From NCBI GenBank assembly GCA_964023275.1, contig OZ029914.1, forward strand, positions 10,237,561-10,301,560: a DNA stretch of 64,000 nt. The letters are read 5' to 3'. Shown piece by piece: positions 1 through 64,000 of this stretch. The translations under genes and the position numbers were made by a program. A model generated the notes under the pieces. That model worked only from the letters and a program-made list of their open reading frames with translations. It was not told the origin of the DNA and did not search any database. Source of the stretch: Norana najaformis (lineage: Eukaryota; Annelida; Clitellata; Crassiclitellata; Hormogastridae). How positions within the stretch are numbered: the stretch's first letter is position 1; each line of letters begins with the position of its first letter.

Positions 1-1
1 A

Positions 2-148
2 GCAAGTTATCCTTTAATTTCTGGCAGTTATGCTATTAGAAACTTTTCACTAACAGGAACTTTTGATATTTTAAGTCCTACATTAAGTTATTTTATGGCA
101 GCAACACAAGTTTATTCTGAAAAGCCTATTTTTAACAGATTACCGTAA
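2..148 (+). CDS. possible 3' end of a coding exon, unrecognised
   Basis: One frame is open from the window edge (base 2) for 48 codons and ends with TAA at 146-148. The translation has normal amino-acid variety (it contains YAIRNFSLTGTFDIL and ends KPIFNRLP), but I recognise no family. It is too short to be convincing, and a chance open frame in AT-rich DNA is a real alternative. If real, it is the terminal exon of a gene lying mostly outside the window. It is in a different frame from the propeller exon and is closed about 100 bp before it. Confidence 0.2.
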   Translation, partial: ASYPLISGSYAIRNFSLTGTFDILSPTLSYFMAATQVYSEKPIFNRLP

Positions 149-236
149 AGCGTTTTATTAAGAAAATTTTTACAGGTTTTTATGAAGTTGTTTTTGACGA
201 CTTTTTTCAATTTTCGTATATGAACTTCGTTACAAA

Positions 237-1088
237 TTGGCTCTAGGGACAATCATAACAAAAGCCTCATCGGAGAAGTTCGGTTCGGATGTCGTTGGAT
301 TGGCGATCTTAGGCGAAGAATTGTTTGTTTTGAGTGAAAAGAATTCAGAAGTTGAAATTTACGATTCGATTGGATTCACTTTCAGTCGTCGATGGAATTT
401 GAAGGAATTAATTCATCCAAAGGGCATAGGATCCTGCAACAGAAATAATTGTCTCTACATTATGGATTACAAAGGCCTTTGGAAGTCGAAGGAAATCCTA
501 AGAGTTGATCCAGATGGAATATTAATAAAGAAGTGGTCAACAGGAAGCGCTTATGGAGTAGGTTTGTCTGTAACAGATGAATCGAATGTCATTTTATCTG
601 TTTATCGGGAAAATAAATTAAAAGAATACTCGCCAGATGGACAGTTGATCCGTGAATTAAATCTATCAGTAAACGCAGGTTTTAGTTGGCCAAGGCATGC
701 TGTAAAACTGACCAATGGTCATTTCGTGGTATGTCATGGCGAACGTACTAATGATCTGCACAGAGTGTGTGTGGTGGATGCAGATGGGAAACTTAAAAAA
801 TCGTTCGGTGTAAAACGTGGATCGACTATTGGACAATTGAACTGTCCGGGATATTTGGCCGTCGATGAAAATGGATTCGTCATAGCTCTGGATTCAGGGA
901 ACTGTCGAGTTTTGTTATTGGATTCAGATTTGGAATTAAAGAAAGAAATTCTCTCAAAAGAAAAACACGGACTATATTGTCCACGGAAGATTCTTCTCGA
1001 TCAGACAAATAACCAACTGTTTGTGGCTGACAACGATTGGCTCAATGAACGGATTTTTATTTTCGATTTAAGTCTCTTAAATAAGTGA
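237..1088 (+). CDS. NHL-type beta-propeller protein, C-terminal or single exon
   Basis: An open frame of about 283 codons ends in TGA at 1086-1088. It reads as six repeats of about 40-45 residues, each with a hydrophobic strand, then a D/N-G turn, then a second strand. Examples are ELFVLSEKNSEVEIYD, ILRVDPDGILIKKW, LKEYSPDGQLIREL, VCVVDADGKLKKSF, FVIALDSGNCRVLLLD and QLFVADNDWLNERIFIFD. This is the pattern of NHL propellers, such as the C-terminal domain of TRIM-NHL proteins, which bind RNA or protein. No RING, B-box or coiled coil is visible upstream. The frame has no ATG near its start and is open back to base 198. The exon may therefore begin at a splice acceptor (AG at 245-246 after a T-rich tract), with the rest of the protein encoded outside the window. 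The propeller assignment is solid; the gene identity is not. Confidence 0.8.
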   Translation: MALGTIITKASSEKFGSDVVGLAILGEELFVLSEKNSEVEIYDSIGFTFSRRWNLKELIHPKGIGSCNRNNCLYIMDYKGLWKSKEILRVDPDGILIKKWSTGSAYGVGLSVTDESNVILSVYRENKLKEYSPDGQLIRELNLSVNAGFSWPRHAVKLTNGHFVVCHGERTNDLHRVCVVDADGKLKKSFGVKRGSTIGQLNCPGYLAVDENGFVIALDSGNCRVLLLDSDLELKKEILSKEKHGLYCPRKILLDQTNNQLFVADNDWLNERIFIFDLSLLNK

Positions 1089-1134
1089 AAAATCGTAACA
1101 AAAAAGTAAATGCAAATAATATCTTTCACTCGAA

Positions 1135-1140
1135 AATAAA
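1135..1140 (+). promoter_or_regulatory. poly(A) signal AATAAA of the propeller gene
   Basis: A canonical AATAAA lies 47 bp after the TGA stop of the propeller ORF, in AT-rich sequence. Position and motif fit a cleavage/polyadenylation signal and support this being the 3' end of the gene. Confidence 0.6.
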
Positions 1141-1945
1141 AGTAATTTCCTTTCAATTTTATTTTGATGAATTTCATATAAATATTCCAGAGTATGAAGT
1201 TTCTTATCTCGTTTTACAAAAAACACTCATATCATTTTCTTAAGAACTGAGCCATTATTATTTTAGTATTGATGTGTCGCCTGATTTTCGTTTACTTTTC
1301 AACGGAATATCAGATAAGGTGTTCAACCTAGTTTAATTTTTTTCCAATTTCCAAAAAGTGATTTATCTAACGAAAATTTGTTTGTGTATATAGTCTACAT
1401 TATGCAAAAGAACTTTCTTCGTGAAATTTGATGCCTTGTTGTTTGCTGCAGAAAGTTTCTTAGTTGCTGTATGGGACATCATGCTAAATAGATGTAATTT
1501 GTTGGGAAGTAATACATGTGAGCGATATATGTCTGAATAGGGTGTGTTGTAGTTATGGTAATTGAAGAACTTTATAGGTGATGTTGCTTTCGATAATATA
1601 TGTATTTAAATGCAAAATAGGTTTAACAATTCATACAATTGAATGTCGCATAAGTCATCTCTGAATAGAGATATATTGCCCAACTAGCCAGAAAATGAAA
1701 AAGACTGCTAAATCTATAAAGAGATCTTGGTTTATTATTATAATGGAAAAGTTTACAAAGCGCCTTTACAAGTATCTGGTTTGTGAGAGATAACTTAGAA
1801 GGCGCTTTTATATAAAGAATCAACTCTTCGGCTAATTTTCGCTCTGCCTAAACAAGAATAAATTCATTCGCTTGTATTTAATAATTGCAAGCATCTCTCC
1901 AACTCCCCATACGCAAATACAAAGCAACATAGGCCTACACAATAG
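1141..1945. other. AT-rich intergenic stretch
   Basis: No open frame with coding character, no repeat family and no RNA gene could be recognised here. Confidence 0.6.
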
Positions 1946-1949
1946 TTCA

Positions 1950-2210
1950 GACGGGCAGCGGTAGTGAACGATCTAGCCCCACTAATTCATTAAAAATTGA
2001 CATGGTTGAGGCCGTGTGGTCGCTATGCCACCCGGTTATGAGATGATGAGGTTTGAGGTGGTTTCCCGTTGCCTTCCTCACAGACAATTGTGGATGAGCA
2101 ACTTGTCCAAGGTTGCTACGCAGTGGCTTGAGGCAGATTTGAACCCGCAATCCTTCGATTACGAGGCACCGATCATACCACTACACCATCTAACTACCAT
2201 GTCCCGCAGG
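1950..2210. repeat. SINE-like composite with a tRNA-like head (minus strand)
   Basis: The left part (about 1950-2030) matches the dispersed family with the core GGGCAGCGGTGGTGAAG ... AATTCATTGAAAAATGAGCAGGGTCGAGGCC. The right part read on the minus strand resembles a tRNA gene: an A-box-like TGGTGTAGTGGTATGATC and a B-box GGGTTCAAATC about 40 bases later. The anticodon stem does not pair properly, so this is a tRNA-derived SINE head and not a functional tRNA. The 2020-2110 part reappears inverted at about 3400-3510. Confidence 0.5.
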
Positions 2211-2349
2211 AAAGGTTTTAAAAAGAAGAGACTGCTTAATAGAGACCTACCACAAAAAAACGCTGCAACTATAACTCCATCAGAAATCAGATTATATTAG
2301 ATTAAGTTGGATAATAGTAGCCTAATTAGCTGTATTGGTTAAAGCATAC

Positions 2350-2570
2350 TTCAAGGCGCCTCCATGCGTGAAGATGTCGGTTGGCATATGGATTGTCGCC
2401 ACATTTCAGAGAATTTAATCTCGGGCTAGCACGGTCCGTACATGGGGACATCAAATGGCGTAGCGCCCACACAAACAGGCAGCGGTGGTGAAGTATCTCA
2501 TCCGATTAATTCATTGAAACATGAGCAGGGTCAAGGCCATATTCTCGCTATGGTATAACATATACGTCTT
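2350..2570 (+). repeat. dispersed repeat, family C (GGCGCCTCCATG...GGTCGCTAT)
   Basis: This is a near full-length copy of a dispersed element. It starts GGCGCCTCCATGCGTGAAGATG, passes through CTCGGGCTAGCACGGTCCGTAC, and ends near the GCAGGGTCAAGGCCATA / TCGCTATGG segment. Other copies lie at about 3205-3390, 24159-24370 and 57361-57505 (+), and at 4140-4310 and 11360-11460 (minus). Confidence 0.7.
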
Positions 2571-3109
2571 CATTTCTATTTTATTGAATGGGATTAGTTT
2601 GAGTCAGACCACACAAAGACGTACGGCGGTAGAGAATGAGAGACAGACAGCTATGCTGAGACAAAGACTAACAGAAGCAGAACTAAGAACAACGTACATT
2701 AACAGAAATAGACAGCCATATGAAAACGCATCGTCGTCGTTGTCGATGTCGTTGTCCGGTTCATTATCTAATTGAAAAGGGACTCCGGTGAGTAGAAGGA
2801 GGAGCAATGATAGATTCTCCGTAATCCTACCATCGACTCTAAATCCACCTAGCAGTTCGTCGAGTGCGCTCAGGAGTGCGATAGCAGACCAACGACAGAA
2901 TAGAGGCATAAAGTAAGAGGCAATTATGGAGAACCATGGGAGATCTGTCGAGTTCATCCAGGACGATATAAACTTTGCACAGTATGTAGCTAGACATTTA
3001 TGTAGCGCCTATTGAGAACCTCTCAAAGGTTGACGCAGCGAGATATGCTTTGCGAGAAAAAGAGTACCACTCCGTTCACATCCATAAAAAGTAAGGCACC
3101 CGCTTGTTT

Positions 3110-3190
3110 CAATTTAAATGGCTCAGCGCCATCGATTGATTCTCATTCATTAGATGGTGGTGTTTAATAAATACAGAAATAATAATAAAA
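3110..3190 (+). repeat. SINE family B, 3' fragment
   Basis: Only the tail is present: GCTCAGCGCCATCGATTGAT ... CATTAGATGGTGGTGTTTAATAAATACAGAAATAATAATAA. It matches the 3' end of the tRNA-derived SINE at 3555-3755 and the copies at 16020 and 43412. Confidence 0.7.
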
Positions 3191-3204
3191 GCTTTGTCTC
3201 CGCT

Positions 3205-3510
3205 AGTCAGAGTGGTGTTTAAGGCACTTGTTTGCATACTCGGGCTAGCAAGGTCCGTTCACCGGGATCTTAACTGCCATGGCACCCATTCAAATGGGCA
3301 GCTGTGGTGAAGGATTTCACCCAATAAATTCATTAAAAAATGCGCAGGGTCGCGGCCATATGGTCGCTATAGAAAAACGTACACATTTGAATTTGTGTAT
3401 ACATAGCGACCTTGGACAATTTTCTCACTCACAATTGGTTGTGAGAAAGTCAACGGAAAATCACCTCACTCATCTCGTCCCCGGGTGGCATGTAGCCAAT
3501 GGACCTGCTT
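3205..3510 (+). repeat. dispersed repeat, family C, plus inverted partner segment
   Basis: 3205-3390 repeats the family C core (CTCGGGCTAGCAAGGTCCGTTC, GGGCAGCTGTGGTGAAGG, AATTCATTAAAAAATGCGCAGGG). The following 3395-3510 segment, read on the minus strand, matches 2020-2110 (CCACCCGG, GATGAGTGAGGTG, CAATTGTG...GTCCAAGGTCGCTA). This gives a nested or inverted arrangement. Confidence 0.6.
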
Positions 3511-3554
3511 TCGGAGAGCGAACTCATCATCATCGTGGGGCACGATAGTCTATT

Positions 3555-3755
3555 TGTGGGGCACTGTAGTCTATTGGAGAGAGTGCTCGGCTTGTAACGC
3601 GGAGAGTACGGGTTCGAAACTTTCCCGAGACGGTTACTGTGTAAGGACCTTGAGCAAGCCCTTCACTCACAATTGCTCGGCGCCATCGATTGATGCTAGT
3701 CATTAGATAGTGGCGTCTAATAAATGCAGAAATAATAATAATAATAATCATCATC
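3555..3755 (+). repeat. tRNA-derived SINE, family B
   Basis: The head resembles a tRNA: an A-box-like segment, then the B-box GGGTTCGAAAC at about 3610. The body contains GGTTACTGTGTAAGGACCTTGAGCAAG. The tail ATCGATTGATGCTAGTCATTAGATAGTGG...AATAAATGCAGAAAT runs into an (AAT)n/(CAT)n microsatellite at 3735-3768. The same body and tail occur at 16020-16205 and 43412-43592. Confidence 0.8.
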
Positions 3756-4139
3756 ATCATCATCACGCGCATACATGCATACAGTGTATACTATAAGCGC
3801 GTACGTCGGTGTCGTATACGAACAAGAGTTGGTATATTATACATTGATGGATGCCCTTGGTGCATCCATCGCTGATGACAAATGCGTGTAGTTGCGTGTG
3901 ACACAACATTGTCGTTCATTCGTCTATTATCGATATTGCACCATTTGATATTGTGTTCATCCATTGTCTGTGATGCCGCCTCTGTTAGTGTAGGAAACGA
4001 CACAGTCGATATGAATAAATAAAATCATACACACGGTGCATGTGCTATTGTTCACACTGGGGCCTCTCATACACATTCATACGATTATCTATGTACATAC
4101 AGTCATACGTTGACCCGCATACACAGAAAGGTAAATGCA

Positions 4140-4310
4140 CACGTTTTTTCTGTAGCGACAGTATAGCCTTGACCCTGTTCATTTTTCAATGAATTTGTCG
4201 GGTTAGATACTACACCACCGCTATCCGTTTTGAATGCACGCCACATCATTTAAAGTTACCATGCATGGACCGTGCTTGCTCCAGATTCAAATCCTCGCCA
4301 TTAGAGGCCC
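4140..4310 (-). repeat. dispersed repeat, family C, minus orientation
   Basis: The copy reads TAGCGAC..GTATAGCCTTGACCCTGTTCATTTTTCAATGAATT on the + strand. This is the reverse complement of the family C core, followed by its upstream segment up to the ATGCATGGACCGTGC portion. Confidence 0.65.
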
Positions 4311-4441
4311 CTGGACGCACGCGTTAACCAATATGTACAGTATTGTCTATGAGACTGTTTTGGAATCATCCGCGTCTGGCTGTGTCTTCTAACACCTAGG
4401 GTTTTCAGAGGTACTTAAAAAGCGCTATATTAATTGTCCAA

Positions 4442-4505
4442 GTACATATAAACATAGATACATATGCCTACATACATAAATACATACATATACACCCATA
4501 CATTT
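4442..4505. repeat. (ACAT)n-type microsatellite
   Basis: Imperfect run of ATAC/ACAT units. The short open frame over its end is not considered coding. Confidence 0.6.
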
Positions 4506-4749
4506 AAGATACCTGCACGAGGTGGTACTTCTTCGGCTAGTCCGCTGTGCGTAACGTTTTCAACATATTATCGTTCAACATATCTAATGCTTTCCTCACT
4601 ACACAGTTCCGTCTTACTGTCACCTAATAGTTACCTCAACGCAGCACCTACCAGGGACTCAGAACACGGTTTCAACTGTGAATCTTGGGTGGGACTGGGT
4701 GGGTCGGTTCTAATTATGTGCGAGCGTTTGCCAGCGTATATCACACGTA

Positions 4750-4952
4750 GTTAAATGAACATTTTTCTTCTCGTTAGCTTAAATGGTGATAGAGGTAACC
4801 AAGGACCACACATTTACCTGTAAGAAAACGGAGTTCTAGCATCTGATAAAGTGACACATTACTAGAACTTGCTTGCTAACAGATTAATGTGTGGTCCCTA
4901 AAGAACTCTTTCACCATTCAAGCCGACGAGAAGAAAGAAGATTGTTCAGTTA
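4750..4952. mobile_element. palindromic MITE-like element
   Basis: Two arms of about 88 bp (4750-4839 and about 4862-4952) are reverse complements at roughly 75% identity. They share TTCTTCTCG, GGCTTGAATGGTGA, GGACCACACATT and GTTCTAG. They flank a loop of about 22 bp, as in a fold-back miniature inverted-repeat element. No transposase and no clear target duplication were found. Confidence 0.55.
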
Positions 4953-5097
4953 CCTACATGAGATATAATCGTCGTAACTTATGAGGTTCCCAAAAGGTTC
5001 CATATAAATAATCAGATACGTTGCTAATGATTACTCCATACTAACGAAGATGTATTGTAGGCTTCCTCGATGTGTTGAAAATTATCATGAGAAACTG

Positions 5098-5175
5098 AAT
5101 CTAATCTAAGCTAATGACTTCTATGGCGCCGGTAGCATAGTGTGCAAGGCATCTGGCGATGGTAAGATCGTATTC
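5098..5175 (-). repeat. LINE 3'-tail repeat (ATAACGGCGCTATAGAAGT family), minus
   Basis: AATCTAATCTAAG..ACTTCTATGGCGCC..GCATAGTGTGCAAGGCATC is the reverse complement of the tail seen after the LINE fragment at 46960-47880. It is probably a 5'-truncated insertion. Confidence 0.6.
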
Positions 5176-5220
5176 AAGAATCATAAGTCGTTGGAGAAGC
5201 CCGGTCGATATCCTATAGGT

Positions 5221-5515
5221 CAGTAAAGTAAAGTAAAGTGTCTCATATTCCACAAGTGAGACGTAGGAGAGTCGCTCATTTCCTTTTCCTTAGGCCCTTG
5301 AACCGGCAATGGATGAATCCCAAGGTCCTGGACACGGCACCAGTGCATCACAGGACTTGCCGTTTACTTCCCAGCTTAAGCCGGTACCAAATTATACTGC
5401 TTGGGGACAGAGGTGAGCAAACAACTTGCCCAGGGTCGTTACACGCAGTCGAACCCGCAACCCTATCATCGTTGACCAAGCACGTTACCGATGGACCACC
5501 GTGCCGGACAGGGAA
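5221..5515 (-). repeat. tRNA-derived SINE, family A, minus orientation
   Basis: A nearly complete copy read on the minus strand. It has the head GGTGGTCCATCGGTAACG, a B-box GGGTTCGACTGCG, the body GGGCAAGTTGTTTGC, CAAGCAGTATAATTTGG, CTTAAGCTGGGAAGTAAACG and GTGTCCAGGACCTTGGGAT, and a (ACTTT)n tail (the AGTAAAGTAAAG at its + strand start). Other copies are at 6310, 18811, 29797, 35593, 36121 and 52815. Confidence 0.85.
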
Positions 5516-6309
5516 GCCAGAAATCAGGCTATGATGGGTAAACAAGTTAAAACAGACGAGTCTTAAATTTTAGACTTGAACGATATCAAAGAACTGAGGT
5601 TTTGCAGGCTATTTCATGGTATCTTCCATTATACACTTCTGTTATCGAAATGGAAGCGTCATCTTCCTCTTACTACTTTCCTCTCTCCTCCAGAATGTCC
5701 TCCTCATCTTCATCCTCCTCCTTCTTGTCATTCTCCTCCCCTCCTTTTTTGTACGCGTTGCAAGCTTGGACATATTCTCGCTGAAGTGTTCGGTCGGTCA
5801 GTGCAGACGACCTTCATGCGTCTGCGAACTTCTGCATAAGAGTACATGGACCAGATACGCCTAGCGTTGTGAGTGTTCAGATGCCTGATGTTTTCATATA
5901 AAGCCACAGCTGAAGCAGGTTTCTGGTACAAGTGCAATAACTGTCAGAGAAACATACGTCTATGCGCCTTCTAACAACTTAAGTGTCTGGCATCTGCGTA
6001 AACTTGTCTGATTTATTGGGAAAGACGTAACTAGACGCTGGTATGGCGAAGAAGGATAATTAACAGGTGAGTCTTGGTTCTTCTATTACATCATACTCTA
6101 GATACGGAGTAGTGTTGGCTGATGCGGCATGTACGGCAACTGAGAGGCTAATGCGTCGGCTCTTTTCATCTGCAACCTGGGTTCGAATCCTTGGGCTTTC
6201 CTGTGAAGTCAACATAGATCGCATTGTCTAACTGTGCACAGCCTCTGAGGCGATCGTCTTTGATCTGAATGCCTTCTTAAATCCAGTACAAAGAATATAG
6301 GGAAACATC
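5516..6309. other. no gene recognised
   Basis: A TCC/CTC-rich patch at 5660-5750 opens several overlapping short frames through low complexity. Nothing else can be supported. Confidence 0.5.
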
Positions 6310-6590
6310 GCCGGCAAGGTGGTCTATGGGTAACGTGTTTGGTTAATGATAATGCGGGATCGGGTTCGATCCCGTGTAACTACCATGGGCAAATTATTTG
6401 CGCACACCGTGCCTCTGTCACCAAGCAGTGTAATTTACCACCGGCGTAAGCTTGGAAGTAAACTGTAAGTCCTTTGATGCACTGGCCCCGTGTCCAGGAC
6501 CTTGGGATTCGCCGACTGCTGTCTGAAGGGCCTAAAGAAAAGGAGATGAGCGCCTTCCCTACGTCTCACTTGTGGGATATGGGATAATCT
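6310..6590 (+). repeat. tRNA-derived SINE, family A, plus orientation
   Basis: Head GGTGGTCTATGGGTAACG, B-box GGGTTCGATCCCG at about 6363, then the CACCGTGCCTCTGTCACCAA, GGAAGTAAACTG, GTGTCCAGGACCTTGGGATT and CTCACTTGTGGGATATGG segments typical of the family. This is the clearest sense copy. It lacks a proper anticodon stem and is not a tRNA gene. Confidence 0.85.
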
Positions 6591-6795
6591 TACTAACATC
6601 GCCGAGTACCATTCAGTGATTTTCAGTGCACGCAGCATTTGACCAAAAGCTATCCCGTCAGCCTTGCAGTACCGGATCTGGGCTTATATACTGTTGCACT
6701 TAAGATTGCTATTTTGTTATGGAGTTATGTACTCCCACCGAGCTACTGATTGAAGGCTTCTGTTGATTGATTCATCAACTGAAAGATACAAGTTT

Positions 6796-6960
6796 AATGC
6801 AATAATAATATAAGTTTTGTACATCATCCATTTATTATTTATTCCTGGACTCTTGTGCGCCCCGACATTTGATATTGTTAAGCACCCTTGAAGTAGCTTG
6901 CTATTGACAATGCTGTGTAAATTGTCGTTATTACAATTACAGTTACAATTACAAAAATTT
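6796..6960 (+). repeat. dispersed repeat, family D, copy 1
   Basis: About 165 bp from AATGCAATAATAATATAAG to the (ATTACA)n tail is nearly identical to 8577-8745, including TTTGTACATCATCCATTTAT and CACCCTTGAAGTAGCTTGC. The ATTACA-rich end suggests a LINE or SINE 3' tail. Confidence 0.7.
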
Positions 6961-7316
6961 TCTGCTCATGCTGTCAAAAGGACAACCCTAGAGGGTCAAT
7001 TAACACGCCAGATATAGGGTTGTCCTCTTTCCGTTAGAAGTATTTCAGATATCCATTGTAAATTGAAATTGTAAATGAATACAATTCAAATGAAAATAAA
7101 TAAGATTATACTTCTAAATTTACAGAACAGTTCCATATTAGTACACAATGAAATGGCCAAATAAATTAACAGATAATTCTTCAATTCTATTCTGAAACGT
7201 GATAAAGGCGATTTAGTTGTCCTGCAAGCAGGAATGGAGTTTACAATTGGGGCTAGAGTATTTGATAGAAAACAATTTTTATTAATTCTGTTGTTAGAAA
7301 AATAGATCCATAGATC

Positions 7317-7545
7317 CTAACCTGATTCCTATTCTTCTTCCCTCTTATCTATATTGTCGCTCCAATTCCAAACACCATCCACCGTATAGCCGCCTGACTG
7401 TCTGCCTGCCTGCCTCTTGGATCTTGACCTGGAATCATTTCTAATCTTCCTGCATAATAATTTTGTTTTGACTGAGCGCCTGTGAATAAGCAGGTTCCGG
7501 CGACTTGGTAATCTCGAATTTACAATTACGATTACAACTGGAATG
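7317..7545 (+). mobile_element. LINE 3' end, family E
   Basis: Matches 17640-17870 and 18275-18520: TCCTATTCTTCTTCCCTCTTATCT, CAAACACCATCCACCGTA, CTTGGATCTTGACCTGGAA, TGACTGAGCGCCTGTGAATAAG and a (ATTACG)n end. It is read as the 3' end of a non-LTR retrotransposon because the 17.5-kb copy is preceded by reverse-transcriptase C-terminal coding sequence. Confidence 0.6.
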
Positions 7546-8390
7546 CTTTTTTCAGTAACTGTTACAGAATATTTGTTAAGCCCTCTTATTAAGTAACTAA
7601 GTAATCTTTAATAGCATAAGACTAACGTCATTGAGGCGCTCTGTACGTGGCTGACATTGAGATGGAAAATGTATTGCCTGTTGATTAAAGATTCCTTGCC
7701 AGAGGGTAACAGGTGTGTCGGCTCTTATTCATTGTGAATTAGGAATATGTATGAATTACAAAAATTTATATGCCTTATAGGTAACATATTCTTCACCATA
7801 CACTTCTTATTCCAGCCACGTAAGTCTGCCGAGTTACTATGCATACAGTTAATCGTATGTGGATATAAATGTGTTTATGCAAGAATTGTTTGTGTATATA
7901 TTTATTATTCATAAACATAAATGGTACATATTATGTGCAAATTCAATCTAATCTAATGAGCATGATATATGATGTCGTTTTATCATGGGTCATTCATTAC
8001 GAATCGAAGTCCACAATAATCGCATCGAATGATAGTCAAGACAAATCGTGGAAAACTGTCAGGTTGCTCCTGCACATTTTCAGAGATGGAGACAGTTACA
8101 GAAGCAGTGATAGTTACAGAGGCAAACACAGAGATATTTGCAGAAACAGAGACAAATACAGATGCAGATTGCCCTGAGGGGATGCTAAGCACGAACAGAC
8201 TAGAGTAAGCGGACTATAAAGATGGCGTTTTGGGTCTAAAATGGAGTTTCTGTCATAAGCTTCTAACTTGTCGTAAGACATTGCACAGATCGCTGGAAGT
8301 AAAGGGAAACTGAAAACAGTAAGTAGGCGTCCAAAGACTACGAAATGACTACAGTTCCACTTGAAGTAATCATCAAATTTGATGCATTGT
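7546..8390. other. no gene recognised
   Basis: Short overlapping frames around 7869-8192 on both strands cover an imperfect ACAG-rich repeat (8090-8165) and lack coding character. Confidence 0.5.
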
Positions 8391-8392
8391 GA

Positions 8393-8430
8393 ATTATGAT
8401 AACGGCGCTATAGAAGTCATACGATTGGCG
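8393..8430 (+). repeat. LINE 3'-tail repeat (ATAACGGCGCTATAGAAGT family)
   Basis: GCATTGTGAATTATGATAACG followed by GCGCTATAGAAGTCAT matches the dispersed tail. Degenerate shorter copies occur at 9987-10012 and 12328-12366. Confidence 0.55.
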
Positions 8431-8576
8431 CAATTGAGACCAGTTTCACGTGAATTATATCAATAATGAATAGGTCCTATATAAGCCAAAAATTCTTGTG
8501 TAAGCATAGATATATACATAGATCAGTATTTAAATGTGTACGTGATAGTTAGAAAGGCTTGAAAGGCTACAATAAG

Positions 8577-8745
8577 CATAATGCAATAATAATATAAGCT
8601 TTGTACATCATCCATTTATTATTTATTATTGGACTCTTGTGCGCGCCGACATTTGACATTGTAAAACACCCTTGAAGTAGCTTGCAACTGACGATGCTGT
8701 GTAAATTATCGTGATTACAATTACAATTACAAATATTTTTATGCT
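8577..8745 (+). repeat. dispersed repeat, family D, copy 2
   Basis: Nearly identical to 6796-6960 (same order of motifs and same ATTACAATTACA end). The copies lie 1.8 kb apart in the same orientation. Independent insertions or a segmental duplication are both possible. Confidence 0.7.
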
Positions 8746-8749
8746 TATG

Positions 8750-11355
8750 AATATTTGTGTATAACTGGGCCAATATAATTTTCACAAACATCCAGAGGCT
8801 CCGGACAGTGACACGCTGATGATATGACGATTATGACAACATTATGATGATAACGACGATAAAGAGGACTAAGATAATGACAATGATGATAATAATGTTA
8901 TGATGATGACGCACAAACAGACACGCACACGCACAAACAACCGCACACAGGCGCACACAGACACACACACATACAGGCGCAGACGCAAAGACCCGAAAGA
9001 ATTGGTCGTTCTGTTAAATTCCTCCTAAAATATCGTTGCTGTAACAAGTGGAAAGTTCAAGATTAATTTGGAGCTTTTCTAATATATATATAGATGTATA
9101 TATACATATAGATATACATATATATATATATGTATTCCCTTCTAATATATGAAGGGGATGCATATTCTAATACGCATCCCCTTCCCTACAGATAGGCAGG
9201 AAAATGGCGGCTGTTGCAATTTTCGTAGAGCTCCTCTTCATGCACTGTTTCTTGTGCGTGTAATATGGACGTTAATCTGGCTGTCATTCGGTTCAATGCT
9301 TCCGATTTCACAGGCGTCAAACCCCTGCATCGTATAGTGACTGAGTCAGTCTGGTTTAATTTGAAGCTCAGTTGCATCAGCAAACAGTTGACACGACTAC
9401 TGCAAGAGATGCATTCTTCAGTTGCCCAACAGGCAGAAAGGGATGTATGTACGTGTGTATGTTTGTGTGGACGTTTGTAGATGTGTTTGTCTGTATGCAT
9501 ATTTGATTGTTTGTTTGCTTGCTTGTTTCTCGATCATATAGCATGATAACGATGGTGGCGGTGAGTGAACAATAGGTTCTCTCTCTTTGTTCATCTGGTT
9601 CTCACCCTCTCTGCATCTGCCCTGGATCTTAATAGTCAGTCTCCATGTAGCATACACACGTGATTATAACTACTACGTCTTCTGCACAGTAGGTGTAGAA
9701 AAGCAATCCCACGAGAGGACATCATGGCTATTAAGCGTTGACAACTTCCCTCACGTAATGTGCGTCATTTATATTTTAAAAATAAATCGCCAGTATTATG
9801 TAATATGTATGCAAATATACGACTCGTGTATATACATTGCATGTCGGCATAAAAACACACCATATAATTATTATATTTACCGGGCTAAGCCATATACTAA
9901 CTCGTAGGATTTCTTCTGGACCTTTCTATAATAGATTACAATTGGGGGCTACGCAAAACAAACACCAATAATTGCCTTTTGTGCAGATAACGGCGCCATA
10001 GAAGTCATTGCATCTCTGGAAACAACATGTACTCTGTAGGACAGATGGTTGACCAAGGTTGGACCGTCGATATTTTATGTTTGGAAGACAAAGAATGTCA
10101 ACGCCTAAGGTTCATAGTGGCAAATGAGAAGATAACCAACTGTCTTAGAGCACACTAAGATTTTACACTTCCCATCTTTGTTGTGTTACTGGCATGTGTT
10201 ATAGTCAAAGGCGCCACCTACCGGAAGGTATTAAAAAGGTTAGGATCAGATGATAGAGCCACGTTCGTGGGGCCCTTTAAAATAAGACCATCTTGCTGAT
10301 TGGGTCCACAACTTTGTCGACTGCAGCGCCACCATGCGATTGGGCTTTTATGAGGTAAGGATACTAAGATGAACTGTCATTTCTTAGAATACTCTCAGAT
10401 CTTTGCTATAACTATAATCTTACTAACGAGGATAGGCTTCACCATTTTGACCTCTAATGTACTAGAATAGACCTAATTTATAGATACACTGAAAACTCAC
10501 AAAAATCACTTACACACAGTGGTTGTATTGCTCATCCAGATATCATTATATCCAATTTTTGGCGAATCTACAACCTAATCCTAACAGGAGAATCTATAAC
10601 CGATATGCGCTATTCGGATTAAATATTAAATGCGTGAATTACGATGCACAAAGTCGATTACTACAAGCAACACAAATCTACTACAAAGCGTTAGGTAATA
10701 TGTTACAAAAACCAGGCTTAGATGAAAATCTCAAATGTGATTATATACAAAAGCGCATAACAACAAAACAATTTTGGCCGATGTTCCTTTTAAGTGGCGG
10801 ATCTTCTGCTGTAGGTGGCAGATCTCACAGTTTTGGGTGGTGCATATCAAATCAGATATACCGGATCAGCACCTCTGATTTGATTGAATTTAACTACTGT
10901 TAAATTCAATTTAGACTGAATTGAAAAAAAGATGAAGTTAACTACTGTTAGTACCACAGTACATATAATTTTGTCTTTTGCATGTCTGTGTCAATCTAGT
11001 CTGTGTGTCGGCAAAAATTTCGCCAATTTTCTTTCAATCTGTATCTCCTTTTCATGCCCAGTATCCACGTGGAAGTCATATTGTTACTCTGTATTTCTAT
11101 CCATCCTTCATTATATAGTTTTTGGTCTATTACTACATGTGTATGGACTTGTAATTTATTAATTTTAACACTTTGTCATAAATGTGGTATTGCTCTGTTT
11201 GTGTTTCTATGTTGCAACATAGAATATCGTCTGTACCAATCTAGTTTGTATGTCTGTCTAAATTTGTATGTTGCAACATAGAATTGATCATGCATATGTC
11301 TGTCAATTTTGCTTCATTTTCTGTTTCAGAATGTTCTTTCTTTGTCGTGAATAAA
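8750..11355. other. no gene recognised; microsatellites
   Basis: Contains ATG-rich and CA-rich simple repeats (8810-8990), a (TA)n tract (9075-9135), and a 381-bp open frame at 10523-10903 (+). That frame has no recognisable domain and no supporting splice or poly(A) context. No family could be named for any open frame here. Confidence 0.45.
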
Positions 11356-11359
11356 ATTA

Positions 11360-11460
11360 AATGTAAATGTACTCGTTTTTCTATAGCGACCGTATGGTCT
11401 GGACCCTGTTCATTTTTCAATGAATTAATCGGGTGAGATTCTTCACCACCATTTTCCTTG
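11360..11460 (-). repeat. dispersed repeat, family C fragment, minus
   Basis: TAGCGACCGTATGGTCTGGACCCTGTTCATTTTTCAATGAATT..CGGGTGAGATTCTTCACCACC is the reverse complement of the family C 3' half. Confidence 0.65.
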
Positions 11461-11518
11461 TCTATATATTTGTTTGTACGTCATTCTCTAATTTTCCATA
11501 TCGTGTTTATAGCAGCGA

Positions 11519-11749
11519 TTGTCTGTCGGTTCCTTCAGCCGATATCTTGATCCGTTTCAGAGAAAACGCCTCAGGTCATTTGACGGTTACTTCGCTCAAG
11601 ATTTCAGTCAGCGTCGGCCGATTCAAAGTGAACAAACTTACAATAAAAGCCAATATCCTAAAAGCTGTATTTATTTGAACAACGGTCTCTATAAAGCAGA
11701 CATAAACGAGTTAATCGTTCAACAATTTGCCGTCACAAGACGCCGCTGA
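11519..11749 (+). CDS. possible terminal coding exon, unrecognised
   Basis: A 76-codon open frame ends TGA at 11747-11749, with AATAAA six bases later (11754-11759). The product is polar and varied (RYLDPFQRKRLRSFDGYF, CIYLNNGLYKADINELIV) and unlike low-complexity translation. A possible splice acceptor (TTTATAGCAG) lies just upstream. No family is recognised. Its end overlaps antisense with the minus-strand frame at 11711-11995, so at most one of the two may be real. Confidence 0.25.
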   Translation: MSVGSFSRYLDPFQRKRLRSFDGYFAQDFSQRRPIQSEQTYNKSQYPKSCIYLNNGLYKADINELIVQQFAVTRRR

Positions 11750-11995
11750 TTCAATAAAAACCCGTCGCTGGGTGTCGGGCCATCTTTTAAGTTGATCATA
11801 AACCCCATCTGGCCATTCGTAGATGATTGGTGGGGACGCCTTCTGGCGCCTAACGGACTCCATTAAGCTGTGGCGGAGTGATAGGGCCTCCGGAGTAAGA
11901 GGCCTTTGAACTTTCAGTACGGATGCATAAAGCGGAAGAGCACAGAGAAGTACTTTCCCGAACTCAGCGGGAAGTGATACTCGAGAGAGAAACAT
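11711..11995 (-). CDS. possible coding exon, unrecognised
   Basis: A 94-codon ATG-initiated frame on the minus strand contains PPIIYEWPDGVYDQLKRW and ends ASCDGKLLND. The patch is richer in GC and CpG than its surroundings. No domain is recognised. It could be a single exon, a decayed gene or a transposon fragment. Confidence 0.25.
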   Translation of the reverse strand: MFLSRVSLPAEFGKVLLCALPLYASVLKVQRPLTPEALSLRHSLMESVRRQKASPPIIYEWPDGVYDQLKRWPDTQRRVFIESAASCDGKLLND

Positions 11996-12387
11996 TACAG
12001 CATCAAATACATATCTTTACAGTGAGGGTTCTCTCTTCATGTTGCACAACCTAACATTCGTTTATTTATCTAAGTTTATTTATATTTATTTATTTAAAAT
12101 TTGCGGATACTTTGATCAGGCCTAAATATAAATAAATATGCAAATGTAATAACGACCTATAAATGAAGTAGATTTGCGTGCGATTCCTTTAAAATCCAAA
12201 GATCAGCATATAACTCGCTAATATAATGAATAAAATGTATTATTTACTCTTTAATACGAATATTTAACATATCTGTTATAAATCTACCTGTTTGATAGCC
12301 ATGTTTTGAACTCTTGTGAGGTACTTAAAATGATAACGGCGCCACAGAAGTTACTAGATTAGATTAAGGAATTTTGACTGACCAGAT

Positions 12388-12550
12388 TGCAAATTCCTAC
12401 ATCTGCAATCAATTAATTTCATTACAATGCAAATTCCTACATCTGCAGCAATTCGTTTAATTACATTGCAAATATATACATCTGCAATCAATTCATTTAG
12501 TTATATTGCAAATGAATACATCTGTAATCAATTCATTTCATTACATCGCA
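12388..12550. repeat. 40-bp tandem repeat, four copies
   Basis: The unit TGCAAATTCCTACATCTGCA + ATCAATTAATTTCATTACAA repeats about four times with small changes. It follows directly after a LINE tail (GATAACGGCGCCACAGAAG, AGATTAGATTAAG at 12328-12366). Confidence 0.75.
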
Positions 12551-12830
12551 TAACATCATTACATGTGTGTGAGGCTATTACATCTTCCAACATGTGATTC
12601 CAATTTATTTAAGAGACTATCAACTGCATAGGTCATGTATTGTATATGTATATACAACCTAGTATACATACCTCAATTGTTTATACTTAGACCTTGGTTA
12701 GATATATTCGACATATACACGTAAATGGAGCAACATAGTACTACATAGTAGGTCTTTGGGGTCGAGGACTTTGGTTATCGTATCTTTGCACGAGAGTTCA
12801 GCCTCTGGGTCTCTGAAGTAGTAATTGCCG

Positions 12831-12842
12831 TGCGCATGCGCG
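12831..12842. promoter_or_regulatory. NRF1-type palindromic site
   Basis: TGCGCATGCGCG fits the NRF-1 consensus YGCGCAYGCGCR at every position. It sits in a small CpG-rich patch (about 12825-12910) in otherwise AT-rich DNA. NRF-1/Ewg sites are typical of animal promoters, but no downstream gene is recognised nearby. Confidence 0.35.
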
Positions 12843-13197
12843 GTGGGTCGTCGCTTGAGGCCATCTATCGGCCGATTCGGATTAAGAGTAGACACGCGAA
12901 CGCCGCTCGAAAACCATTTTCCGTTCAGTCTCGTGTCTGTCTTTTATCGGTATTTCTCCTAATTCTCTCAACAGCTCCGTTTCTGTCTCTATTTATTTCT
13001 AATTCTCTGGCAGTCCCGTTCCATCTGTTTCTTCTCTCTCTTCCTTTGTATGCGTCTCTGTTCTGCTGTGTGTAGCTCTCTTCCTCTGCGTGTGAATGTC
13101 TACCTCCTTTTTTCTATCTCTTTTTATCTGCATAGGAATCTTTTCCTCTGTGATCGTCTCTCTTCCTGTTTGTGTGTCTCCCTTTCTCTTCTTTGCA

Positions 13198-13376
13198 TGT
13201 GTCTCGATATCTTCTTCTGTATGTATCTCAAGATATCTTCTTCAGTATATGTCTTAAGATATATTTCTCTGTATGTGTCTCAAGATATCTTCTTCTGTAT
13301 GTGTCTCAAGATATCTGCCTCTGTATGTGTCTCAAGATATCTGTCCCTATACGTGTCTCAAAATAGCTTCCTCTAT
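13198..13376. repeat. 26-bp minisatellite, about seven copies
   Basis: The unit TGTCTCAAGATATCTTCTTC + TGTATG repeats with a 26-bp period inside a longer pyrimidine-rich tract (12920-13480). Because 26 is not a multiple of three, the overlapping open frames here are artefacts of the repeat. Confidence 0.8.
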
Positions 13377-14049
13377 ATGGGCCTTTCTTCTACCACATAT
13401 ATGTCTTTCTCTGTGTATCTGTCTTGCTCTCTGTATGCTTTTCTCTCCCTCTCTGCGATAGTCAAACGTACTGATACAGGGCTTTGCTTTTGATTTAATG
13501 TGTGGTCATTTGTTGATGATTGTCATTTGTTGATGATTGTCGTTTAGGCTTCTGTCTCTTGGTGGAAGAACATGCTCAGTTTAACCCAAATAAAATTATC
13601 TATGTTTTCGCTGCCATGTATGCGTTATTTGTTATGCTAAGAATCGGTTTCAAAAGAGTACGAGAGAGCAAACATGCGAGATCAAAATTTCAGAAAGAGA
13701 TAAAATGATAGACAGAGGTGGAATCCGTTAAGAACACAGAACCCTGGATATTGCTGAGGCATCGACATGAATAGTGAGAATGAGAGATAAAAACAGAAAA
13801 CTGGATAGGTAGAAGAATGGGCGCAGGGAAAGAGCGAGAAACAAAAACAGAAGAATGAGAAACAGTGGAAAGAAGAAGAAAAGACAGAACCTCAAGGAAT
13901 AAATCAGAGACGTGTGCGTTCTATTACGCGCTTTATTTTCGTTTGTCGACATTTACAGGTGTTCTGGGGATCATTTTTCTTTGCTATTTCTTCTACTATA
14001 AATCGTTGAGTCCCTGGCCAACTGATGCTCATAATTCCAGTTGCTAAAA

Positions 14050-16015
14050 GAACCATTCTATAGCTGATTGCCGAATGCAGCTTGTTGCACACTTGTGCTT
14101 GCCTCCAGCTTGTTTCTTTTTCCAGTTGTAGTGCCGTATGGTCCTGGAATGCTATCTTCATTCAGATCTGTTATTCCAGGTTGCAGTACACCTCTAGTCT
14201 GTATCTGAATATTGCGTCATTTCAATAGGCCGCCTCTGAATATATTTGTTGAAATATCGATATATACCCCAAATCACAGTACATGCATGGTAATTTGGAA
14301 ACGAATAGCAATAGATGTAATGTAAGTCTTGCTATTTTTGTAGCCACAGTAATTTCGCGTGGTGCCAAAAATCATTTATTTAGCGGCGCTAATATGAAGC
14401 AAATTTCTAAGTAGTACATACTAATTATGACGAATCGAATATACATCTTGAAATACATAATGTTAAGAGAAATAGTAGAATTAGTGAGAAAATTGGTAAA
14501 GAATTAATAGCAGCAATTAAGACTACGAAGAACATTAGTTGTCAGGTTTAATACGTGAAACTAGTGGCGCTACACAATTTAGAAATGTTGATTTTTTAAT
14601 GTTTGAATGTGAATTACTCCCAGAAGAACCGCAGGACATGTTCCGGGAACCTTGATCAACGTATTCGTTGCACGTCATTGTTCCTATAAGTACTGTCTGT
14701 CTGTATGTATGTCTGTCTGTCTGTCTGTCTGTTCGGCGTCGAAGAAAACCTTAGTTGAGACACAGGCGGACTGTTAATCCATCTGTATAAATCATTTCTT
14801 CAGGCGCGGTCATATTCGGACTCGGAGTCTCTCGGGGCAAACATAAGACGACTACGACAACATTGTCGAAATAAGAGATGATTGTCCGCCAACTAATTGA
14901 CGTCTGATGTTCAGATTAATCGAGAAATTCATGTTCAGACGACCAGAAAAATCCTATTTGATCAAATCGGAGGCTCATGGGTTTTTGTTTGTTTGAAAGC
15001 AAACGAGACACATGCGATTGTTTATTCTGTAGATATCTTGTAGTAGCTATTATCTGCAGAATCCAAGCAGTGTATTTACATGGCCCAGTCAGTAAGGTGT
15101 ATAACCTTTTGTGGAACTAAGACAAAATAATATAAGACGAGACTTGAACGAACGTGATAGAAGCATGTAACGATAAGCGAATACCTTAGAACTTAACCGT
15201 ACCTTTAGACACCAGGCCCTACAAGTCTGCAAGCGTTTTGGCTGATCTAGTATCTCTTATTTTAACTCATGACTGCTCTGTTTTCAAAATTTACCTTCAG
15301 ATAATTACTTGCATGCAGAGTAAATTTTGTCTAACTGTAGGCACAAAAATGGCGTTCCGTTACGAAATAATCTGCATAAACGAGAGTACTTATGATGGCG
15401 CTTTTAGGATGAAACACAAACAATTTTCGCCGAAGAAATTAAAGCGGTATTGCATGAGGCAGAACCGCCGCAACCAACGGCATAAGACTCGGCTCAGAAC
15501 GTTAAAGGTCGGCTAAAGAAAGCACAAAAACTGTCTGAAGCGAATTATCTTGCAGTGGATGCTGAAGAGTCGGCTGCTGTTCAGTGTTTAGCGAAAAGCT
15601 TGGCTCAGTTCAGTCTTTATTTCCTGGAAGCGAAGGAGTTGGCCTCTTTGATGAATTACTGGACAACATGAATGGCCCAAGAGGCGCACCGAATCGCCCT
15701 CTCACCCTGGCAGCGCGTCTTTTTCCTGCCTTTTACTTATCCTAACACGGAAAGATTACCGTCAAGTGTTTATTTATGGTCGCGCCGATAATGCAGCCCC
15801 ACAGAAACGAGCTTCGCAAGAATCGCGTAATTAGAAGCAGCAGTCTGTCTGTCTGTCTACCAGTCATAAAGGCCGACTCACTGGGCTCTGCCTTGGACTG
15901 TTTGAAGTGTGCTTTGAAGACAAAGAAAGCCTCAGGTCAACATCCAAATGACGGCTGTCGACAACATACAGTCATTGGAGTTCTCTTTCATGGTTCACCC
16001 TCTCAAGTGATGTGG
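14050..16015. other. no gene recognised
   Basis: Contains a short (CTGT)n run at 14692-14735 and another at 15842-15860. The frames at 15238 and 15776 show no domain and the second runs into a SINE. Confidence 0.5.
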
Positions 16016-16019
16016 CAGG

Positions 16020-16205
16020 CCATTGTGGGTCGATTGGATAGAGCGTTCGGCTTGAAACGCGAAATGTACGGGTTCGAGCCTCCTCTGGGACGGTTACTGT
16101 ATAGGGATCCTGAGCAAGTCTTCACTCACAATAGCTCAGCGCCATCGATTGATGGTTAGTCATAAGATAGCGGCGCTTAATAAATGCAGAAATTATAATT
16201 CCCGA
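16020..16205 (+). repeat. tRNA-derived SINE, family B
   Basis: Head with GATTGGATAGAGCG and B-box GGGTTCGAGCC, body GGTTACTGTATAGGGATCCTGAG, tail ATCGATTGATGGTTAGTCATAAGATAG...AATAAATGCAGAAAT. An ACTT-type microsatellite follows at 16255-16330. Confidence 0.8.
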
Positions 16206-16852
16206 CAACAGAGGACAGCAATGCCCTTTTGTGAGACAATTAAAAGGAGCTATATTAAGTGTCTTGATACTTACTTATTTGATACTTACTTGTCTTGGTA
16301 CTTACTTACTTACTTACAAACATACATACTTATGCTAGTACGTGCTAGTACTTATGCTACTATAACTTATTTGACAGCAAACGCCTGACCGTTGAGTTTT
16401 GTCCAATATTATTGAGTTTCCTTCAATCAGATGATCAGACGATAGATAACAACAGTGATCGTATTGCGTATGATACACTCTGATATCAATGGAGATTACT
16501 TTACATTTGGTTTCCTTTGAGAATTATTGTAATTGTAAATGTCGACCTAAGAGACTATTTATTTGCATAGCGCCTTCTTAGAATCTTGTAATGGTCCGCT
16601 TCATGACAATCAGTTCACTGGAACTGGTGTGTCTTTAAAGTTTATGAGATTCCACATATATGTCCTATTCATTGTTGCGGTCAGACTGTTAGAATATGTC
16701 TCCTCAAGGGTATTACACCACAGACTCTGTGGCTTATGTGATCTTGTAGTGAAATGGCTTTTTAAAATGGTTTCCACGAAAGCTACATCGAATATCTCTG
16801 ACATTATGCATGAACCAGCAGTTTTGGATGGCTTTATAAATTGATTTTTGTT

Positions 16853-17513
16853 TTAAGCACATACAATCGTCCAGAATAGCAAATGATTGAGGTAGATATA
16901 CAAAAATACCAATTGAACGATATCTCCATTGATGTCAAATGCTTCGGAGTTCATGCTGTAGGCGAAGTATTTTATATATCCGAAGACAGCACACGCCGTG
17001 GAGTATGTATGGTATAATCCCTTGAGCACATGCCATCTAGCGGTCTGGCCACAGTAGTGACTATTCATTCCAGACAATACTTTCAACATGGTTGCTATTC
17101 GGCTGGATGCCACCGCCAGGCGAAATAGTTCCTCGGCCGTTATGACGTCACTCAGTTCGTATAATTGCTGCGGCACTATGTGGATTTCATCGCTGTAAAT
17201 AATTGACACCGATATCATGTGCTCATTCAACGCATGCTGAGCTTTCGGCGCTTGTAGCTGAACTTGATAGATGGCGCTGCGCTGACGCGACGTGCGGGTC
17301 ATACTGGCGCCAAAACCCACGAGAGGTTCCTCCAGGCACAGCCGGTACATGTTGCCTATGCACTTAAGGCCGCGGTAGTGTGTCTCGACTACCGTAATAT
17401 CTGTAGAAGTTAGACGTCGCTTTTGTGTGCACAACAAATATTGTGTAGTTCTACTGAGTGTGTTCTGAAAGTGAGATATGATCTGGTGAAGATCGTCTTT
17501 AATAATAGAGCAT
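16853..17513 (-). CDS. unrecognised coding exon or single-exon gene fragment
   Basis: The minus strand is open for about 220 codons (17513 down to the TAA at 16853-16855), long for DNA this AT-rich. Codon use is mixed (for example TAC CGG CTG TGC CTG GAG GAA) and the product is a normal-looking sequence. It begins with a helical segment (DDLHQIISHFQNTLSR), passes through VVETHYRGLKCIGNMYRLCL and LAVASSRIATMLKVLSGM, and ends with a hydrophobic stretch (VQLVFLYIYLNHLLFWTIV). There is no ATG at the start of the open stretch. The first internal Met is in GNMYRL, so an upstream splice acceptor is plausible (TCTCACTTTCAG on the minus strand near 17490). I do not recognise the family. A membrane protein fragment is possible from the C-terminal hydrophobic segment. 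It lies head-to-head with a LINE fragment. Confidence 0.45.
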
Positions 17514-17514
17514 T

Positions 17515-17870
17515 ATGACTTTGATAAAAGTCCATTCAGTAGTTCGTTTGTCTGGTCCATCATGCGAACTCACCAACACTTCACCTCTTTCCGTTTCTGC
17601 GCAGGTCTTTCGCTCAAGACTGAAAACATTTCTTTTCCAAAAATCTTATCCTGATTCTTCCTCTTCCCATTATCTCTCTTCTCGCTTCAATTTCAAACAC
17701 CATCCACCGTAGCCTGGCTGCCTGACTCCTGGATCTTGACCTGGAACTGAACCCTTTTGCCTATTGATTTTGTCTTGACTGAGCTCCTGTGAATAAGCTG
17801 GTTCCCGCGACTTAGCTTTCGTTGGGCGCTGTAGATATCTTGAGATTACGATTACGATTTTTACGATGCA
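17515..17870 (+). mobile_element. LINE C-terminus and 3' UTR, family E
   Basis: A short frame contains SVSAQVFRSRLKTFLFQKSY, the typical C-terminal end of CR1/L2-like reverse-transcriptase polyproteins (FKSRLKTFLF-type motif). It is followed by the family E 3' UTR (GGATCTTGACCTGGAACTGA, GACTGAGCTCCTGTGAATAAG, CGTTGGGCGCTGTAG) and an ATTACG-rich tail. It is severely 5'-truncated. Confidence 0.7.
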
Positions 17871-18274
17871 GTAAATACTTCAAAGTCTGATAGACTGGGC
17901 TTTTCGAAAATAAACAGAATTAAAGGAATTGTTGTTTGAATTAATGAAAGCAGGCACTAATTACGGCCGGTTATTAAAAGAAGCAGATTAAAGAAATGTC
18001 TCGGGAGGCTGTACTGAAAGCTGTCGCAGAAGTCTGGCTCAAAGAAAAGTAAGAGGAAGACGCAGTGGGAAGCACCATGGAAAATGTTTATAGAAAAACC
18101 GACAAGACCTATGTCGATAAATATGCTAGTGCAATGGATGATGATGACCGCAGAAGACGATAAAGAGAAGGAGAAAAAACGCAGACTAGGAGGCGACGCT
18201 AATCATCTTCGTTATGACACAGCGTCTGTAAAAAGCAACTACACGCATACTGCTTCGTATGTCGATGACATTCC

Positions 18275-18520
18275 TCTTTCACATATCCTATCCTGACATC
18301 CCTTCTTCCTCTTATCTCTCTCTTCTCTCCAACCCCAAACACTATCCCCCATAGCTGCCAAGCTCTCTCTGTCTGACTTTTGGATCTTGACCTGAAACCG
18401 AACCCTTTTGCCTATCGACTTTGTTTTGACTGAGCGCCTGTGAAAAAGCTGGTCCCTGCGACGGGACTTTCGTTGGGCGCTGTAGAAGTATCGGAATTAC
18501 GATTACGATTACATTACTGT
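18275..18520 (+). mobile_element. LINE 3' end, family E
   Basis: Second nearby copy of the 3' UTR: CTTCTTCCTCTTATCTCTC, TTGGATCTTGACCTGAAACC, TGACTGAGCGCCTGTGAAAAAG, CGTTGGGCGCTGTAGAAG, then (ATTACG)n. Confidence 0.7.
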
Positions 18521-18810
18521 GCACTCAGGTGATTAGAAAGCTTAAGCGCAACATTTAGATTTGTTTTAAATCAACCGAGATTGCATAATGTTACGTTGAA
18601 TTTGAAGAAATGTTTTTTTATAATAGTGATATAAAATTAATTGATCATGTGAAGGGTTCTGGAAAGAAGGAACTGGCAGGAGAGCATAGTTTAGAAGATA
18701 GAGAAGACTGACCACAGCTTTAGTTTAAGGTTTTCAAACTGCCTTTAAAAAGCTCCTGCAGTCGGTGGAATCATAGAACGTCAAATGCTGTATCGGGAAT
18801 TTGACCCTGA

Positions 18811-19100
18811 AGTAAAGTATTCCATATCCCACAAGTTAGACGTATACGGGAGGCGCTCATCTCCTTTTCTTTTTCGGCCCTTCAGTTGGCAATTGACGAA
18901 TCCCAAGGTCCTGAAAACGGCGCCAGTGCATCGCAGGACTTGTCGTTTACTTCCCAGCTTACGCCGGTACCAAATTATACTGCTTTGTGACAGATGCGCG
19001 GTGTGCACAAACAACTTGCTCAGGGTCGTTACACGAAGTCGAACGCGCAACCGCATGATCATTGAGCAAACGCGTTACCAATAGACCACCGTTCCGCACA
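18811..19100 (-). repeat. tRNA-derived SINE, family A, minus orientation
   Basis: A full-length copy. It starts on the + strand with the reverse complement of the tail (AAGTAAAGTATTCCATATCC) and ends with the reverse complement of the tRNA-like head (AACGCGTTACCAATAGACCACC). Confidence 0.85.
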
Positions 19101-19539
19101 ATTTGCTCCTGGCGCCATATAAATCACTGAATCGAGCAGTGGCAGCATTGATTGGTTTCCTCCACGCCTCTTCTGGAAAAAAGATGAGCAGAAGTTTCAT
19201 GTAAAAGGCAAAAGCATAAAAGACGTGACTTCAGTATCGACTGAGCCTGCATCATAAACATCATGCGCACCAGTTCCACTTAAACTCTTCCGTGCATTTT
19301 CGGAAACGACCTCTTCTAAATCCAGAAGACCTCCTGCTAATTTCGGAATGGGACCACAGAACATACCCTTTTACTGGCGATAATTATGTGAAGGGCCAAC
19401 CAAAGCTGAATTCTTTCGGGCACGAATGCGGAAATCGCGCGCTTACCCCACGCCTGACCTCCACACTTGAACAGCGTCCCAGTTTTCGCTCCTACTGTTT
19501 TTTCACAGAGCATCGATGATAAGCCGACGATGAGGGACC

Positions 19540-20025
19540 AGCCTCATCAGCAGCTGCATTCCGTTCGGATGACTTGAGACGCGCGGGCGACTCCTGCACG
19601 CCGTGCAGCTACGGTATACATTTGCGCGAGCGAGCGTGGCTGCTAACGCGCACAGGCGATTGATTTCGACGAATTACGGTATCCGCCGGTCGGCGCAACG
19701 CATTCGACCGCTGCCTGGCATTGTTACGATTAGCGGGAAATCGCTTGCGAACCCGTGCGACAGATAGACGAGCTCGTCGGCCGAACCACACACGCCGAGA
19801 GAGGCACCGCGCTCGTCGGTCGGTCGGTCGGTTGGACGGACGGGTATTCAGCGGCGGATAGAGTTCGAGGAAGCCACTCGTTCGCTCGCTTGCTCTGCGG
19901 CCAACGGGCAATTGAAACGATCGAAAATATCACCGACGAACAACGAAGAAGTCCCGCGAATGGGCGAGGACGATATCTAGACGGTCGGGAGAGGTAGCCA
20001 CGGCGCCGAGGAATAAGACCGACCC
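19540..20025 (+). promoter_or_regulatory. CpG-rich block, candidate promoter / 5' UTR
   Basis: Across about 480 bp CpG dinucleotides are very frequent (for example GACGCGCGGGCGAC, GCGCGAGCGAGCG, CGGTCGGTCGGTCGG), in sharp contrast to the AT-rich flanks. Frames on both strands are open but give arginine/serine/proline-rich translations typical of CpG-rich non-coding DNA. It lies 5.7 kb before the Kv4 start codon on the same strand with no other strong gene between. It may hold the transcription start and a non-coding first exon of the channel gene; that link is inference. Confidence 0.4.
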
Positions 20026-20034
20026 AGTGGGTAG

Positions 20035-20345
20035 GAGGAGAAGGAGGAGGAGGAGCATTTAGAGGAGAAGGAGGAGGAGAATAAGTGGAAGAGGTTGAGA
20101 AGAGAGTTGCCGTTGTGGATAGAAAAAGCGATCGGGAAGGCCGGCGTTTCAAAGGTGAAGGAGGAGAAATAGAGAGGGGTTAATAGATGGAGGAGGAAGA
20201 GCAAATTGACTAGGAGGACGTGAAGCACAAAGAGGAGGACGTGGAAGAGAAGAAACAGAAAGAGGAAGGAGGAGGAAGAATTTAAAAAACAGGAGAGGTA
20301 CAAAGAGTAGAAGAAGGAAGGTCAGAGGGATGAAGTAGAAGAAGG
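20035..20345. repeat. polypurine (GGA/GAA) tract
   Basis: About 310 bp that is overwhelmingly A and G on the + strand, built from GGAGAAGGAGGAGG-like units. It directly follows the CpG-rich block. A pyrimidine-rich partner (CTTCCTCCTCCTC) lies at 20538-20590. Confidence 0.7.
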
Positions 20346-20699
20346 AGAGATTGCGTTGTATGGGCGCTGGCCGTGGACCAGTCGCCGAACACATCTGCAT
20401 CTCCTGGTCGACCGACGGCCGATCGGTTTTATTGCGTAAGTGGCCACTGAGAGAAAATAAAGGATGAACTGGTTGAATACGATACTCTTTATCAACGTTA
20501 GACAATTCGTCTTCTCGGCCCACCGATATTGCATGCATCCTTCTTCCTCCTCCTCATCACCTCCTCCTCCTCCTACCCCTCTCCATCCTCCCATCAGTCC
20601 TCCCTATCCTCTGTATACCTGTTATGGTATTGATCAGAAGCGGCCTGAGCTACATGTTGAGCTATTCGTTTTACGATCCCACAATGTGGTGACTTTACT

Positions 20700-22235
20700 G
20701 TGGTAAGACGATATAATATCGGGAACGGTCGAACAACGACTTGCATAGGAATAAGGGCTGAAGAGAACAGGTACGAATGTTTATTCTTACTACTTAGCAT
20801 ACGCTGCAGTATACGTTCGGACGCTTATGCTGCAATTCTATAGTTTTGATGGTCAAATAACTACGGTATTCAATCGCAAATATTGGATTGAAGTGTAAGT
20901 GAAATAAGTCATTTGAATCTGTCGCAAATATTGGTTATAATTATTTGCAAGTTGTAGGCGTAATTCACGTATTAAATCTTGGATATGTGCTTTTCGGCTT
21001 AATTTAGTTTAAGCGGCTGTTTTCTTTGCGATTTGACTTATTATGAGTGTGCAACTTACTGGAGGGAATCCACTTTGCATTTATACATTTTGTTTTCGAA
21101 TTTCTTACACATTCTAAAAGAAATCTCGAGAGCTGTAGCTTGCTGCATTAGATGCTGGGCTGCGAACGATGTTGCGATTTGTTCTCTGGCTGCCATGAAC
21201 ATTGCTTTTGTTCTCCTCGCGCAGAAAGACGTTTATTCCTCGCGTGTATTGATCTATCATGGAATTAAACTCAATTTTTGGCCTTTTGGGATATTAAGGA
21301 CTTTATTCCGTTTATTCCACATATGAATCATGGGCTTCTTCAAGGGGTTATGGTTTTTTACTATGATTTCACCTCCTGAAGCGACTACAGATAGATGCTA
21401 CATTATGATAACGGCGCTATAGAGGTCACTAGATTAGATCTAGGGATTAATTCTTCTAGTGTTACAGTGATTTTATTCTGTTGTATTTGTGCAAGGGGTT
21501 TTCTCTTGAAGATATTATGCGAGACGCTATTCTATGGTATATTACCATCCGTCAAGGCTCTGATGCAGTTGTGCCTCAAACGTTGTATTAGGAATTCAGC
21601 TATTCTTCAAAACTATTGAACCTGGCTTCCAGTTACCAGATTGTAAGATATTAATACCACTGAACCTGTTCATACTCGCTGCATAATTTGAGTGTCTAGG
21701 GATTCTCGGGATTTTTTCTCTGGCATCTGCTATAGATTACCAGGGTTTTATTTCTCGCTCAGTCTTTGCCTGGATTCTTGAGGCTCAATTGATCTAAACC
21801 GAATCTTCTTATCATTAACCAGTCATTAGCCATGCAGTCTCTCCTCATTTTTCGACCGTCTACCTGTATTTTGGTCCAGGTCTATTCACTTAGCTCAAGA
21901 CTGTTGTTGTTTTGCAAGATAACGAGCACAATCGATGTCTGTTTTTGTTGAAGGAGTCTATGGAAGAAGTTGGTTGGATTGGTGGGTAGGTGAGTGCACT
22001 GTGTAGCGTTATACTATAGTTTGCACATATCGTTTCAGCTTAAAAATGGGAATCACATTTCTTATAACGGAGGCACCTTGCGGTTATGCTCTCGGCGGGA
22101 TATTTTTGCCTTGATGAAATTAAATTGTTTTCAACCACCTATGGTACAGTATACATTGAAAAGTAGCAGACGAAAAACTTTGCCTAATGGAATATTGTGC
22201 AGACATATAGACTATAAGTCATGGATTAATTAATG
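20700..22235. other. no gene recognised; one LINE tail
   Basis: Holds a LINE 3'-tail copy at 21400-21445 (ATTATGATAACGGCGCTATAG, then ACTAGATTAGATC). Nothing else can be supported. Confidence 0.5.
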
Positions 22236-22239
22236 TTTT

Positions 22240-22350
22240 AACAGGCAGACAGGCATACAGGAAGGACGGCAAGAAGGCAGGAATTAGGGCAGGCAGGCAG
22301 GCGGGCAGGAAGGAAAGCAAGCAGGAAGGCAGGCAGGAAGGCTGACAGGC
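22240..22350. repeat. imperfect (GGCA)n / (GGAA)n microsatellite
   Basis: Runs of AGGCAGGCAGG and GGAAGGCAGGC-type units; a shorter CAGGCAGACAGG patch recurs at 22580. Confidence 0.6.
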
Positions 22351-22909
22351 AAACGGACTAACTGACGGTCAGACACGCAAATAGATGAAAGAATAATTCT
22401 TAAGGAAATAATAATGAAGCTTTTTCAACCTCGAGTTGATTTTTTGTGTATTAACGTTTACATGAAAGCTGTTCATTTTCCAAATGCTTTATTGCGAAGA
22501 CGTTAAAGACTCGGGGCGTCGATATTTTTATTCACTATAAGAAACGAATCCATTTATTACATCACGTCTGGAAAATAATCAGGCAGACAGGCAGAGAGAG
22601 GCAGTGAGACAAACGGACGGACAAGATGACTGATGAAGCAATGAAGGCGCGACAGACTACTTAAAAGGAAAGAAACAACGAACGAATGAACGAATGTCGA
22701 GATTTTTGTTTTATTTCATCTATGGCTTTTGCATTCGTATCTGACAACATTTGCATCTGAGATATGAAAGGGAGTTTTTGACAGCTGCATTCAGCAATTG
22801 TGTCTTGTTTTTCGGTACCGACAACATTCGCTGCTCTGCCGGCAATCATCTTTGGTGATCTGCGAATACGATTGCATATTATAATTGATAGGGTTAGGAT
22901 TAGGGTTAG

Positions 22910-23260
22910 GGCGATGGATACTTGGAATCTCACTGAAAGACAAGAAAGGAACGATTGTATCAGACAGAAATTGGGATTAGCATATATATCTGACAAGGTT
23001 CGAGAAGCCAGGTTGAGATGGCATGGTCATATGATGAGGAGAGAGGAGGAAAACTGCATTAAAATAATTATGACAGCAGAGGTTTAAGGACACCGCAGTC
23101 AGGGACGACAAAAGAAGAGATTGGGAGGCATGATTCAGCAAGACCTAAAACTCCTCAGACTGAAGAAAGAAGATACTGAAGACAGAAACAAATGGAAAAG
23201 AAGGATTCGTGTGCATGGCTGACCTCTCCCTAGGAGGGAATAATTCCAGCCAGAAGGCGA
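22910..23260 (+). mobile_element. LINE reverse-transcriptase C-terminal remnant, copy 1
   Basis: The translation contains KVREARLRWHGHMMRR, then after an in-frame stop GRQKKRLGGMIQQDLKLLRL and NKWKRRIRV. These are hallmark C-terminal motifs of non-LTR retrotransposon proteins (RLRWxGHxxRR ... GRxKKRW ... DRxxWRRRIR). At least one stop breaks the frame and no RT core is present, so it is a truncated dead copy. The same 3' portion recurs at 42405-42597. A telomere-like GGGTTAGGATTAGGGTTAGG precedes it at 22891. Confidence 0.8.
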
Positions 23261-24155
23261 GAGAGAGACAGAATACGGTTGTAATAGATATAAGGATGTA
23301 CTTCAATCATAGACGAGTCTGTGTGTAATAGTAAGTAGCCACTTTTAACCTAGATAGTAGCTTCCAATGTTTCGCACACTTTTACGGTGCTATTTAAGTC
23401 GCTTTCAGATGGCATAATGGTAATATCCATCCATGCTTTAGAAGCTAAAACCAAATCGCTAGTCGTCTGGTCACCTTGTCCCTCTGCATGCATTTCTAAG
23501 TCGAAAAGACCCTAACATTAACAGGCTGCACCATTGTACCGTACGTTTAAGGGCAGAGTATATAAAAATATTAAACCGGTTAGGGGTTTGATCGGCTTTA
23601 ATCTGAAACCTCTGATTAACTAGGTTTAAAAAATTAGCACAAATTAGCACAAATCATTATAGGGACCTACTTTGGAAATTTGCATTTTTGGTGCTATAGA
23701 GTAGAAAATGTTTTCAAATAAACTGCTCGAACAAAAAATAGAATGAATAATTAAACTTGGAAATTTGCACTCAGGAACAGAATTGTAAAGGTTAGACAAT
23801 GCTTTAGCGTTTAATTTCTTGCTGTTATGCACTCTTAAGTTCTGTTGTGCTGCTTTTAACACTTGTTCTTGAACTGTCAAGATTTGGCATCATTGCCGTA
23901 TTTATGTATGCAAGAGTGAACCATGAGTTCAAAAACACCTTCACCGGATTGAATTGATTCACATATCACAATGCGAATATTTAAACAGTTGGCACAAAGC
24001 TTCATCACAGCGAATGCTGTTCTCTGCGCTACAAGATCTACTTTGACTAGGGGTCGATTTCCGGCTGAGAAAGAAGTTACATCTTGCGAGATTACTTTCC
24101 AAAGAATAATGAGGTCAATTATCCTCTTAAACTTTTGAAACAATTAAAAGTAAAA
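23261..24155. other. no gene recognised
   Basis: AT-rich sequence with scattered short frames. None is long enough or recognisable enough to support as a gene. Confidence 0.5.
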
Positions 24156-24158
24156 CAA

Positions 24159-24370
24159 GGCGCCTCCATGGCGAGGATGCCGGTTCGCATACCGATAGTG
24201 GCTATATTATTTCAGCGATTTTAATCTCGGGCTAACACGGTCCGTACACGGGATCTTAAGTGGTGTGGCACCCATTCAAACGGGCAGCGGTGGTGAAGGT
24301 TCTCACCTGATCAATTCATTGAAAAATGTGAGCAGGGTCGAGGCCATACGGTCGCTATATAAATCCGTTT
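24159..24370 (+). repeat. dispersed repeat, family C, full-length copy
   Basis: Starts GGCGCCTCCATGGCGAGGATG, passes through CTCGGGCTAACACGGTCCG and GGCAGCGGTGGTGAAGG, and ends GGCCATACGGTCGCTATATAA. Confidence 0.75.
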
Positions 24371-25314
24371 ACATCTACATTTACGTGTACTTCATCACTC
24401 CTCTGCACACTGTTGAAAGGCTGGCTACTGTGTCCCATTCGCCAACGACTCTTCAATTACTTGAAGCAAAATTCCACAGTGGATGCCATTCCAGCGTGTG
24501 GCATAGGTGGACGCCCTTGATTGCAGCATAGCTTCCGAACTGTATTTTTCTAATGTAATGGATCTTCTAGAACAACCGAGACACCTAACCGAGGTAGATA
24601 ATGCAATCTACAATAGAAAAAATTCTAAGGCAGAATGGTTACTATAAGTGGAGAAATGCGAGCTGCTTGAACCAGTCAAAATAACAGAAAATAATCGCAA
24701 CACGAGCGTAGGTAAGTATTTGAACAGCTGCGTAAAGCGAAAAAGCCGTGCATTTCTGAGGCCAGCGAACAATCGAAAACTCCATCAAAGTGCGTGAGAA
24801 CCACGGAATATCTGTCTAGATATCTGCTTAGCTGTCTGTATTAATCAATTCATTCTTCCCTTTGAAGAAACTTCTCAGCTCACAAAACCAAACCGCTCTA
24901 AAACTGCTCCGCCGATGAAATGGAGAAACTGCGTGTCCAAGCAATTCTTGCCTTTCATTCGAGACACGTTATTCTATTATCTATTTATAAATGATATCAT
25001 GTATCAGCGACGTTTCCAAATGCCATGTGATCGATGGACTATAAGCTTTTTCGTTTCCCGTGTTGTGAAAAGCTCGGCTCGTGTAGCATAGTACCAGAAA
25101 ACCAGTGAATTATACAAAATTGCCTAAGAATCATTTTTCTTTTCATATCGTACAAGAATCGACACACAACAAAGCGCAAAGACCTACCCACGGCTAACCG
25201 TTAATTCAAACATTGAATAAACACATTCTTGTTTTAGTATGGTGCAAGAATCGGCCCATGGGATGGCGGAAAAGATTTACTTTTTAATTGATTGATCGAT
25301 TGATTGGTTGATTC

Positions 25315-25400
25315 TAATCTAATCCAATCTAAGAACTTCTATAGAGCCATTGTAATAATGCTCAAGGCATCAGTCGACGGCCGCTACTAAGCAAAATCGT
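25315..25400 (-). repeat. LINE 3'-tail repeat, minus
   Basis: TCTAATCTAATCCAATCTAAG followed by AACTTCTATAGAGCCATTGTA and CTCAAGGCATCAGTCGA is the reverse complement of the dispersed tail. Confidence 0.6.
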
Positions 25401-25430
25401 CCTGTAGCCAAATTCCATGCTGAGAATATA

Positions 25431-25694
25431 TACTTAATTCGAAAATATACTTTATTCGAATACATACTTTATTCGAATACATGCTTTATTCGAATACATA
25501 TTTTACTCGAAAACATACTTTATTCGAATATATACTATATTCGATTACATACTTTATTCGAATACATACTTTATTCGAATACATACTTTATTCGAATACA
25601 AACTTTATTCAAATACAAACTTTATTCGAATACAAACTATATTCGACTACATACTTTATTCGAATACATACTTTATTCGAATACATACTTTATT
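25431..25694. repeat. 17-bp minisatellite next to Kv4 exon 1
   Basis: About fifteen tandem copies of TACTTTATTCGAATACA with point changes. The array stops only about 60 bp before the Kv4 start codon, and its last unit supplies the T-rich stretch before the candidate splice acceptor at 25706-25707. The open frame through it is an artefact of the repeat. Confidence 0.9.
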
Positions 25695-25707
25695 GTTTTT
25701 CATATAG

Positions 25708-25755
25708 ACACAGATTGGGTCGTTGCAAACAGGGCAGGTATTGTAAGCCCTAACC
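25708..25755 (+). other. Shal: candidate 5' UTR part of Kv4 exon 1
   Basis: TTGTTTTTCATATAG just before 25708 is a good 3' splice site. The 48 bases from there to the ATG contain no upstream ATG. The start codon context is AACCATGG (A at -3, G at +4). If this acceptor is used, there is at least one non-coding exon further upstream. Confidence 0.45.
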
Positions 25756-26870
25756 ATGGTTTCCGTTGCTGCGTGGCTCCCGTTCGTTCGGGCCGCAGCG
25801 ATCGGCTGGATCCCCATCGGACAGAATCCAGTTCCACCCATTCCTTCAGTGGCAAAGCAGAGAACCAGCGTCGATCGGAAGCTGCGCATCAACGTCAGCG
25901 GACAGATTTTCGAGACGTGGCGACACACGCTGGAAAAATACCCGGATACTCTGCTCGGCTCCAACGAAAAGGACTTCTTCTTCGACGACGAATCCGATGA
26001 ATACTTCTTCGACCGTGATCCAGACATCTTCCGACATGTTCTCAGCTACTACCGGTCGGGCCAGATGCACTATCCGCGCGACGAGTGTATCTCGGCCTTC
26101 GATGACGAACTCGCCTTCTTCGGGATATCCCAGGACATCATCGGCGACTGCTGCCAGGAGGAATACCGAGACCGGAAACGCGAGAACCTCGAGCGACTGG
26201 CCGACGACCAGCAGGACACGGAAGAGATCGAGGTCCACCCGACGACGAATGTTCGAGAAAAGATGTGGCGCGCCTTCGAGAGCCCTCAAACAAGCACCCC
26301 TGCCCTCGTCTTCTACTACGTCACGGGGTTTTTCATAGCCGTCTCGGTCCTGGCCAATGTAGTCGAGACGGTACCGTGCGGATCGGCCCCGCCAGGGTCA
26401 GACCGCGTTCCAAACTGCGGCGAGCGCTTCGAGCCCGAGCTATTCTGCCTGGATACGGCGTGTGTCATGATCTTCACGACCGAATACCTGTTGCGACTGT
26501 ACGCGGCCCCCATGCGATGCAAACACATCCGGAGCGTGATGAGCGTCATCGACATCGTCGCTATTCTACCCTACTACATCGGTCTCTGCATCCCCGACAA
26601 TAAGGACGTCAGTGGGGCGTTCGTTACCCTGAGGGTCTTCCGTGTGTTCCGTATCTTCAAGTTCTCGCGGCACTCGCAGGGGCTGAGGATCCTTGGCTAC
26701 ACGCTCAAGAGCTGCGCCTCTGAGCTCGGCTTTCTCCTCTTCTCGCTCAGCATGGCCATTATTATCTTCGCCACGATTATGTACTACGCCGAAAAAAACG
26801 TTCCGGATACGACCTTCACCAGCATTCCGGAAGCCTTCTGGTACACGATCGTCACCATGACAACGCTCGG
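25756..26870 (+). CDS. Shal: Kv4 (Shal) potassium channel, coding exon 1: N-terminus, T1, S1 to pore
   Basis: Encodes residues 1-371 plus two bases of codon 372 of a Kv4-class A-type potassium channel of the plasma membrane. The N-terminus [18 protein letters not shown] is the conserved Kv4 segment that binds KChIP-type auxiliary subunits. The T1 tetramerisation domain covers about 41-145 and holds the Kv2-4 zinc motif HX5CX20CC (H105, C111, C132, C133). S1 is about 184-204, S2 228-250, S3 261-278. S4 (286-310) has the gating charges R293, R296, R299, K302 and R305. S5 is about 321-345 and the pore helix 356-369. The exon ends inside the selectivity filter (TMTTLG) at a GTAAGC donor, phase 2, with the filter completed by exon 2. 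Codon use is GC-rich compared with the flanks. Identity is certain; absence of frameshifts suggests an active gene. Confidence 0.98.
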
Positions 26871-26924
26871 GTAAGCAGCGTTACTTTGTCGCCATAGGAA
26901 CTTTTAAACTAAACACACGTGTTC

Positions 26925-27090
26925 ATGTATGCATATGTATGTATGTATGTATATGTATGTGTATGTATGTGTGTATGTATGCATACATGTATGAATGTAT
27001 GTATGCATGTTGGTATGCAGGTATGTATATATCTTTGTATGTGTGTAGGTATGCATGTATACATGAAATAATGAAATTATATGTGTGTAT
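26925..27090. repeat. (ATGT)n microsatellite
   Basis: Long imperfect TGTATGTATGTATG array starting 55 bp after the exon 1 donor. Confidence 0.85.
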
Positions 27091-27229
27091 GTATGAATAA
27101 AGACACTACATATAGCGCCTGTTAAGTACCCCCACAAAATGCTCATATAAGAATTAACTCGATTACTGATACTAATACTTGAAAACTAATTCTAGTAATA
27201 AGTCTAATGCTATCATAGTAATAATTCAC

Positions 27230-27460
27230 CCATGTATCCATGCAGATATGTCTATGCGTCCATGCGTCCGTCCGTTCATCCATGCATCCATGCATCCATG
27301 CATTCATTCATTTATTCATTTATTCATCCATCCATCCATCTATCCATTCATTCATTCATCAGTTCATTCATTTATATATTCATCCATTCATTCATCCATC
27401 CAGTAATTTATGCATTCATCCATTCATTCATCTGTTTATCCGTCCACCAATCCATTTTGC
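27230..27460. repeat. (ATCC)n / (ATTC)n microsatellite
   Basis: Imperfect CATCCATCCATC and TTCATTCATTC arrays. The frames over it (Ile/His/Pro/Ser rich) are not genes. Confidence 0.85.
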
Positions 27461-27469
27461 TCCAGGTTT

Positions 27470-29675
27470 ATATAAGCCAGCCTGTGCACTGCACCTTTCC
27501 GGCTTTCATGTGTGCGTAATGCGTCGATTCCATAAACATATATAAGCTATTGGCATATCTGTGTATGCTATCGTAATCTTCCTACTCGATGAGGTTATTA
27601 AGGTCGCAGTCAAGTGAAATATGACGTCAGGCAGCATCCAGAGTAATTCCATAAAGTGGGATGGGGAAGTTATTGGCGTCAATAGGATAACGTTTCCGGT
27701 CCCAGTAATAGCCGACCAGCCGATGGAAAGATGGAAATATGGAGGAGTGGATTGAGGGAGGTCTTGAGAAGCTGATGGAAGCAGACTCGCTTCTTGTTAG
27801 CAGATTTTCTGCCTTTGGCACCAAACTGTATTACGGCGGAGAAATTTGTTGTCGGGCATATCTCAGTTATAATTCCAACGACTGTATTTCTATCCGAGGG
27901 GGCACCACGTTCCATCAACTCCAGGTTTTTCTTCGACTTGCATCGATTTGTTTAGCTTGAGTTGCCCTCAGTAATATGGTTCAACTCAAACTAGGAAAAT
28001 AAGAAGCCTTATTCTGAAAAATCAATCGCATTTCGAAGGCTTATTATGTGAGACGGTGCATTTATAAACGGGATTCTGCGTTGAAAATGGGCCAAGTGTA
28101 ATGAAATTGTAAAAAAAAATTAAATTTAAACTTTTGCGGCCTTACCAGAGCAAGCTTCATTATCTGTATGAACTATCGCGGCAAACGCTCTTATTAATTT
28201 TGATGGAACAGAATATTTGTGTAGTTTATTGAGTCCAAATTTTCGTTTAAAAACAGCAGTTGAAGTTTATTTTACTCAAACTTATATTACTATTGTGCCA
28301 TTTGTACTGCTGTTTGACGTTTCATATACTTAATTTACAAATGTAAGACATTATTAAAATGTTGGGTGTTGGCTTGTATCTTCTAGTGTTCGTCGCCATA
28401 TGTGTTGTTCTGTTCTGCATGCCCCCGAGTATCTATCGTTACAGAGTCACTCAGTCTGTGACGTAATACTATGAATATATGAATATATTGCGCTTGTGAC
28501 AAATGTAAATTATTATTTGCCTTGTGACGTAGGGCCTGAGCGCCATGGCCTTTCTTTGCCTCTTTTCCACAAGCGTTTGAAAGTTATTCTGTCTTATCAT
28601 GGTTTTGTGCTCGGAAGCGCTTTTGAGGCGTTTCTCCTGAAGAGACTTTATACAATTACAGTATTACAATTACCAAGACTAATGGTTCGTTCAACATTCA
28701 ACAAATTTCCAGACACTTTTTGAAAGTTCACCAGTGGCAGGTTAAGCAAAATGTAAAAGTAAAACTCAAGGTTTGTAGTAAGTTCCATAGAATAAATAAT
28801 TTTCAGTTGAATTTGCATATATCGTTTAGGACTTTAGATAGTAGCCCATAATATGACAGCTCAATCCTCCAACTTGACCTTGTTTCTGTTTTTAATCTGC
28901 TCACATAACGCATATCGTATGCATGGAGTAAATACACCAAGAATCAAATCGTTGTGATGTAATACCGATCACATCCACAGAGTAAGCTTTGCAGAACCAA
29001 GGCTGCATCGTACATGGACAAGAGTTTTCAAATATTATTAATTCGTTCTTGGCATAAGGTTCGTATCTTGTGCAAAGTCCACTTTCGAGTTTTTTGTCGA
29101 GTGCTGTGAGAATCTACAGCGCGACATTCGAAAACAAACATGTCAGTCGTAGAAGATATCGGCGTTTATAGCTGCCGAAAAGATGTTGAAGATCTGGCCA
29201 CACAGCCGATACTGATAGCCTTTGAGACTCAGGCAGAGACTTGAGATTATCATGGAATAGTTTTGGAGCGATGATAACGGCGTTATCTTTGGTAGTGACG
29301 TAGGTGTTACGTCATCCGAGCAGCAGAAACAACGATTATGCATTCTAGAAGATGATGCTACAGAACTGTTTAAGACATTTCAACCGATTTGGGATTTAAG
29401 AAACTCAGATACTAGTGGAGCAAAGGTTGTGTGAAATTTATCACTAGAATAAGCTATTTGAACAAATCAGCTTTTCAGTAATCATGTAAGTAGGCTATTT
29501 AATCTTGTTAATATCTTAATTAGGCCGGTTGCGTCATTGCTTCAATATTTTACAATACATAGGCTAAAAAATTTAAATGGTTTGTATGTAAGCATGCAAA
29601 TGTAATTATTTATTATGTACTAATATCATTGTTGCTGTTCTAATTTCTTCATAAGGTTGCAAGGTTTCCTCTTTA
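27470..29675. other. no gene recognised (intron 1)
   Basis: Mostly AT-rich unique sequence. Short frames at 27739-27960 (+) and 28496-28723 (+) carry no recognisable domain. Confidence 0.5.
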
Positions 29676-29681
29676 TTATTA

Positions 29682-29683
29682 AT

Positions 29684-29717
<34 letters not shown>

Positions 29718-29780
29718 ACAACAACAACAACAACAACAACATCATCCTCATCATTCTCATCATCATCATCATAGTTTTTA
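29682..29780. repeat. (CAT)n(CAA)n microsatellite
   Basis: CAT triplets, then CAA triplets, then CAT triplets; the minus-strand frame gives poly-Asp/poly-Val. Confidence 0.85.
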
Positions 29781-29796
29781 TTATTATTATTACCGG

Positions 29797-30085
29797 TGTG
29801 CGGCACGGTAGTCTATAGGTAAAGTGTTTGGTCAGTGATCATGTAGTTGCGGGTTCGACTCCGTTTAACAAACCTGGGCAAGTTGCTCGCGCACACCGTG
29901 CATCTGTCACCAAGCAGTATGATTTGGTGCCTGCATAAGCTGGGAAGTAAACAGCAACTCCTGCAATTCGCCTACCAGTGTCCAGGACCTTGAGATTCGT
30001 CCATTGCCAGCTCAAGAGCCTAAAGAGAAGAAAATGAGCGCCTTCCCTACGTCTCACTTGCGGGGTACAGGATACTTTACTTTAC
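29797..30085 (+). repeat. tRNA-derived SINE, family A, plus orientation
   Basis: Head GGCACGGTAGTCTATAGGTAA, B-box GGGTTCGACTCCG, CACCGTGCATCTGTCACCAA, GTGTCCAGGACCTTGAGATT, tail (ACTTT)n at 30068-30086. An (ATT)n run abuts its 5' end. Confidence 0.85.
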
Positions 30086-30089
30086 TTTG

Positions 30090-31025
30090 TTGCATAGAAA
30101 ATCCATAATTAGACACCTTTAACATTGTTTTGATAGCCGAAACAAATTTCACAATCACGCTTAATCGATAGCTCTCCTCCAAATACCGTTCCTAGCTTCA
30201 TGCTGTTAGAACTAGTCTACATTTAGATGCATGTATATTATATTCATTGTCATGAAGTTTATGAAGTTTATTTAAGTTTATTGAAGTTGTTTATTGAATC
30301 ACCAACAACCAGCAATCTAAACAGTTACAACAGTTTAACCTAAAATATTACAAGTGCTGGCGTCAAAGGGCAATCCAGAAGGAACCAATGTCCCGCAGCA
30401 GTATGAATTACACTCTCACATAATTGATATACAGGCGGTTAATACAAACAATATGGCATGTAAGCTCATAATTGATTCAAAGTCAAATTTATCATCATTC
30501 ATACATTTTCACAGCGATAATTAATTCATTTGAATAGCTCCGACATAATAACAGTTAGCAAATACTTGTAAGAGAATGACTGCGTATATAAGCTGCATAT
30601 GCAAACGCAGGACATGCAGCGTATGCATAAAGACAGCCGTATGTATACATAGTTGTAAACCAGAGCAAATTGACTCAGTCCTCGAAGGCGTTTACTATGT
30701 TGCTCGATCGTTGTTCGATGTCCTTCAGGGAGACATTGTGTCTAACTCTCACATCATCAAGATGTCACGATGAAAATGTCAAGCGTGCATATAGATCTCG
30801 ACCTACATGCGGTTTGTCTATACCTATATGATTGCAAACATGCACAAAAATATGGAAAGCCGTAAATCTATCAGGATTAATAGCATTAGCCATTATATTA
30901 CGATCGAAACCAGTAGAACACGTGCTATTGTCTTCGTGGTATTGATATTTATGGACGCCACTGGATGAGATCGAACTGCCAAATGATCTCAGTATCTGGT
31001 TCTAGGGAATCATCTCCGAATGGGC
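30090..31025. other. no gene recognised (intron 1)
   Basis: AT-rich sequence with a short TTTATTAAGTTTATTG-like repeat at 30250-30290; nothing else. Confidence 0.5.
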
Positions 31026-31029
31026 ATTT

Positions 31030-31195
31030 GCAGACAGACAGACAGACACACACAGACACACAGACAGGCACACACGCAGACAGACACACAGACAGACACA
31101 CACACTAATAGACAGGCACAGAGATAGACAGACAGACACACCCACACACAGAGCGACACACAGACACAGGCGGATAGGCACAGAGACATGTGGCA
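31030..31195. repeat. (ACAG)n / (CA)n microsatellite
   Basis: CAGACAGACAGAC and CACACAGACAC units, imperfect. Confidence 0.8.
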
Positions 31196-31587
31196 GATCT
31201 ATGGTAAGAGATCCAATTCAAACAATATAACCCGTACAGGGACGAACGCATCAACAAAGCGTTGTTTTATAGTCCTAATTATATCCTTAACTACGTGTGG
31301 TTTCTAACATATATAAATGTACACAGAACATGCGTTTTTTCAAACTCAGGCTAATGAAAAATCCATGACTGCTGGCGATAACTTTACTAAAAGTATGCCT
31401 GATGCATTAAAAAATTCGTTCTAGAAAAATGTTTGCAAGAAGGTTTTGAGGCTCCTTTCGCTTAGAACCGGTTAGAAAATTATTGCCTATCATTGACAGA
31501 GAGAGAGGCGAAAACTGGGAAGACTAAGTCAAACTTTAATCAATTATTTCAATTCTTACAGTCCTGCCAGACTGGCGGAAACGTCAT

Positions 31588-31885
31588 GCTAATAATACTA
31601 ATATCAATACTAATACTGATACTGATACTAATACTAATACTGATACTGATGCTGATATTATTACAAATACTAATACTGATACTGATACTAATACTAATGG
31701 TAATACTAATACTAATGGTAATACTAATACTAATGGTAATACTAATACTAATGCTAATACTAATACTGATACTGATACTAATAGTAAGGCTAATGCTAAT
31801 GCTTATACTACTACTATTACTACTACCACTACTACTACCACTAACACCACCACTACTACTACTATTAATATTAATAATAAAACAA
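31588..31885. repeat. (TACTAA / TACTGA)n repeat
   Basis: Long array of AATACTAATACTGATACTGAT hexamer units that passes into (TAC)n and (CCACTA)n. The 131-codon Leu/Ile frame over it is an artefact. Confidence 0.9.
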
Positions 31886-32099
31886 TAAAAATAATAAGAC
31901 GACTTGTAGAGCGCCGTAGTACGTACGGCCGAGGTCGAAAAGGGGCACTAAACACCATTTATCAGATTTCTGACACTCAGTGATAAAAACAGCCTATGTT
32001 GTTCAGGGATGCGCTATAATTGACTGTAACCTGGTTTGCTGGCCAGAGATATATGTCTGAAATCCAAAATGGCGGAGCAGAAATAGACCGCACTAACTT

Positions 32100-32310
32100 A
32101 CAGAGGCCAAAAGGCTATCCGTTGGTTAGAGAACGCTTGGTCTATCTCTTCCTATGCCATATGGGCAATAGCATGTAGACCGATGTGGCGTGATATCGCA
32201 TATTTCTGATGCTCTGCCACTGTTGTACTCTGGTAGTGCCAGTCCCAAGCCTGGATAAAGGAGGAGGGCGACGTCAACGGTTTTTGATGCCATAAGGTGT
32301 CATTAAACAG
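32100..32310 (+). repeat. retroposon fragment with AGTCCCAAGCCTGGATAAA tail
   Basis: GTAGTGCCAGTCCCAAGCCTGG followed by ATAAAGGAGGAGGG and CGTCAACGG resembles the conserved 3' motif of many animal non-LTR elements (AGTCCCAAGCC[CT]GGATAAA...GGGTTGCGTCA). The upstream GTTGGTTAGAGAACGCTTGG resembles a tRNA A-box. It is probably an old SINE/LINE copy. Confidence 0.4.
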
Positions 32311-33073
32311 TGGAATTACTACTACATATTTATGATGCGCCTTTACATTGGTATTTCGTTTAAATCAACTAGGACTACGATGACATTTGCTGGTGAATGA
32401 AATCTTGCACTGGGCACTCGCTGTGCCTGTAGAAGGGCACCCCGTTTCATTGCTGCCCTGAAATTATCAGTAAACGCCCGACTGTGTTGCAACGGAGACT
32501 CCATCTAATTATCATGGACATAAATCTATCCCGTGCGATCGACCTTTGTAGAAAGGATGGTCCACACGACGAGCTTAAACGTCAAACACGAAACACTTGG
32601 CAGGGGGAGTGTTCAAGGGCGTATCCAGGATTTCACCACGGCGGGGCCACATGGCGAGCTCGTTGAGTCAGACTACATGGGGTCTGGAGCGGAGCCCCTG
32701 GTAGGAGATCAGGGGGCTGGAAGCTGGGAGATTTTTTTTACATTATATGTCCTTTTGGGCTAAGGTTTTTACATTTATTTCTAGTCCATATTTTGCAGCT
32801 TGATACACGATGTGCTGCATAGTCTAATAAATGCTGACAAAATTTTATGCTCAACTACAATAGTGATACTACCACAGATAGCATCTCTGATTAGTTTCTT
32901 TTCAAAAGGCGCTATAGAAATTTATGATTACAATGACACTTATTATTTTAGAAGACCTCCGACGAGTGCAATCCAGGCAGAAGAATCGAAGGCCCCCTAA
33001 ATCAAATCAGTGTTTTAAATCTAGCATAGCAAAGTTGTTTACTAATTTCAATGGAAAAATGTAAACAAGGTTG

Positions 33074-33151
33074 TGCACTACTTTTCGTGCATAGGCCTAT
33101 GCACTACTTCTCGTGTGTAGGCCTATGCACTACTTCTCGTGTGTAGGCCTA
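33074..33151. repeat. 26-bp tandem repeat, three copies
   Basis: TGCACTACTTCTCGTGTGTA + GGCCTA occurs three times at exactly 26-bp spacing; copy 1 differs at three positions. Confidence 0.85.
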
Positions 33152-33684
33152 CTGCAAACATAAGTTTAAGTTCTCTTAGACTAACTTCAGAAATAAATTT
33201 CAATGAAAACTTCTTTTGCAAATTGATTTTACCAGCTAATTATTTTTTCACTTACTTTATGATTTGTCTTATAAAAGAATATAGACCTATCTACTTCACC
33301 CCTCACATCTGTCTCATAAAATATGCCTACAGTGACATTAGCATCATTGACTATTCAGCGCCAACACCTGCATTCTGTAGACTTTCAACAGAAAGAGCTC
33401 TTGATGGTTCAGACCCAATTCCAACTGAAATAATATAAGACTGCTTCTTTGCTTTCTAACATAGCTTTCTTTGCGTTTCTGAGCTCATTAATTGTGTTTA
33501 TACTACATCGTTTTTTTTTCTAAAATAACAGTATAATTATCTATAAGCTTTCATCACACTGTACAGTGTAGACAAATTCTAATACTGATAAACAGGGACC
33601 TACACAGCTATAGGCATGTTTACACGAGAACATGTTAATATAGGACTCAGTCATCACTCGTCACTTCAACTTAGTGTATACAAC

Positions 33685-33855
33685 CCATCTGCATTTTCTC
33701 TCTTTCCTTTCTACTGGGGCCTTTAGGGTTCAGAGGTCAACGGAAGTTAACCTAGTGATATACTCTAAAGATAGAAGCAAAAATGTAGTGTAACTTCCGT
33801 TGACCTCTGAACCCTAAAGGCCCCAGTAGAAAGGAAAGAGAGAAAATGCAGATGG
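33685..33855. repeat. perfect 65-bp inverted repeat with 41-bp loop
   Basis: 33685-33749 and 33791-33855 are exact reverse complements (both contain CCCTAAAGGCCCCAGTAGAAAGG read on one strand or the other). They flank a 41-bp spacer. No mismatch was seen over 65 bp. Confidence 0.9.
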
Positions 33856-33952
33856 TTTGTATGTGTATATTTATATATACATAAACTACATTTTTACTTC
33901 CATCTTTGGAGTAGATCAGTAGATCTTTTGGAGTAGTAGTTAATTTGCAGTA

Positions 33953-34008
33953 GCCTCTGAAACCTAAAGGCCCCAGTAGAAAGAAAAGAGAGGAAATGCA
34001 GATGGGTC
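33953..34008 (+). repeat. third, diverged copy of the inverted-repeat arm
   Basis: GCCTCTGAAACCTAAAGGCC followed by CCAGTAGAAAGAAAAGAG matches the right arm (33791-33855) with a few substitutions. It abuts the CT/TA/GA microsatellite. Confidence 0.8.
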
Positions 34009-34015
34009 GTATTCA

Positions 34016-34112
<97 letters not shown>

Positions 34113-34114
34113 GC
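34016..34114. repeat. (CT)n(TA)n(GA)n self-complementary microsatellite
   Basis: A CT run (34016-34040), a TA run (34041-34074) and a GA run (34075-34114) together form a near-perfect palindrome able to extrude as a hairpin. Confidence 0.9.
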
Positions 34115-34182
34115 AGAGCTCAATGTTTGGCGAAATAGCCTCACCTCCTAGGTAGAATAATCTGCACATGTGTACATACATG

Positions 34183-34444
34183 GAGTGCTTTTTTCAAGAA
34201 AAAAGTTCCGGAACTCAACAATTATGGAATTTTGTCCTAAAATTTCATTATTTTTATCAATCAATAAACCTGAAAACAGTGTGAAGTTGTAAACACTGAA
34301 ATTGAATTAAAATAAGTTACATTATATTACATAATTAAAATAACTTAGTAACACAATTCTTTTATTAAAAACTAAAAATTTTTCATTAGACGAAAAAAGG
34401 TGCCGGAACGCCATTCCGGAGCATTCCCTCTGAAAAGAACACTG
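34183..34444. mobile_element. hAT-type non-autonomous element with 8-bp target duplication
   Basis: 262 bp bounded by imperfect terminal inverted repeats (GAGTGCTTTTTTC at the left; CAGTGTTCTTTTC read inward from the right). The perfect 8-bp direct repeat CATACATG lies on both sides (34175-34182 and 34445-34452). TIR start CAGTG and 8-bp duplications are hAT hallmarks. There is no coding capacity. Confidence 0.75.
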
Positions 34445-34599
34445 CATACATGCCTGCGAAATAAAATATTGATACAATGTCTACAATAACATATATTTTG
34501 TAAAAATAATTAGAACCCCAAAATTCATAATTTATGTTGTTTTCCCTGCATTAATTTAAGGGTTTCAGTTTGTATTCTAGCCCTAGTTCGGGTCTTCCA

Positions 34600-34900
34600 T
34601 CCAAACACTGTATACAATGGAAAGCTTGGCCCCGGCTCTCCTGATCCGCCCTTGGGAGTACTTGCCACTGCGGTCGACATGTGGACGCCGGTGTATTTGC
34701 CTCTGCCACTGCAGTCGTCCGTGTGTTTGCCGTGGGGCGTTCAACATATGTCTGCCGGAACATTCGCCACTGCATGCGATCGACATATTGCTGCCGGAGT
34801 ATTGTCCGCTGTGCATCGCAGGCGGTCTTCTGCCGTGCGCCACGGGACGCGATTCACAATACGCCAAGCACGACGGGCGATAAAAGGGGAAATAAAAGAT
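34600..34900. other. GC-rich degenerate repeat patch (intron 1)
   Basis: Several imperfect reiterations of TTGCCACTGC..TCGACATRTTGCCGG-like units. Open frames exist in several phases, as expected of such sequence. The element-like end CTGATCCGCCCTTGG at 34640 may derive from a DNA transposon. No gene is claimed. Confidence 0.4.
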
Positions 34901-35034
34901 GGGGTGTATACACAAACGAAGCGGTCTTATGTATATGCGCCGAGCGTCTGTCTATACTTGACCGACATGGTCTTGACTTGAGAGAGGGATGTGAGCCTGG
35001 GTGAATGTCGGAAAGAGCACAACCCACTCTAACA

Positions 35035-35210
35035 GCTCCTTCTCCCCTTTTCTCTCTGGTCTTCTGCCAACCGGACTTGGTTCTTGACATGCCATCTTTG
35101 GACAGCCCCACTGACTTGACGCAGCGCCCGTGAATAAGCTGGTGCCCTGTGCTTAGCTTTTAATTGTCGCTTTGGAAATTTCGGCTTTACGATTTCGATT
35201 ACGAAGAATT
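35035..35210 (+). mobile_element. LINE 3' end, family E, diverged copy
   Basis: CTGACTTGACGCAGCGCCCGTGAATAAGCTGG followed by GCTTAGCTTT and a GATTTCGATTACG tail matches the copies at 17.7 and 18.4 kb. Confidence 0.55.
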
Positions 35211-35592
35211 GGAGGATTATATAAGCCTTTAAGAACTCTATGAAGCAGTTGAGCAATCCCCTAGGCCAGGATTTCAAAATACACTGAGAAAGAGAGTTAG
35301 ACAGAGGGAAACAGAAAGAAAGCAATAGTCACACTGCAAGATGGAGACGGAGGCATATGTGCATGAACATAGCGAGAGAAATAGAAGCAGAGACAGATAC
35401 ATTGGAGAAGACACAGACAGTGTAAGACGAAAAGATGGCGAGCACCCGCTGGGAAAGAAAGGTGACTGAATATAAATGAGACTCTGAGGTTCAGTGTTGT
35501 AGGATCACGTTTATGGGAAGTGAACCTATATCGTGTGTTCTTAAGTAACTTGATTTTCAAGACTAAGCATCTTTAGGCAGAAAACAATCTCT

Positions 35593-35850
35593 GTAAAGTA
35601 AAGTATTCCATATCCCACAAGTGAGACGATGGGGATGCGCTCATTCCTTTTCTTAGGCCCTTGAGTCGGCAATGTACACGGGGCCAGTGCATCGCAGAAC
35701 TTGCCGTTTACTTCCCAATTTACCCCGGTATCAAAATATGCTGCTTGGTGACAGAGGCAAGGTTTACGCAAACAACTTGTCCAGTGTCGTTACAAGGGGT
35801 CGAACCCCCAATCGCGCGATTATTGACCAAACGACTATGCCGTAGATCAA
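35593..35850 (-). repeat. tRNA-derived SINE, family A, minus orientation
   Basis: Starts with the reverse-complement tail (GTAAAGTAAAGTATTCCATA) and ends with the reverse-complement B-box (GGGGTCGAACCCC) and head; about 25 bp are missing in the middle (GGCAATG..ACACGG). Confidence 0.8.
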
Positions 35851-36120
35851 ATATAATCTGACAAACTATCTCTAAGATTCGTTGACTTTGTCCCGTTGTT
35901 TGCGCAATATGATTCCGCCATCTTCAAAATCAGTTTGAGCTGGTGAACGACCTAAGCTTTGCCACTGATTAATATTCCAGTTTGACAAGCTCATATGTAC
36001 TTCGTTACTCCGGGAAGAGTCCCTAGAGGAATGCCAAGGTCATAACTAGTGGACATGTTATGTGAAGGAGAAATTCTAACTGAGCACTGAGACATGTTCA
36101 CCGATATGCACCGATACATC

Positions 36121-36320
36121 AATAAAGTATTAAGTTCCCATGTCCCATGTGGAACGTAAGGGATGCGCTTATTTTATGCTCGTCTGCCCTTGAACCAGTA
36201 ATGGACGAATCCCATGGTGCTGAACACGGGACCAATATATGACAGGACTTGCCGTTACTTCCCAGCTTAAGTCGGTATCAAATTATACTGCTTGGTGCGA
36301 AGAATAATTGTCCAAGACGG
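36121..36320 (-). repeat. tRNA-derived SINE, family A, head-truncated, minus
   Basis: Tail and body are present (TCCCATGTGGAACGTAAGGG, CAGGACTTGCCGTTACTTCC, AAATTATACTGCTTGGTG), but sequence similarity stops before the tRNA-like head. Confidence 0.7.
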
Positions 36321-36654
36321 ATTCCACTAGCAGCTGCGAATCCGAAACCTGTATATTATAATCCCAACGCACTGACTGAATGGACCAAAATGTCTCCATC
36401 CACTGTCTCCAATTATTGGAATAACTTGGCCATTCGTAGCTTAGTGGCAAATAGGCGAGGAGTTGGTCTTTCAACACTAAATCCAGTTTTTATATGGTCA
36501 GTTCTTATTAAAACTTGGCAACCATTAAGTACTGGTGTTCTTTTATGGGATTGTTTTCATGTTTGAGCGCTGAGGCAAAAGCAGTCTCCTCTGAGCAGTT
36601 ACAGGTTGTTTTTAGTACTATACATGTAAATGATAAATACATGTAATAAATTAG

Positions 36655-37035
36655 TAAGTGCCTTACATCGTTTTACCCTCGTTTACCTTGCCGTATCGTA
36701 CCTTAACTTACCTTAGTTCATTATCTTACCTTATTTGCCTTGCTTACCTTACGCTACCTTATCTTACCTTATCTTATGATATATCGCGCATTGACTTAGC
36801 TCACCTTTCCTTACCTTGCTTCAGATTTCCTTATCTTGACGTTATCTTATAATCTTTCCTTATCTTGCATTAGATTTCCTTATCTTGACATAATCTTAAA
36901 ATCTTTCCTTATCTTGCATTAGATTTTCCTTATCTTGACATAATCTTATAATCTTTCCTTATCTTGCATTAGATTTCCTTATCTTGCCTTACCTTAACTT
37001 ACCTTGAGTGAGCTTCTCTCATTTTCCTTATCTTA
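36655..37035. repeat. (CTTAC)n / 54-56-bp tandem repeat
   Basis: A CTTACCTTATCTTACC simple repeat grades into about three copies of a unit built from TCTTTCCTTATCTTGCATTA + GATTTCCTTATCTTGACATAATC. Confidence 0.8.
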
Positions 37036-37056
37036 CCTTTCCTCCCCGTAGCGCTT

Positions 37057-37296
37057 TTACACATTGACATAAAAATGACCAATTGAAAATCGTTCTCTCA
37101 AGGGATAGTAACTAATTATCACTGATGTCGACTGCCTGAAGTCGTAACTCTCGTCTCGTCGTTCAGACCAGACAACATCGTCGTCTTCGTCGGCGTCTTC
37201 CGGTGATGTGATCGGTAATCCATCACGGAGCCGGTAAGCCGTCAGTGGCAGGTCCGCCATCTGGTGTTCGCCGGTATCTTTAGACTCGGCTGCGCA
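37057..37296 (-). CDS. candidate nested antisense exon in Kv4 intron 1
   Basis: On the minus strand a good acceptor (TTGTTTCGGGCTTCCCAACAG) ends at 37297. It is followed in phase 0 by an open frame to the TAA at 37057-37059. The first 55 codons are GC-rich and CpG-rich, unlike the surroundings. The product is acidic and varied (LPLTAYRLRDGLPITS, PEDADEDDDVVWSERRDE). After about 37120 the sequence becomes AT-rich, so a donor there (weak CA/GTGATA) or decay is possible. No family is recognised. Confidence 0.3.
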   Translation of the reverse strand, partial: CAAESKDTGEHQMADLPLTAYRLRDGLPITSPEDADEDDDVVWSERRDESYDFRQSTSVIISYYPLRERFSIGHFYVNV

Positions 37297-37779
37297 CTGT
37301 TGGGAAGCCCGAAACAACAACAGAAGCCGCATAAGCACAAATTGGAGATACCAGTTCCGGTCGAGTAATTGGTAATCATTGGTTTCTCTGATAATACGTC
37401 GTTCTCCCTTGAAGACGACGATGCCACTCCTGACCAGCGAACCATTCCAACCGAATCAGCTCAGTGCCAATCTTCTTGGCCCAGCTTAGCCACCGTGTTC
37501 TGCTCGTTTATTGCACCGGATTATTAGCATTATCTAATGTAATACAATTCTGTAACGTGATGCAACGTAATAGATTATTTATGCAGCGCATTTTCTTGCA
37601 TCATTCTGTCTAAATGTGGCTTTTAAAAAACCTAATTATGGCCAACGCATTTGTAGCATGTTGGCCAAACGTAATGCATCTAGGCACCGATGGACTGCCA
37701 TTTGACAAACACGGGAATTAAGATAAAGAGACAGACTACGTTGGACAATCGCCTATGCTGGAAATATGGGAAAATAAAA

Positions 37780-37870
37780 TTTGAGTCTTATCTTATCTGA
37801 TGACTTCTATAGCGCCGTTATCATAATGTGTAAAGCATCAATCGATGGTCTCTTCAGTTGAATTGCAGTC
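37780..37870 (-). repeat. LINE 3'-tail repeat, minus
   Basis: CTTATCTTATCTGATGACTTC, TATAGCGCCGTTATCATAATG and AAAGCATCAATCGATGGTC give the longest clean minus copy of the dispersed tail. Confidence 0.7.
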
Positions 37871-38469
37871 GAAATGAAACAAGTCATAGAAACAAGAAAT
37901 CAAGCAAGGTATTAAGCTTAGGTCTGAATAACACTAGAGAATCAACAGAATATACAATGCTGAGCAGTGAATTCCAAAGTCTTGGACCAGCCACCGATAA
38001 AGCCTGAGAGCCCAATACTGTTTGAGTACGCGGCACAACAAGAGTCAAGTCATCTTTGATCAAGTGCTATATATTTGTTAATGTGACGGTTGAGAAAGGA
38101 GCAGAGAAGGACGTGAACTGCATCACAGAACTTAACAGAGTGGTTTGGAAATTGGGCAGCAAATCCAAAACGTTTAGTCTGGCCACAGAGAAACCTAATG
38201 ATTGATTTAGCTCGACATATCAGACCCAATATCAAATTACCGCAGTATATCGTAAACGCGGCGATATTGCTGCAAACACTGCAGTGCTGCAAACCCCGTT
38301 CAATGTAAACACAGCAGCATTGTTGTAAACAAAAAGACGTCCTGTTGTGGATTGTTGTGATCGTGGTTGCGTCTCAATCGATAGATTCTTTAACCCCAGG
38401 GAGTCTCCGTAGAAACGTGTAAACAACTCTTTCCTCTTCTTCTGGAAATACTGATAAGTTGTTGGTTTT

Positions 38470-38965
38470 TATTATCATTTCTCTATAAATCTGTAGTCTT
38501 TATAAGATGTGGCTTAAGTTAACTATTATAATTTCTCCATAAATCTCTAATAAACTAGTCTTTATAAGATATGGTTTAAATTTATTATTATAATTTCTCT
38601 ATAAATCTGTAAAAGGCTAGTCTTTTGAGATATGGTTTAAATTTATTATAATTTCTCTATAAATATGTAGTCTTTATAAGATATGGCTTAAATTAACTAT
38701 TATAATTTCTCCATAAATCTTTAATAGTTATGGTTTAAATTTATTATTATAATTTCTCTATAAATCTGTAAAAGGCTAGTCTTTTGAGATATGGTTTAAA
38801 TTTATTATAATTTCTCTATAAATATGTAGTCTTTATAAGATATGGCTTAAATTAACTATTATAATTTCTCCATAAATCTTTAATAGTTATGGTTTAAATT
38901 TATTATTATAATTTCTCTATAAATCTGTAATAGACTAGTTTTTATGAAATATGGTTTAAATTTCC
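38470..38965. repeat. satellite array with exact 159-bp higher-order duplication
   Basis: Basic units of roughly 50-60 bp (AATTTCTCTATAAATCTGTA, GTCTTTATAAGATATGGTTT, AAATTTATTATTAT) alternate. A 159-bp block starting AAAAGGCTAGTC at 38611 is repeated without any difference from 38770. Confidence 0.9.
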
Positions 38966-39257
38966 TTAAGCTAATCGCACCAAATGACGTTGAGAAGAAC
39001 AGAATCGACAATTCGTCGAATCCAATTATCTCAATTAGGCTGTTTATTTGAAAGGAATCGATAGGACTTCGGCAGAATAATTGATCGGAAGGAAATTACT
39101 TCGTTAAGCCGATTTGCACTGATGTGGTTGACTTAATTTCGTAGAAACATCAATAGTCAATATCGAAATTTAAAAATATAGTCTGACAATTTTACTTAAA
39201 CTCCTGTGATGTTGACGTTTCTGATTCTGAACCTATTTATGTTTCTACATTGAAAAA

Positions 39258-39795
39258 ATGGCGAGTTTCAATAACATATGGAGGATCATGGAGATAAGTG
39301 TACACACCAAAGTGAAAATTATCAAAACATACATAGTCAGTGTGTTGCTGAATGCAAGTGAAACTTGGAGGCTGCACAAAAAAGAAAGAAGATTACTGGC
39401 ATTTGAGATGAGATGTTACAGATGGATATTAAACATCATATGGCAACAGAAGTTCACAAACACCGAGGTGCGAAGACGAGTGGGTTGCACAAGAAACATC
39501 GTGCAGCAAGTAATGGAAAGGAAACTAGATCTCTTTGTACACATCTCCATATTGGATAATAGGATGGTCAAACAGGTTGTGTTTGGAATGATGGATGGCA
39601 AAAGATCAGAGGTAGACCAAACAGAGAATGGTTGGGTGATGTCAGGGACTGGTACGTGACGAATGTGCACAGGCTGAGTCTGTTGGCACAGGACAGAGGA
39701 CAGTGGAGATCTAAAGCGAAGCCTGCGACCGACATCAAAGGGCGACGAGCCGATGGACTCAAAGAAGAAGATGTTAAATTTATTACCGGCGTTCT
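39258..39795 (+). pseudogene. LINE reverse-transcriptase C-terminal remnant, frameshifted
   Basis: The first frame (39258 to about 39610) contains TKVKIIKTYIVSVLLNASETW and LLAFEMRCYRWILNI and NTEVRRRVG. These correspond to the post-RT region of non-LTR retrotransposons (LLYGSETW ... FEMKCYRRIL ... VRRRVG). After a shift near 39610 the homology continues in another frame (RPNREWLGDVRDWY, LSLLAQDRGQWR, ATDIKGRRADG). The element is truncated upstream and inactive. It belongs to a different LINE lineage from the 22.9/42.4-kb pair. Confidence 0.85.
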
Positions 39796-39799
39796 GTTT

Positions 39800-40740
39800 T
39801 TGTTTTCGTTAGGTTTGAACGTTGAGTTTGTTCAAGATTCAATTTGAACTACTTTTAGTTATTGTGTTGAATTTCTGTCAGCTATATGTTGGACTAGTTT
39901 GAGTTTTGTGTTTTATTTATTTTATTTTCAGTTTTGTTTTAGATTTTCTTTGAGTGTTCAGACTATTTCAGATGCGTGTTCAAGATGAATTTGCTACACT
40001 TCTTTATTCAGATTTTTCTTTTCCATTTGTTTAAGCTTCTGCAATGAGACTGGTTGGGTTCACGGGTTCAAATTGTTATCGCTGTAATCTACATTTACAT
40101 TATATTTCTTTAATGAATCACATTTTCTGTTTTTCTTCTTACTGTCTTTTATTGATTTATCTTAATCTTTCCGTTTCTTCGCTTTTATTTCTTATAACAG
40201 CATTTTTATGGATACGTTTGGGCGTGGAAAACTGACTGAGATTATAAAAGTCGTGCTAATCGAAGCTCTATCATGAGTGGCTTCCTGTTGTAAAGCTTGC
40301 AAAGGGTCTATATGTGCAAGTTTTATGAGTAAAGAACTCTACCTCGTTCAGTACTAACATCCTGAGAAATATTTCCTTAATTGATAGAGTGGTAATTTTG
40401 TGCCAAACTGCGCGATGAGTACATAATATGGCTTCAATTAATCGACACTAATGACGATAATATTCAATAAATCGATACCAAACTGTTAGTTAAATAGACG
40501 CTTAGACTTGATTTGATAAAGTCTCATTAGAATCATACATAGAGAGACTCCAAACATTGATAAATTGGAGACAGACAAGGACATCTAGTCATATTACATT
40601 TTCTCCTAAACGTCCAGAATGTTTTGCTTAATGTATGCATTCGCGACAGTAATGGCTCTATCCTGGCTCCATACAGACATGTAATTCAGTGTCTATTGCG
40701 ACCATATATAGTGCCTTTTCCTCATGAAATGAAACGCCTG
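39800..40740. other. no gene recognised (intron 1)
   Basis: AT-rich unique sequence without a supportable frame. Confidence 0.5.
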
Positions 40741-40744
40741 GTCT

Positions 40745-41080
40745 ATGTATGTCGATCTCGTCGAATGACACCCGCGGGAGATTTTAGCCATAAAAGCCAC
40801 AATGAATCTGCGTTTGGGCTTCGTAACACCCAAGACATTTCAAAGAGCGATGATATCGCCGAAGCTGCTGTCGCTGGCGTCCCTCTTGCATTCGCGGCGT
40901 CGCATACGCTTGCATTTCATGGCCCTCGATGATATCACCAACGTACAGCAGCCTTCTCGAACAATCCCCGGCACAGATCAATGTATCGGATTGTGTCCTG
41001 CTAGGCGTATGTTGCAACAATGCCTCAGCCTGATGCACACAGTTGGGCAGCGCAGGGTTAGTTGTATATTCGAATAGCTT
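40745..41080. other. GC-richer patch with frames on both strands, unrecognised
   Basis: One + strand frame (40802-41077, starting MNLRLGFVTPKTFQRAM) and an overlapping minus frame are open across a patch richer in GC than its flanks. No domain is recognised and neither strand has a clear splice context. It could be an old exon or a transposon piece. Confidence 0.25.
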
Positions 41081-41129
41081 CCATATTGTGTGGCTGATAA
41101 AAGGAGAGCTATAAATTGCCAGATACATG

Positions 41130-41392
41130 CATATATGCACACATACATACATACATACATACATACATACATACATGTACATACATACATACATACATGT
41201 ACATACATATATTGACACCTACATGCATACATATATTACATACATACATACATTATATACATAGTTACATACATACATGCATACATACATACGTAAATGC
41301 TTGCCAACGTACATATATTACATACATACATACATCCGTACATTCATACATTCATACATACATTCATACATACATACAAATACACTCATTTT
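41130..41392. repeat. (ACAT)n microsatellite
   Basis: Imperfect ACATACATACAT array; the Tyr/Ile/His/Thr frames over it are artefacts. Confidence 0.9.
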
Positions 41393-41864
41393 GCAACACT
41401 TTGTTTCCACCACGTTTACTCGAACATTGTCTAATCCAGATGACGCATTTGGTAGCGTTCAGTGTGACGTATATATGGTCGTGGCTGAAAAAACTCTCAC
41501 AAAATCGGGAAAAAACAAAAACTGGGTTTGATTCTGCACTGGATTGGGCTGTAATTTCTTTATAGTTTGGCGAAAACCGCAAATTTCTATCACAGTTGGA
41601 AAAGTGACAGTTTTTATTAAAGATGTAGGACTCTTCTCGTTTACTTTTGAGAAATCGCGAGTTAAATTTTCAATAACTATGACCCAACCTCAGTCGCTGT
41701 GCCTAGAATCGTGAATGTTTGTGAGTATAAGAAATTGGAGCTCATTCCTGCCCCTCTGAGGATGCCATCAGTGAAACCTCCATAAAACTGGCTGCGGTCT
41801 TGGTCAAAGTCAGCTGCATTATGTGCTTTTCCTGCTGAATAAATCCTATAACTGCATTTCTTGT

Positions 41865-42230
41865 CAGGGCCGTCTTAATTATCCTTTAGGCACAGTAGGC
41901 ACTGTGCCTACGACCTACGAACTTTATAGGGGCCAACGAAAGTCAAAAATGAGATATTGAAAAAAATAAATTTATTGATTGACCCGAAAATAGAAAAAGA
42001 AAATACAAATTTAATAACCTTAAAGTTTGTACTGAAACAATTTAAGTTAAGCTGTGCTACATTATGTTAACTTTGCGACTCTTTGCATTAGCAAAATCAC
42101 AAATAATGTCCTCAAATGTCATTTCCCGCATTAAGTCGTTTTCTATGTGTTTAGCTCTAATGCAGAGTTGGAGATGAGGCCTACGAATGCGAGAGTGCCT
42201 AGGGCCTACGACGACCTTAAAACGGCCCTG
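41865..42230. mobile_element. hAT-type non-autonomous element
   Basis: 366 bp bounded by terminal inverted repeats CAGGGCCGTCTTAA (left) and CAGGGCCGTTTTAA (right, read inward). Flanking 8-bp target duplications are TTTCTTGT and TTTCTTAT (7 of 8 identical). Sub-terminal GCCTAGGGCCTACGA-type sequence is typical of hAT MITEs. No coding capacity. Confidence 0.8.
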
Positions 42231-42235
42231 TTTCT

Positions 42236-42320
42236 TATCTTATCTAATCTAGTCTAATTGAAATATTTCTATTCTATTTAACGACTTTTACAGCGATGTT
42301 GTCACAATGCATAAAGCAAA
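42236..42320 (-). repeat. LINE 3'-tail repeat, minus, diverged
   Basis: CTTATCTAATCTAGTCTAATTG ... ACGACTTTTACAGCGATGTTG ... ATGCATAAAGC is a degenerate copy directly abutting the hAT element's right target duplication. Confidence 0.5.
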
Positions 42321-42404
42321 TGAAACCGAAGTCAAACATGTTAATCGGTTGCAGAAAGCTGGTGAAATTCAATCAATTCAAGGGAGTGAACCTGCAGAGT
42401 TGGT

Positions 42405-42597
42405 GACATGACAATAATATGACAGAAGAGGTCTACGGACGACGCAGTCGGGGACGACAAAAGAAGAGATGGGGAGACATGATTCAACAAGACTTAGAGC
42501 TTCTCAGGCTGAAGAAAGAAGATACTGGAGATAGAAACAAATGGAAAAGGAGGATTCGTGTGGCTGACCCCTCCCCTAGGAGGGATTAATTCCAGCC
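42405..42597 (+). mobile_element. LINE C-terminal remnant, copy 2
   Basis: Encodes GRRSRGRQKKRWGDMIQQDL, ELLRLKKEDTGDRNKWKRRI and RVADPSPRRD, the same C-terminus as at 22.9 kb but without the stop interrupting this part. It ends at CCAGCCAGAAGG, the junction with the microsatellite. Confidence 0.85.
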
Positions 42598-42780
42598 AGA
42601 AGGAAGGAAGGATGGAAGGAAGGATGGAAGGAAGGATGGAAGGAAGGAAGAAAGGAAGCAAGGAAGGAAGGAAGAAAGGAAGGAAGAAAGGAAGCAAGCA
42701 AAGATAGGAAAGAAGGAAGCAAGGAAGGAAGGAAGCAAGCAAAGGTAGGAAAGAAGGAAGCAAGGAAGGAAGGAAAGAAC
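42595..42780. repeat. (GGAA)n microsatellite grown from a LINE end
   Basis: GAAGGAAGGAAGGATGG array beginning exactly at the AGAAGG that ends the LINE copy. Confidence 0.9.
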
Positions 42781-42784
42781 ATGT

Positions 42785-43410
42785 AGAGTTGGTTTGGAGG
42801 AACCAGAAATCAAGCTACGTAGGGTTATAACCTCATAAAAATACTCCACCTTTAATATTATTCTCTCTCGTGTTAAGCTATTGTTATCCCTTTCCAGTAC
42901 ATAAGGCGCCGTTTAATTTACGACGCTTTGGCTCCGTTCTACACTGGTCGACAGCATCCGTTTGGTATCAGTCTGTTGCAGCGCTGGACGTTTCATGCAA
43001 AACACGACAGCGTTGCCTTTGACATTTTCCAATCTCTCTTATGTCCAGCGGTGGCAAATGGCTCCAACAGGACGGTCATTAGTTCGTAATATCCCTCTGG
43101 CATGTTCTACTCTCTCTTCCTAGACTCTGCGCCTTTGAATAATATAAACCATTAAAGTAGACCTAATTCTTAATTAAACTGATTACAGCAGGCCTTTTAG
43201 AGTTACCGAATAATATATTCAGTCATAAATACATGACGGTTTAAAGCCATCAAAATCGTCGTGCTATGAATACGAGATGGATTTATTTAATCTTCGATTT
43301 CTTAGCCAATAATCCCGCTCATAATGTGTATTTATAACCTAATGATGAGCTAAATCCGAATCTCACTCTGTCGTTCTCGTATCAGATGTTATACGGAAGC
43401 TTTGCTTTAC
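42785..43410. other. no gene recognised (intron 1)
   Basis: Unremarkable sequence; no frame or repeat family recognised. Confidence 0.5.
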
Positions 43411-43411
43411 G

Positions 43412-43592
43412 TAAGGCACGGTATCCGATTAGCTAGGGCGCTCGGGTTGTAACCTGGAGAGTACGGGTTCGAACCTCCTATGATGCGGTTACTGTGTAGG
43501 GACCTTGACCAAGTCCTTCGCTCTCATTTTCTCAGCGCAATCGATTGATGATTAGTCATTAGATAGTGGCGCTATATTTAAAAAATAATAAT
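43412..43592 (+). repeat. tRNA-derived SINE, family B
   Basis: Head TCCGATTAGCTAGGGCGCTCG, B-box GGGTTCGAACC, body GGTTACTGTGTAGGGACCTTG, tail ATCGATTGATGATTAGTCAT and TAGATAGTGGCGCTA. This is the cleanest family B head. Confidence 0.85.
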
Positions 43593-43594
43593 AC

Positions 43595-44340
43595 CATTGT
43601 TTACTACTAATGAGCATGAATCACAATTAGTAGACTTTGTGTGTAGTTCATTGGTGGACAGTTGACTAGTATAGTTTTATTACAAGCGCTTTAAATTCAG
43701 CACATATGCTATTCGAACTGCATAATTGCATGTATTATTTGCATTATATATCTACAGATGGTTATGCGAGATATTGTAATTGCTTGTGCTGGTGAAAATA
43801 TTCATTTGACTGCGAACGAACTTAGACTTTTTCTTGATCTCTCAGATCTTGTATTGTTACAGGCCTATAAAATACTATGAATTCTTTAAAAGGCCCTTTA
43901 TAAATTACCCGTTCCATTACATTACAGCACATAATAGATCCGTGTGTATATCTATGTATATATACATACATAGAGAGAAAGAGTTCAGGCTTTTTGGTCT
44001 ACATCGACGAAGTTCCTGTGAAGCGTCGGTTGTTTAGACAGCTGAGCGTTGGAGACTATTTTAAGTGCACAGAAGATGCTTTGGTCTCCAGCGAACAGGT
44101 GTTGTCGGCTAGAATCTTCCTCTAAAATACCAACCTCAACCAAAACACAGCCTGCTAAATGTCACAACAGCATATAGACCTGACACTTATACATACGCAT
44201 ATGTCTAGAGGTATACAATACACGTGCATATATCTGCAACACGTAGCAGAACGTTATCGAACATTGCCACACGTGCGGTGGCGAGCATTGTAACCCTATA
44301 TATAGTAACATAATATGGCCTAAGTTACACACAGTAGACA

Positions 44341-44375
<35 letters not shown>

Positions 44376-45175
44376 ATGTAGAACATATACAAAACTTTGT
44401 ATAAGTATTAACGCGTCATATTTCAGCTATAATTGGGAATCTGTTGGTAGGGTTCTGCGCGAGTTAGCCACTAGATATCTGAACAATGTTTACTAATGTA
44501 TGAATGTTCTAGGTATCCGAACAATGTTTACTAATGCATGAATGTTCTATTCTTAATTACCATTAACGTCATCAAGGCTAGCGCAGAGAGCGCCTCTGAG
44601 TAGTTTCCCTCGAAGAGGAGCTATACAAATTTCTGATTACAATTAGGCCGACAATTACATTGCGTGCATAAAAGCTGCAATTTGATTACAAGTATTGCAG
44701 ATGACAACGTGCAAATTGCAGTTTTATAGTTGAATATATTTTTTGCGATGCGACCTTTGCCCTTTATAAAGTACAGGTAGACTGCGGTTATGATGCATTT
44801 ATTACAAACAATAGTTTTCTGCGATGAAACGACACACACATGTATTGCTCCGAAAAACCACCAGCCTTTACTACCAGACAATAAATGTACGTGGAGTGGA
44901 AGGCTTTAATGTCGTTGATTCGTTGTCAATAAATACATGAGATGTGGAAGGCTTTAATGTTGCTATTATCTCTCTATGTATACCTGAGCCAGTGTTACCT
45001 GAATAGTATCAATTGTTACTGCAAATGTCTGCTCATCAACTCCGGTTTCTGTGTTCTACTGCCAAAAAAATCGTCGATGAGCACTCTAGGTAGATTGATT
45101 AGCTACCGAAGAATTCTTTGAAGAATTAAATACGCCGTTAATAGATATTCAAATATCGTTTCTTCTGCGTCTTGG
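43595..45175. other. no gene recognised (intron 1)
   Basis: Holds a 37-bp tandem duplication at 44476-44549 (TATCTGAACAATGTTTACTA + ATGTATGAATGTTCTAG twice) and a (TA)n tract at 44340-44382. No supportable frame. Confidence 0.5.
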
Positions 45176-45179
45176 GTGG

Positions 45180-45640
45180 TTGAGGTGGTGATGATGATGA
45201 TGTTGCTGATGATAATGTTGCTATTTTTTGCTAATCCTTCTGTTTAAGACGGTGATGGTTATGATTGTAATTGTATTCTGCAAATTTGTATAGCGCCTAT
45301 TCAAGAGAAAGTAATCAGAAGCACTTTCTACGTTAATTTAACTAATGATAAACTTTATTAAGAATAAAAAAGTACATAGGTGAGCACACAGTACTCAGAA
45401 AACCAGAACATCGTAGCTGGATGGCTCCCTAACACAGGCGGAGCCCCGCCAACAGATTTCCATCCAGAGATGACAATTGATCTTTGTTCAGAGTTCCTGG
45501 ACCGGTTGCACAAGTACTGAGGAACGACGAGTGGCGATGATAATGGCGACAATGATGATAACGGTAATCGTATTGTAATTGCACATTTATATAGAACCTC
45601 TTCAAGTAAACTACTCAGAAGTCTTCTCAACCTGATGGAA
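45180..45640. repeat. two related short repeats (GATTGTAATTGTATTCTGCAAAT type)
   Basis: 45255-45330 and 45565-45640 share ATTGTAATTG..GCA..TTTATATAG..CC, TTCAAG and ACTCAGAAG segments, each preceded by GATGATGATG. They look like two insertions of one short retroposon. Confidence 0.45.
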
Positions 45641-45696
45641 CAAGATCCCGATCAAATAGAATGGTCCTCAGTCGCTGGCGGAATAGAGACAGAGAA

Positions 45697-45833
45697 AGGG
45701 CGTAATGATGATGATGATGATGACGATCATGATGATGATGATGACGATCATGATGATGATCATGATGATGATCATGATGATTACGATCATGATGATGATG
45801 ATGATGACGATGATGATGATGATGATAACGATC

Positions 45834-45867
<34 letters not shown>

Positions 45868-45940
45868 CGACGACGACGATGATGATGATGATGATGACGA
45901 TGATGATGATGATGATGATGATGATCATGGTCATGGTGAA
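45697..45940. repeat. (ATG)n trinucleotide repeat, about 240 bp
   Basis: ATGATGATGACGATCATG units. Frames read poly-Asp, poly-Met or poly-His and are not genes. Confidence 0.95.
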
Positions 45941-46959
45941 TCATGAACAAAAAATGGAAAAGGTGATATAAAGACAACTGCATCAATTGCATCATAGAGG
46001 ACTCTGACCTTGACTTCACACCTATCGAATCTCGGATATGAAAATCAACCTCCTTTTCCGCTACCTGTTTTTCCTCTTGTTCTTCCTCTCCTATTCCTTC
46101 TCATATTCCTGTTCTCCTCCTCCTCCTCTTTTATTCCTCGGGTTGAAATGGTTTCGCCACTTTGCTTTTCTCAGTAAAGCAAACATCTTTGTTACAAGAA
46201 CAGAAATCGCTAAATATACATCAGGTTTCATATTCTCCCCAAGTATCTTTTCCTCAACACGTGCTTGAATGTGTATTTAAAATCACACATATGTATTGAA
46301 TACACGTTCCTCAAGCATACATGCATGCAATCATACAATGCTGTATTGATCCAATATATACTGCCAATATGCAGATATAAAGACTGTATATAAAGGTTTA
46401 TGGTTCCTCAATATGTATGTGCATATATAAACGAAGCATACATTAACATATTGTGTATATCATACGCCGTATATGAAATGGCCTTTATGTACTGCGGAAG
46501 AAACGTGTAGGTTGGTCGCTTTTCGATTGCCAGTTACTGTTCTGTTTCCCTCGATAGCATATGGAGATGGCAAGCGAGCGGCAACTGTCATGTTTATTGG
46601 CGATTGCCATCGTTCAGATTGCCTTCGACCAGTAAAACAACAAGAAGTGGTTGTCTTTTAGTCCACAAATCATGCACGCCTAATATCCACATGGAAATCC
46701 ATAGACGTCTGTTTATCTGTGAACAACATCGGTTATGCGCCGGAAGAAAAAGCCAGCTTTTGTAGTCGGCGTCAGATCGACTTAGCCTGGTGATCTGCAA
46801 CGTAATAACGCACAGCATTGTTACTTTGGTTTGTTTTGTGTTTATCCTAGGATGAATCCATAACCAAGAAATGTTATTTACATTTGTTAAAGACTGTCAT
46901 ATGTAATACAATGTGATGTGATGTGATTTGACACAATTTACTCAGTTTTACACAATGTC

Positions 46960-47965
46960 ACAGTTTTCGTAGAAGACGTTCAAGATGATACCCAACTATT
47001 CCTCTCAGTCGACGGTTGCACATGTAATCCTGCTTTTCAACTATTTGCTTTGGTTTTTGGTGATGTCCAGTCTTGGATGGCTTGTAATAAACTTCTTCTG
47101 AATCTCTTAAAAGTTGAATTTCTTCTCCTAGGCACTAGCTAACAACTCCGTAAATTTGATTGCATGACACCTATTCAGGTGCGTGGCTTGCTTTGTCAAT
47201 CGTACTGAATGTGCACGCAGATTAGACATGTTTGACTCTACTGCATGATTTTCTAATCACGTCGGCGCCATATACAACTCAACTCATTTTCCTATATTTG
47301 ATGTTCGTAGAATCATATCTCTTTTGGCCCAAAAAGTCTTAAACCCACTAGCTAATGCATTGGTTTCCAGCAGACTTGACTGCTATAACTAACTTCTTAT
47401 TGGCATGCACAAACTACCAATGGTTCAAAACTTTCTTTCCAGAACCAAAGCAAAAGCACACAAGTATCAGTATATCACACCAATATCGCATTCATTGCAC
47501 TGGTTACTAATCGGGCAAAGAATCCAGTCTAAATTCTCGCGCATAGTTCACAAAGTACTACATTTAAATCAGTCAGCCTGCCTATGTTCCATTCTCACCC
47601 CTCATACCAACAAGTGTTGCACTCGATCAATGTACACCGTGACTATTGTGCCTCGTACCAAAACAGTTTGGTTTCCCGAGCGTTCTCGGTTGTGAATGCA
47701 AGGCTTTGGAATTCACAGCCAAGTTCAATTCGTTTTGTCAGTTCTTTGTTATCATTCAAGTATAAACTTAACACTCATCTCTTTCAGCTTGCTTACTCAG
47801 CGTATGTTATAACTTATGGATTCGCTATTCTATCGGAATTTCGTCTGGTTTAACCCCAACGGATTATGATTTCTGACCGCAATTTCATTTGGAGAGATCG
47901 TCCATTGATGTCTCGGACATTAGGATAACGTCGCTATAGAAATAACTAGATTAGATTAGATTTAA
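46960..47965 (+). pseudogene. CR1/L2-like LINE fragment with 3' tail
   Basis: Successive pieces match the end of a non-LTR reverse transcriptase: DDTQLFLSVDG and VQSWMACNKLLLNLLKVEFL with a following LLGTS (thumb-proximal region), SLHWLLIGQRIQSKFSRIVH, then VVNARLWNSQPSSIRF and LLSFKYKLNTHLFQLAY at the C-terminus. Frame changes and stops break it. The 3' UTR ends with ATTAGGATAACGTCGCTATAG and AGATTAGATTAGAT, which identifies the dispersed short tails elsewhere in the window as truncated copies of this lineage. Confidence 0.85.
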
Positions 47966-48754
47966 CGTTGAAACTCTATTAAAACTAATGTATCACTTAT
48001 TTCTTCAAATGTAAGTCTAGTCGGCCTACGCGAATAGTGATAAGCATTACGACAAATAATTATTAAAATCATACAAAGAAAGGAGAAACTTATCGTACGA
48101 AAAGGGAACAAATATGTGCGACACTGGCAATACTAATTATTCGAGCTGCTATTGTACTATTACCACAAAGTTAGGTTGTGTTAACATATTATTTATAATG
48201 GCTGATAAGCTGAGGAAGATCTTTCATTGAAGTTATAGTCGTTATCTGTACCTCGCAATTCAGTATGAATTTCCAGGCGGTCGGTGTTTTTTACTCCACG
48301 TATAAATTATTGCACTACTGATAAGACCGAACAGCGTTGTATTTGCACGGATGCCTGGCTGTGCAGACGGTCTCGGTCGTATTCTGTATAGGTCAGAGAT
48401 CTTGAATGAGGCGTGAAGGGAAGAAAGCGTAGGTACTCGTATGCTTTGGATGGTTATGGAGGTGAACACCAGAGATAAGCGGTTTACTGCTGAAAAGCAG
48501 TCGCTGTCTGTGTCTCTGAAACACAGTGAGTCCAGAACTTTCAACTGTCTGGTTGATGAACACAGTATCTGTAGCTTATAAAAAGGCTCTGCCTGATTAC
48601 CTCCCAACTGTATAGTAATTGTACACATTACAATTCTCAAGACACTCAAGACAATATTCAAGACATTACAATTCTCTGACCTATAGGAATTCGACCCGGC
48701 TTCTCCAATTGATTGTGAGGCTGGACTGCGATATTGATTTGAAGTGACCATCGA

Positions 48755-48810
48755 CTGATACCTTGGGCATTATGATAACGGCGCTATAGAAGTTTTTTTA
48801 TTAGATTAGT
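48755..48810 (+). repeat. LINE 3'-tail repeat (ATAACGGCGCTATAGAAGT family)
   Basis: GACCATCGACTGATACC, GGGCATTATGATAACGGCGC and TATAGAAG followed by TTATTAGATTAG give a clean + copy. Confidence 0.75.
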
Positions 48811-51335
48811 AACTGAATGTATGCTACAATGAAAACATTGCAATATAAAACAATATAGTCCAACTGAAACGTGATAATGCCCTTCACAAAGTTCAGAGGG
48901 GCGCATCAAAGCTGGGCAACAGGAATCATTATCAAGCATAAAATGACTGGAGGAGGTAAGTTTACGGTTTAGAGCAAACGATTACAAGGCCTGGTCACAA
49001 TAGTGACTGCTATACACAGACATTGGGTTAGGAGGACGATGCAGCTTCAAGGTTGCGAAATATCGACAACAGATGATGGAGGTAAAGAAGCTGCGTCTGA
49101 CTTTGCCCTAGATTGCAAAGGATGAAAAGATGGAGACATCGCTGGTGAGGGAAGGGATGAGCCTCAGTGATGGATGATCATCTAGTCAGGCTATGCGTAT
49201 GTACATTGGCGGTTGATGAGCTTATGACTGAGACGAGTTGATGGATTAAGGATAGTTGACAAGACTTATGACCTGATGTTAATAAAAAGTTAGACTCCTT
49301 CTGAAACAGTAATAATGGTTACAACTCAAATAAGGAGAGTTACAAGATTTTATTCAATTATTGAATTAGGAAGTAAGATATTTATGTCTTCAATGCCTAC
49401 CGTATAAATATTTCCAAAAATCCATGTACTTATAGAAAATATATTTCGTAATCTAACAGGCTGTAGCTTGGATTGTTCATCTAATAGCTACTGTATCAGT
49501 TAATCAATTACATCATTAATTGTTCGAAATTAATTATTTAACAGATCAGAGAACAGATAAGAAAATATTTTAAACTGTCTGATGTGTCTGTTTATTTGCT
49601 TAACAGTGGTTGATTTCATTTGAAAATAGACATTTAAATGTTTATGCGGCGTTATACCTACATTGTTAGGAATGTGTAAATTGATCTATGATTTTGCTAT
49701 TGCAGCAATTCGCTGTCGGCTTTGATTCTAACAGTTCTGTCACACATTGCCCTGAGTTAGCTTCGGTTTTGCTCACGTCGTCTGGACTCCATTCAAGTCT
49801 ATTATATAATTGTTTAGTGTCAGGCATCTCGTTAGAAGAAGATTAGATCAAAGTGCCCGGCTTCTTTGCCTTCATCAGATATTTTTTTCTTTTGTGTACG
49901 TTATGCTCAATAAATTACTCATCGAATTCCACTGAATTTTCATTCTATTAACGATCCTGCCACACCTGGTAACTTTTCAACAACTCCTTAGCCAGCTTTT
50001 CGATTATACTTTTTTTTCGTTAGAATTTCCTCTAGAATTTTAATATTGTATTCAAAACCAGACTTTTCTTATCCTGTAGTAGTGTGATTGGTTTTCGCTG
50101 CTGTGTTCCGGATGGCAATGTCACTTCATCACAAACGACAATTTATTTATTTTGTGCTCCTCCTCCGAATCCTTGTACAGTTTCTCGATTACAAATTTCT
50201 CTGCAAGTTAGACGTCCAAACATTCAATCTAGAGTCCTTAAGTACCTCACAAAAGCGCTGCCTATTCCTCCAACTCTTCCACTTTTTGAGTTTTTTCACA
50301 GAATTCCATCCGCTATATGAATTCTGGTCTCGCCTTCTGAACTTGCAATAAGCCCTTTCATACTCTGGACAATACTTCACTTCTCTGCTTTCTTTTCCAA
50401 AAATTTGACAAAAAATTGCCAGTTACTTGAACTGTCACCTCTCGTCCAACAACGACGTTGACCTTCTTCAGCATGCTCTACTATGCCATCTACTCGCCCG
50501 TCCTTTAACAACGTCCCTCATTTCTTGTTCATGTTTTGTTGTGTTAGAAGTCTTTAGTAAGATTAAAGTAGAGTTTTAATATTGTTTTACCTACTCTACT
50601 CTTCAACCTACTGGAACTTCTTTGTTAACCTTCCTCAACATGCTCTATTCTAGCATTTACTCAATGTTGATCTTCTTTCACCGGCTCTACATATTCATCC
50701 CAGAGCTTCTCCGTGTTCACTTTGTTTTCCCTTACACACTCAACCTCTTTGTCCTTCACTCCAACTCGATCTGACGGCTTCGGTGGAGCAATTAGCCCGA
50801 CAGCTTAGCTAGAATATGAATGAGCAACAAGAAGGCAACAGCCTGTCGCATTCACCATCGGGCTACCATCTTTGGCATTCTGTCGATGGTTACCAACCAA
50901 CGAACCGTAATTATATCCAGTGTTCCATGACCATCGAATTACGCCCGACCTATTTCTATTGAGACTGATCACAAATAGCCTTTTAGTTTACATGGATATT
51001 CGTATATAAGAATATATAATTATACATAACAGAGAATTATAGAATTATACATAACAGAGAACATTTATGAATGTACTCTTTTATTAATTTTTATGACTTA
51101 TTTTTACCTGTTGTTCATTTACATGTGCTCGCTGTTGCGGTTCCTTTTATTTCAAAATCTACTAATAGTACGCCTTCGTAGTGAAATGCAATTACTTATA
51201 CCTATAGAATATAAATAGGTTCTGATACATTTAATGAATGCTATGTGGGTTGTGTGGTGGCAGAAATATATTTGTCCTCCACCTTTGCGTCTAAGGATTC
51301 GAATCTCTCTCGTCATGTAAATTGAACAACACGTT
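48811..51335. other. no gene recognised (intron 1)
   Basis: AT-rich with a pyrimidine-rich stretch at 49960-50780. Overlapping frames near 50084-50351 are not supported by any domain. Confidence 0.5.
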
Positions 51336-51336
51336 A

Positions 51337-51542
51337 TCAAGTCGTTTAGCTCTTAAGTAAATGTTTTGAGGTTGTGGACTGCTAGTGTTTGTGCTTCACC
51401 CAAATTATCCTTCAGATTCAGAATCACGCCTCTGACGTCATCAAGCCGTGTAAACCTTAAGTAAATGTTTTGAAATTGGTGGACTGCTGGTGTTTGAGTT
51501 TCTCCCAAATTATCCTTCAATCTCAGGACCACGCCTCTGACG
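51337..51542. repeat. 103-bp tandem duplication
   Basis: ATCAAGYCGT..CTTAAGTAAATGTTTTGA, GTGGACTGCT..GTGTTTG and CCCAAATTATCCTTCA..CACGCCTCTGACG occur twice, starting at 51337 and 51440. Confidence 0.85.
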
Positions 51543-51544
51543 CC

Positions 51545-52710
51545 TAATGGCTCACAAGCCCCTGCCTTTCCAAACCTAACTGCCTTGTGTTTAGATGTTT
51601 ACTATAAATCAGTCTTTATATCTTCAATGTTAAGGTAATTTCGGTAATCCGTTAGATCCAAAATCCCATTATTATTCTGTTTTTTGCCATATTATAAACT
51701 GAACACTAACAATTCAGATTCAAAATCATTAAAATAGAGCAAACAAGTGATTTATATAATATAAACAACAAACTTTGATGATAAGAATTAAAACGTCAAT
51801 TAGAAAATAATAAAATACGGTTAAGGATGTGTGAAAAATACTGTTTTTAAAATCAGGAGCTGCTGTGTTGTCTAGTTTCTTCTCCTGAATGTAATTTACG
51901 AGTTATTCAGATGAACAAATTGACATTTGTCGAAATCTGATTGCAACTAAACACCTTGCTCGTCATCTTAATGTTTCTTGATTTTTTTAAACAGAATTTG
52001 TCTGCTACTCGATCGTCGTCGGCATCTATCTCAACATCGACCTTATCAGCGCAAAAACACTGTCCACGATATCTGTGTCGATTTTGAATACATATTCTGA
52101 ATGTGCCTTGTGCTTGGGGCGTTACAATGGCTTCCGTCAATCCCTGGACGGTGAAGATAACGCTGCAAATTGCTTGGAATTCTATAGCGATGACAAGTTG
52201 TCCGATGAATGCTTTTACCCTGGCATATTTTCTGTTAGCTGTCAGCCGATGCTGTCTAAAATAGGAACCTGACACCATTTTGTGCGACTTCTGCTTCCCA
52301 GGGTTCATTTATTTCCTGTTTCGCTACAGTGACCTTGACACTAGTGACCGAAAATATCCTAATTACATTACATTGACAGTTGTAACGTGATTAAAAGAAT
52401 TGAAAAGAACATTTTCTGTAGTGGCGTTGACACTTTTCAGTTACAATAAACAATCAATCTTCTTTTCGTTTTTCCTATCCTGTTCTGTCCCCTGCTGTCA
52501 TTACCTCTCCCCTCCTCTTTGAGTTTCAATCTCACCCATCGTGCCTGTCAGTGTTCCATCTTTATTCATACTTCTCTAGTTTTGAGTGATAGATTAGATG
52601 GAAGACTCACCACTTTCAAGTTGCTTACCCGCGTAGCCTGTCTTCAGGCTTTCTGACATATTAGATATCGACCTGGCTTCTTTTGCAACGAATTACGAAT
52701 TTGACTACGA
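51545..52710. other. unclear; opposing frames at 51.9-52.3 kb
   Basis: A minus frame (51907-52308, 133 codons) and a shorter + frame (52075-52272) overlap. The minus product contains a Cys-rich RGQCFCADKVDVEIDADDD stretch. I recognise neither and would not call a gene. Confidence 0.3.
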
Positions 52711-52714
52711 TTTC

Positions 52715-52785
52715 TCTTGTGCGACCATCGACCGATACAAATGTGTATTATGACAATGGCGCTATACAAGTTATTAAATTAGTTT
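52715..52785 (+). repeat. LINE 3'-tail repeat
   Basis: GCGACCATCGACCGATACAA, ATTATGACAATGGCGCTATA, TTATTAAATTAG; diverged + copy. Confidence 0.6.
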
Positions 52786-52814
52786 ACATTGTACAAATTT
52801 CGTGTGCGACATCG

Positions 52815-53045
52815 TTAGGGCGCTGGGTTTGTAAGCGAAAAGATTGCGGGTTCGCCTCTGAGCGACCATGGGCAAGTTGTTTGCGCACATGTGTTTCTGT
52901 CACCAAACAGCAGAACTGCTATCGGCATAAGCTGTGAGATCCTGCTATGCATTGGCCTCGTGTCCACGATCTTGGGAATCTTCCACTAACGGAAGAGCAG
53001 AGGCCGAAGAGCAGAAAATGAGCACCTCATCTAAGTTGCACCAGC
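52815..53045 (+). repeat. tRNA-derived SINE, family A, adjacent to Kv4 exon 2
   Basis: Head CGTTAGGGCGCTGGGTTTGTA, B-box GGGTTCGCCTC, then GGGCAAGTTGTTTGCGCACA, TCTGTCACCAAACAGCAG and GCCTCGTGTCCACGATCTTG. Its end is about 50 bp before the exon 2 acceptor, so it occupies the branch-point neighbourhood of a 26-kb intron. Confidence 0.75.
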
Positions 53046-53096
53046 CACATGGAAAGTTAAATTACTTTTAATTATCGTATGTATGTGTTTGTTTAG

Positions 53097-53259
53097 TTAT
53101 GGTGACATGGTTCCGAGCACAGTGAGTGGTAAGATCGTCGGTGGTGTATGTTCGCTGAGTGGAGTCCTTGTAATCGCTCTTCCAGTTCCCGTTATCGTCT
53201 CCAACTTCAGCCGAATCTACCATCAAAACCAACGATCCGACAAACGAAAAGCTCAGAAG
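53097..53259 (+). CDS. Shal: Kv4 (Shal) coding exon 2: selectivity filter end and S6
   Basis: The first base completes the glycine codon begun in exon 1, giving TMTTLGYGDMVP across the junction. The exon then encodes residues 373-426. S6 is [19 protein letters not shown], with the PVP gate hinge at 401-403, followed by the conserved post-S6 segment [20 protein letters not shown]. The acceptor is TTTGTTTAG and the donor AAG/GTAGAC, leaving phase 0. The junction inside the filter matches the intron position known for Kv4 genes. Continuity with exon 1 is exact and there is no sign of decay. Confidence 0.98.
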
Positions 53260-56200
53260 GTAGACAGTTATCACGTATATCAAGTATCTCTCTCTGTCTC
53301 TTTCTTTGTATATCTGTCTCCCTTTCTTTCTCTCTTCAAACCTTTTGCCGCCGCTTCTCCAATTTTTTGTCTTTAATTCTGTATCTCTGTCTCTTTTTGC
53401 CATTGTTTGTGCTGCAATGCTCCTCTGTGGCAATAATGTCTCAACATGCTTGACAGTGTTAATCACTGTTTCGACCTGTCCATGGCATTACGTATCGGTT
53501 TCTGGTTTACTTCCAGTCTTCTTTGTAGGCCCTATTTTGTATTTCTCTAACTCTACTTGTGTGCGTTTTTTAGTATCTCTATTTCTGGCTCTGGATGCTT
53601 CAGTGCTTCTCTATGTACATTTCCCTGTATTTCGTTACGTTTTTGTCGCTGTATTTTCAGTTATTTATTCATTTTAAAAAACTTCAGGTTTTCCTTCGAA
53701 CCTCTATATTATTTTTCATTTATTCCTTTATTCGTTCGTTTTACCTTGTTCGTTCATTCGTACATTGAGATGTTAAGAAATTCCGATCACCTACCTACAA
53801 ATATCACGACCAAGCGCAGTGTGGTTTTGAATAGCATTTTGTGTAAAGGTTATTATCGCTTGGGAGAATTTGCATTTTACATTGTTGAGCTGATAGAGTT
53901 TACCGAAAGAGTCCCGGCCGACTTATTTGAACTGAAAATTAGAACAGGACTTGTGTTGTCAAACTTATGGTTTTATCGATATTTGCTGAGAATTACAAAT
54001 TTTCATAAATCTTCTGACAGTTTAAGCTACATTGGAGTCTCGCAAAACATAAATCACTCGGAAGTAACATGTTTTGTGGTCTCAGCACCTATTCTCTATT
54101 ACACTAAATCCAGTCAACCATGAAATTAGGCCTACGCATAGTGCATTATGCATATATCGTCACATGGCACATTGTCGATTCGAAGATCAAATACGCACAT
54201 ACTGTATATGGCTTACACATCATCATACATAAATACATCGAAGTACTTAAGCCTATAATATAGAAATCCATAAAGTGGTACAAATGCATGATGCAGCATA
54301 TAAGCAAAAATACGCAGAGCCGTTTATACCTAAGTACCTACAAAAGCTTCACGAAAATACATGCATGCGTGCATACTTCAAAAACATTTCAGGATGTAAC
54401 TAATAGTATTATATATGTGCATGTTTTATGGGTAATGTTTTCTTATGGCCTTTTGGGTGTACTGCTTGAACTTTTCAATATTATGGACACAAAAAGTCCA
54501 TAATAAGTTGGAAGTTACTAAGTACAATTACAATTACAGAAACTTATTTCAAAATAACGCTTCATGAATAGCCCAATACGCGACTGTACAAAAGAGGAAT
54601 GGTTGTTGCATGTACAAAGATAGTCAACTCTGGCAAGGTCCTAGCACCAGTCAGGTGAATATGGTATCTAATGATACCAAAGAAAACAAAGTTCTGAATG
54701 ATCAGCTTCAAAGGGGATGGATGGGAACACGATGGCGTCTTTGAACATTGGTCCAAATGTATTTTAAGAAACTAAACTTTACTTCCACCATTAGTTGCGT
54801 CTTCACAAATTGCCTTAATTGAGATGGAGTCAAATTCTTTAACACAAAAAGGGCTAATGCTTAATTCAAAGCAGATTTTTTTTTTCCAGATTATTTGGTT
54901 GGTATGTTTACTTTCAAACGTAGCATTTATTTCAAAAGTCACACGTAGACGTGTATACAGAAAGCGAAAGTATCCAACTGCATTCCTGTGTCTATTACTC
55001 CTCGATCAGCTGTTGTCTATGGCTTTAGCCGGACTTAAGTTGTTTTCTTTTGGAAGCGACCGACACTTCGTGACCTTGGGCACGTAGTGTTAATCTTCCT
55101 GCTGGGTGTGTGCGCCAATTAACCGAGACGTTTCCAGCTGGTAGATGTGTGCACCGTTCATCCATTTTGCATGATGGTTAAAGTCTGTACCGTGGAGTAC
55201 AGGCCCGGTGCAATGTCTCATGCTGCGCAAGCACCTACGGACCTGTGCCTAAGACGATACCCGCACGTGTCTAGTTGAAGTTTAAGCAATGGGAGACTGA
55301 TGCAACTTGCACCAAGTGTGGTGGGCACCGAGGGAAAAGTGCAGGAAGCGTCGGGAATTGGAGGAAATGAAGTAAACATGTCGAACCAACCTCTCTCTTT
55401 AGAGATTTCGTATTTTCCGACCAAGTGTACTACTTCAAACTCTCCAGCGATTCACATAAACAGCATCTCTCCGTGGGCAAACTATTCCGCATAAACTATG
55501 TTCGCATTCACATTTTATATATGTAGGGGTGTGTTGTGAATAATTGATGTCTTATAGCCGTATTCTATATTCTCCTAGCATTAAACACTTCTTTGTTGCA
55601 CCCATTTAATAAATTTATTAAATTAATTGACTTAGTCCTAGTAGTGGATTCTGTTATTAGTAGTTTTTAGAAGTTCCTAAAAGGCGTGATATATATATAT
55701 ATATCCAGGACATGCGAACATATAATTAAATGCACAAAAGTCTACAAAGCTTTTGCTTTTCAAGTCTTGTATGTACAAGTCGTTAAGACATCAGGTACTA
55801 TAATAAATACTGGTGGCGCAAATAAGTGCAATTTTGTCCACATGTTCTCCAATTCTAATGCACCACTTACGCCTTCACTGACCAACAGCACATCATATCG
55901 TCAATCGACTTAAGGTTTTGTTTACCGGAACGTCTTTAGCTGGAGCCGAAAAGTTCATACCTAAAGGCATGACTTAGCCGAAAAAATTTGATTATAACAT
56001 GCACACGTTTGCAACAAAGCGTGAGCTCCGAGTAGGGTAATTATTTACTCAAAAGTGCTACCCGCCTAGTACCGGCTGATGAAAACACAGAGGCTAATGT
56101 AGCGTCCGTAATCCATACCTCAAAGGCATGGCTTAGCATTGTCCAGGCGTGTACCAAGTTCTAAGCAATTTGCTGGTATGCGTTGAAATATTTATTTATG

Positions 56201-59200
56201 TATGTATGTATGTAATACATTATGAGATATGAAACATATTAAAAAATATAGTTTGACCTATTGCTAGACTGTTTTGGTGGCTATTGATTAAAAGTCACTA
56301 CTTCTATTAGGCCATGACAACATTATTTTTCAATGCAAACTAGAGGATAAGTAATTGGCTGACAATGTTGATGACGGCTACGACGATGAAAATGATTAAA
56401 TGAAATAAATTTTTATTTTTAATAAATTTTAATTTTAAGAAATAAATTAAATAAACAAATAAAAGAAATAAATGAAATAAGATGATTAAATGAAATAAGA
56501 TGATTAAATGAAATAAAAAAATTAAATTAAATAAAAAAATAAAATTAAATGATGATTAAATGATGAAGATGATAAAGAAGATAAAGACAAAGATAAAGAT
56601 GAAGATACTAAAACATGAATTAAACGCACATTGCTATTATATCGATATTAATTATTGCTATAGTTGTGTCCTGGGCCTTAGTTAGATGACTTGATGTAAT
56701 AGCAACGTCCTACGCACAATAAACTTAATAAACAGTCGTAAAACTGTCTTTAGCTTACAGTTCAATTCAGGCTATTTATACATATTCTTCACAGGCCTCA
56801 AAGTTCTCATGTATATTATCTGAAAATATAGATGGTCTATTCATAGGTTCTATAAATATTATACCATTTTTAAAATAGTAGATATATATAATAGCATTGA
56901 TCATTGGTCCTAAAAATAGAAGTAGTCGTAGGGCTGTTCGATGTGGTTGCTTGGCGTTATTATTGTTATCCTTGTTATGATTTGGTATGCTTCCACCTGT
57001 TCTTGGTCCGCTCACGTGATCCATCCCTGCTTGCATATATGCAGTGAACTAGATCACGTCTTTTTATACATGCTGTAATTTAGTATCGTCTCATTCTGTC
57101 GTTGCAAAATACTCGTATTTTATCCTGAAAGCAATGCTCTGTATTACAGCTCATAAAGACGGCTCTGAGGATAAGTTACAGCAAAGCCAAGCTAGAGAAT
57201 AATTCAAAGTTTTACCTTAAAGATGCATTGGTTTAAGCAGTAGAGAACTGAGTTCTTTTAATTACGTGAAATTGATTATCAGTCAGATGATTACAACTGC
57301 AGATATCAGCGAAATAAACAATTAGCAAGCAAATAATATTATGTCTAATGCTATGACTTGTAGGGCTAGCACGGGCCGTACACGGGGACCTTAAATAGCG
57401 TGGCGCCCATTCAAACTGGAAGCGGTAGTGAAGGATCCCACCCGACTTGAAAAATGAGCAAGGTCGAGGCCATGTGGTCGCTACAAAAAAGTGTACATTT
57501 ACGTTTACGTTTAGACCTAAGCTGCTGTAACCAATATGCCCAGTATGCATATCTCTAAAGATAAGCTACTTTTACTATAATTTTAACGTGCACACTTTTG
57601 ACTTGGAGAATTACAGAGAGAAATTGAGAAAGGTCAGTAGGTAAATTATTTTATCGGATGAAAGCTACAGATAGAGGCAGAGAAACAGACCGGCGATCAG
57701 GCACAGACAGAAAGAGTGAGATAAGGAGTTGAGAATTGAAAAGCATCCTTCATATTAGGCGCTTGGTTACAGAGAACAATATATGAGTAGTCGCCATGGG
57801 AATCATAATTCTGAGATTAGTAAGATAGACTGTTAGCCACAATGGTGCGCATTATGCTCCCAAACACATTAATCACTCAATCAGCCAATTCTTGTTTGGC
57901 AAGAACATTTTGCATTCCATCCTATGATTATTAATCCAGCAGACAATGGAAATTCTGTAGCATTCGCAAAGAAAGGCCAATGAACTCCAATCGTAATCGT
58001 GAACCCTGCATTCATCCTTCATATATTAGGCGCTTCATTTATATAGCGCTTCATTCAGAGTTAAAAAGAATGCAGGCGACAAATGGTAGTGACAAATGGT
58101 AGTGAGTGTAAACATAAGAGGAAGACGGATTTGTTATGAACCTTATCAATCACAACTACCTGTGTGGACATGAAATCGACTGCGTTGCCATTTGTGACAA
58201 ATTACTGTCAGTGATTCTTATCAATGAACCAAAAGCGCATGCATGTATGTCGACCATGAAAAAGTAGGTCATTAGATTGAAACGTGACCTAGAATTAAAA
58301 ATTGCAGACATGTTTAGGTGGGTGGCAATGACAAAGACGATGAATGCATGGACGACATAAATTTTATTCAAGCTTAACAGCTAATGAAATTTGATGGCTG
58401 TCTACTTGTACTGCTTATAGGCTTACTACTTTTTCCTATCTGGTGTTTTGTCTACGAATACATATAAATATCAGTTCAGTTCTGTTATGTCGAAACAGAA
58501 AATATTAGTTAATTAAATATTAAATTCAACTAATGTTTGTATTCGATCGTCCTTGCTTAGTGTCTCTACTAATACTCTGACACTAAAATGTCGTTTTCTC
58601 CACTGATCTTAGCAGTTCCCTTAGGTTGCTTCCTTAACGTCTCTCCTTACATCATCTTAGACTGGTTCCCTATCGTCTTTCTTAACATCACCATAGACTG
58701 GATCCTTAATGTCTTTCTCAACATCACTTTAAACTAGTTCTCTAAATGTATATTAATTAATTAATTAATTAAACAGACATTTATAACGCGCGCAATTAAC
58801 AACAGCCTCAAAGGCTATTCCCTGTATGTTTCTTATTATTCTAAACTCAAACCAAAATTATCAGCACTTTCTTTATTGAATAAAAGCATAATTTTATTCT
58901 TTCCAGACAAAGTTTTTCATCAAGAGAAGGATTATCGAGCAAATATTTGGTAGAAATATCAGCTTGAGAATCCCCTTGTTTTATACATTCGATATTCACT
59001 GCGCATCAAATTTCGCTTTGCTTAACATTAGGCCTAATTTGTGTTTCGAAAGAAGAATAATGGTATCGTAAGCCCTAACTTGTGAACACTAATTATGCCT
59101 AAAATTACAGTATATGCTTAAACTTTCAAATGAGGATGTGAATATTACGATAATTGTTATCTAGATGGGTGTTTCTTAGCTATAAGAATTACCTAAGCCA

Positions 59201-59267
59201 AAACTTTGGCAGTCTATTGGCAGATTGATCAGCCCTTGCATCCTGTGCTGCTTTGATGTTTCTGTAG
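53260..59267 (+). other. Shal: Kv4 intron 2, 6,008 bp
   Basis: GT-AG, phase 0. It contains TC-rich sequence just after the donor, a 188-codon + frame (53557-54123) without a recognisable domain, a (TA)n tract at 55690, an AAT/AAAT-rich zone at 56390-56600, a family C repeat (57361) and an (ATTA)n run at 58755. No exon-like piece of the channel was seen. Confidence 0.85.
57361..57505 (+). repeat. dispersed repeat, family C
   Basis: AGGGCTAGCACGGGCCGTAC, GCGCCCATTCAAACTGGAAG, AAAATGAGCAAGGTCGAGGC; the 5' part is missing. Confidence 0.7.
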
Positions 59268-59456
59268 AAAGCTAGATTATCTCGCATTCAGATGGCGAAG
59301 ACTTCGGCTGTGAAGGCCTTCATTAACACGAAGAGGAAGACGCAGCAGATGCTAATGGCACTTCAGACGGGAAATGAGACAGACGTTGAACTTAAGAACG
59401 AAGATCTATTCCAGCTTCAACACCATCACATGCTCACCTGTCTAGAACGAACTACG
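59268..59456 (+). CDS. Shal: Kv4 (Shal) coding exon 3: proximal C-terminus
   Basis: Encodes 63 residues (427-489) starting KARLSRIQMAKTSAVKAF and ending LQHHHMLTCLERTT. Both ends are Kv4 signatures: KARLxRIxxAK directly follows the RAQK of exon 2, and xLQHHHLLxCLEKTT is the conserved segment that in vertebrate Kv4.2 holds the dileucine dendritic-targeting motif. Here the first leucine is methionine. The acceptor is TTTCTGTAG at 59259-59267 and the donor ACG/GTCAGT, phase 0. A nearer AG at 59290-59291 would drop KARLSRIQ and keep frame, so it is a possible alternative acceptor. Confidence 0.95.
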
Positions 59457-60029
59457 GTCAGTGTCTGAGTGTCTCATTTACTACCACATACTTTATTATA
59501 TTCTCACCTGTCTTTAATTAACTATAAGGTGTTTATGGCTCTAATCTATTGCCAAATGCTCATCTGTCTTCAGCGAATTAACGCCAGTTCTACAGTATGA
59601 TTTTTCAGCAAAATGTTCACCTGTCTCGAAATGAACTAAAGTCATTGCTAAAGCTTCTAATTAATTATTGTGTAGGTCTACCAAATGCTTACCTGCCTAG
59701 AATATAGCATAATAACTGTACAGGTATAGCGCCTTTTTCTGCTGCGGCCGTAATACGGCGCTCTATAATTGTCTTTTTATTCATATTAATATAATTATAA
59801 TTATAATAATACTTATAATAATAATTATTATCAGTATTAGTATTGTTAACGATTTTTAAAGTGATTTATGAGATTTATGATTGTGCCATAACCACGGTTA
59901 ATGCTAAAGTCTATCTCCGAAAAATGGCTAACGCATTGTCAGACCGTTGCATAATTTCCCACATTAACTTCAAATCCTCGATGTGTTCACAGTTTTCACT
60001 GAAACATTAAAATATTCAAAGAACAGTCT

Positions 60030-60090
60030 AACCCAAAGACTTCATAGCTCCGTGATCATAATGCCAAAGCCGCCAGTCGATGGTCGCTTT
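60030..60090 (-). repeat. LINE 3'-tail repeat, minus (Kv4 intron 3)
   Basis: ACTTCATAGCTCCGTGATCAT, AATGCCAAAGCCGCCAGTCG and ATGGTCGCTTTAAG match the dispersed tail in reverse. It lies about 30 bp before the left arm of the exon 4 inverted repeat. Confidence 0.6.
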
Positions 60091-60118
60091 AAGTCAAAAT
60101 TGCAACCCAGCAGTACCT

Positions 60119-60593
60119 TAAAAAATATTTTTAGCCAAAGTAATCAAAATGTTTTTTGTTGCGGCATAATATTGCAAGGCCTGTTAGACCATAGAGTACA
60201 GGAGATGTGTACCTGTCTGCTTTTTGGACAGCATTTGCGGAAGCAAGGAGGGACTCTTCTTCATATTCTCTCAGTGGCGGATCTGCATGTTGGGTTTCTT
60301 TGTTTCTGTTTAGGATCGGGAGTTCGTGGATGTTGAATTTCCGGCTGATGTTGCAGAGAAGACGATCGATGTCCCTCTTCTGAAGACCGTAACAACAGAC
60401 AGCTGCAGCCATTCAGCAGCCGCTTCGCATCCCACTCTATCGAAGACCACGAACACGATCTGTCCCTGCCTCCGCAAATGCTGTCCCAAAAGCAGCCAGG
60501 TATACATCTCCTGTACTCTATACTCCAACAGGCCTCGCAATATTATGCCACAACAAAAAACACTTTGATTACTGTGGCTAAAAATATCTTTTT
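60119..60593. repeat. long inverted repeat around Kv4 exon 4 donor
   Basis: The left arm (60119-60250, in intron 3) is the reverse complement of the right arm (60465-60593), with about 12 differences over 123 aligned bases. The right arm spans the last 35 bases of exon 4, its 5' splice site and about 93 bases of intron 4. The 214-bp loop carries the exon 4 acceptor and most of the exon. Shared blocks include CATAATATTGC, TAGAGTACAGGAGATGT and ACAGCATTTGCGGA. Confidence 0.9.
60314..60499 (+). CDS. Shal: Kv4 (Shal) coding exon 4: middle C-terminus
   Basis: Encodes 62 residues (490-551), starting DREFVDVEFPADVAEK and ending with the Cys/Lys-rich CPCLRKCCPKSSQ. Kv4 proteins have [ND]REFV right after CLEKTT and a CC(S/G)RR-like cluster at the matching place, so identity and frame are secure. 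The acceptor is TTTCTGTTTAG and the donor CAG/GTATAC, phase 0 on both sides. The middle part is Ser/Thr/His-rich and poorly conserved, as in the family. The exon's 3' end and donor lie in the right arm of the long inverted repeat. Confidence 0.95.
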
Positions 60594-63500
60594 TATTTCA
60601 TCGCGTATCAAAATAAGTTGTACAAAAATATATTAGGTGATTTCAATTCTACAAATTATAGGTTCGTAACAAAACCAGGAGAAAGTACATCTTTACCATT
60701 CTTTTTGCATCAAACAGCAAAATACAATATGTTGCATTAATTTCTTTGCAGCCTGTTGGGGGGGGGTTAGTGGACAAAGCTCCCTTGAATTGACGCCAAA
60801 AATAACGGATGGCATAAAATTGCAGTCATACTTGTTTATACTTAAGGCCTAAATTATAGCCATAAAAGAAAGTTGACTGAGGGGCTTTCTTCACTAGCCA
60901 TGACTTTCCTTTCCATCTCTAAACGAAGGAAAGCAAGGCGTTCGAAAACTGTATTTCTTGTCGCATCCTTTTATCACCCCTTAGCAAAACAAGGCAAAAT
61001 ATATACATATACACGTACGTACTAGCATACAGAGACTTACACTGTATATGCTGCTAAATAGAAGGATGTGACGGTTGGACCACTGTTTCCGTTAGCCAAA
61101 GATTGATTTTCATAAATGTCAGGCATGGATTATTACTGAAGTAGAATCATGTTATCATATTGATTGAAAGTGAAACAAGAACAATCGGAAAGTTGTCGAT
61201 TGAACACCTGTTTTATTTCCTACCGAAGTTTGCCGATGGTCGACGATTTGTTCCGATGCGATGATGCATTTGTCAGGGTTGCATTGTGATGCAAATGTCA
61301 ATGCGTCCTTTAATAAGGATATTACGAAGGACATCAGCAGGTCACCTGTTAACTGGAATGCGTAGACATATAACACTTCAAATAGGATGGATCGGTGGAT
61401 GGATGGATGGATGGGTGGGTGGGTGGATGGATAGATGGGATGGATTAGATGCATTGATGGATGATTAGATGCATTGATGGATGATTAGATGGACTCGGTA
61501 CGGCATTATTCTGCATTTCTGTAATCATAGTATTCTTGATATTCTCTACTTCAACTTGCTTGCACCACGGAAGTTTGAAGCCATGCAATAGCGATATCCC
61601 AGGCAGCCAGGGTCCGTGGGTCCATATCGGGCTAGCTTAGTGCCACTGGTGACAGCTGTTGGCCATATAGCCTACATATGGGCCTAAATGTTGAACCAAC
61701 GATTGGAATGTGAGGGACATAGACCATTTGTCTCATTCTCTCAACCTAAGCATGACTAACCGCAACAGCTCCTCTGTTCACATATAATTACATAGCGCCA
61801 TAACACGCCAGCAGCTAATTCGGATAGAGTGCCTAGAGAATCAGTCTCAACACGCAATTCGATGCATTGCCGGACAATGGATGGACCTAATCGAGAACTG
61901 TTCCATATAGGATGACCGTTAAGCACAGCGAGTGTTCTACCCTATATCGGTCTATTTGTCTGTCTGGTTGGATCGCTGTGTGCTTCTGGTGTCTGGGTGA
62001 CATTTGACCGAATGCTTGAGCTGAAAACGGAGCGCACTTTCTCTCGGGACGGACAGTAAATCGGCATATAAGGCTCCTTGTGAGAGCGAATGACCAGGAC
62101 CATCGCCGTTTCCACTGCTCTCTCTAGTTAAGTCACCGTTGGGGACTCCAGTGTTTTAGTCGGTCTGTGAAAGTCGGTTATGTTAAATGCCATTTCGTCT
62201 CATTCCGGATCGATTATGTCCGTCCTTCCGTACGTTGTGGGACATATGTCAACAAGTGCCACCAACACGAAACAATAACGCAAAGGTCCTCCATGGAAAT
62301 TCAGCCGCACACGAATCGATGCAAAGACGGGCGGACGGTCGGAACATGGATAGAATGAGAGGAAGAATAAGCAATGGAAACCATGGGAAGCACATGACTC
62401 AAAGAATCGCGATGAACATGGAGTTAATAGGATCAATTGCAGAGTGAATGGACTCCTAAGATATCTCCCGCCCTCAAACGACCCGCAACAACAGCTAGAA
62501 GCATTTATAGTCAAGGCGTCTAGGCAAGTTGACCAAAATGATGCTCTTAATTAACGTGCTATGATATATATTTTGCCAATGATATAAGGTTATAATACTA
62601 TATATCTTTTGGGCCAAGATTGCAGCCCTATACCAACAACAGTCTTTTAAATGCCGCATTAGTTGGTTTGAAGGATATTTTAAATGAAGACAGATGCAGG
62701 CCATTAAAATAACTTCAAGTCAAATGGTCTTACTTAATTGAAACATAAGCAAATATTGCTTCACTGCTGAAAGTCTATCTATTTATTCGACTTATGTAAA
62801 GTTTTTATTTAAAAATTAATTTCCAGCAAATCTAACTGTATGTTTGAGCATAAATAATTTGTACTCTTTGAACAACTAAATCGGGAGTAAAAGGATTAAC
62901 TGGCTCAATAATAATACAAAATGGTAGGCTACATGTTAAAAGAAAACAATAGGCTTGATAGCAAATGTCAAGCCCATTGCACAGGTCGACGCATTTAATA
63001 AGACAATTATTTAATTTATGGCTTCACAGCATATCCCAGTTGTTTATTAACTTTCAACTCCGTGAAAAAAGAAGACTAACTTCCTTTAAAGACGTAAAAG
63101 AACTTTGGATGTTAAGAGATCGTTTACTGAGACTGCGTTTCATGCTGACATCACTAAGGTCCACGATACAATCACATGGTGCTCGGTAGGTAGTGTAGCA
63201 AGTGTCTTAATGGCCAAACGTTTTATGTATAGAAGCAGTTAAGGAATTCAACCTTCTGTGAATCCAAAATCTGTGAACTGAAAATTCTAAATAGGGTGAT
63301 TATACACAAAGATCGACGCCTACACAATGATCGGAATCTCCCATAGACACTCAAATAAACGCACGGTGCCATTTTAAATGTTTTGTTTGATTCTTCTTGG
63401 GTTGATTCGCTTCCAGCCTAACCCATTGGCCTATTTGATGCTATTTGGTGAAGAGATGTGCAGATAGACAGACAAACAGACACATATCTTGTTGATAGAA

Positions 63501-63765
63501 AGGCACAGACAGACACAAAGACAGACATGCTAGCCAGTACAGTATCAGGTGCAAAGGTTGAATGATAAACACTACGGACTCTAACGCAGATAGAAAAAAG
63601 CATTGTGAGAGACTAAACCACACACACACACATACAAAGGCTTCGCTGTCTCGATGGCACAAACACCGTGAATAGAGAGTTCTTGTTGACAAAACCAACA
63701 AACTATTCTAAAACTTCCGATAATTTTAAATTCAAATTCAATAACGTTCTACATGTTTCCAACAG
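60500..63765 (+). other. Shal: Kv4 intron 4, 3,266 bp
   Basis: GT-AG, phase 0. Contains an oligo-G run at 60762-60769, a (GATG)n/(GGTG)n microsatellite at 61385-61490, and a CpG-richer patch at 61950-62350 with a TATAAG motif but no supportable gene. An ACAG-rich stretch lies at 63460-63530. Confidence 0.85.
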
Positions 63766-64000
63766 AAAAACGACTCGCGAAACGACCACAGTATGCAGAT
63801 CGAAAAGTCGCCTCAGCTGCGAAGCCACAGAACGATGGCCTGGCAGTCGGCTCCTCACACCTCCACCTCCATCACGAACGACACTCCGAAACAGTCTCGG
63901 TCGAGTCTAAACGCAATCATACACAACGATGGAACGAAAAACGACAGCCGAACATCGCTCGATAACAACACAGGCGTCGAATTCCACGGTCTCAACGACA
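63766..64000 (+). CDS. Shal: Kv4 (Shal) coding exon 5, partial: distal C-terminus
   Basis: After the acceptor TGTTTCCAACAG the phase-0 frame is open for 78 codons to the window edge (residues 552 to 629 and on). It begins KNDSRNDHSMQIEKSPQL and contains QSRSSLNAII, matching the SRSSLNAK segment of Kv4 C-termini, then a Ser/Thr/Asn-rich stretch. The reading frame is the one that has neither an ATG near its start nor a stop; the two overlapping alternative frames both end in stops. The terminal codon is outside the window. Confidence 0.9.

Follow-up and report, generated by a model that had tools for sequence, protein, structure and literature searches.

Does a hairpin in the pre-mRNA of a Kv4 channel gene hide the donor of its fourth exon and, if so, is this an accident that the gene tolerates, a regulatory device or a structure without consequence? 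The question is raised in the annelid Norana najaformis by a reverse-complement copy of the exon 4 3′ end in intron 3. The DNA analyzed, referred to as the window, is a stretch of 64,000 nucleotides (positions 10237561–10301560 of its contig) from a genome of 608 Mb in 17 contigs. An initial annotation made from its letters had proposed that the copy could regulate inclusion of exon 4, act as an ADAR substrate or equally be a neutral recent inverted duplication.

Results

Identity of the gene and frame of exon 4

Exon 1 matches the Pfam families PF11601 (Shal-type, 2.6e-12), PF02214 (BTB_2, 1.6e-27) and PF00520 (Ion_trans, 4.3e-34), and its best matches among solved structures are chains of KCND2 (Kv4.2; E = 1.4e-179). 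With a Shal N-terminus, a T1 domain and a Kv membrane core, the gene is by its encoded protein a Kv4/Shal channel, as the initial annotation had named it. The remaining exons are listed in Table 1; exon 5 was located by its RSSLN motif and was not found when human Kv4 C-termini were used as the query. Exon 4 alone gave no match in Pfam or among solved structures, and its Cys cluster, PCLRKCCPKSSQ, is encoded by the 37 exonic nucleotides of the right arm of the inverted repeat. The splice signals and the phase of exon 5 bear out the earlier claim that exon 4 could be skipped in frame: because its 186 nt are in phase 0 at both ends and exon 5 starts in phase 0, a junction between exons 3 and 5 would preserve the reading frame. 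Upstream of the Kv4 gene, at 198–1088, lies a 296-codon open frame with an NHL repeat match (6.7e-7).

Table 1. Features of the Kv4 locus, in window coordinates
Feature	Position	Strand	Description
Kv4 exon 1	25756..26870	+	Shal N-terminus, T1 and membrane domain up to the TTLG of the filter; edges from sequence
Kv4 exon 2	53097..53259	+	YGDMVP to a stretch of 12 residues; edges from sequence
Kv4 exon 3	59268..59456	+	189 nt, phase 0 at start and end; ends in the HHH..CLE.TT motif
Left arm	60120..60249	-	Lies in intron 3 and repeats, as reverse complement, the end of exon 4 with its donor and the first part of intron 4; most likely the derived copy
Loop	60250..60462	+	Acceptor of exon 4 and the 149 nt that follow it; mean unpaired probability of acceptor 0.52
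Kv4 exon 4	60314..60499	+	186 nt, phase 0/0; AG acceptor, CAG/GTATAC donor; homologous exon in paralogue L040
Right arm	60463..60592	+	The final 37 nt of exon 4 and, from the donor on, 93 nt of intron 4; most likely the ancestral arm
Exon 4 donor GTATAC	60500..60505	+	Inside the stem (predicted)
In-frame TGA	60566..60568	+	Reached on read-through into intron 4, 22 codons after exon 4
Candidate donor TAG/GTGATT	60637..60642	+	Outside the stem; the sole one above 1.5 bits in 60200–60900 (by human position frequencies)
Kv4 exon 5, terminal	63766..64059	+	63766..64000 in the window, 59 bases past its end; phase 0 start

Geometry and pairing of the inverted repeat

A repeat search of the window returned two arms of 130 nt each, 90% complementary and separated by 213 nt, close to the copy of about 123 bp and about 90% identity described initially at a distance of 214 bp. 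In the ungapped register, 117 positions form Watson-Crick pairs and one a G.U pair, leaving 12 mismatches, and the longest run free of mismatches is 25 nt (18 nt without the G.U pair). The local inverted alignment score of the arms is 195, compared with a maximum of 31 in 200 first-order Markov randomizations, so that their similarity is far beyond chance. RNA folding of 60100–60620, the segment put forward for this purpose with the initial annotation, gave −241.3 kcal/mol (z = −22), and none of 100 shuffles was equally stable. The predicted fold replaces the outermost mismatch by a 2-nt bulge at 60588–60589, and the outermost difference between the arms may be a small indel. Past the arm ends, inward or outward, no pairing above that of shuffles was found.

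Inverted local copies are a known type of assembly artifact, and a fold-back chimeric read could in principle have produced this one. The copy in such a read comes from one molecule, however, and 13 non-Watson-Crick positions in 130 are not expected of it; the host contig, moreover, is 51.8 Mb long. An artifact is accordingly held to be highly improbable.

Predicted effect of the stem on the exon 4 donor

Accessibility was calculated as the mean unpaired probability of donor positions −3 to +6 in a 901-nt context. For the exon 4 donor this probability is 0.001 (0.0011) in the presence of the left arm, 0.50 when the arm is deleted and, when the arm is shuffled, 0.485 on average (12 shuffles, range 0.297–0.505), while the acceptor region remains open (0.52). 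At the level of predicted structure, the earlier proposal that the duplex covers the donor and loops out the acceptor thus holds. The hairpin resembles the splice-site-sequestering stems of the para/GluR-B kind in that a stable stem is predicted in silico to lie over a splice site at pairing spans of about 300 nt. The donors of exons 1–3, in their own contexts, have unpaired probabilities of 0.404, 0.116 and 0.295, respectively, that of exon 2 being fairly closed without any arm.

In folds of the growing transcript the donor is closed early, at 0.011 when the RNA ends at 60505 and at 0.001 when it ends at 60515, because the exonic 37 nt of the right arm are transcribed first. The result depends on how far apart the pairing partners may lie, in a thermodynamic calculation that leaves out proteins and kinetics: with the maximum span set to 50, 150 or 220 nt the donor has an unpaired probability of 0.40, 0.41 or 0.49, about the same as without the arm, and it is closed at 300 nt.

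The donor itself scores 1.2 bits, against 5.1, 1.3 and 2.15 bits for exons 1–3 (human frequencies), and its pairing energy with the U1 5′ end is −7.2 kcal/mol, against −10.3, −6.5 and −7.1 kcal/mol. As it nearly ties with exon 2 by score and is not the weakest by U1 energy, it is better described as modest than as exceptional. Read-through to the candidate donor at 60637 meets the TGA at 60566.

These values bear on the possibility that the duplication is silent, with U1, RNA-binding proteins and helicases loading before or despite the stem, exon 4 constitutive and, at most, scattered editing in the intron. The need for a folding span of about 300 nt to bury the donor fits this possibility. 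On the other hand, the predicted change in donor access is very large, pairing begins in the exon before the donor is transcribed, and the donor lies far below that of the paralogue described in the next section (1.2 versus 7.08 bits). Considered together with the comparisons below, a silent duplication is a serious contender to which we give clearly less than an even chance.

Origin of the left arm

When the 475 bases around the repeat were searched against the 608 Mb genome, the matches were its own place and its two arms; the search scores the best candidates only and skips very common words. Further copies of the arms were neither present in the window nor reported genome-wide for this query. 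A dispersed repeat, fold-back transposon or MITE was considered and rejected, the locus being apparently single by these searches and the arm carrying Kv4 coding sequence.

The genome contains six further Shal-like exon 1 copies (68–84% identity, one split in two pieces), after which the next-best matches reach 60% over a part of the exon and at most 42% over the whole. A search of a viral contig collection with exon 1 returned no relative. The seven Shal-like exon 1 loci of this genome (one in two pieces) exceed the number in the bilaterian ancestor, which according to PMC9989356 had one Shal; five cnidarian rows in a table of that paper have 5 to 13.

Fragments behind exon 3 were examined in five of the six paralogues (C12 was left out). 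In one of them, L040, an exon homologous to exon 4 was recognized by eye, after which its splice signals and phase were checked: it is 171 nt long and in phase 0, starts with GREF (DREF in the present gene), has its Cys cluster at the end and is followed by the donor AAG/GTAAGA, which scores 7.08 bits and has an unpaired probability of 0.51. A protein search of the genome with exon 4 returned only exon 4 itself, and a scan of the other four fragments for the pattern of its start gave none. Neither arm has a match better than E = 0.22 in the five fragments, a result that agrees with a silent duplication, and the L040 fragment contains no inverted repeat. In the L036 fragment there are three inverted pairs (68–94 nt, 72–79%), unrelated to the arms.

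Because L040 has an exon 4 homologue with an open, strong donor and no arm, the exonic side is read as the original and the left arm as the copy. The absence of the arm beside a recognized exon 4 comes from this one paralogue, and the comparison makes it most likely that the intronic arm is derived. The paralogues are far older than the 10% divergence of the arms and are uninformative on whether the arm is shared with related species. A divergence of 10% exceeds ordinary allelic variation, so the arm is probably fixed; for the same reason the word “recent” in the initial proposal of a neutral recent inverted duplication requires qualification.

Differences between the arms and inverted repeats elsewhere

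Nine of the 13 non-Watson-Crick positions are transitions, giving eight A.C mismatches and the one G.U pair. The A lies in the left arm in six of the 12 mismatches (five if the outermost is an indel), as had been noticed initially, and in the right arm in two of the 12. Without selection, A.C and G.U would be expected in about equal numbers, and selection for pairing favors G.U; the observed split of 8:1 is the opposite (one-sided sign probability 0.0195; 7:1 and 0.035 when the outermost one is counted as an indel). The differences therefore give no support to selection for pairing, with numbers that are small and to which a mutational strand bias could contribute. This split, lacking the excess of G.U that pairing selection would leave, speaks for a duplication of no consequence. 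The near lack of indels, at most one in 130 nt, points weakly towards selection.

Local inverted repeats were also surveyed beyond the window, in the 40 kb downstream and at 20 fixed places of 10 kb each on contigs C1–C7, 240 kb in all. Six loci in these 240 kb have inverted arms of 60 nt or more lying no further than 1 kb apart, a frequency that again suits a silent duplication; two of them reach 85% identity and none has a spacing below 300 nt. The window itself contains four other such pairs, none at 85%, one of which is only 89 nt apart at 76%. The exon 4 pair is thus unusually tight and clean, yet inverted repeats as such are not rare here and, given the size of the genome, chance alone would probably place some of them over a donor.

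Two other arrangements were seen near the gene. Downstream of it, L006 has an inverted pair at 7911–8482 and 9414–9985 (572 nt, 97.7%, 931 nt apart) that is probably a mobile element. Members of a dispersed repeat family (5232–6594, 18867–19100, 29797–30088 and 35673–35849; 75–84% identity) lie on both sides of exon 1, upstream of it and within intron 1, in either orientation; two of them are separated by 0.8 kb.

Direct copies of the exon 3 end

At the start of intron 3, the 3′ end of exon 3 (59429–59454) recurs four times in direct orientation and in decayed form, at 59499, 59555, 59612 and 59684; each copy has 26 bases, of which 17–20 match. Copies with at least 17 of 26 matches number four, against 0.005 in shuffles; the rest of the forward strand has none and the reverse strand of the window has one. 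At least one of the copies seems, by eye, to extend past the donor. None was found in the five paralogue fragments (best 15/26). The repeated core, ATGCTCACCTGTCT (59429–59443 and its copies), resembles the 5′ end of U1 snRNA, that is, the complement of a donor; the likeness is probably due to the coding motif MLTCL, and the core might attract or mimic donor pairing. The gene thus contains exon 3′ ends repeated in direct orientation (exon 3) as well as inverted (exon 4).

ADAR-type genes and possible fates of the stem

The A_deamin domain is found at five places in the genome, with a dsRNA-binding motif (dsrm) just upstream of one, so the genome very likely encodes an ADAR. With a long predicted dsRNA in the transcript and ADAR-type genes present, the hairpin is a candidate ADAR substrate of the exon-complementary (ECS) type. 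The exonic part of the arm contains nine adenosines, all opposite U, and changing any one of seven of them to G would recode K, S or Q.

Such genes are among the points that invite the idea of a selected switch, in which the left arm is an exon-complementary sequence that sets inclusion of exon 4 by cell type, temperature or the level of helicase or ADAR and so provides two Kv4 C-termini. The phase 0/0 exon with its in-frame 3–5 junction, the low-scoring donor beneath a stem with z = −22, the presence of no more than one indel in 130 nt and the alternative 19-residue cassette described for human Kv4.3 (PMC5296356) are all in keeping with it, but the differences between the arms do not favor pairing and the arm is absent from the paralogue fragments examined, which leaves selection for this role an unlikely explanation. 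It is similarly doubtful that a single inverted duplication of the gene's own exon end created a built-in Kv4 splicing switch through which helicase, ADAR or temperature sets the level of the Cys-rich C-terminal segment.

The stem could instead promote back-splicing of the donor at 60500 to the acceptor at 60313, giving a 186-nt exon 4 circle favored by the flanking arms. Ninety-three nucleotides of the stem are purely intronic on both sides of exon 4, and exon looping by inverted repeats is described as accompanied by circularized exons (PMC11802352). As the required donor sits inside the stem and exon 4 is short, this outcome is very improbable. Even less probable is that Dicer cuts the stem into siRNAs that act on the Kv4 mRNA through the 37 exonic nt, in the manner of a young hairpin-RNA locus: endo-siRNAs are made from hairpin RNA loci of Drosophila (PMC10317233, PMC10292708) and the 130-nt stem includes 37 bp of coding sequence, but it is intronic and nuclear, and the mRNA could be targeted by those 37 bp only.

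Discussion

A course of events can be proposed from these results: two arms that pair, a donor predicted to be buried by them, a left arm read as the derived copy and an exon 4 in phase 0. By a local template switch or a comparable DNA event, intron 3 would have gained a reversed copy of the sequence that runs from the 3′ end of exon 4 across its donor into intron 4, and this copy would later have become fixed. During transcription the exonic 37 nt may find the left arm while the donor is still to be made, and the stem would zip over a donor of modest strength. Exon 4 would then be poorly recognized where the stem is not opened by ADAR editing or by an MLE/DHX9-type helicase, and part of the transcripts may lack exon 4, with the frame preserved, or be spliced at a different donor.

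Our leading, tentative explanation, to which we give somewhat under an even chance, is that the hairpin is the tolerated by-product of a chance duplication that became fixed, that it weakens recognition of exon 4 and that it may attract ADAR. That the hairpin is a by-product and is not kept by selection is held with the same reserve. Several considerations argue against this explanation: burial needs a folding span of about 300 nt; the stem is interrupted (longest run 25 nt), falling short of the precedent of perfect stems; the donor differs little by score from that of exon 2, which is itself fairly closed; and, if loss of exon 4 is costly, a strongly interfering hairpin should have been purged. 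Of the initial interpretation, the Kv4 assignment, the structure and its coordinates, the phase, the predicted burial of the donor and the placing of the acceptor in the loop stand; selection for pairing found no support.

If exon 4 is skipped through the stem, the locus is a natural experiment on the extent and speed of nascent RNA folding in the cell, with a single intronic arm acting on a single donor of an in-frame exon and with six related genes in the genome for comparison (five of them examined in part and armless). It would also illustrate how one mutational step can give an ion-channel gene a splicing switch or an editing substrate. If, instead, exon 4 is always included, a limit is set, namely that U1 is not stopped by a stem of 130 nt and 90% complementarity that closes a loop of 213 nt.

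Among the titles and opening lines of abstracts searched, mostly of open papers, none was found on this locus or on an inverted exon-end copy in Kv4. The systems nearest to it each differ from it in some respects. The position of the 19-residue cassette of Kv4.3 is presumably the junction equivalent to that between exons 3 and 4 here. The long and short variants of Kv4.3, as presented in PMC5296356, are likewise Kv4 forms that differ, through alternative splicing, in the cytosolic C-terminus, but there the cassette is added, whereas here the whole of exon 4 would be lost. Inverted Alu elements that loop out exons (PMC11802352) are also natural inverted repeats around an exon; Alus, however, are dispersed and occupy both flanking introns, whereas here one arm is the exon end itself and its copy is local and single. 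In the artificial inverted repeats of Solnick and of Solnick and Lee, placed around splice signals as the arms are here, splicing was affected in cells only above 50 nt of perfect complementarity, according to PMC2275289; those repeats were engineered, whereas the Kv4 stem is natural, longer overall and interrupted.

The closest parallels are stems thought to conceal splice sites. The GluR-B stem is short, imperfect and conserved. In GluR-B (GluA2) the editing stem may sequester the donor until resolved by DHX9, and editing competes with splicing (PMC5173168); the Kv4 stem may likewise cover a 5′ splice site, but it has 130 nt at 90% and its partner lies in the upstream intron. In the Drosophila para Na+ channel pre-mRNA, mutation of MLE leads to exon skipping and MLE is thought to open structures that conceal splice sites (PMC5173168). 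The likeness to para/MLE (napts) lies in an ion-channel pre-mRNA with a structure thought to hide splice sites; para has RNA evidence from mutants as well as editing, whereas the Kv4 case is built from sequence, with a stem derived from an inverted copy of an exon end. If the stem acts at all, this locus joins the known splice-site-hiding stems and, should it prove a switch, would be a natural hairpin of the para type that arose in one step, with its paralogues as controls.
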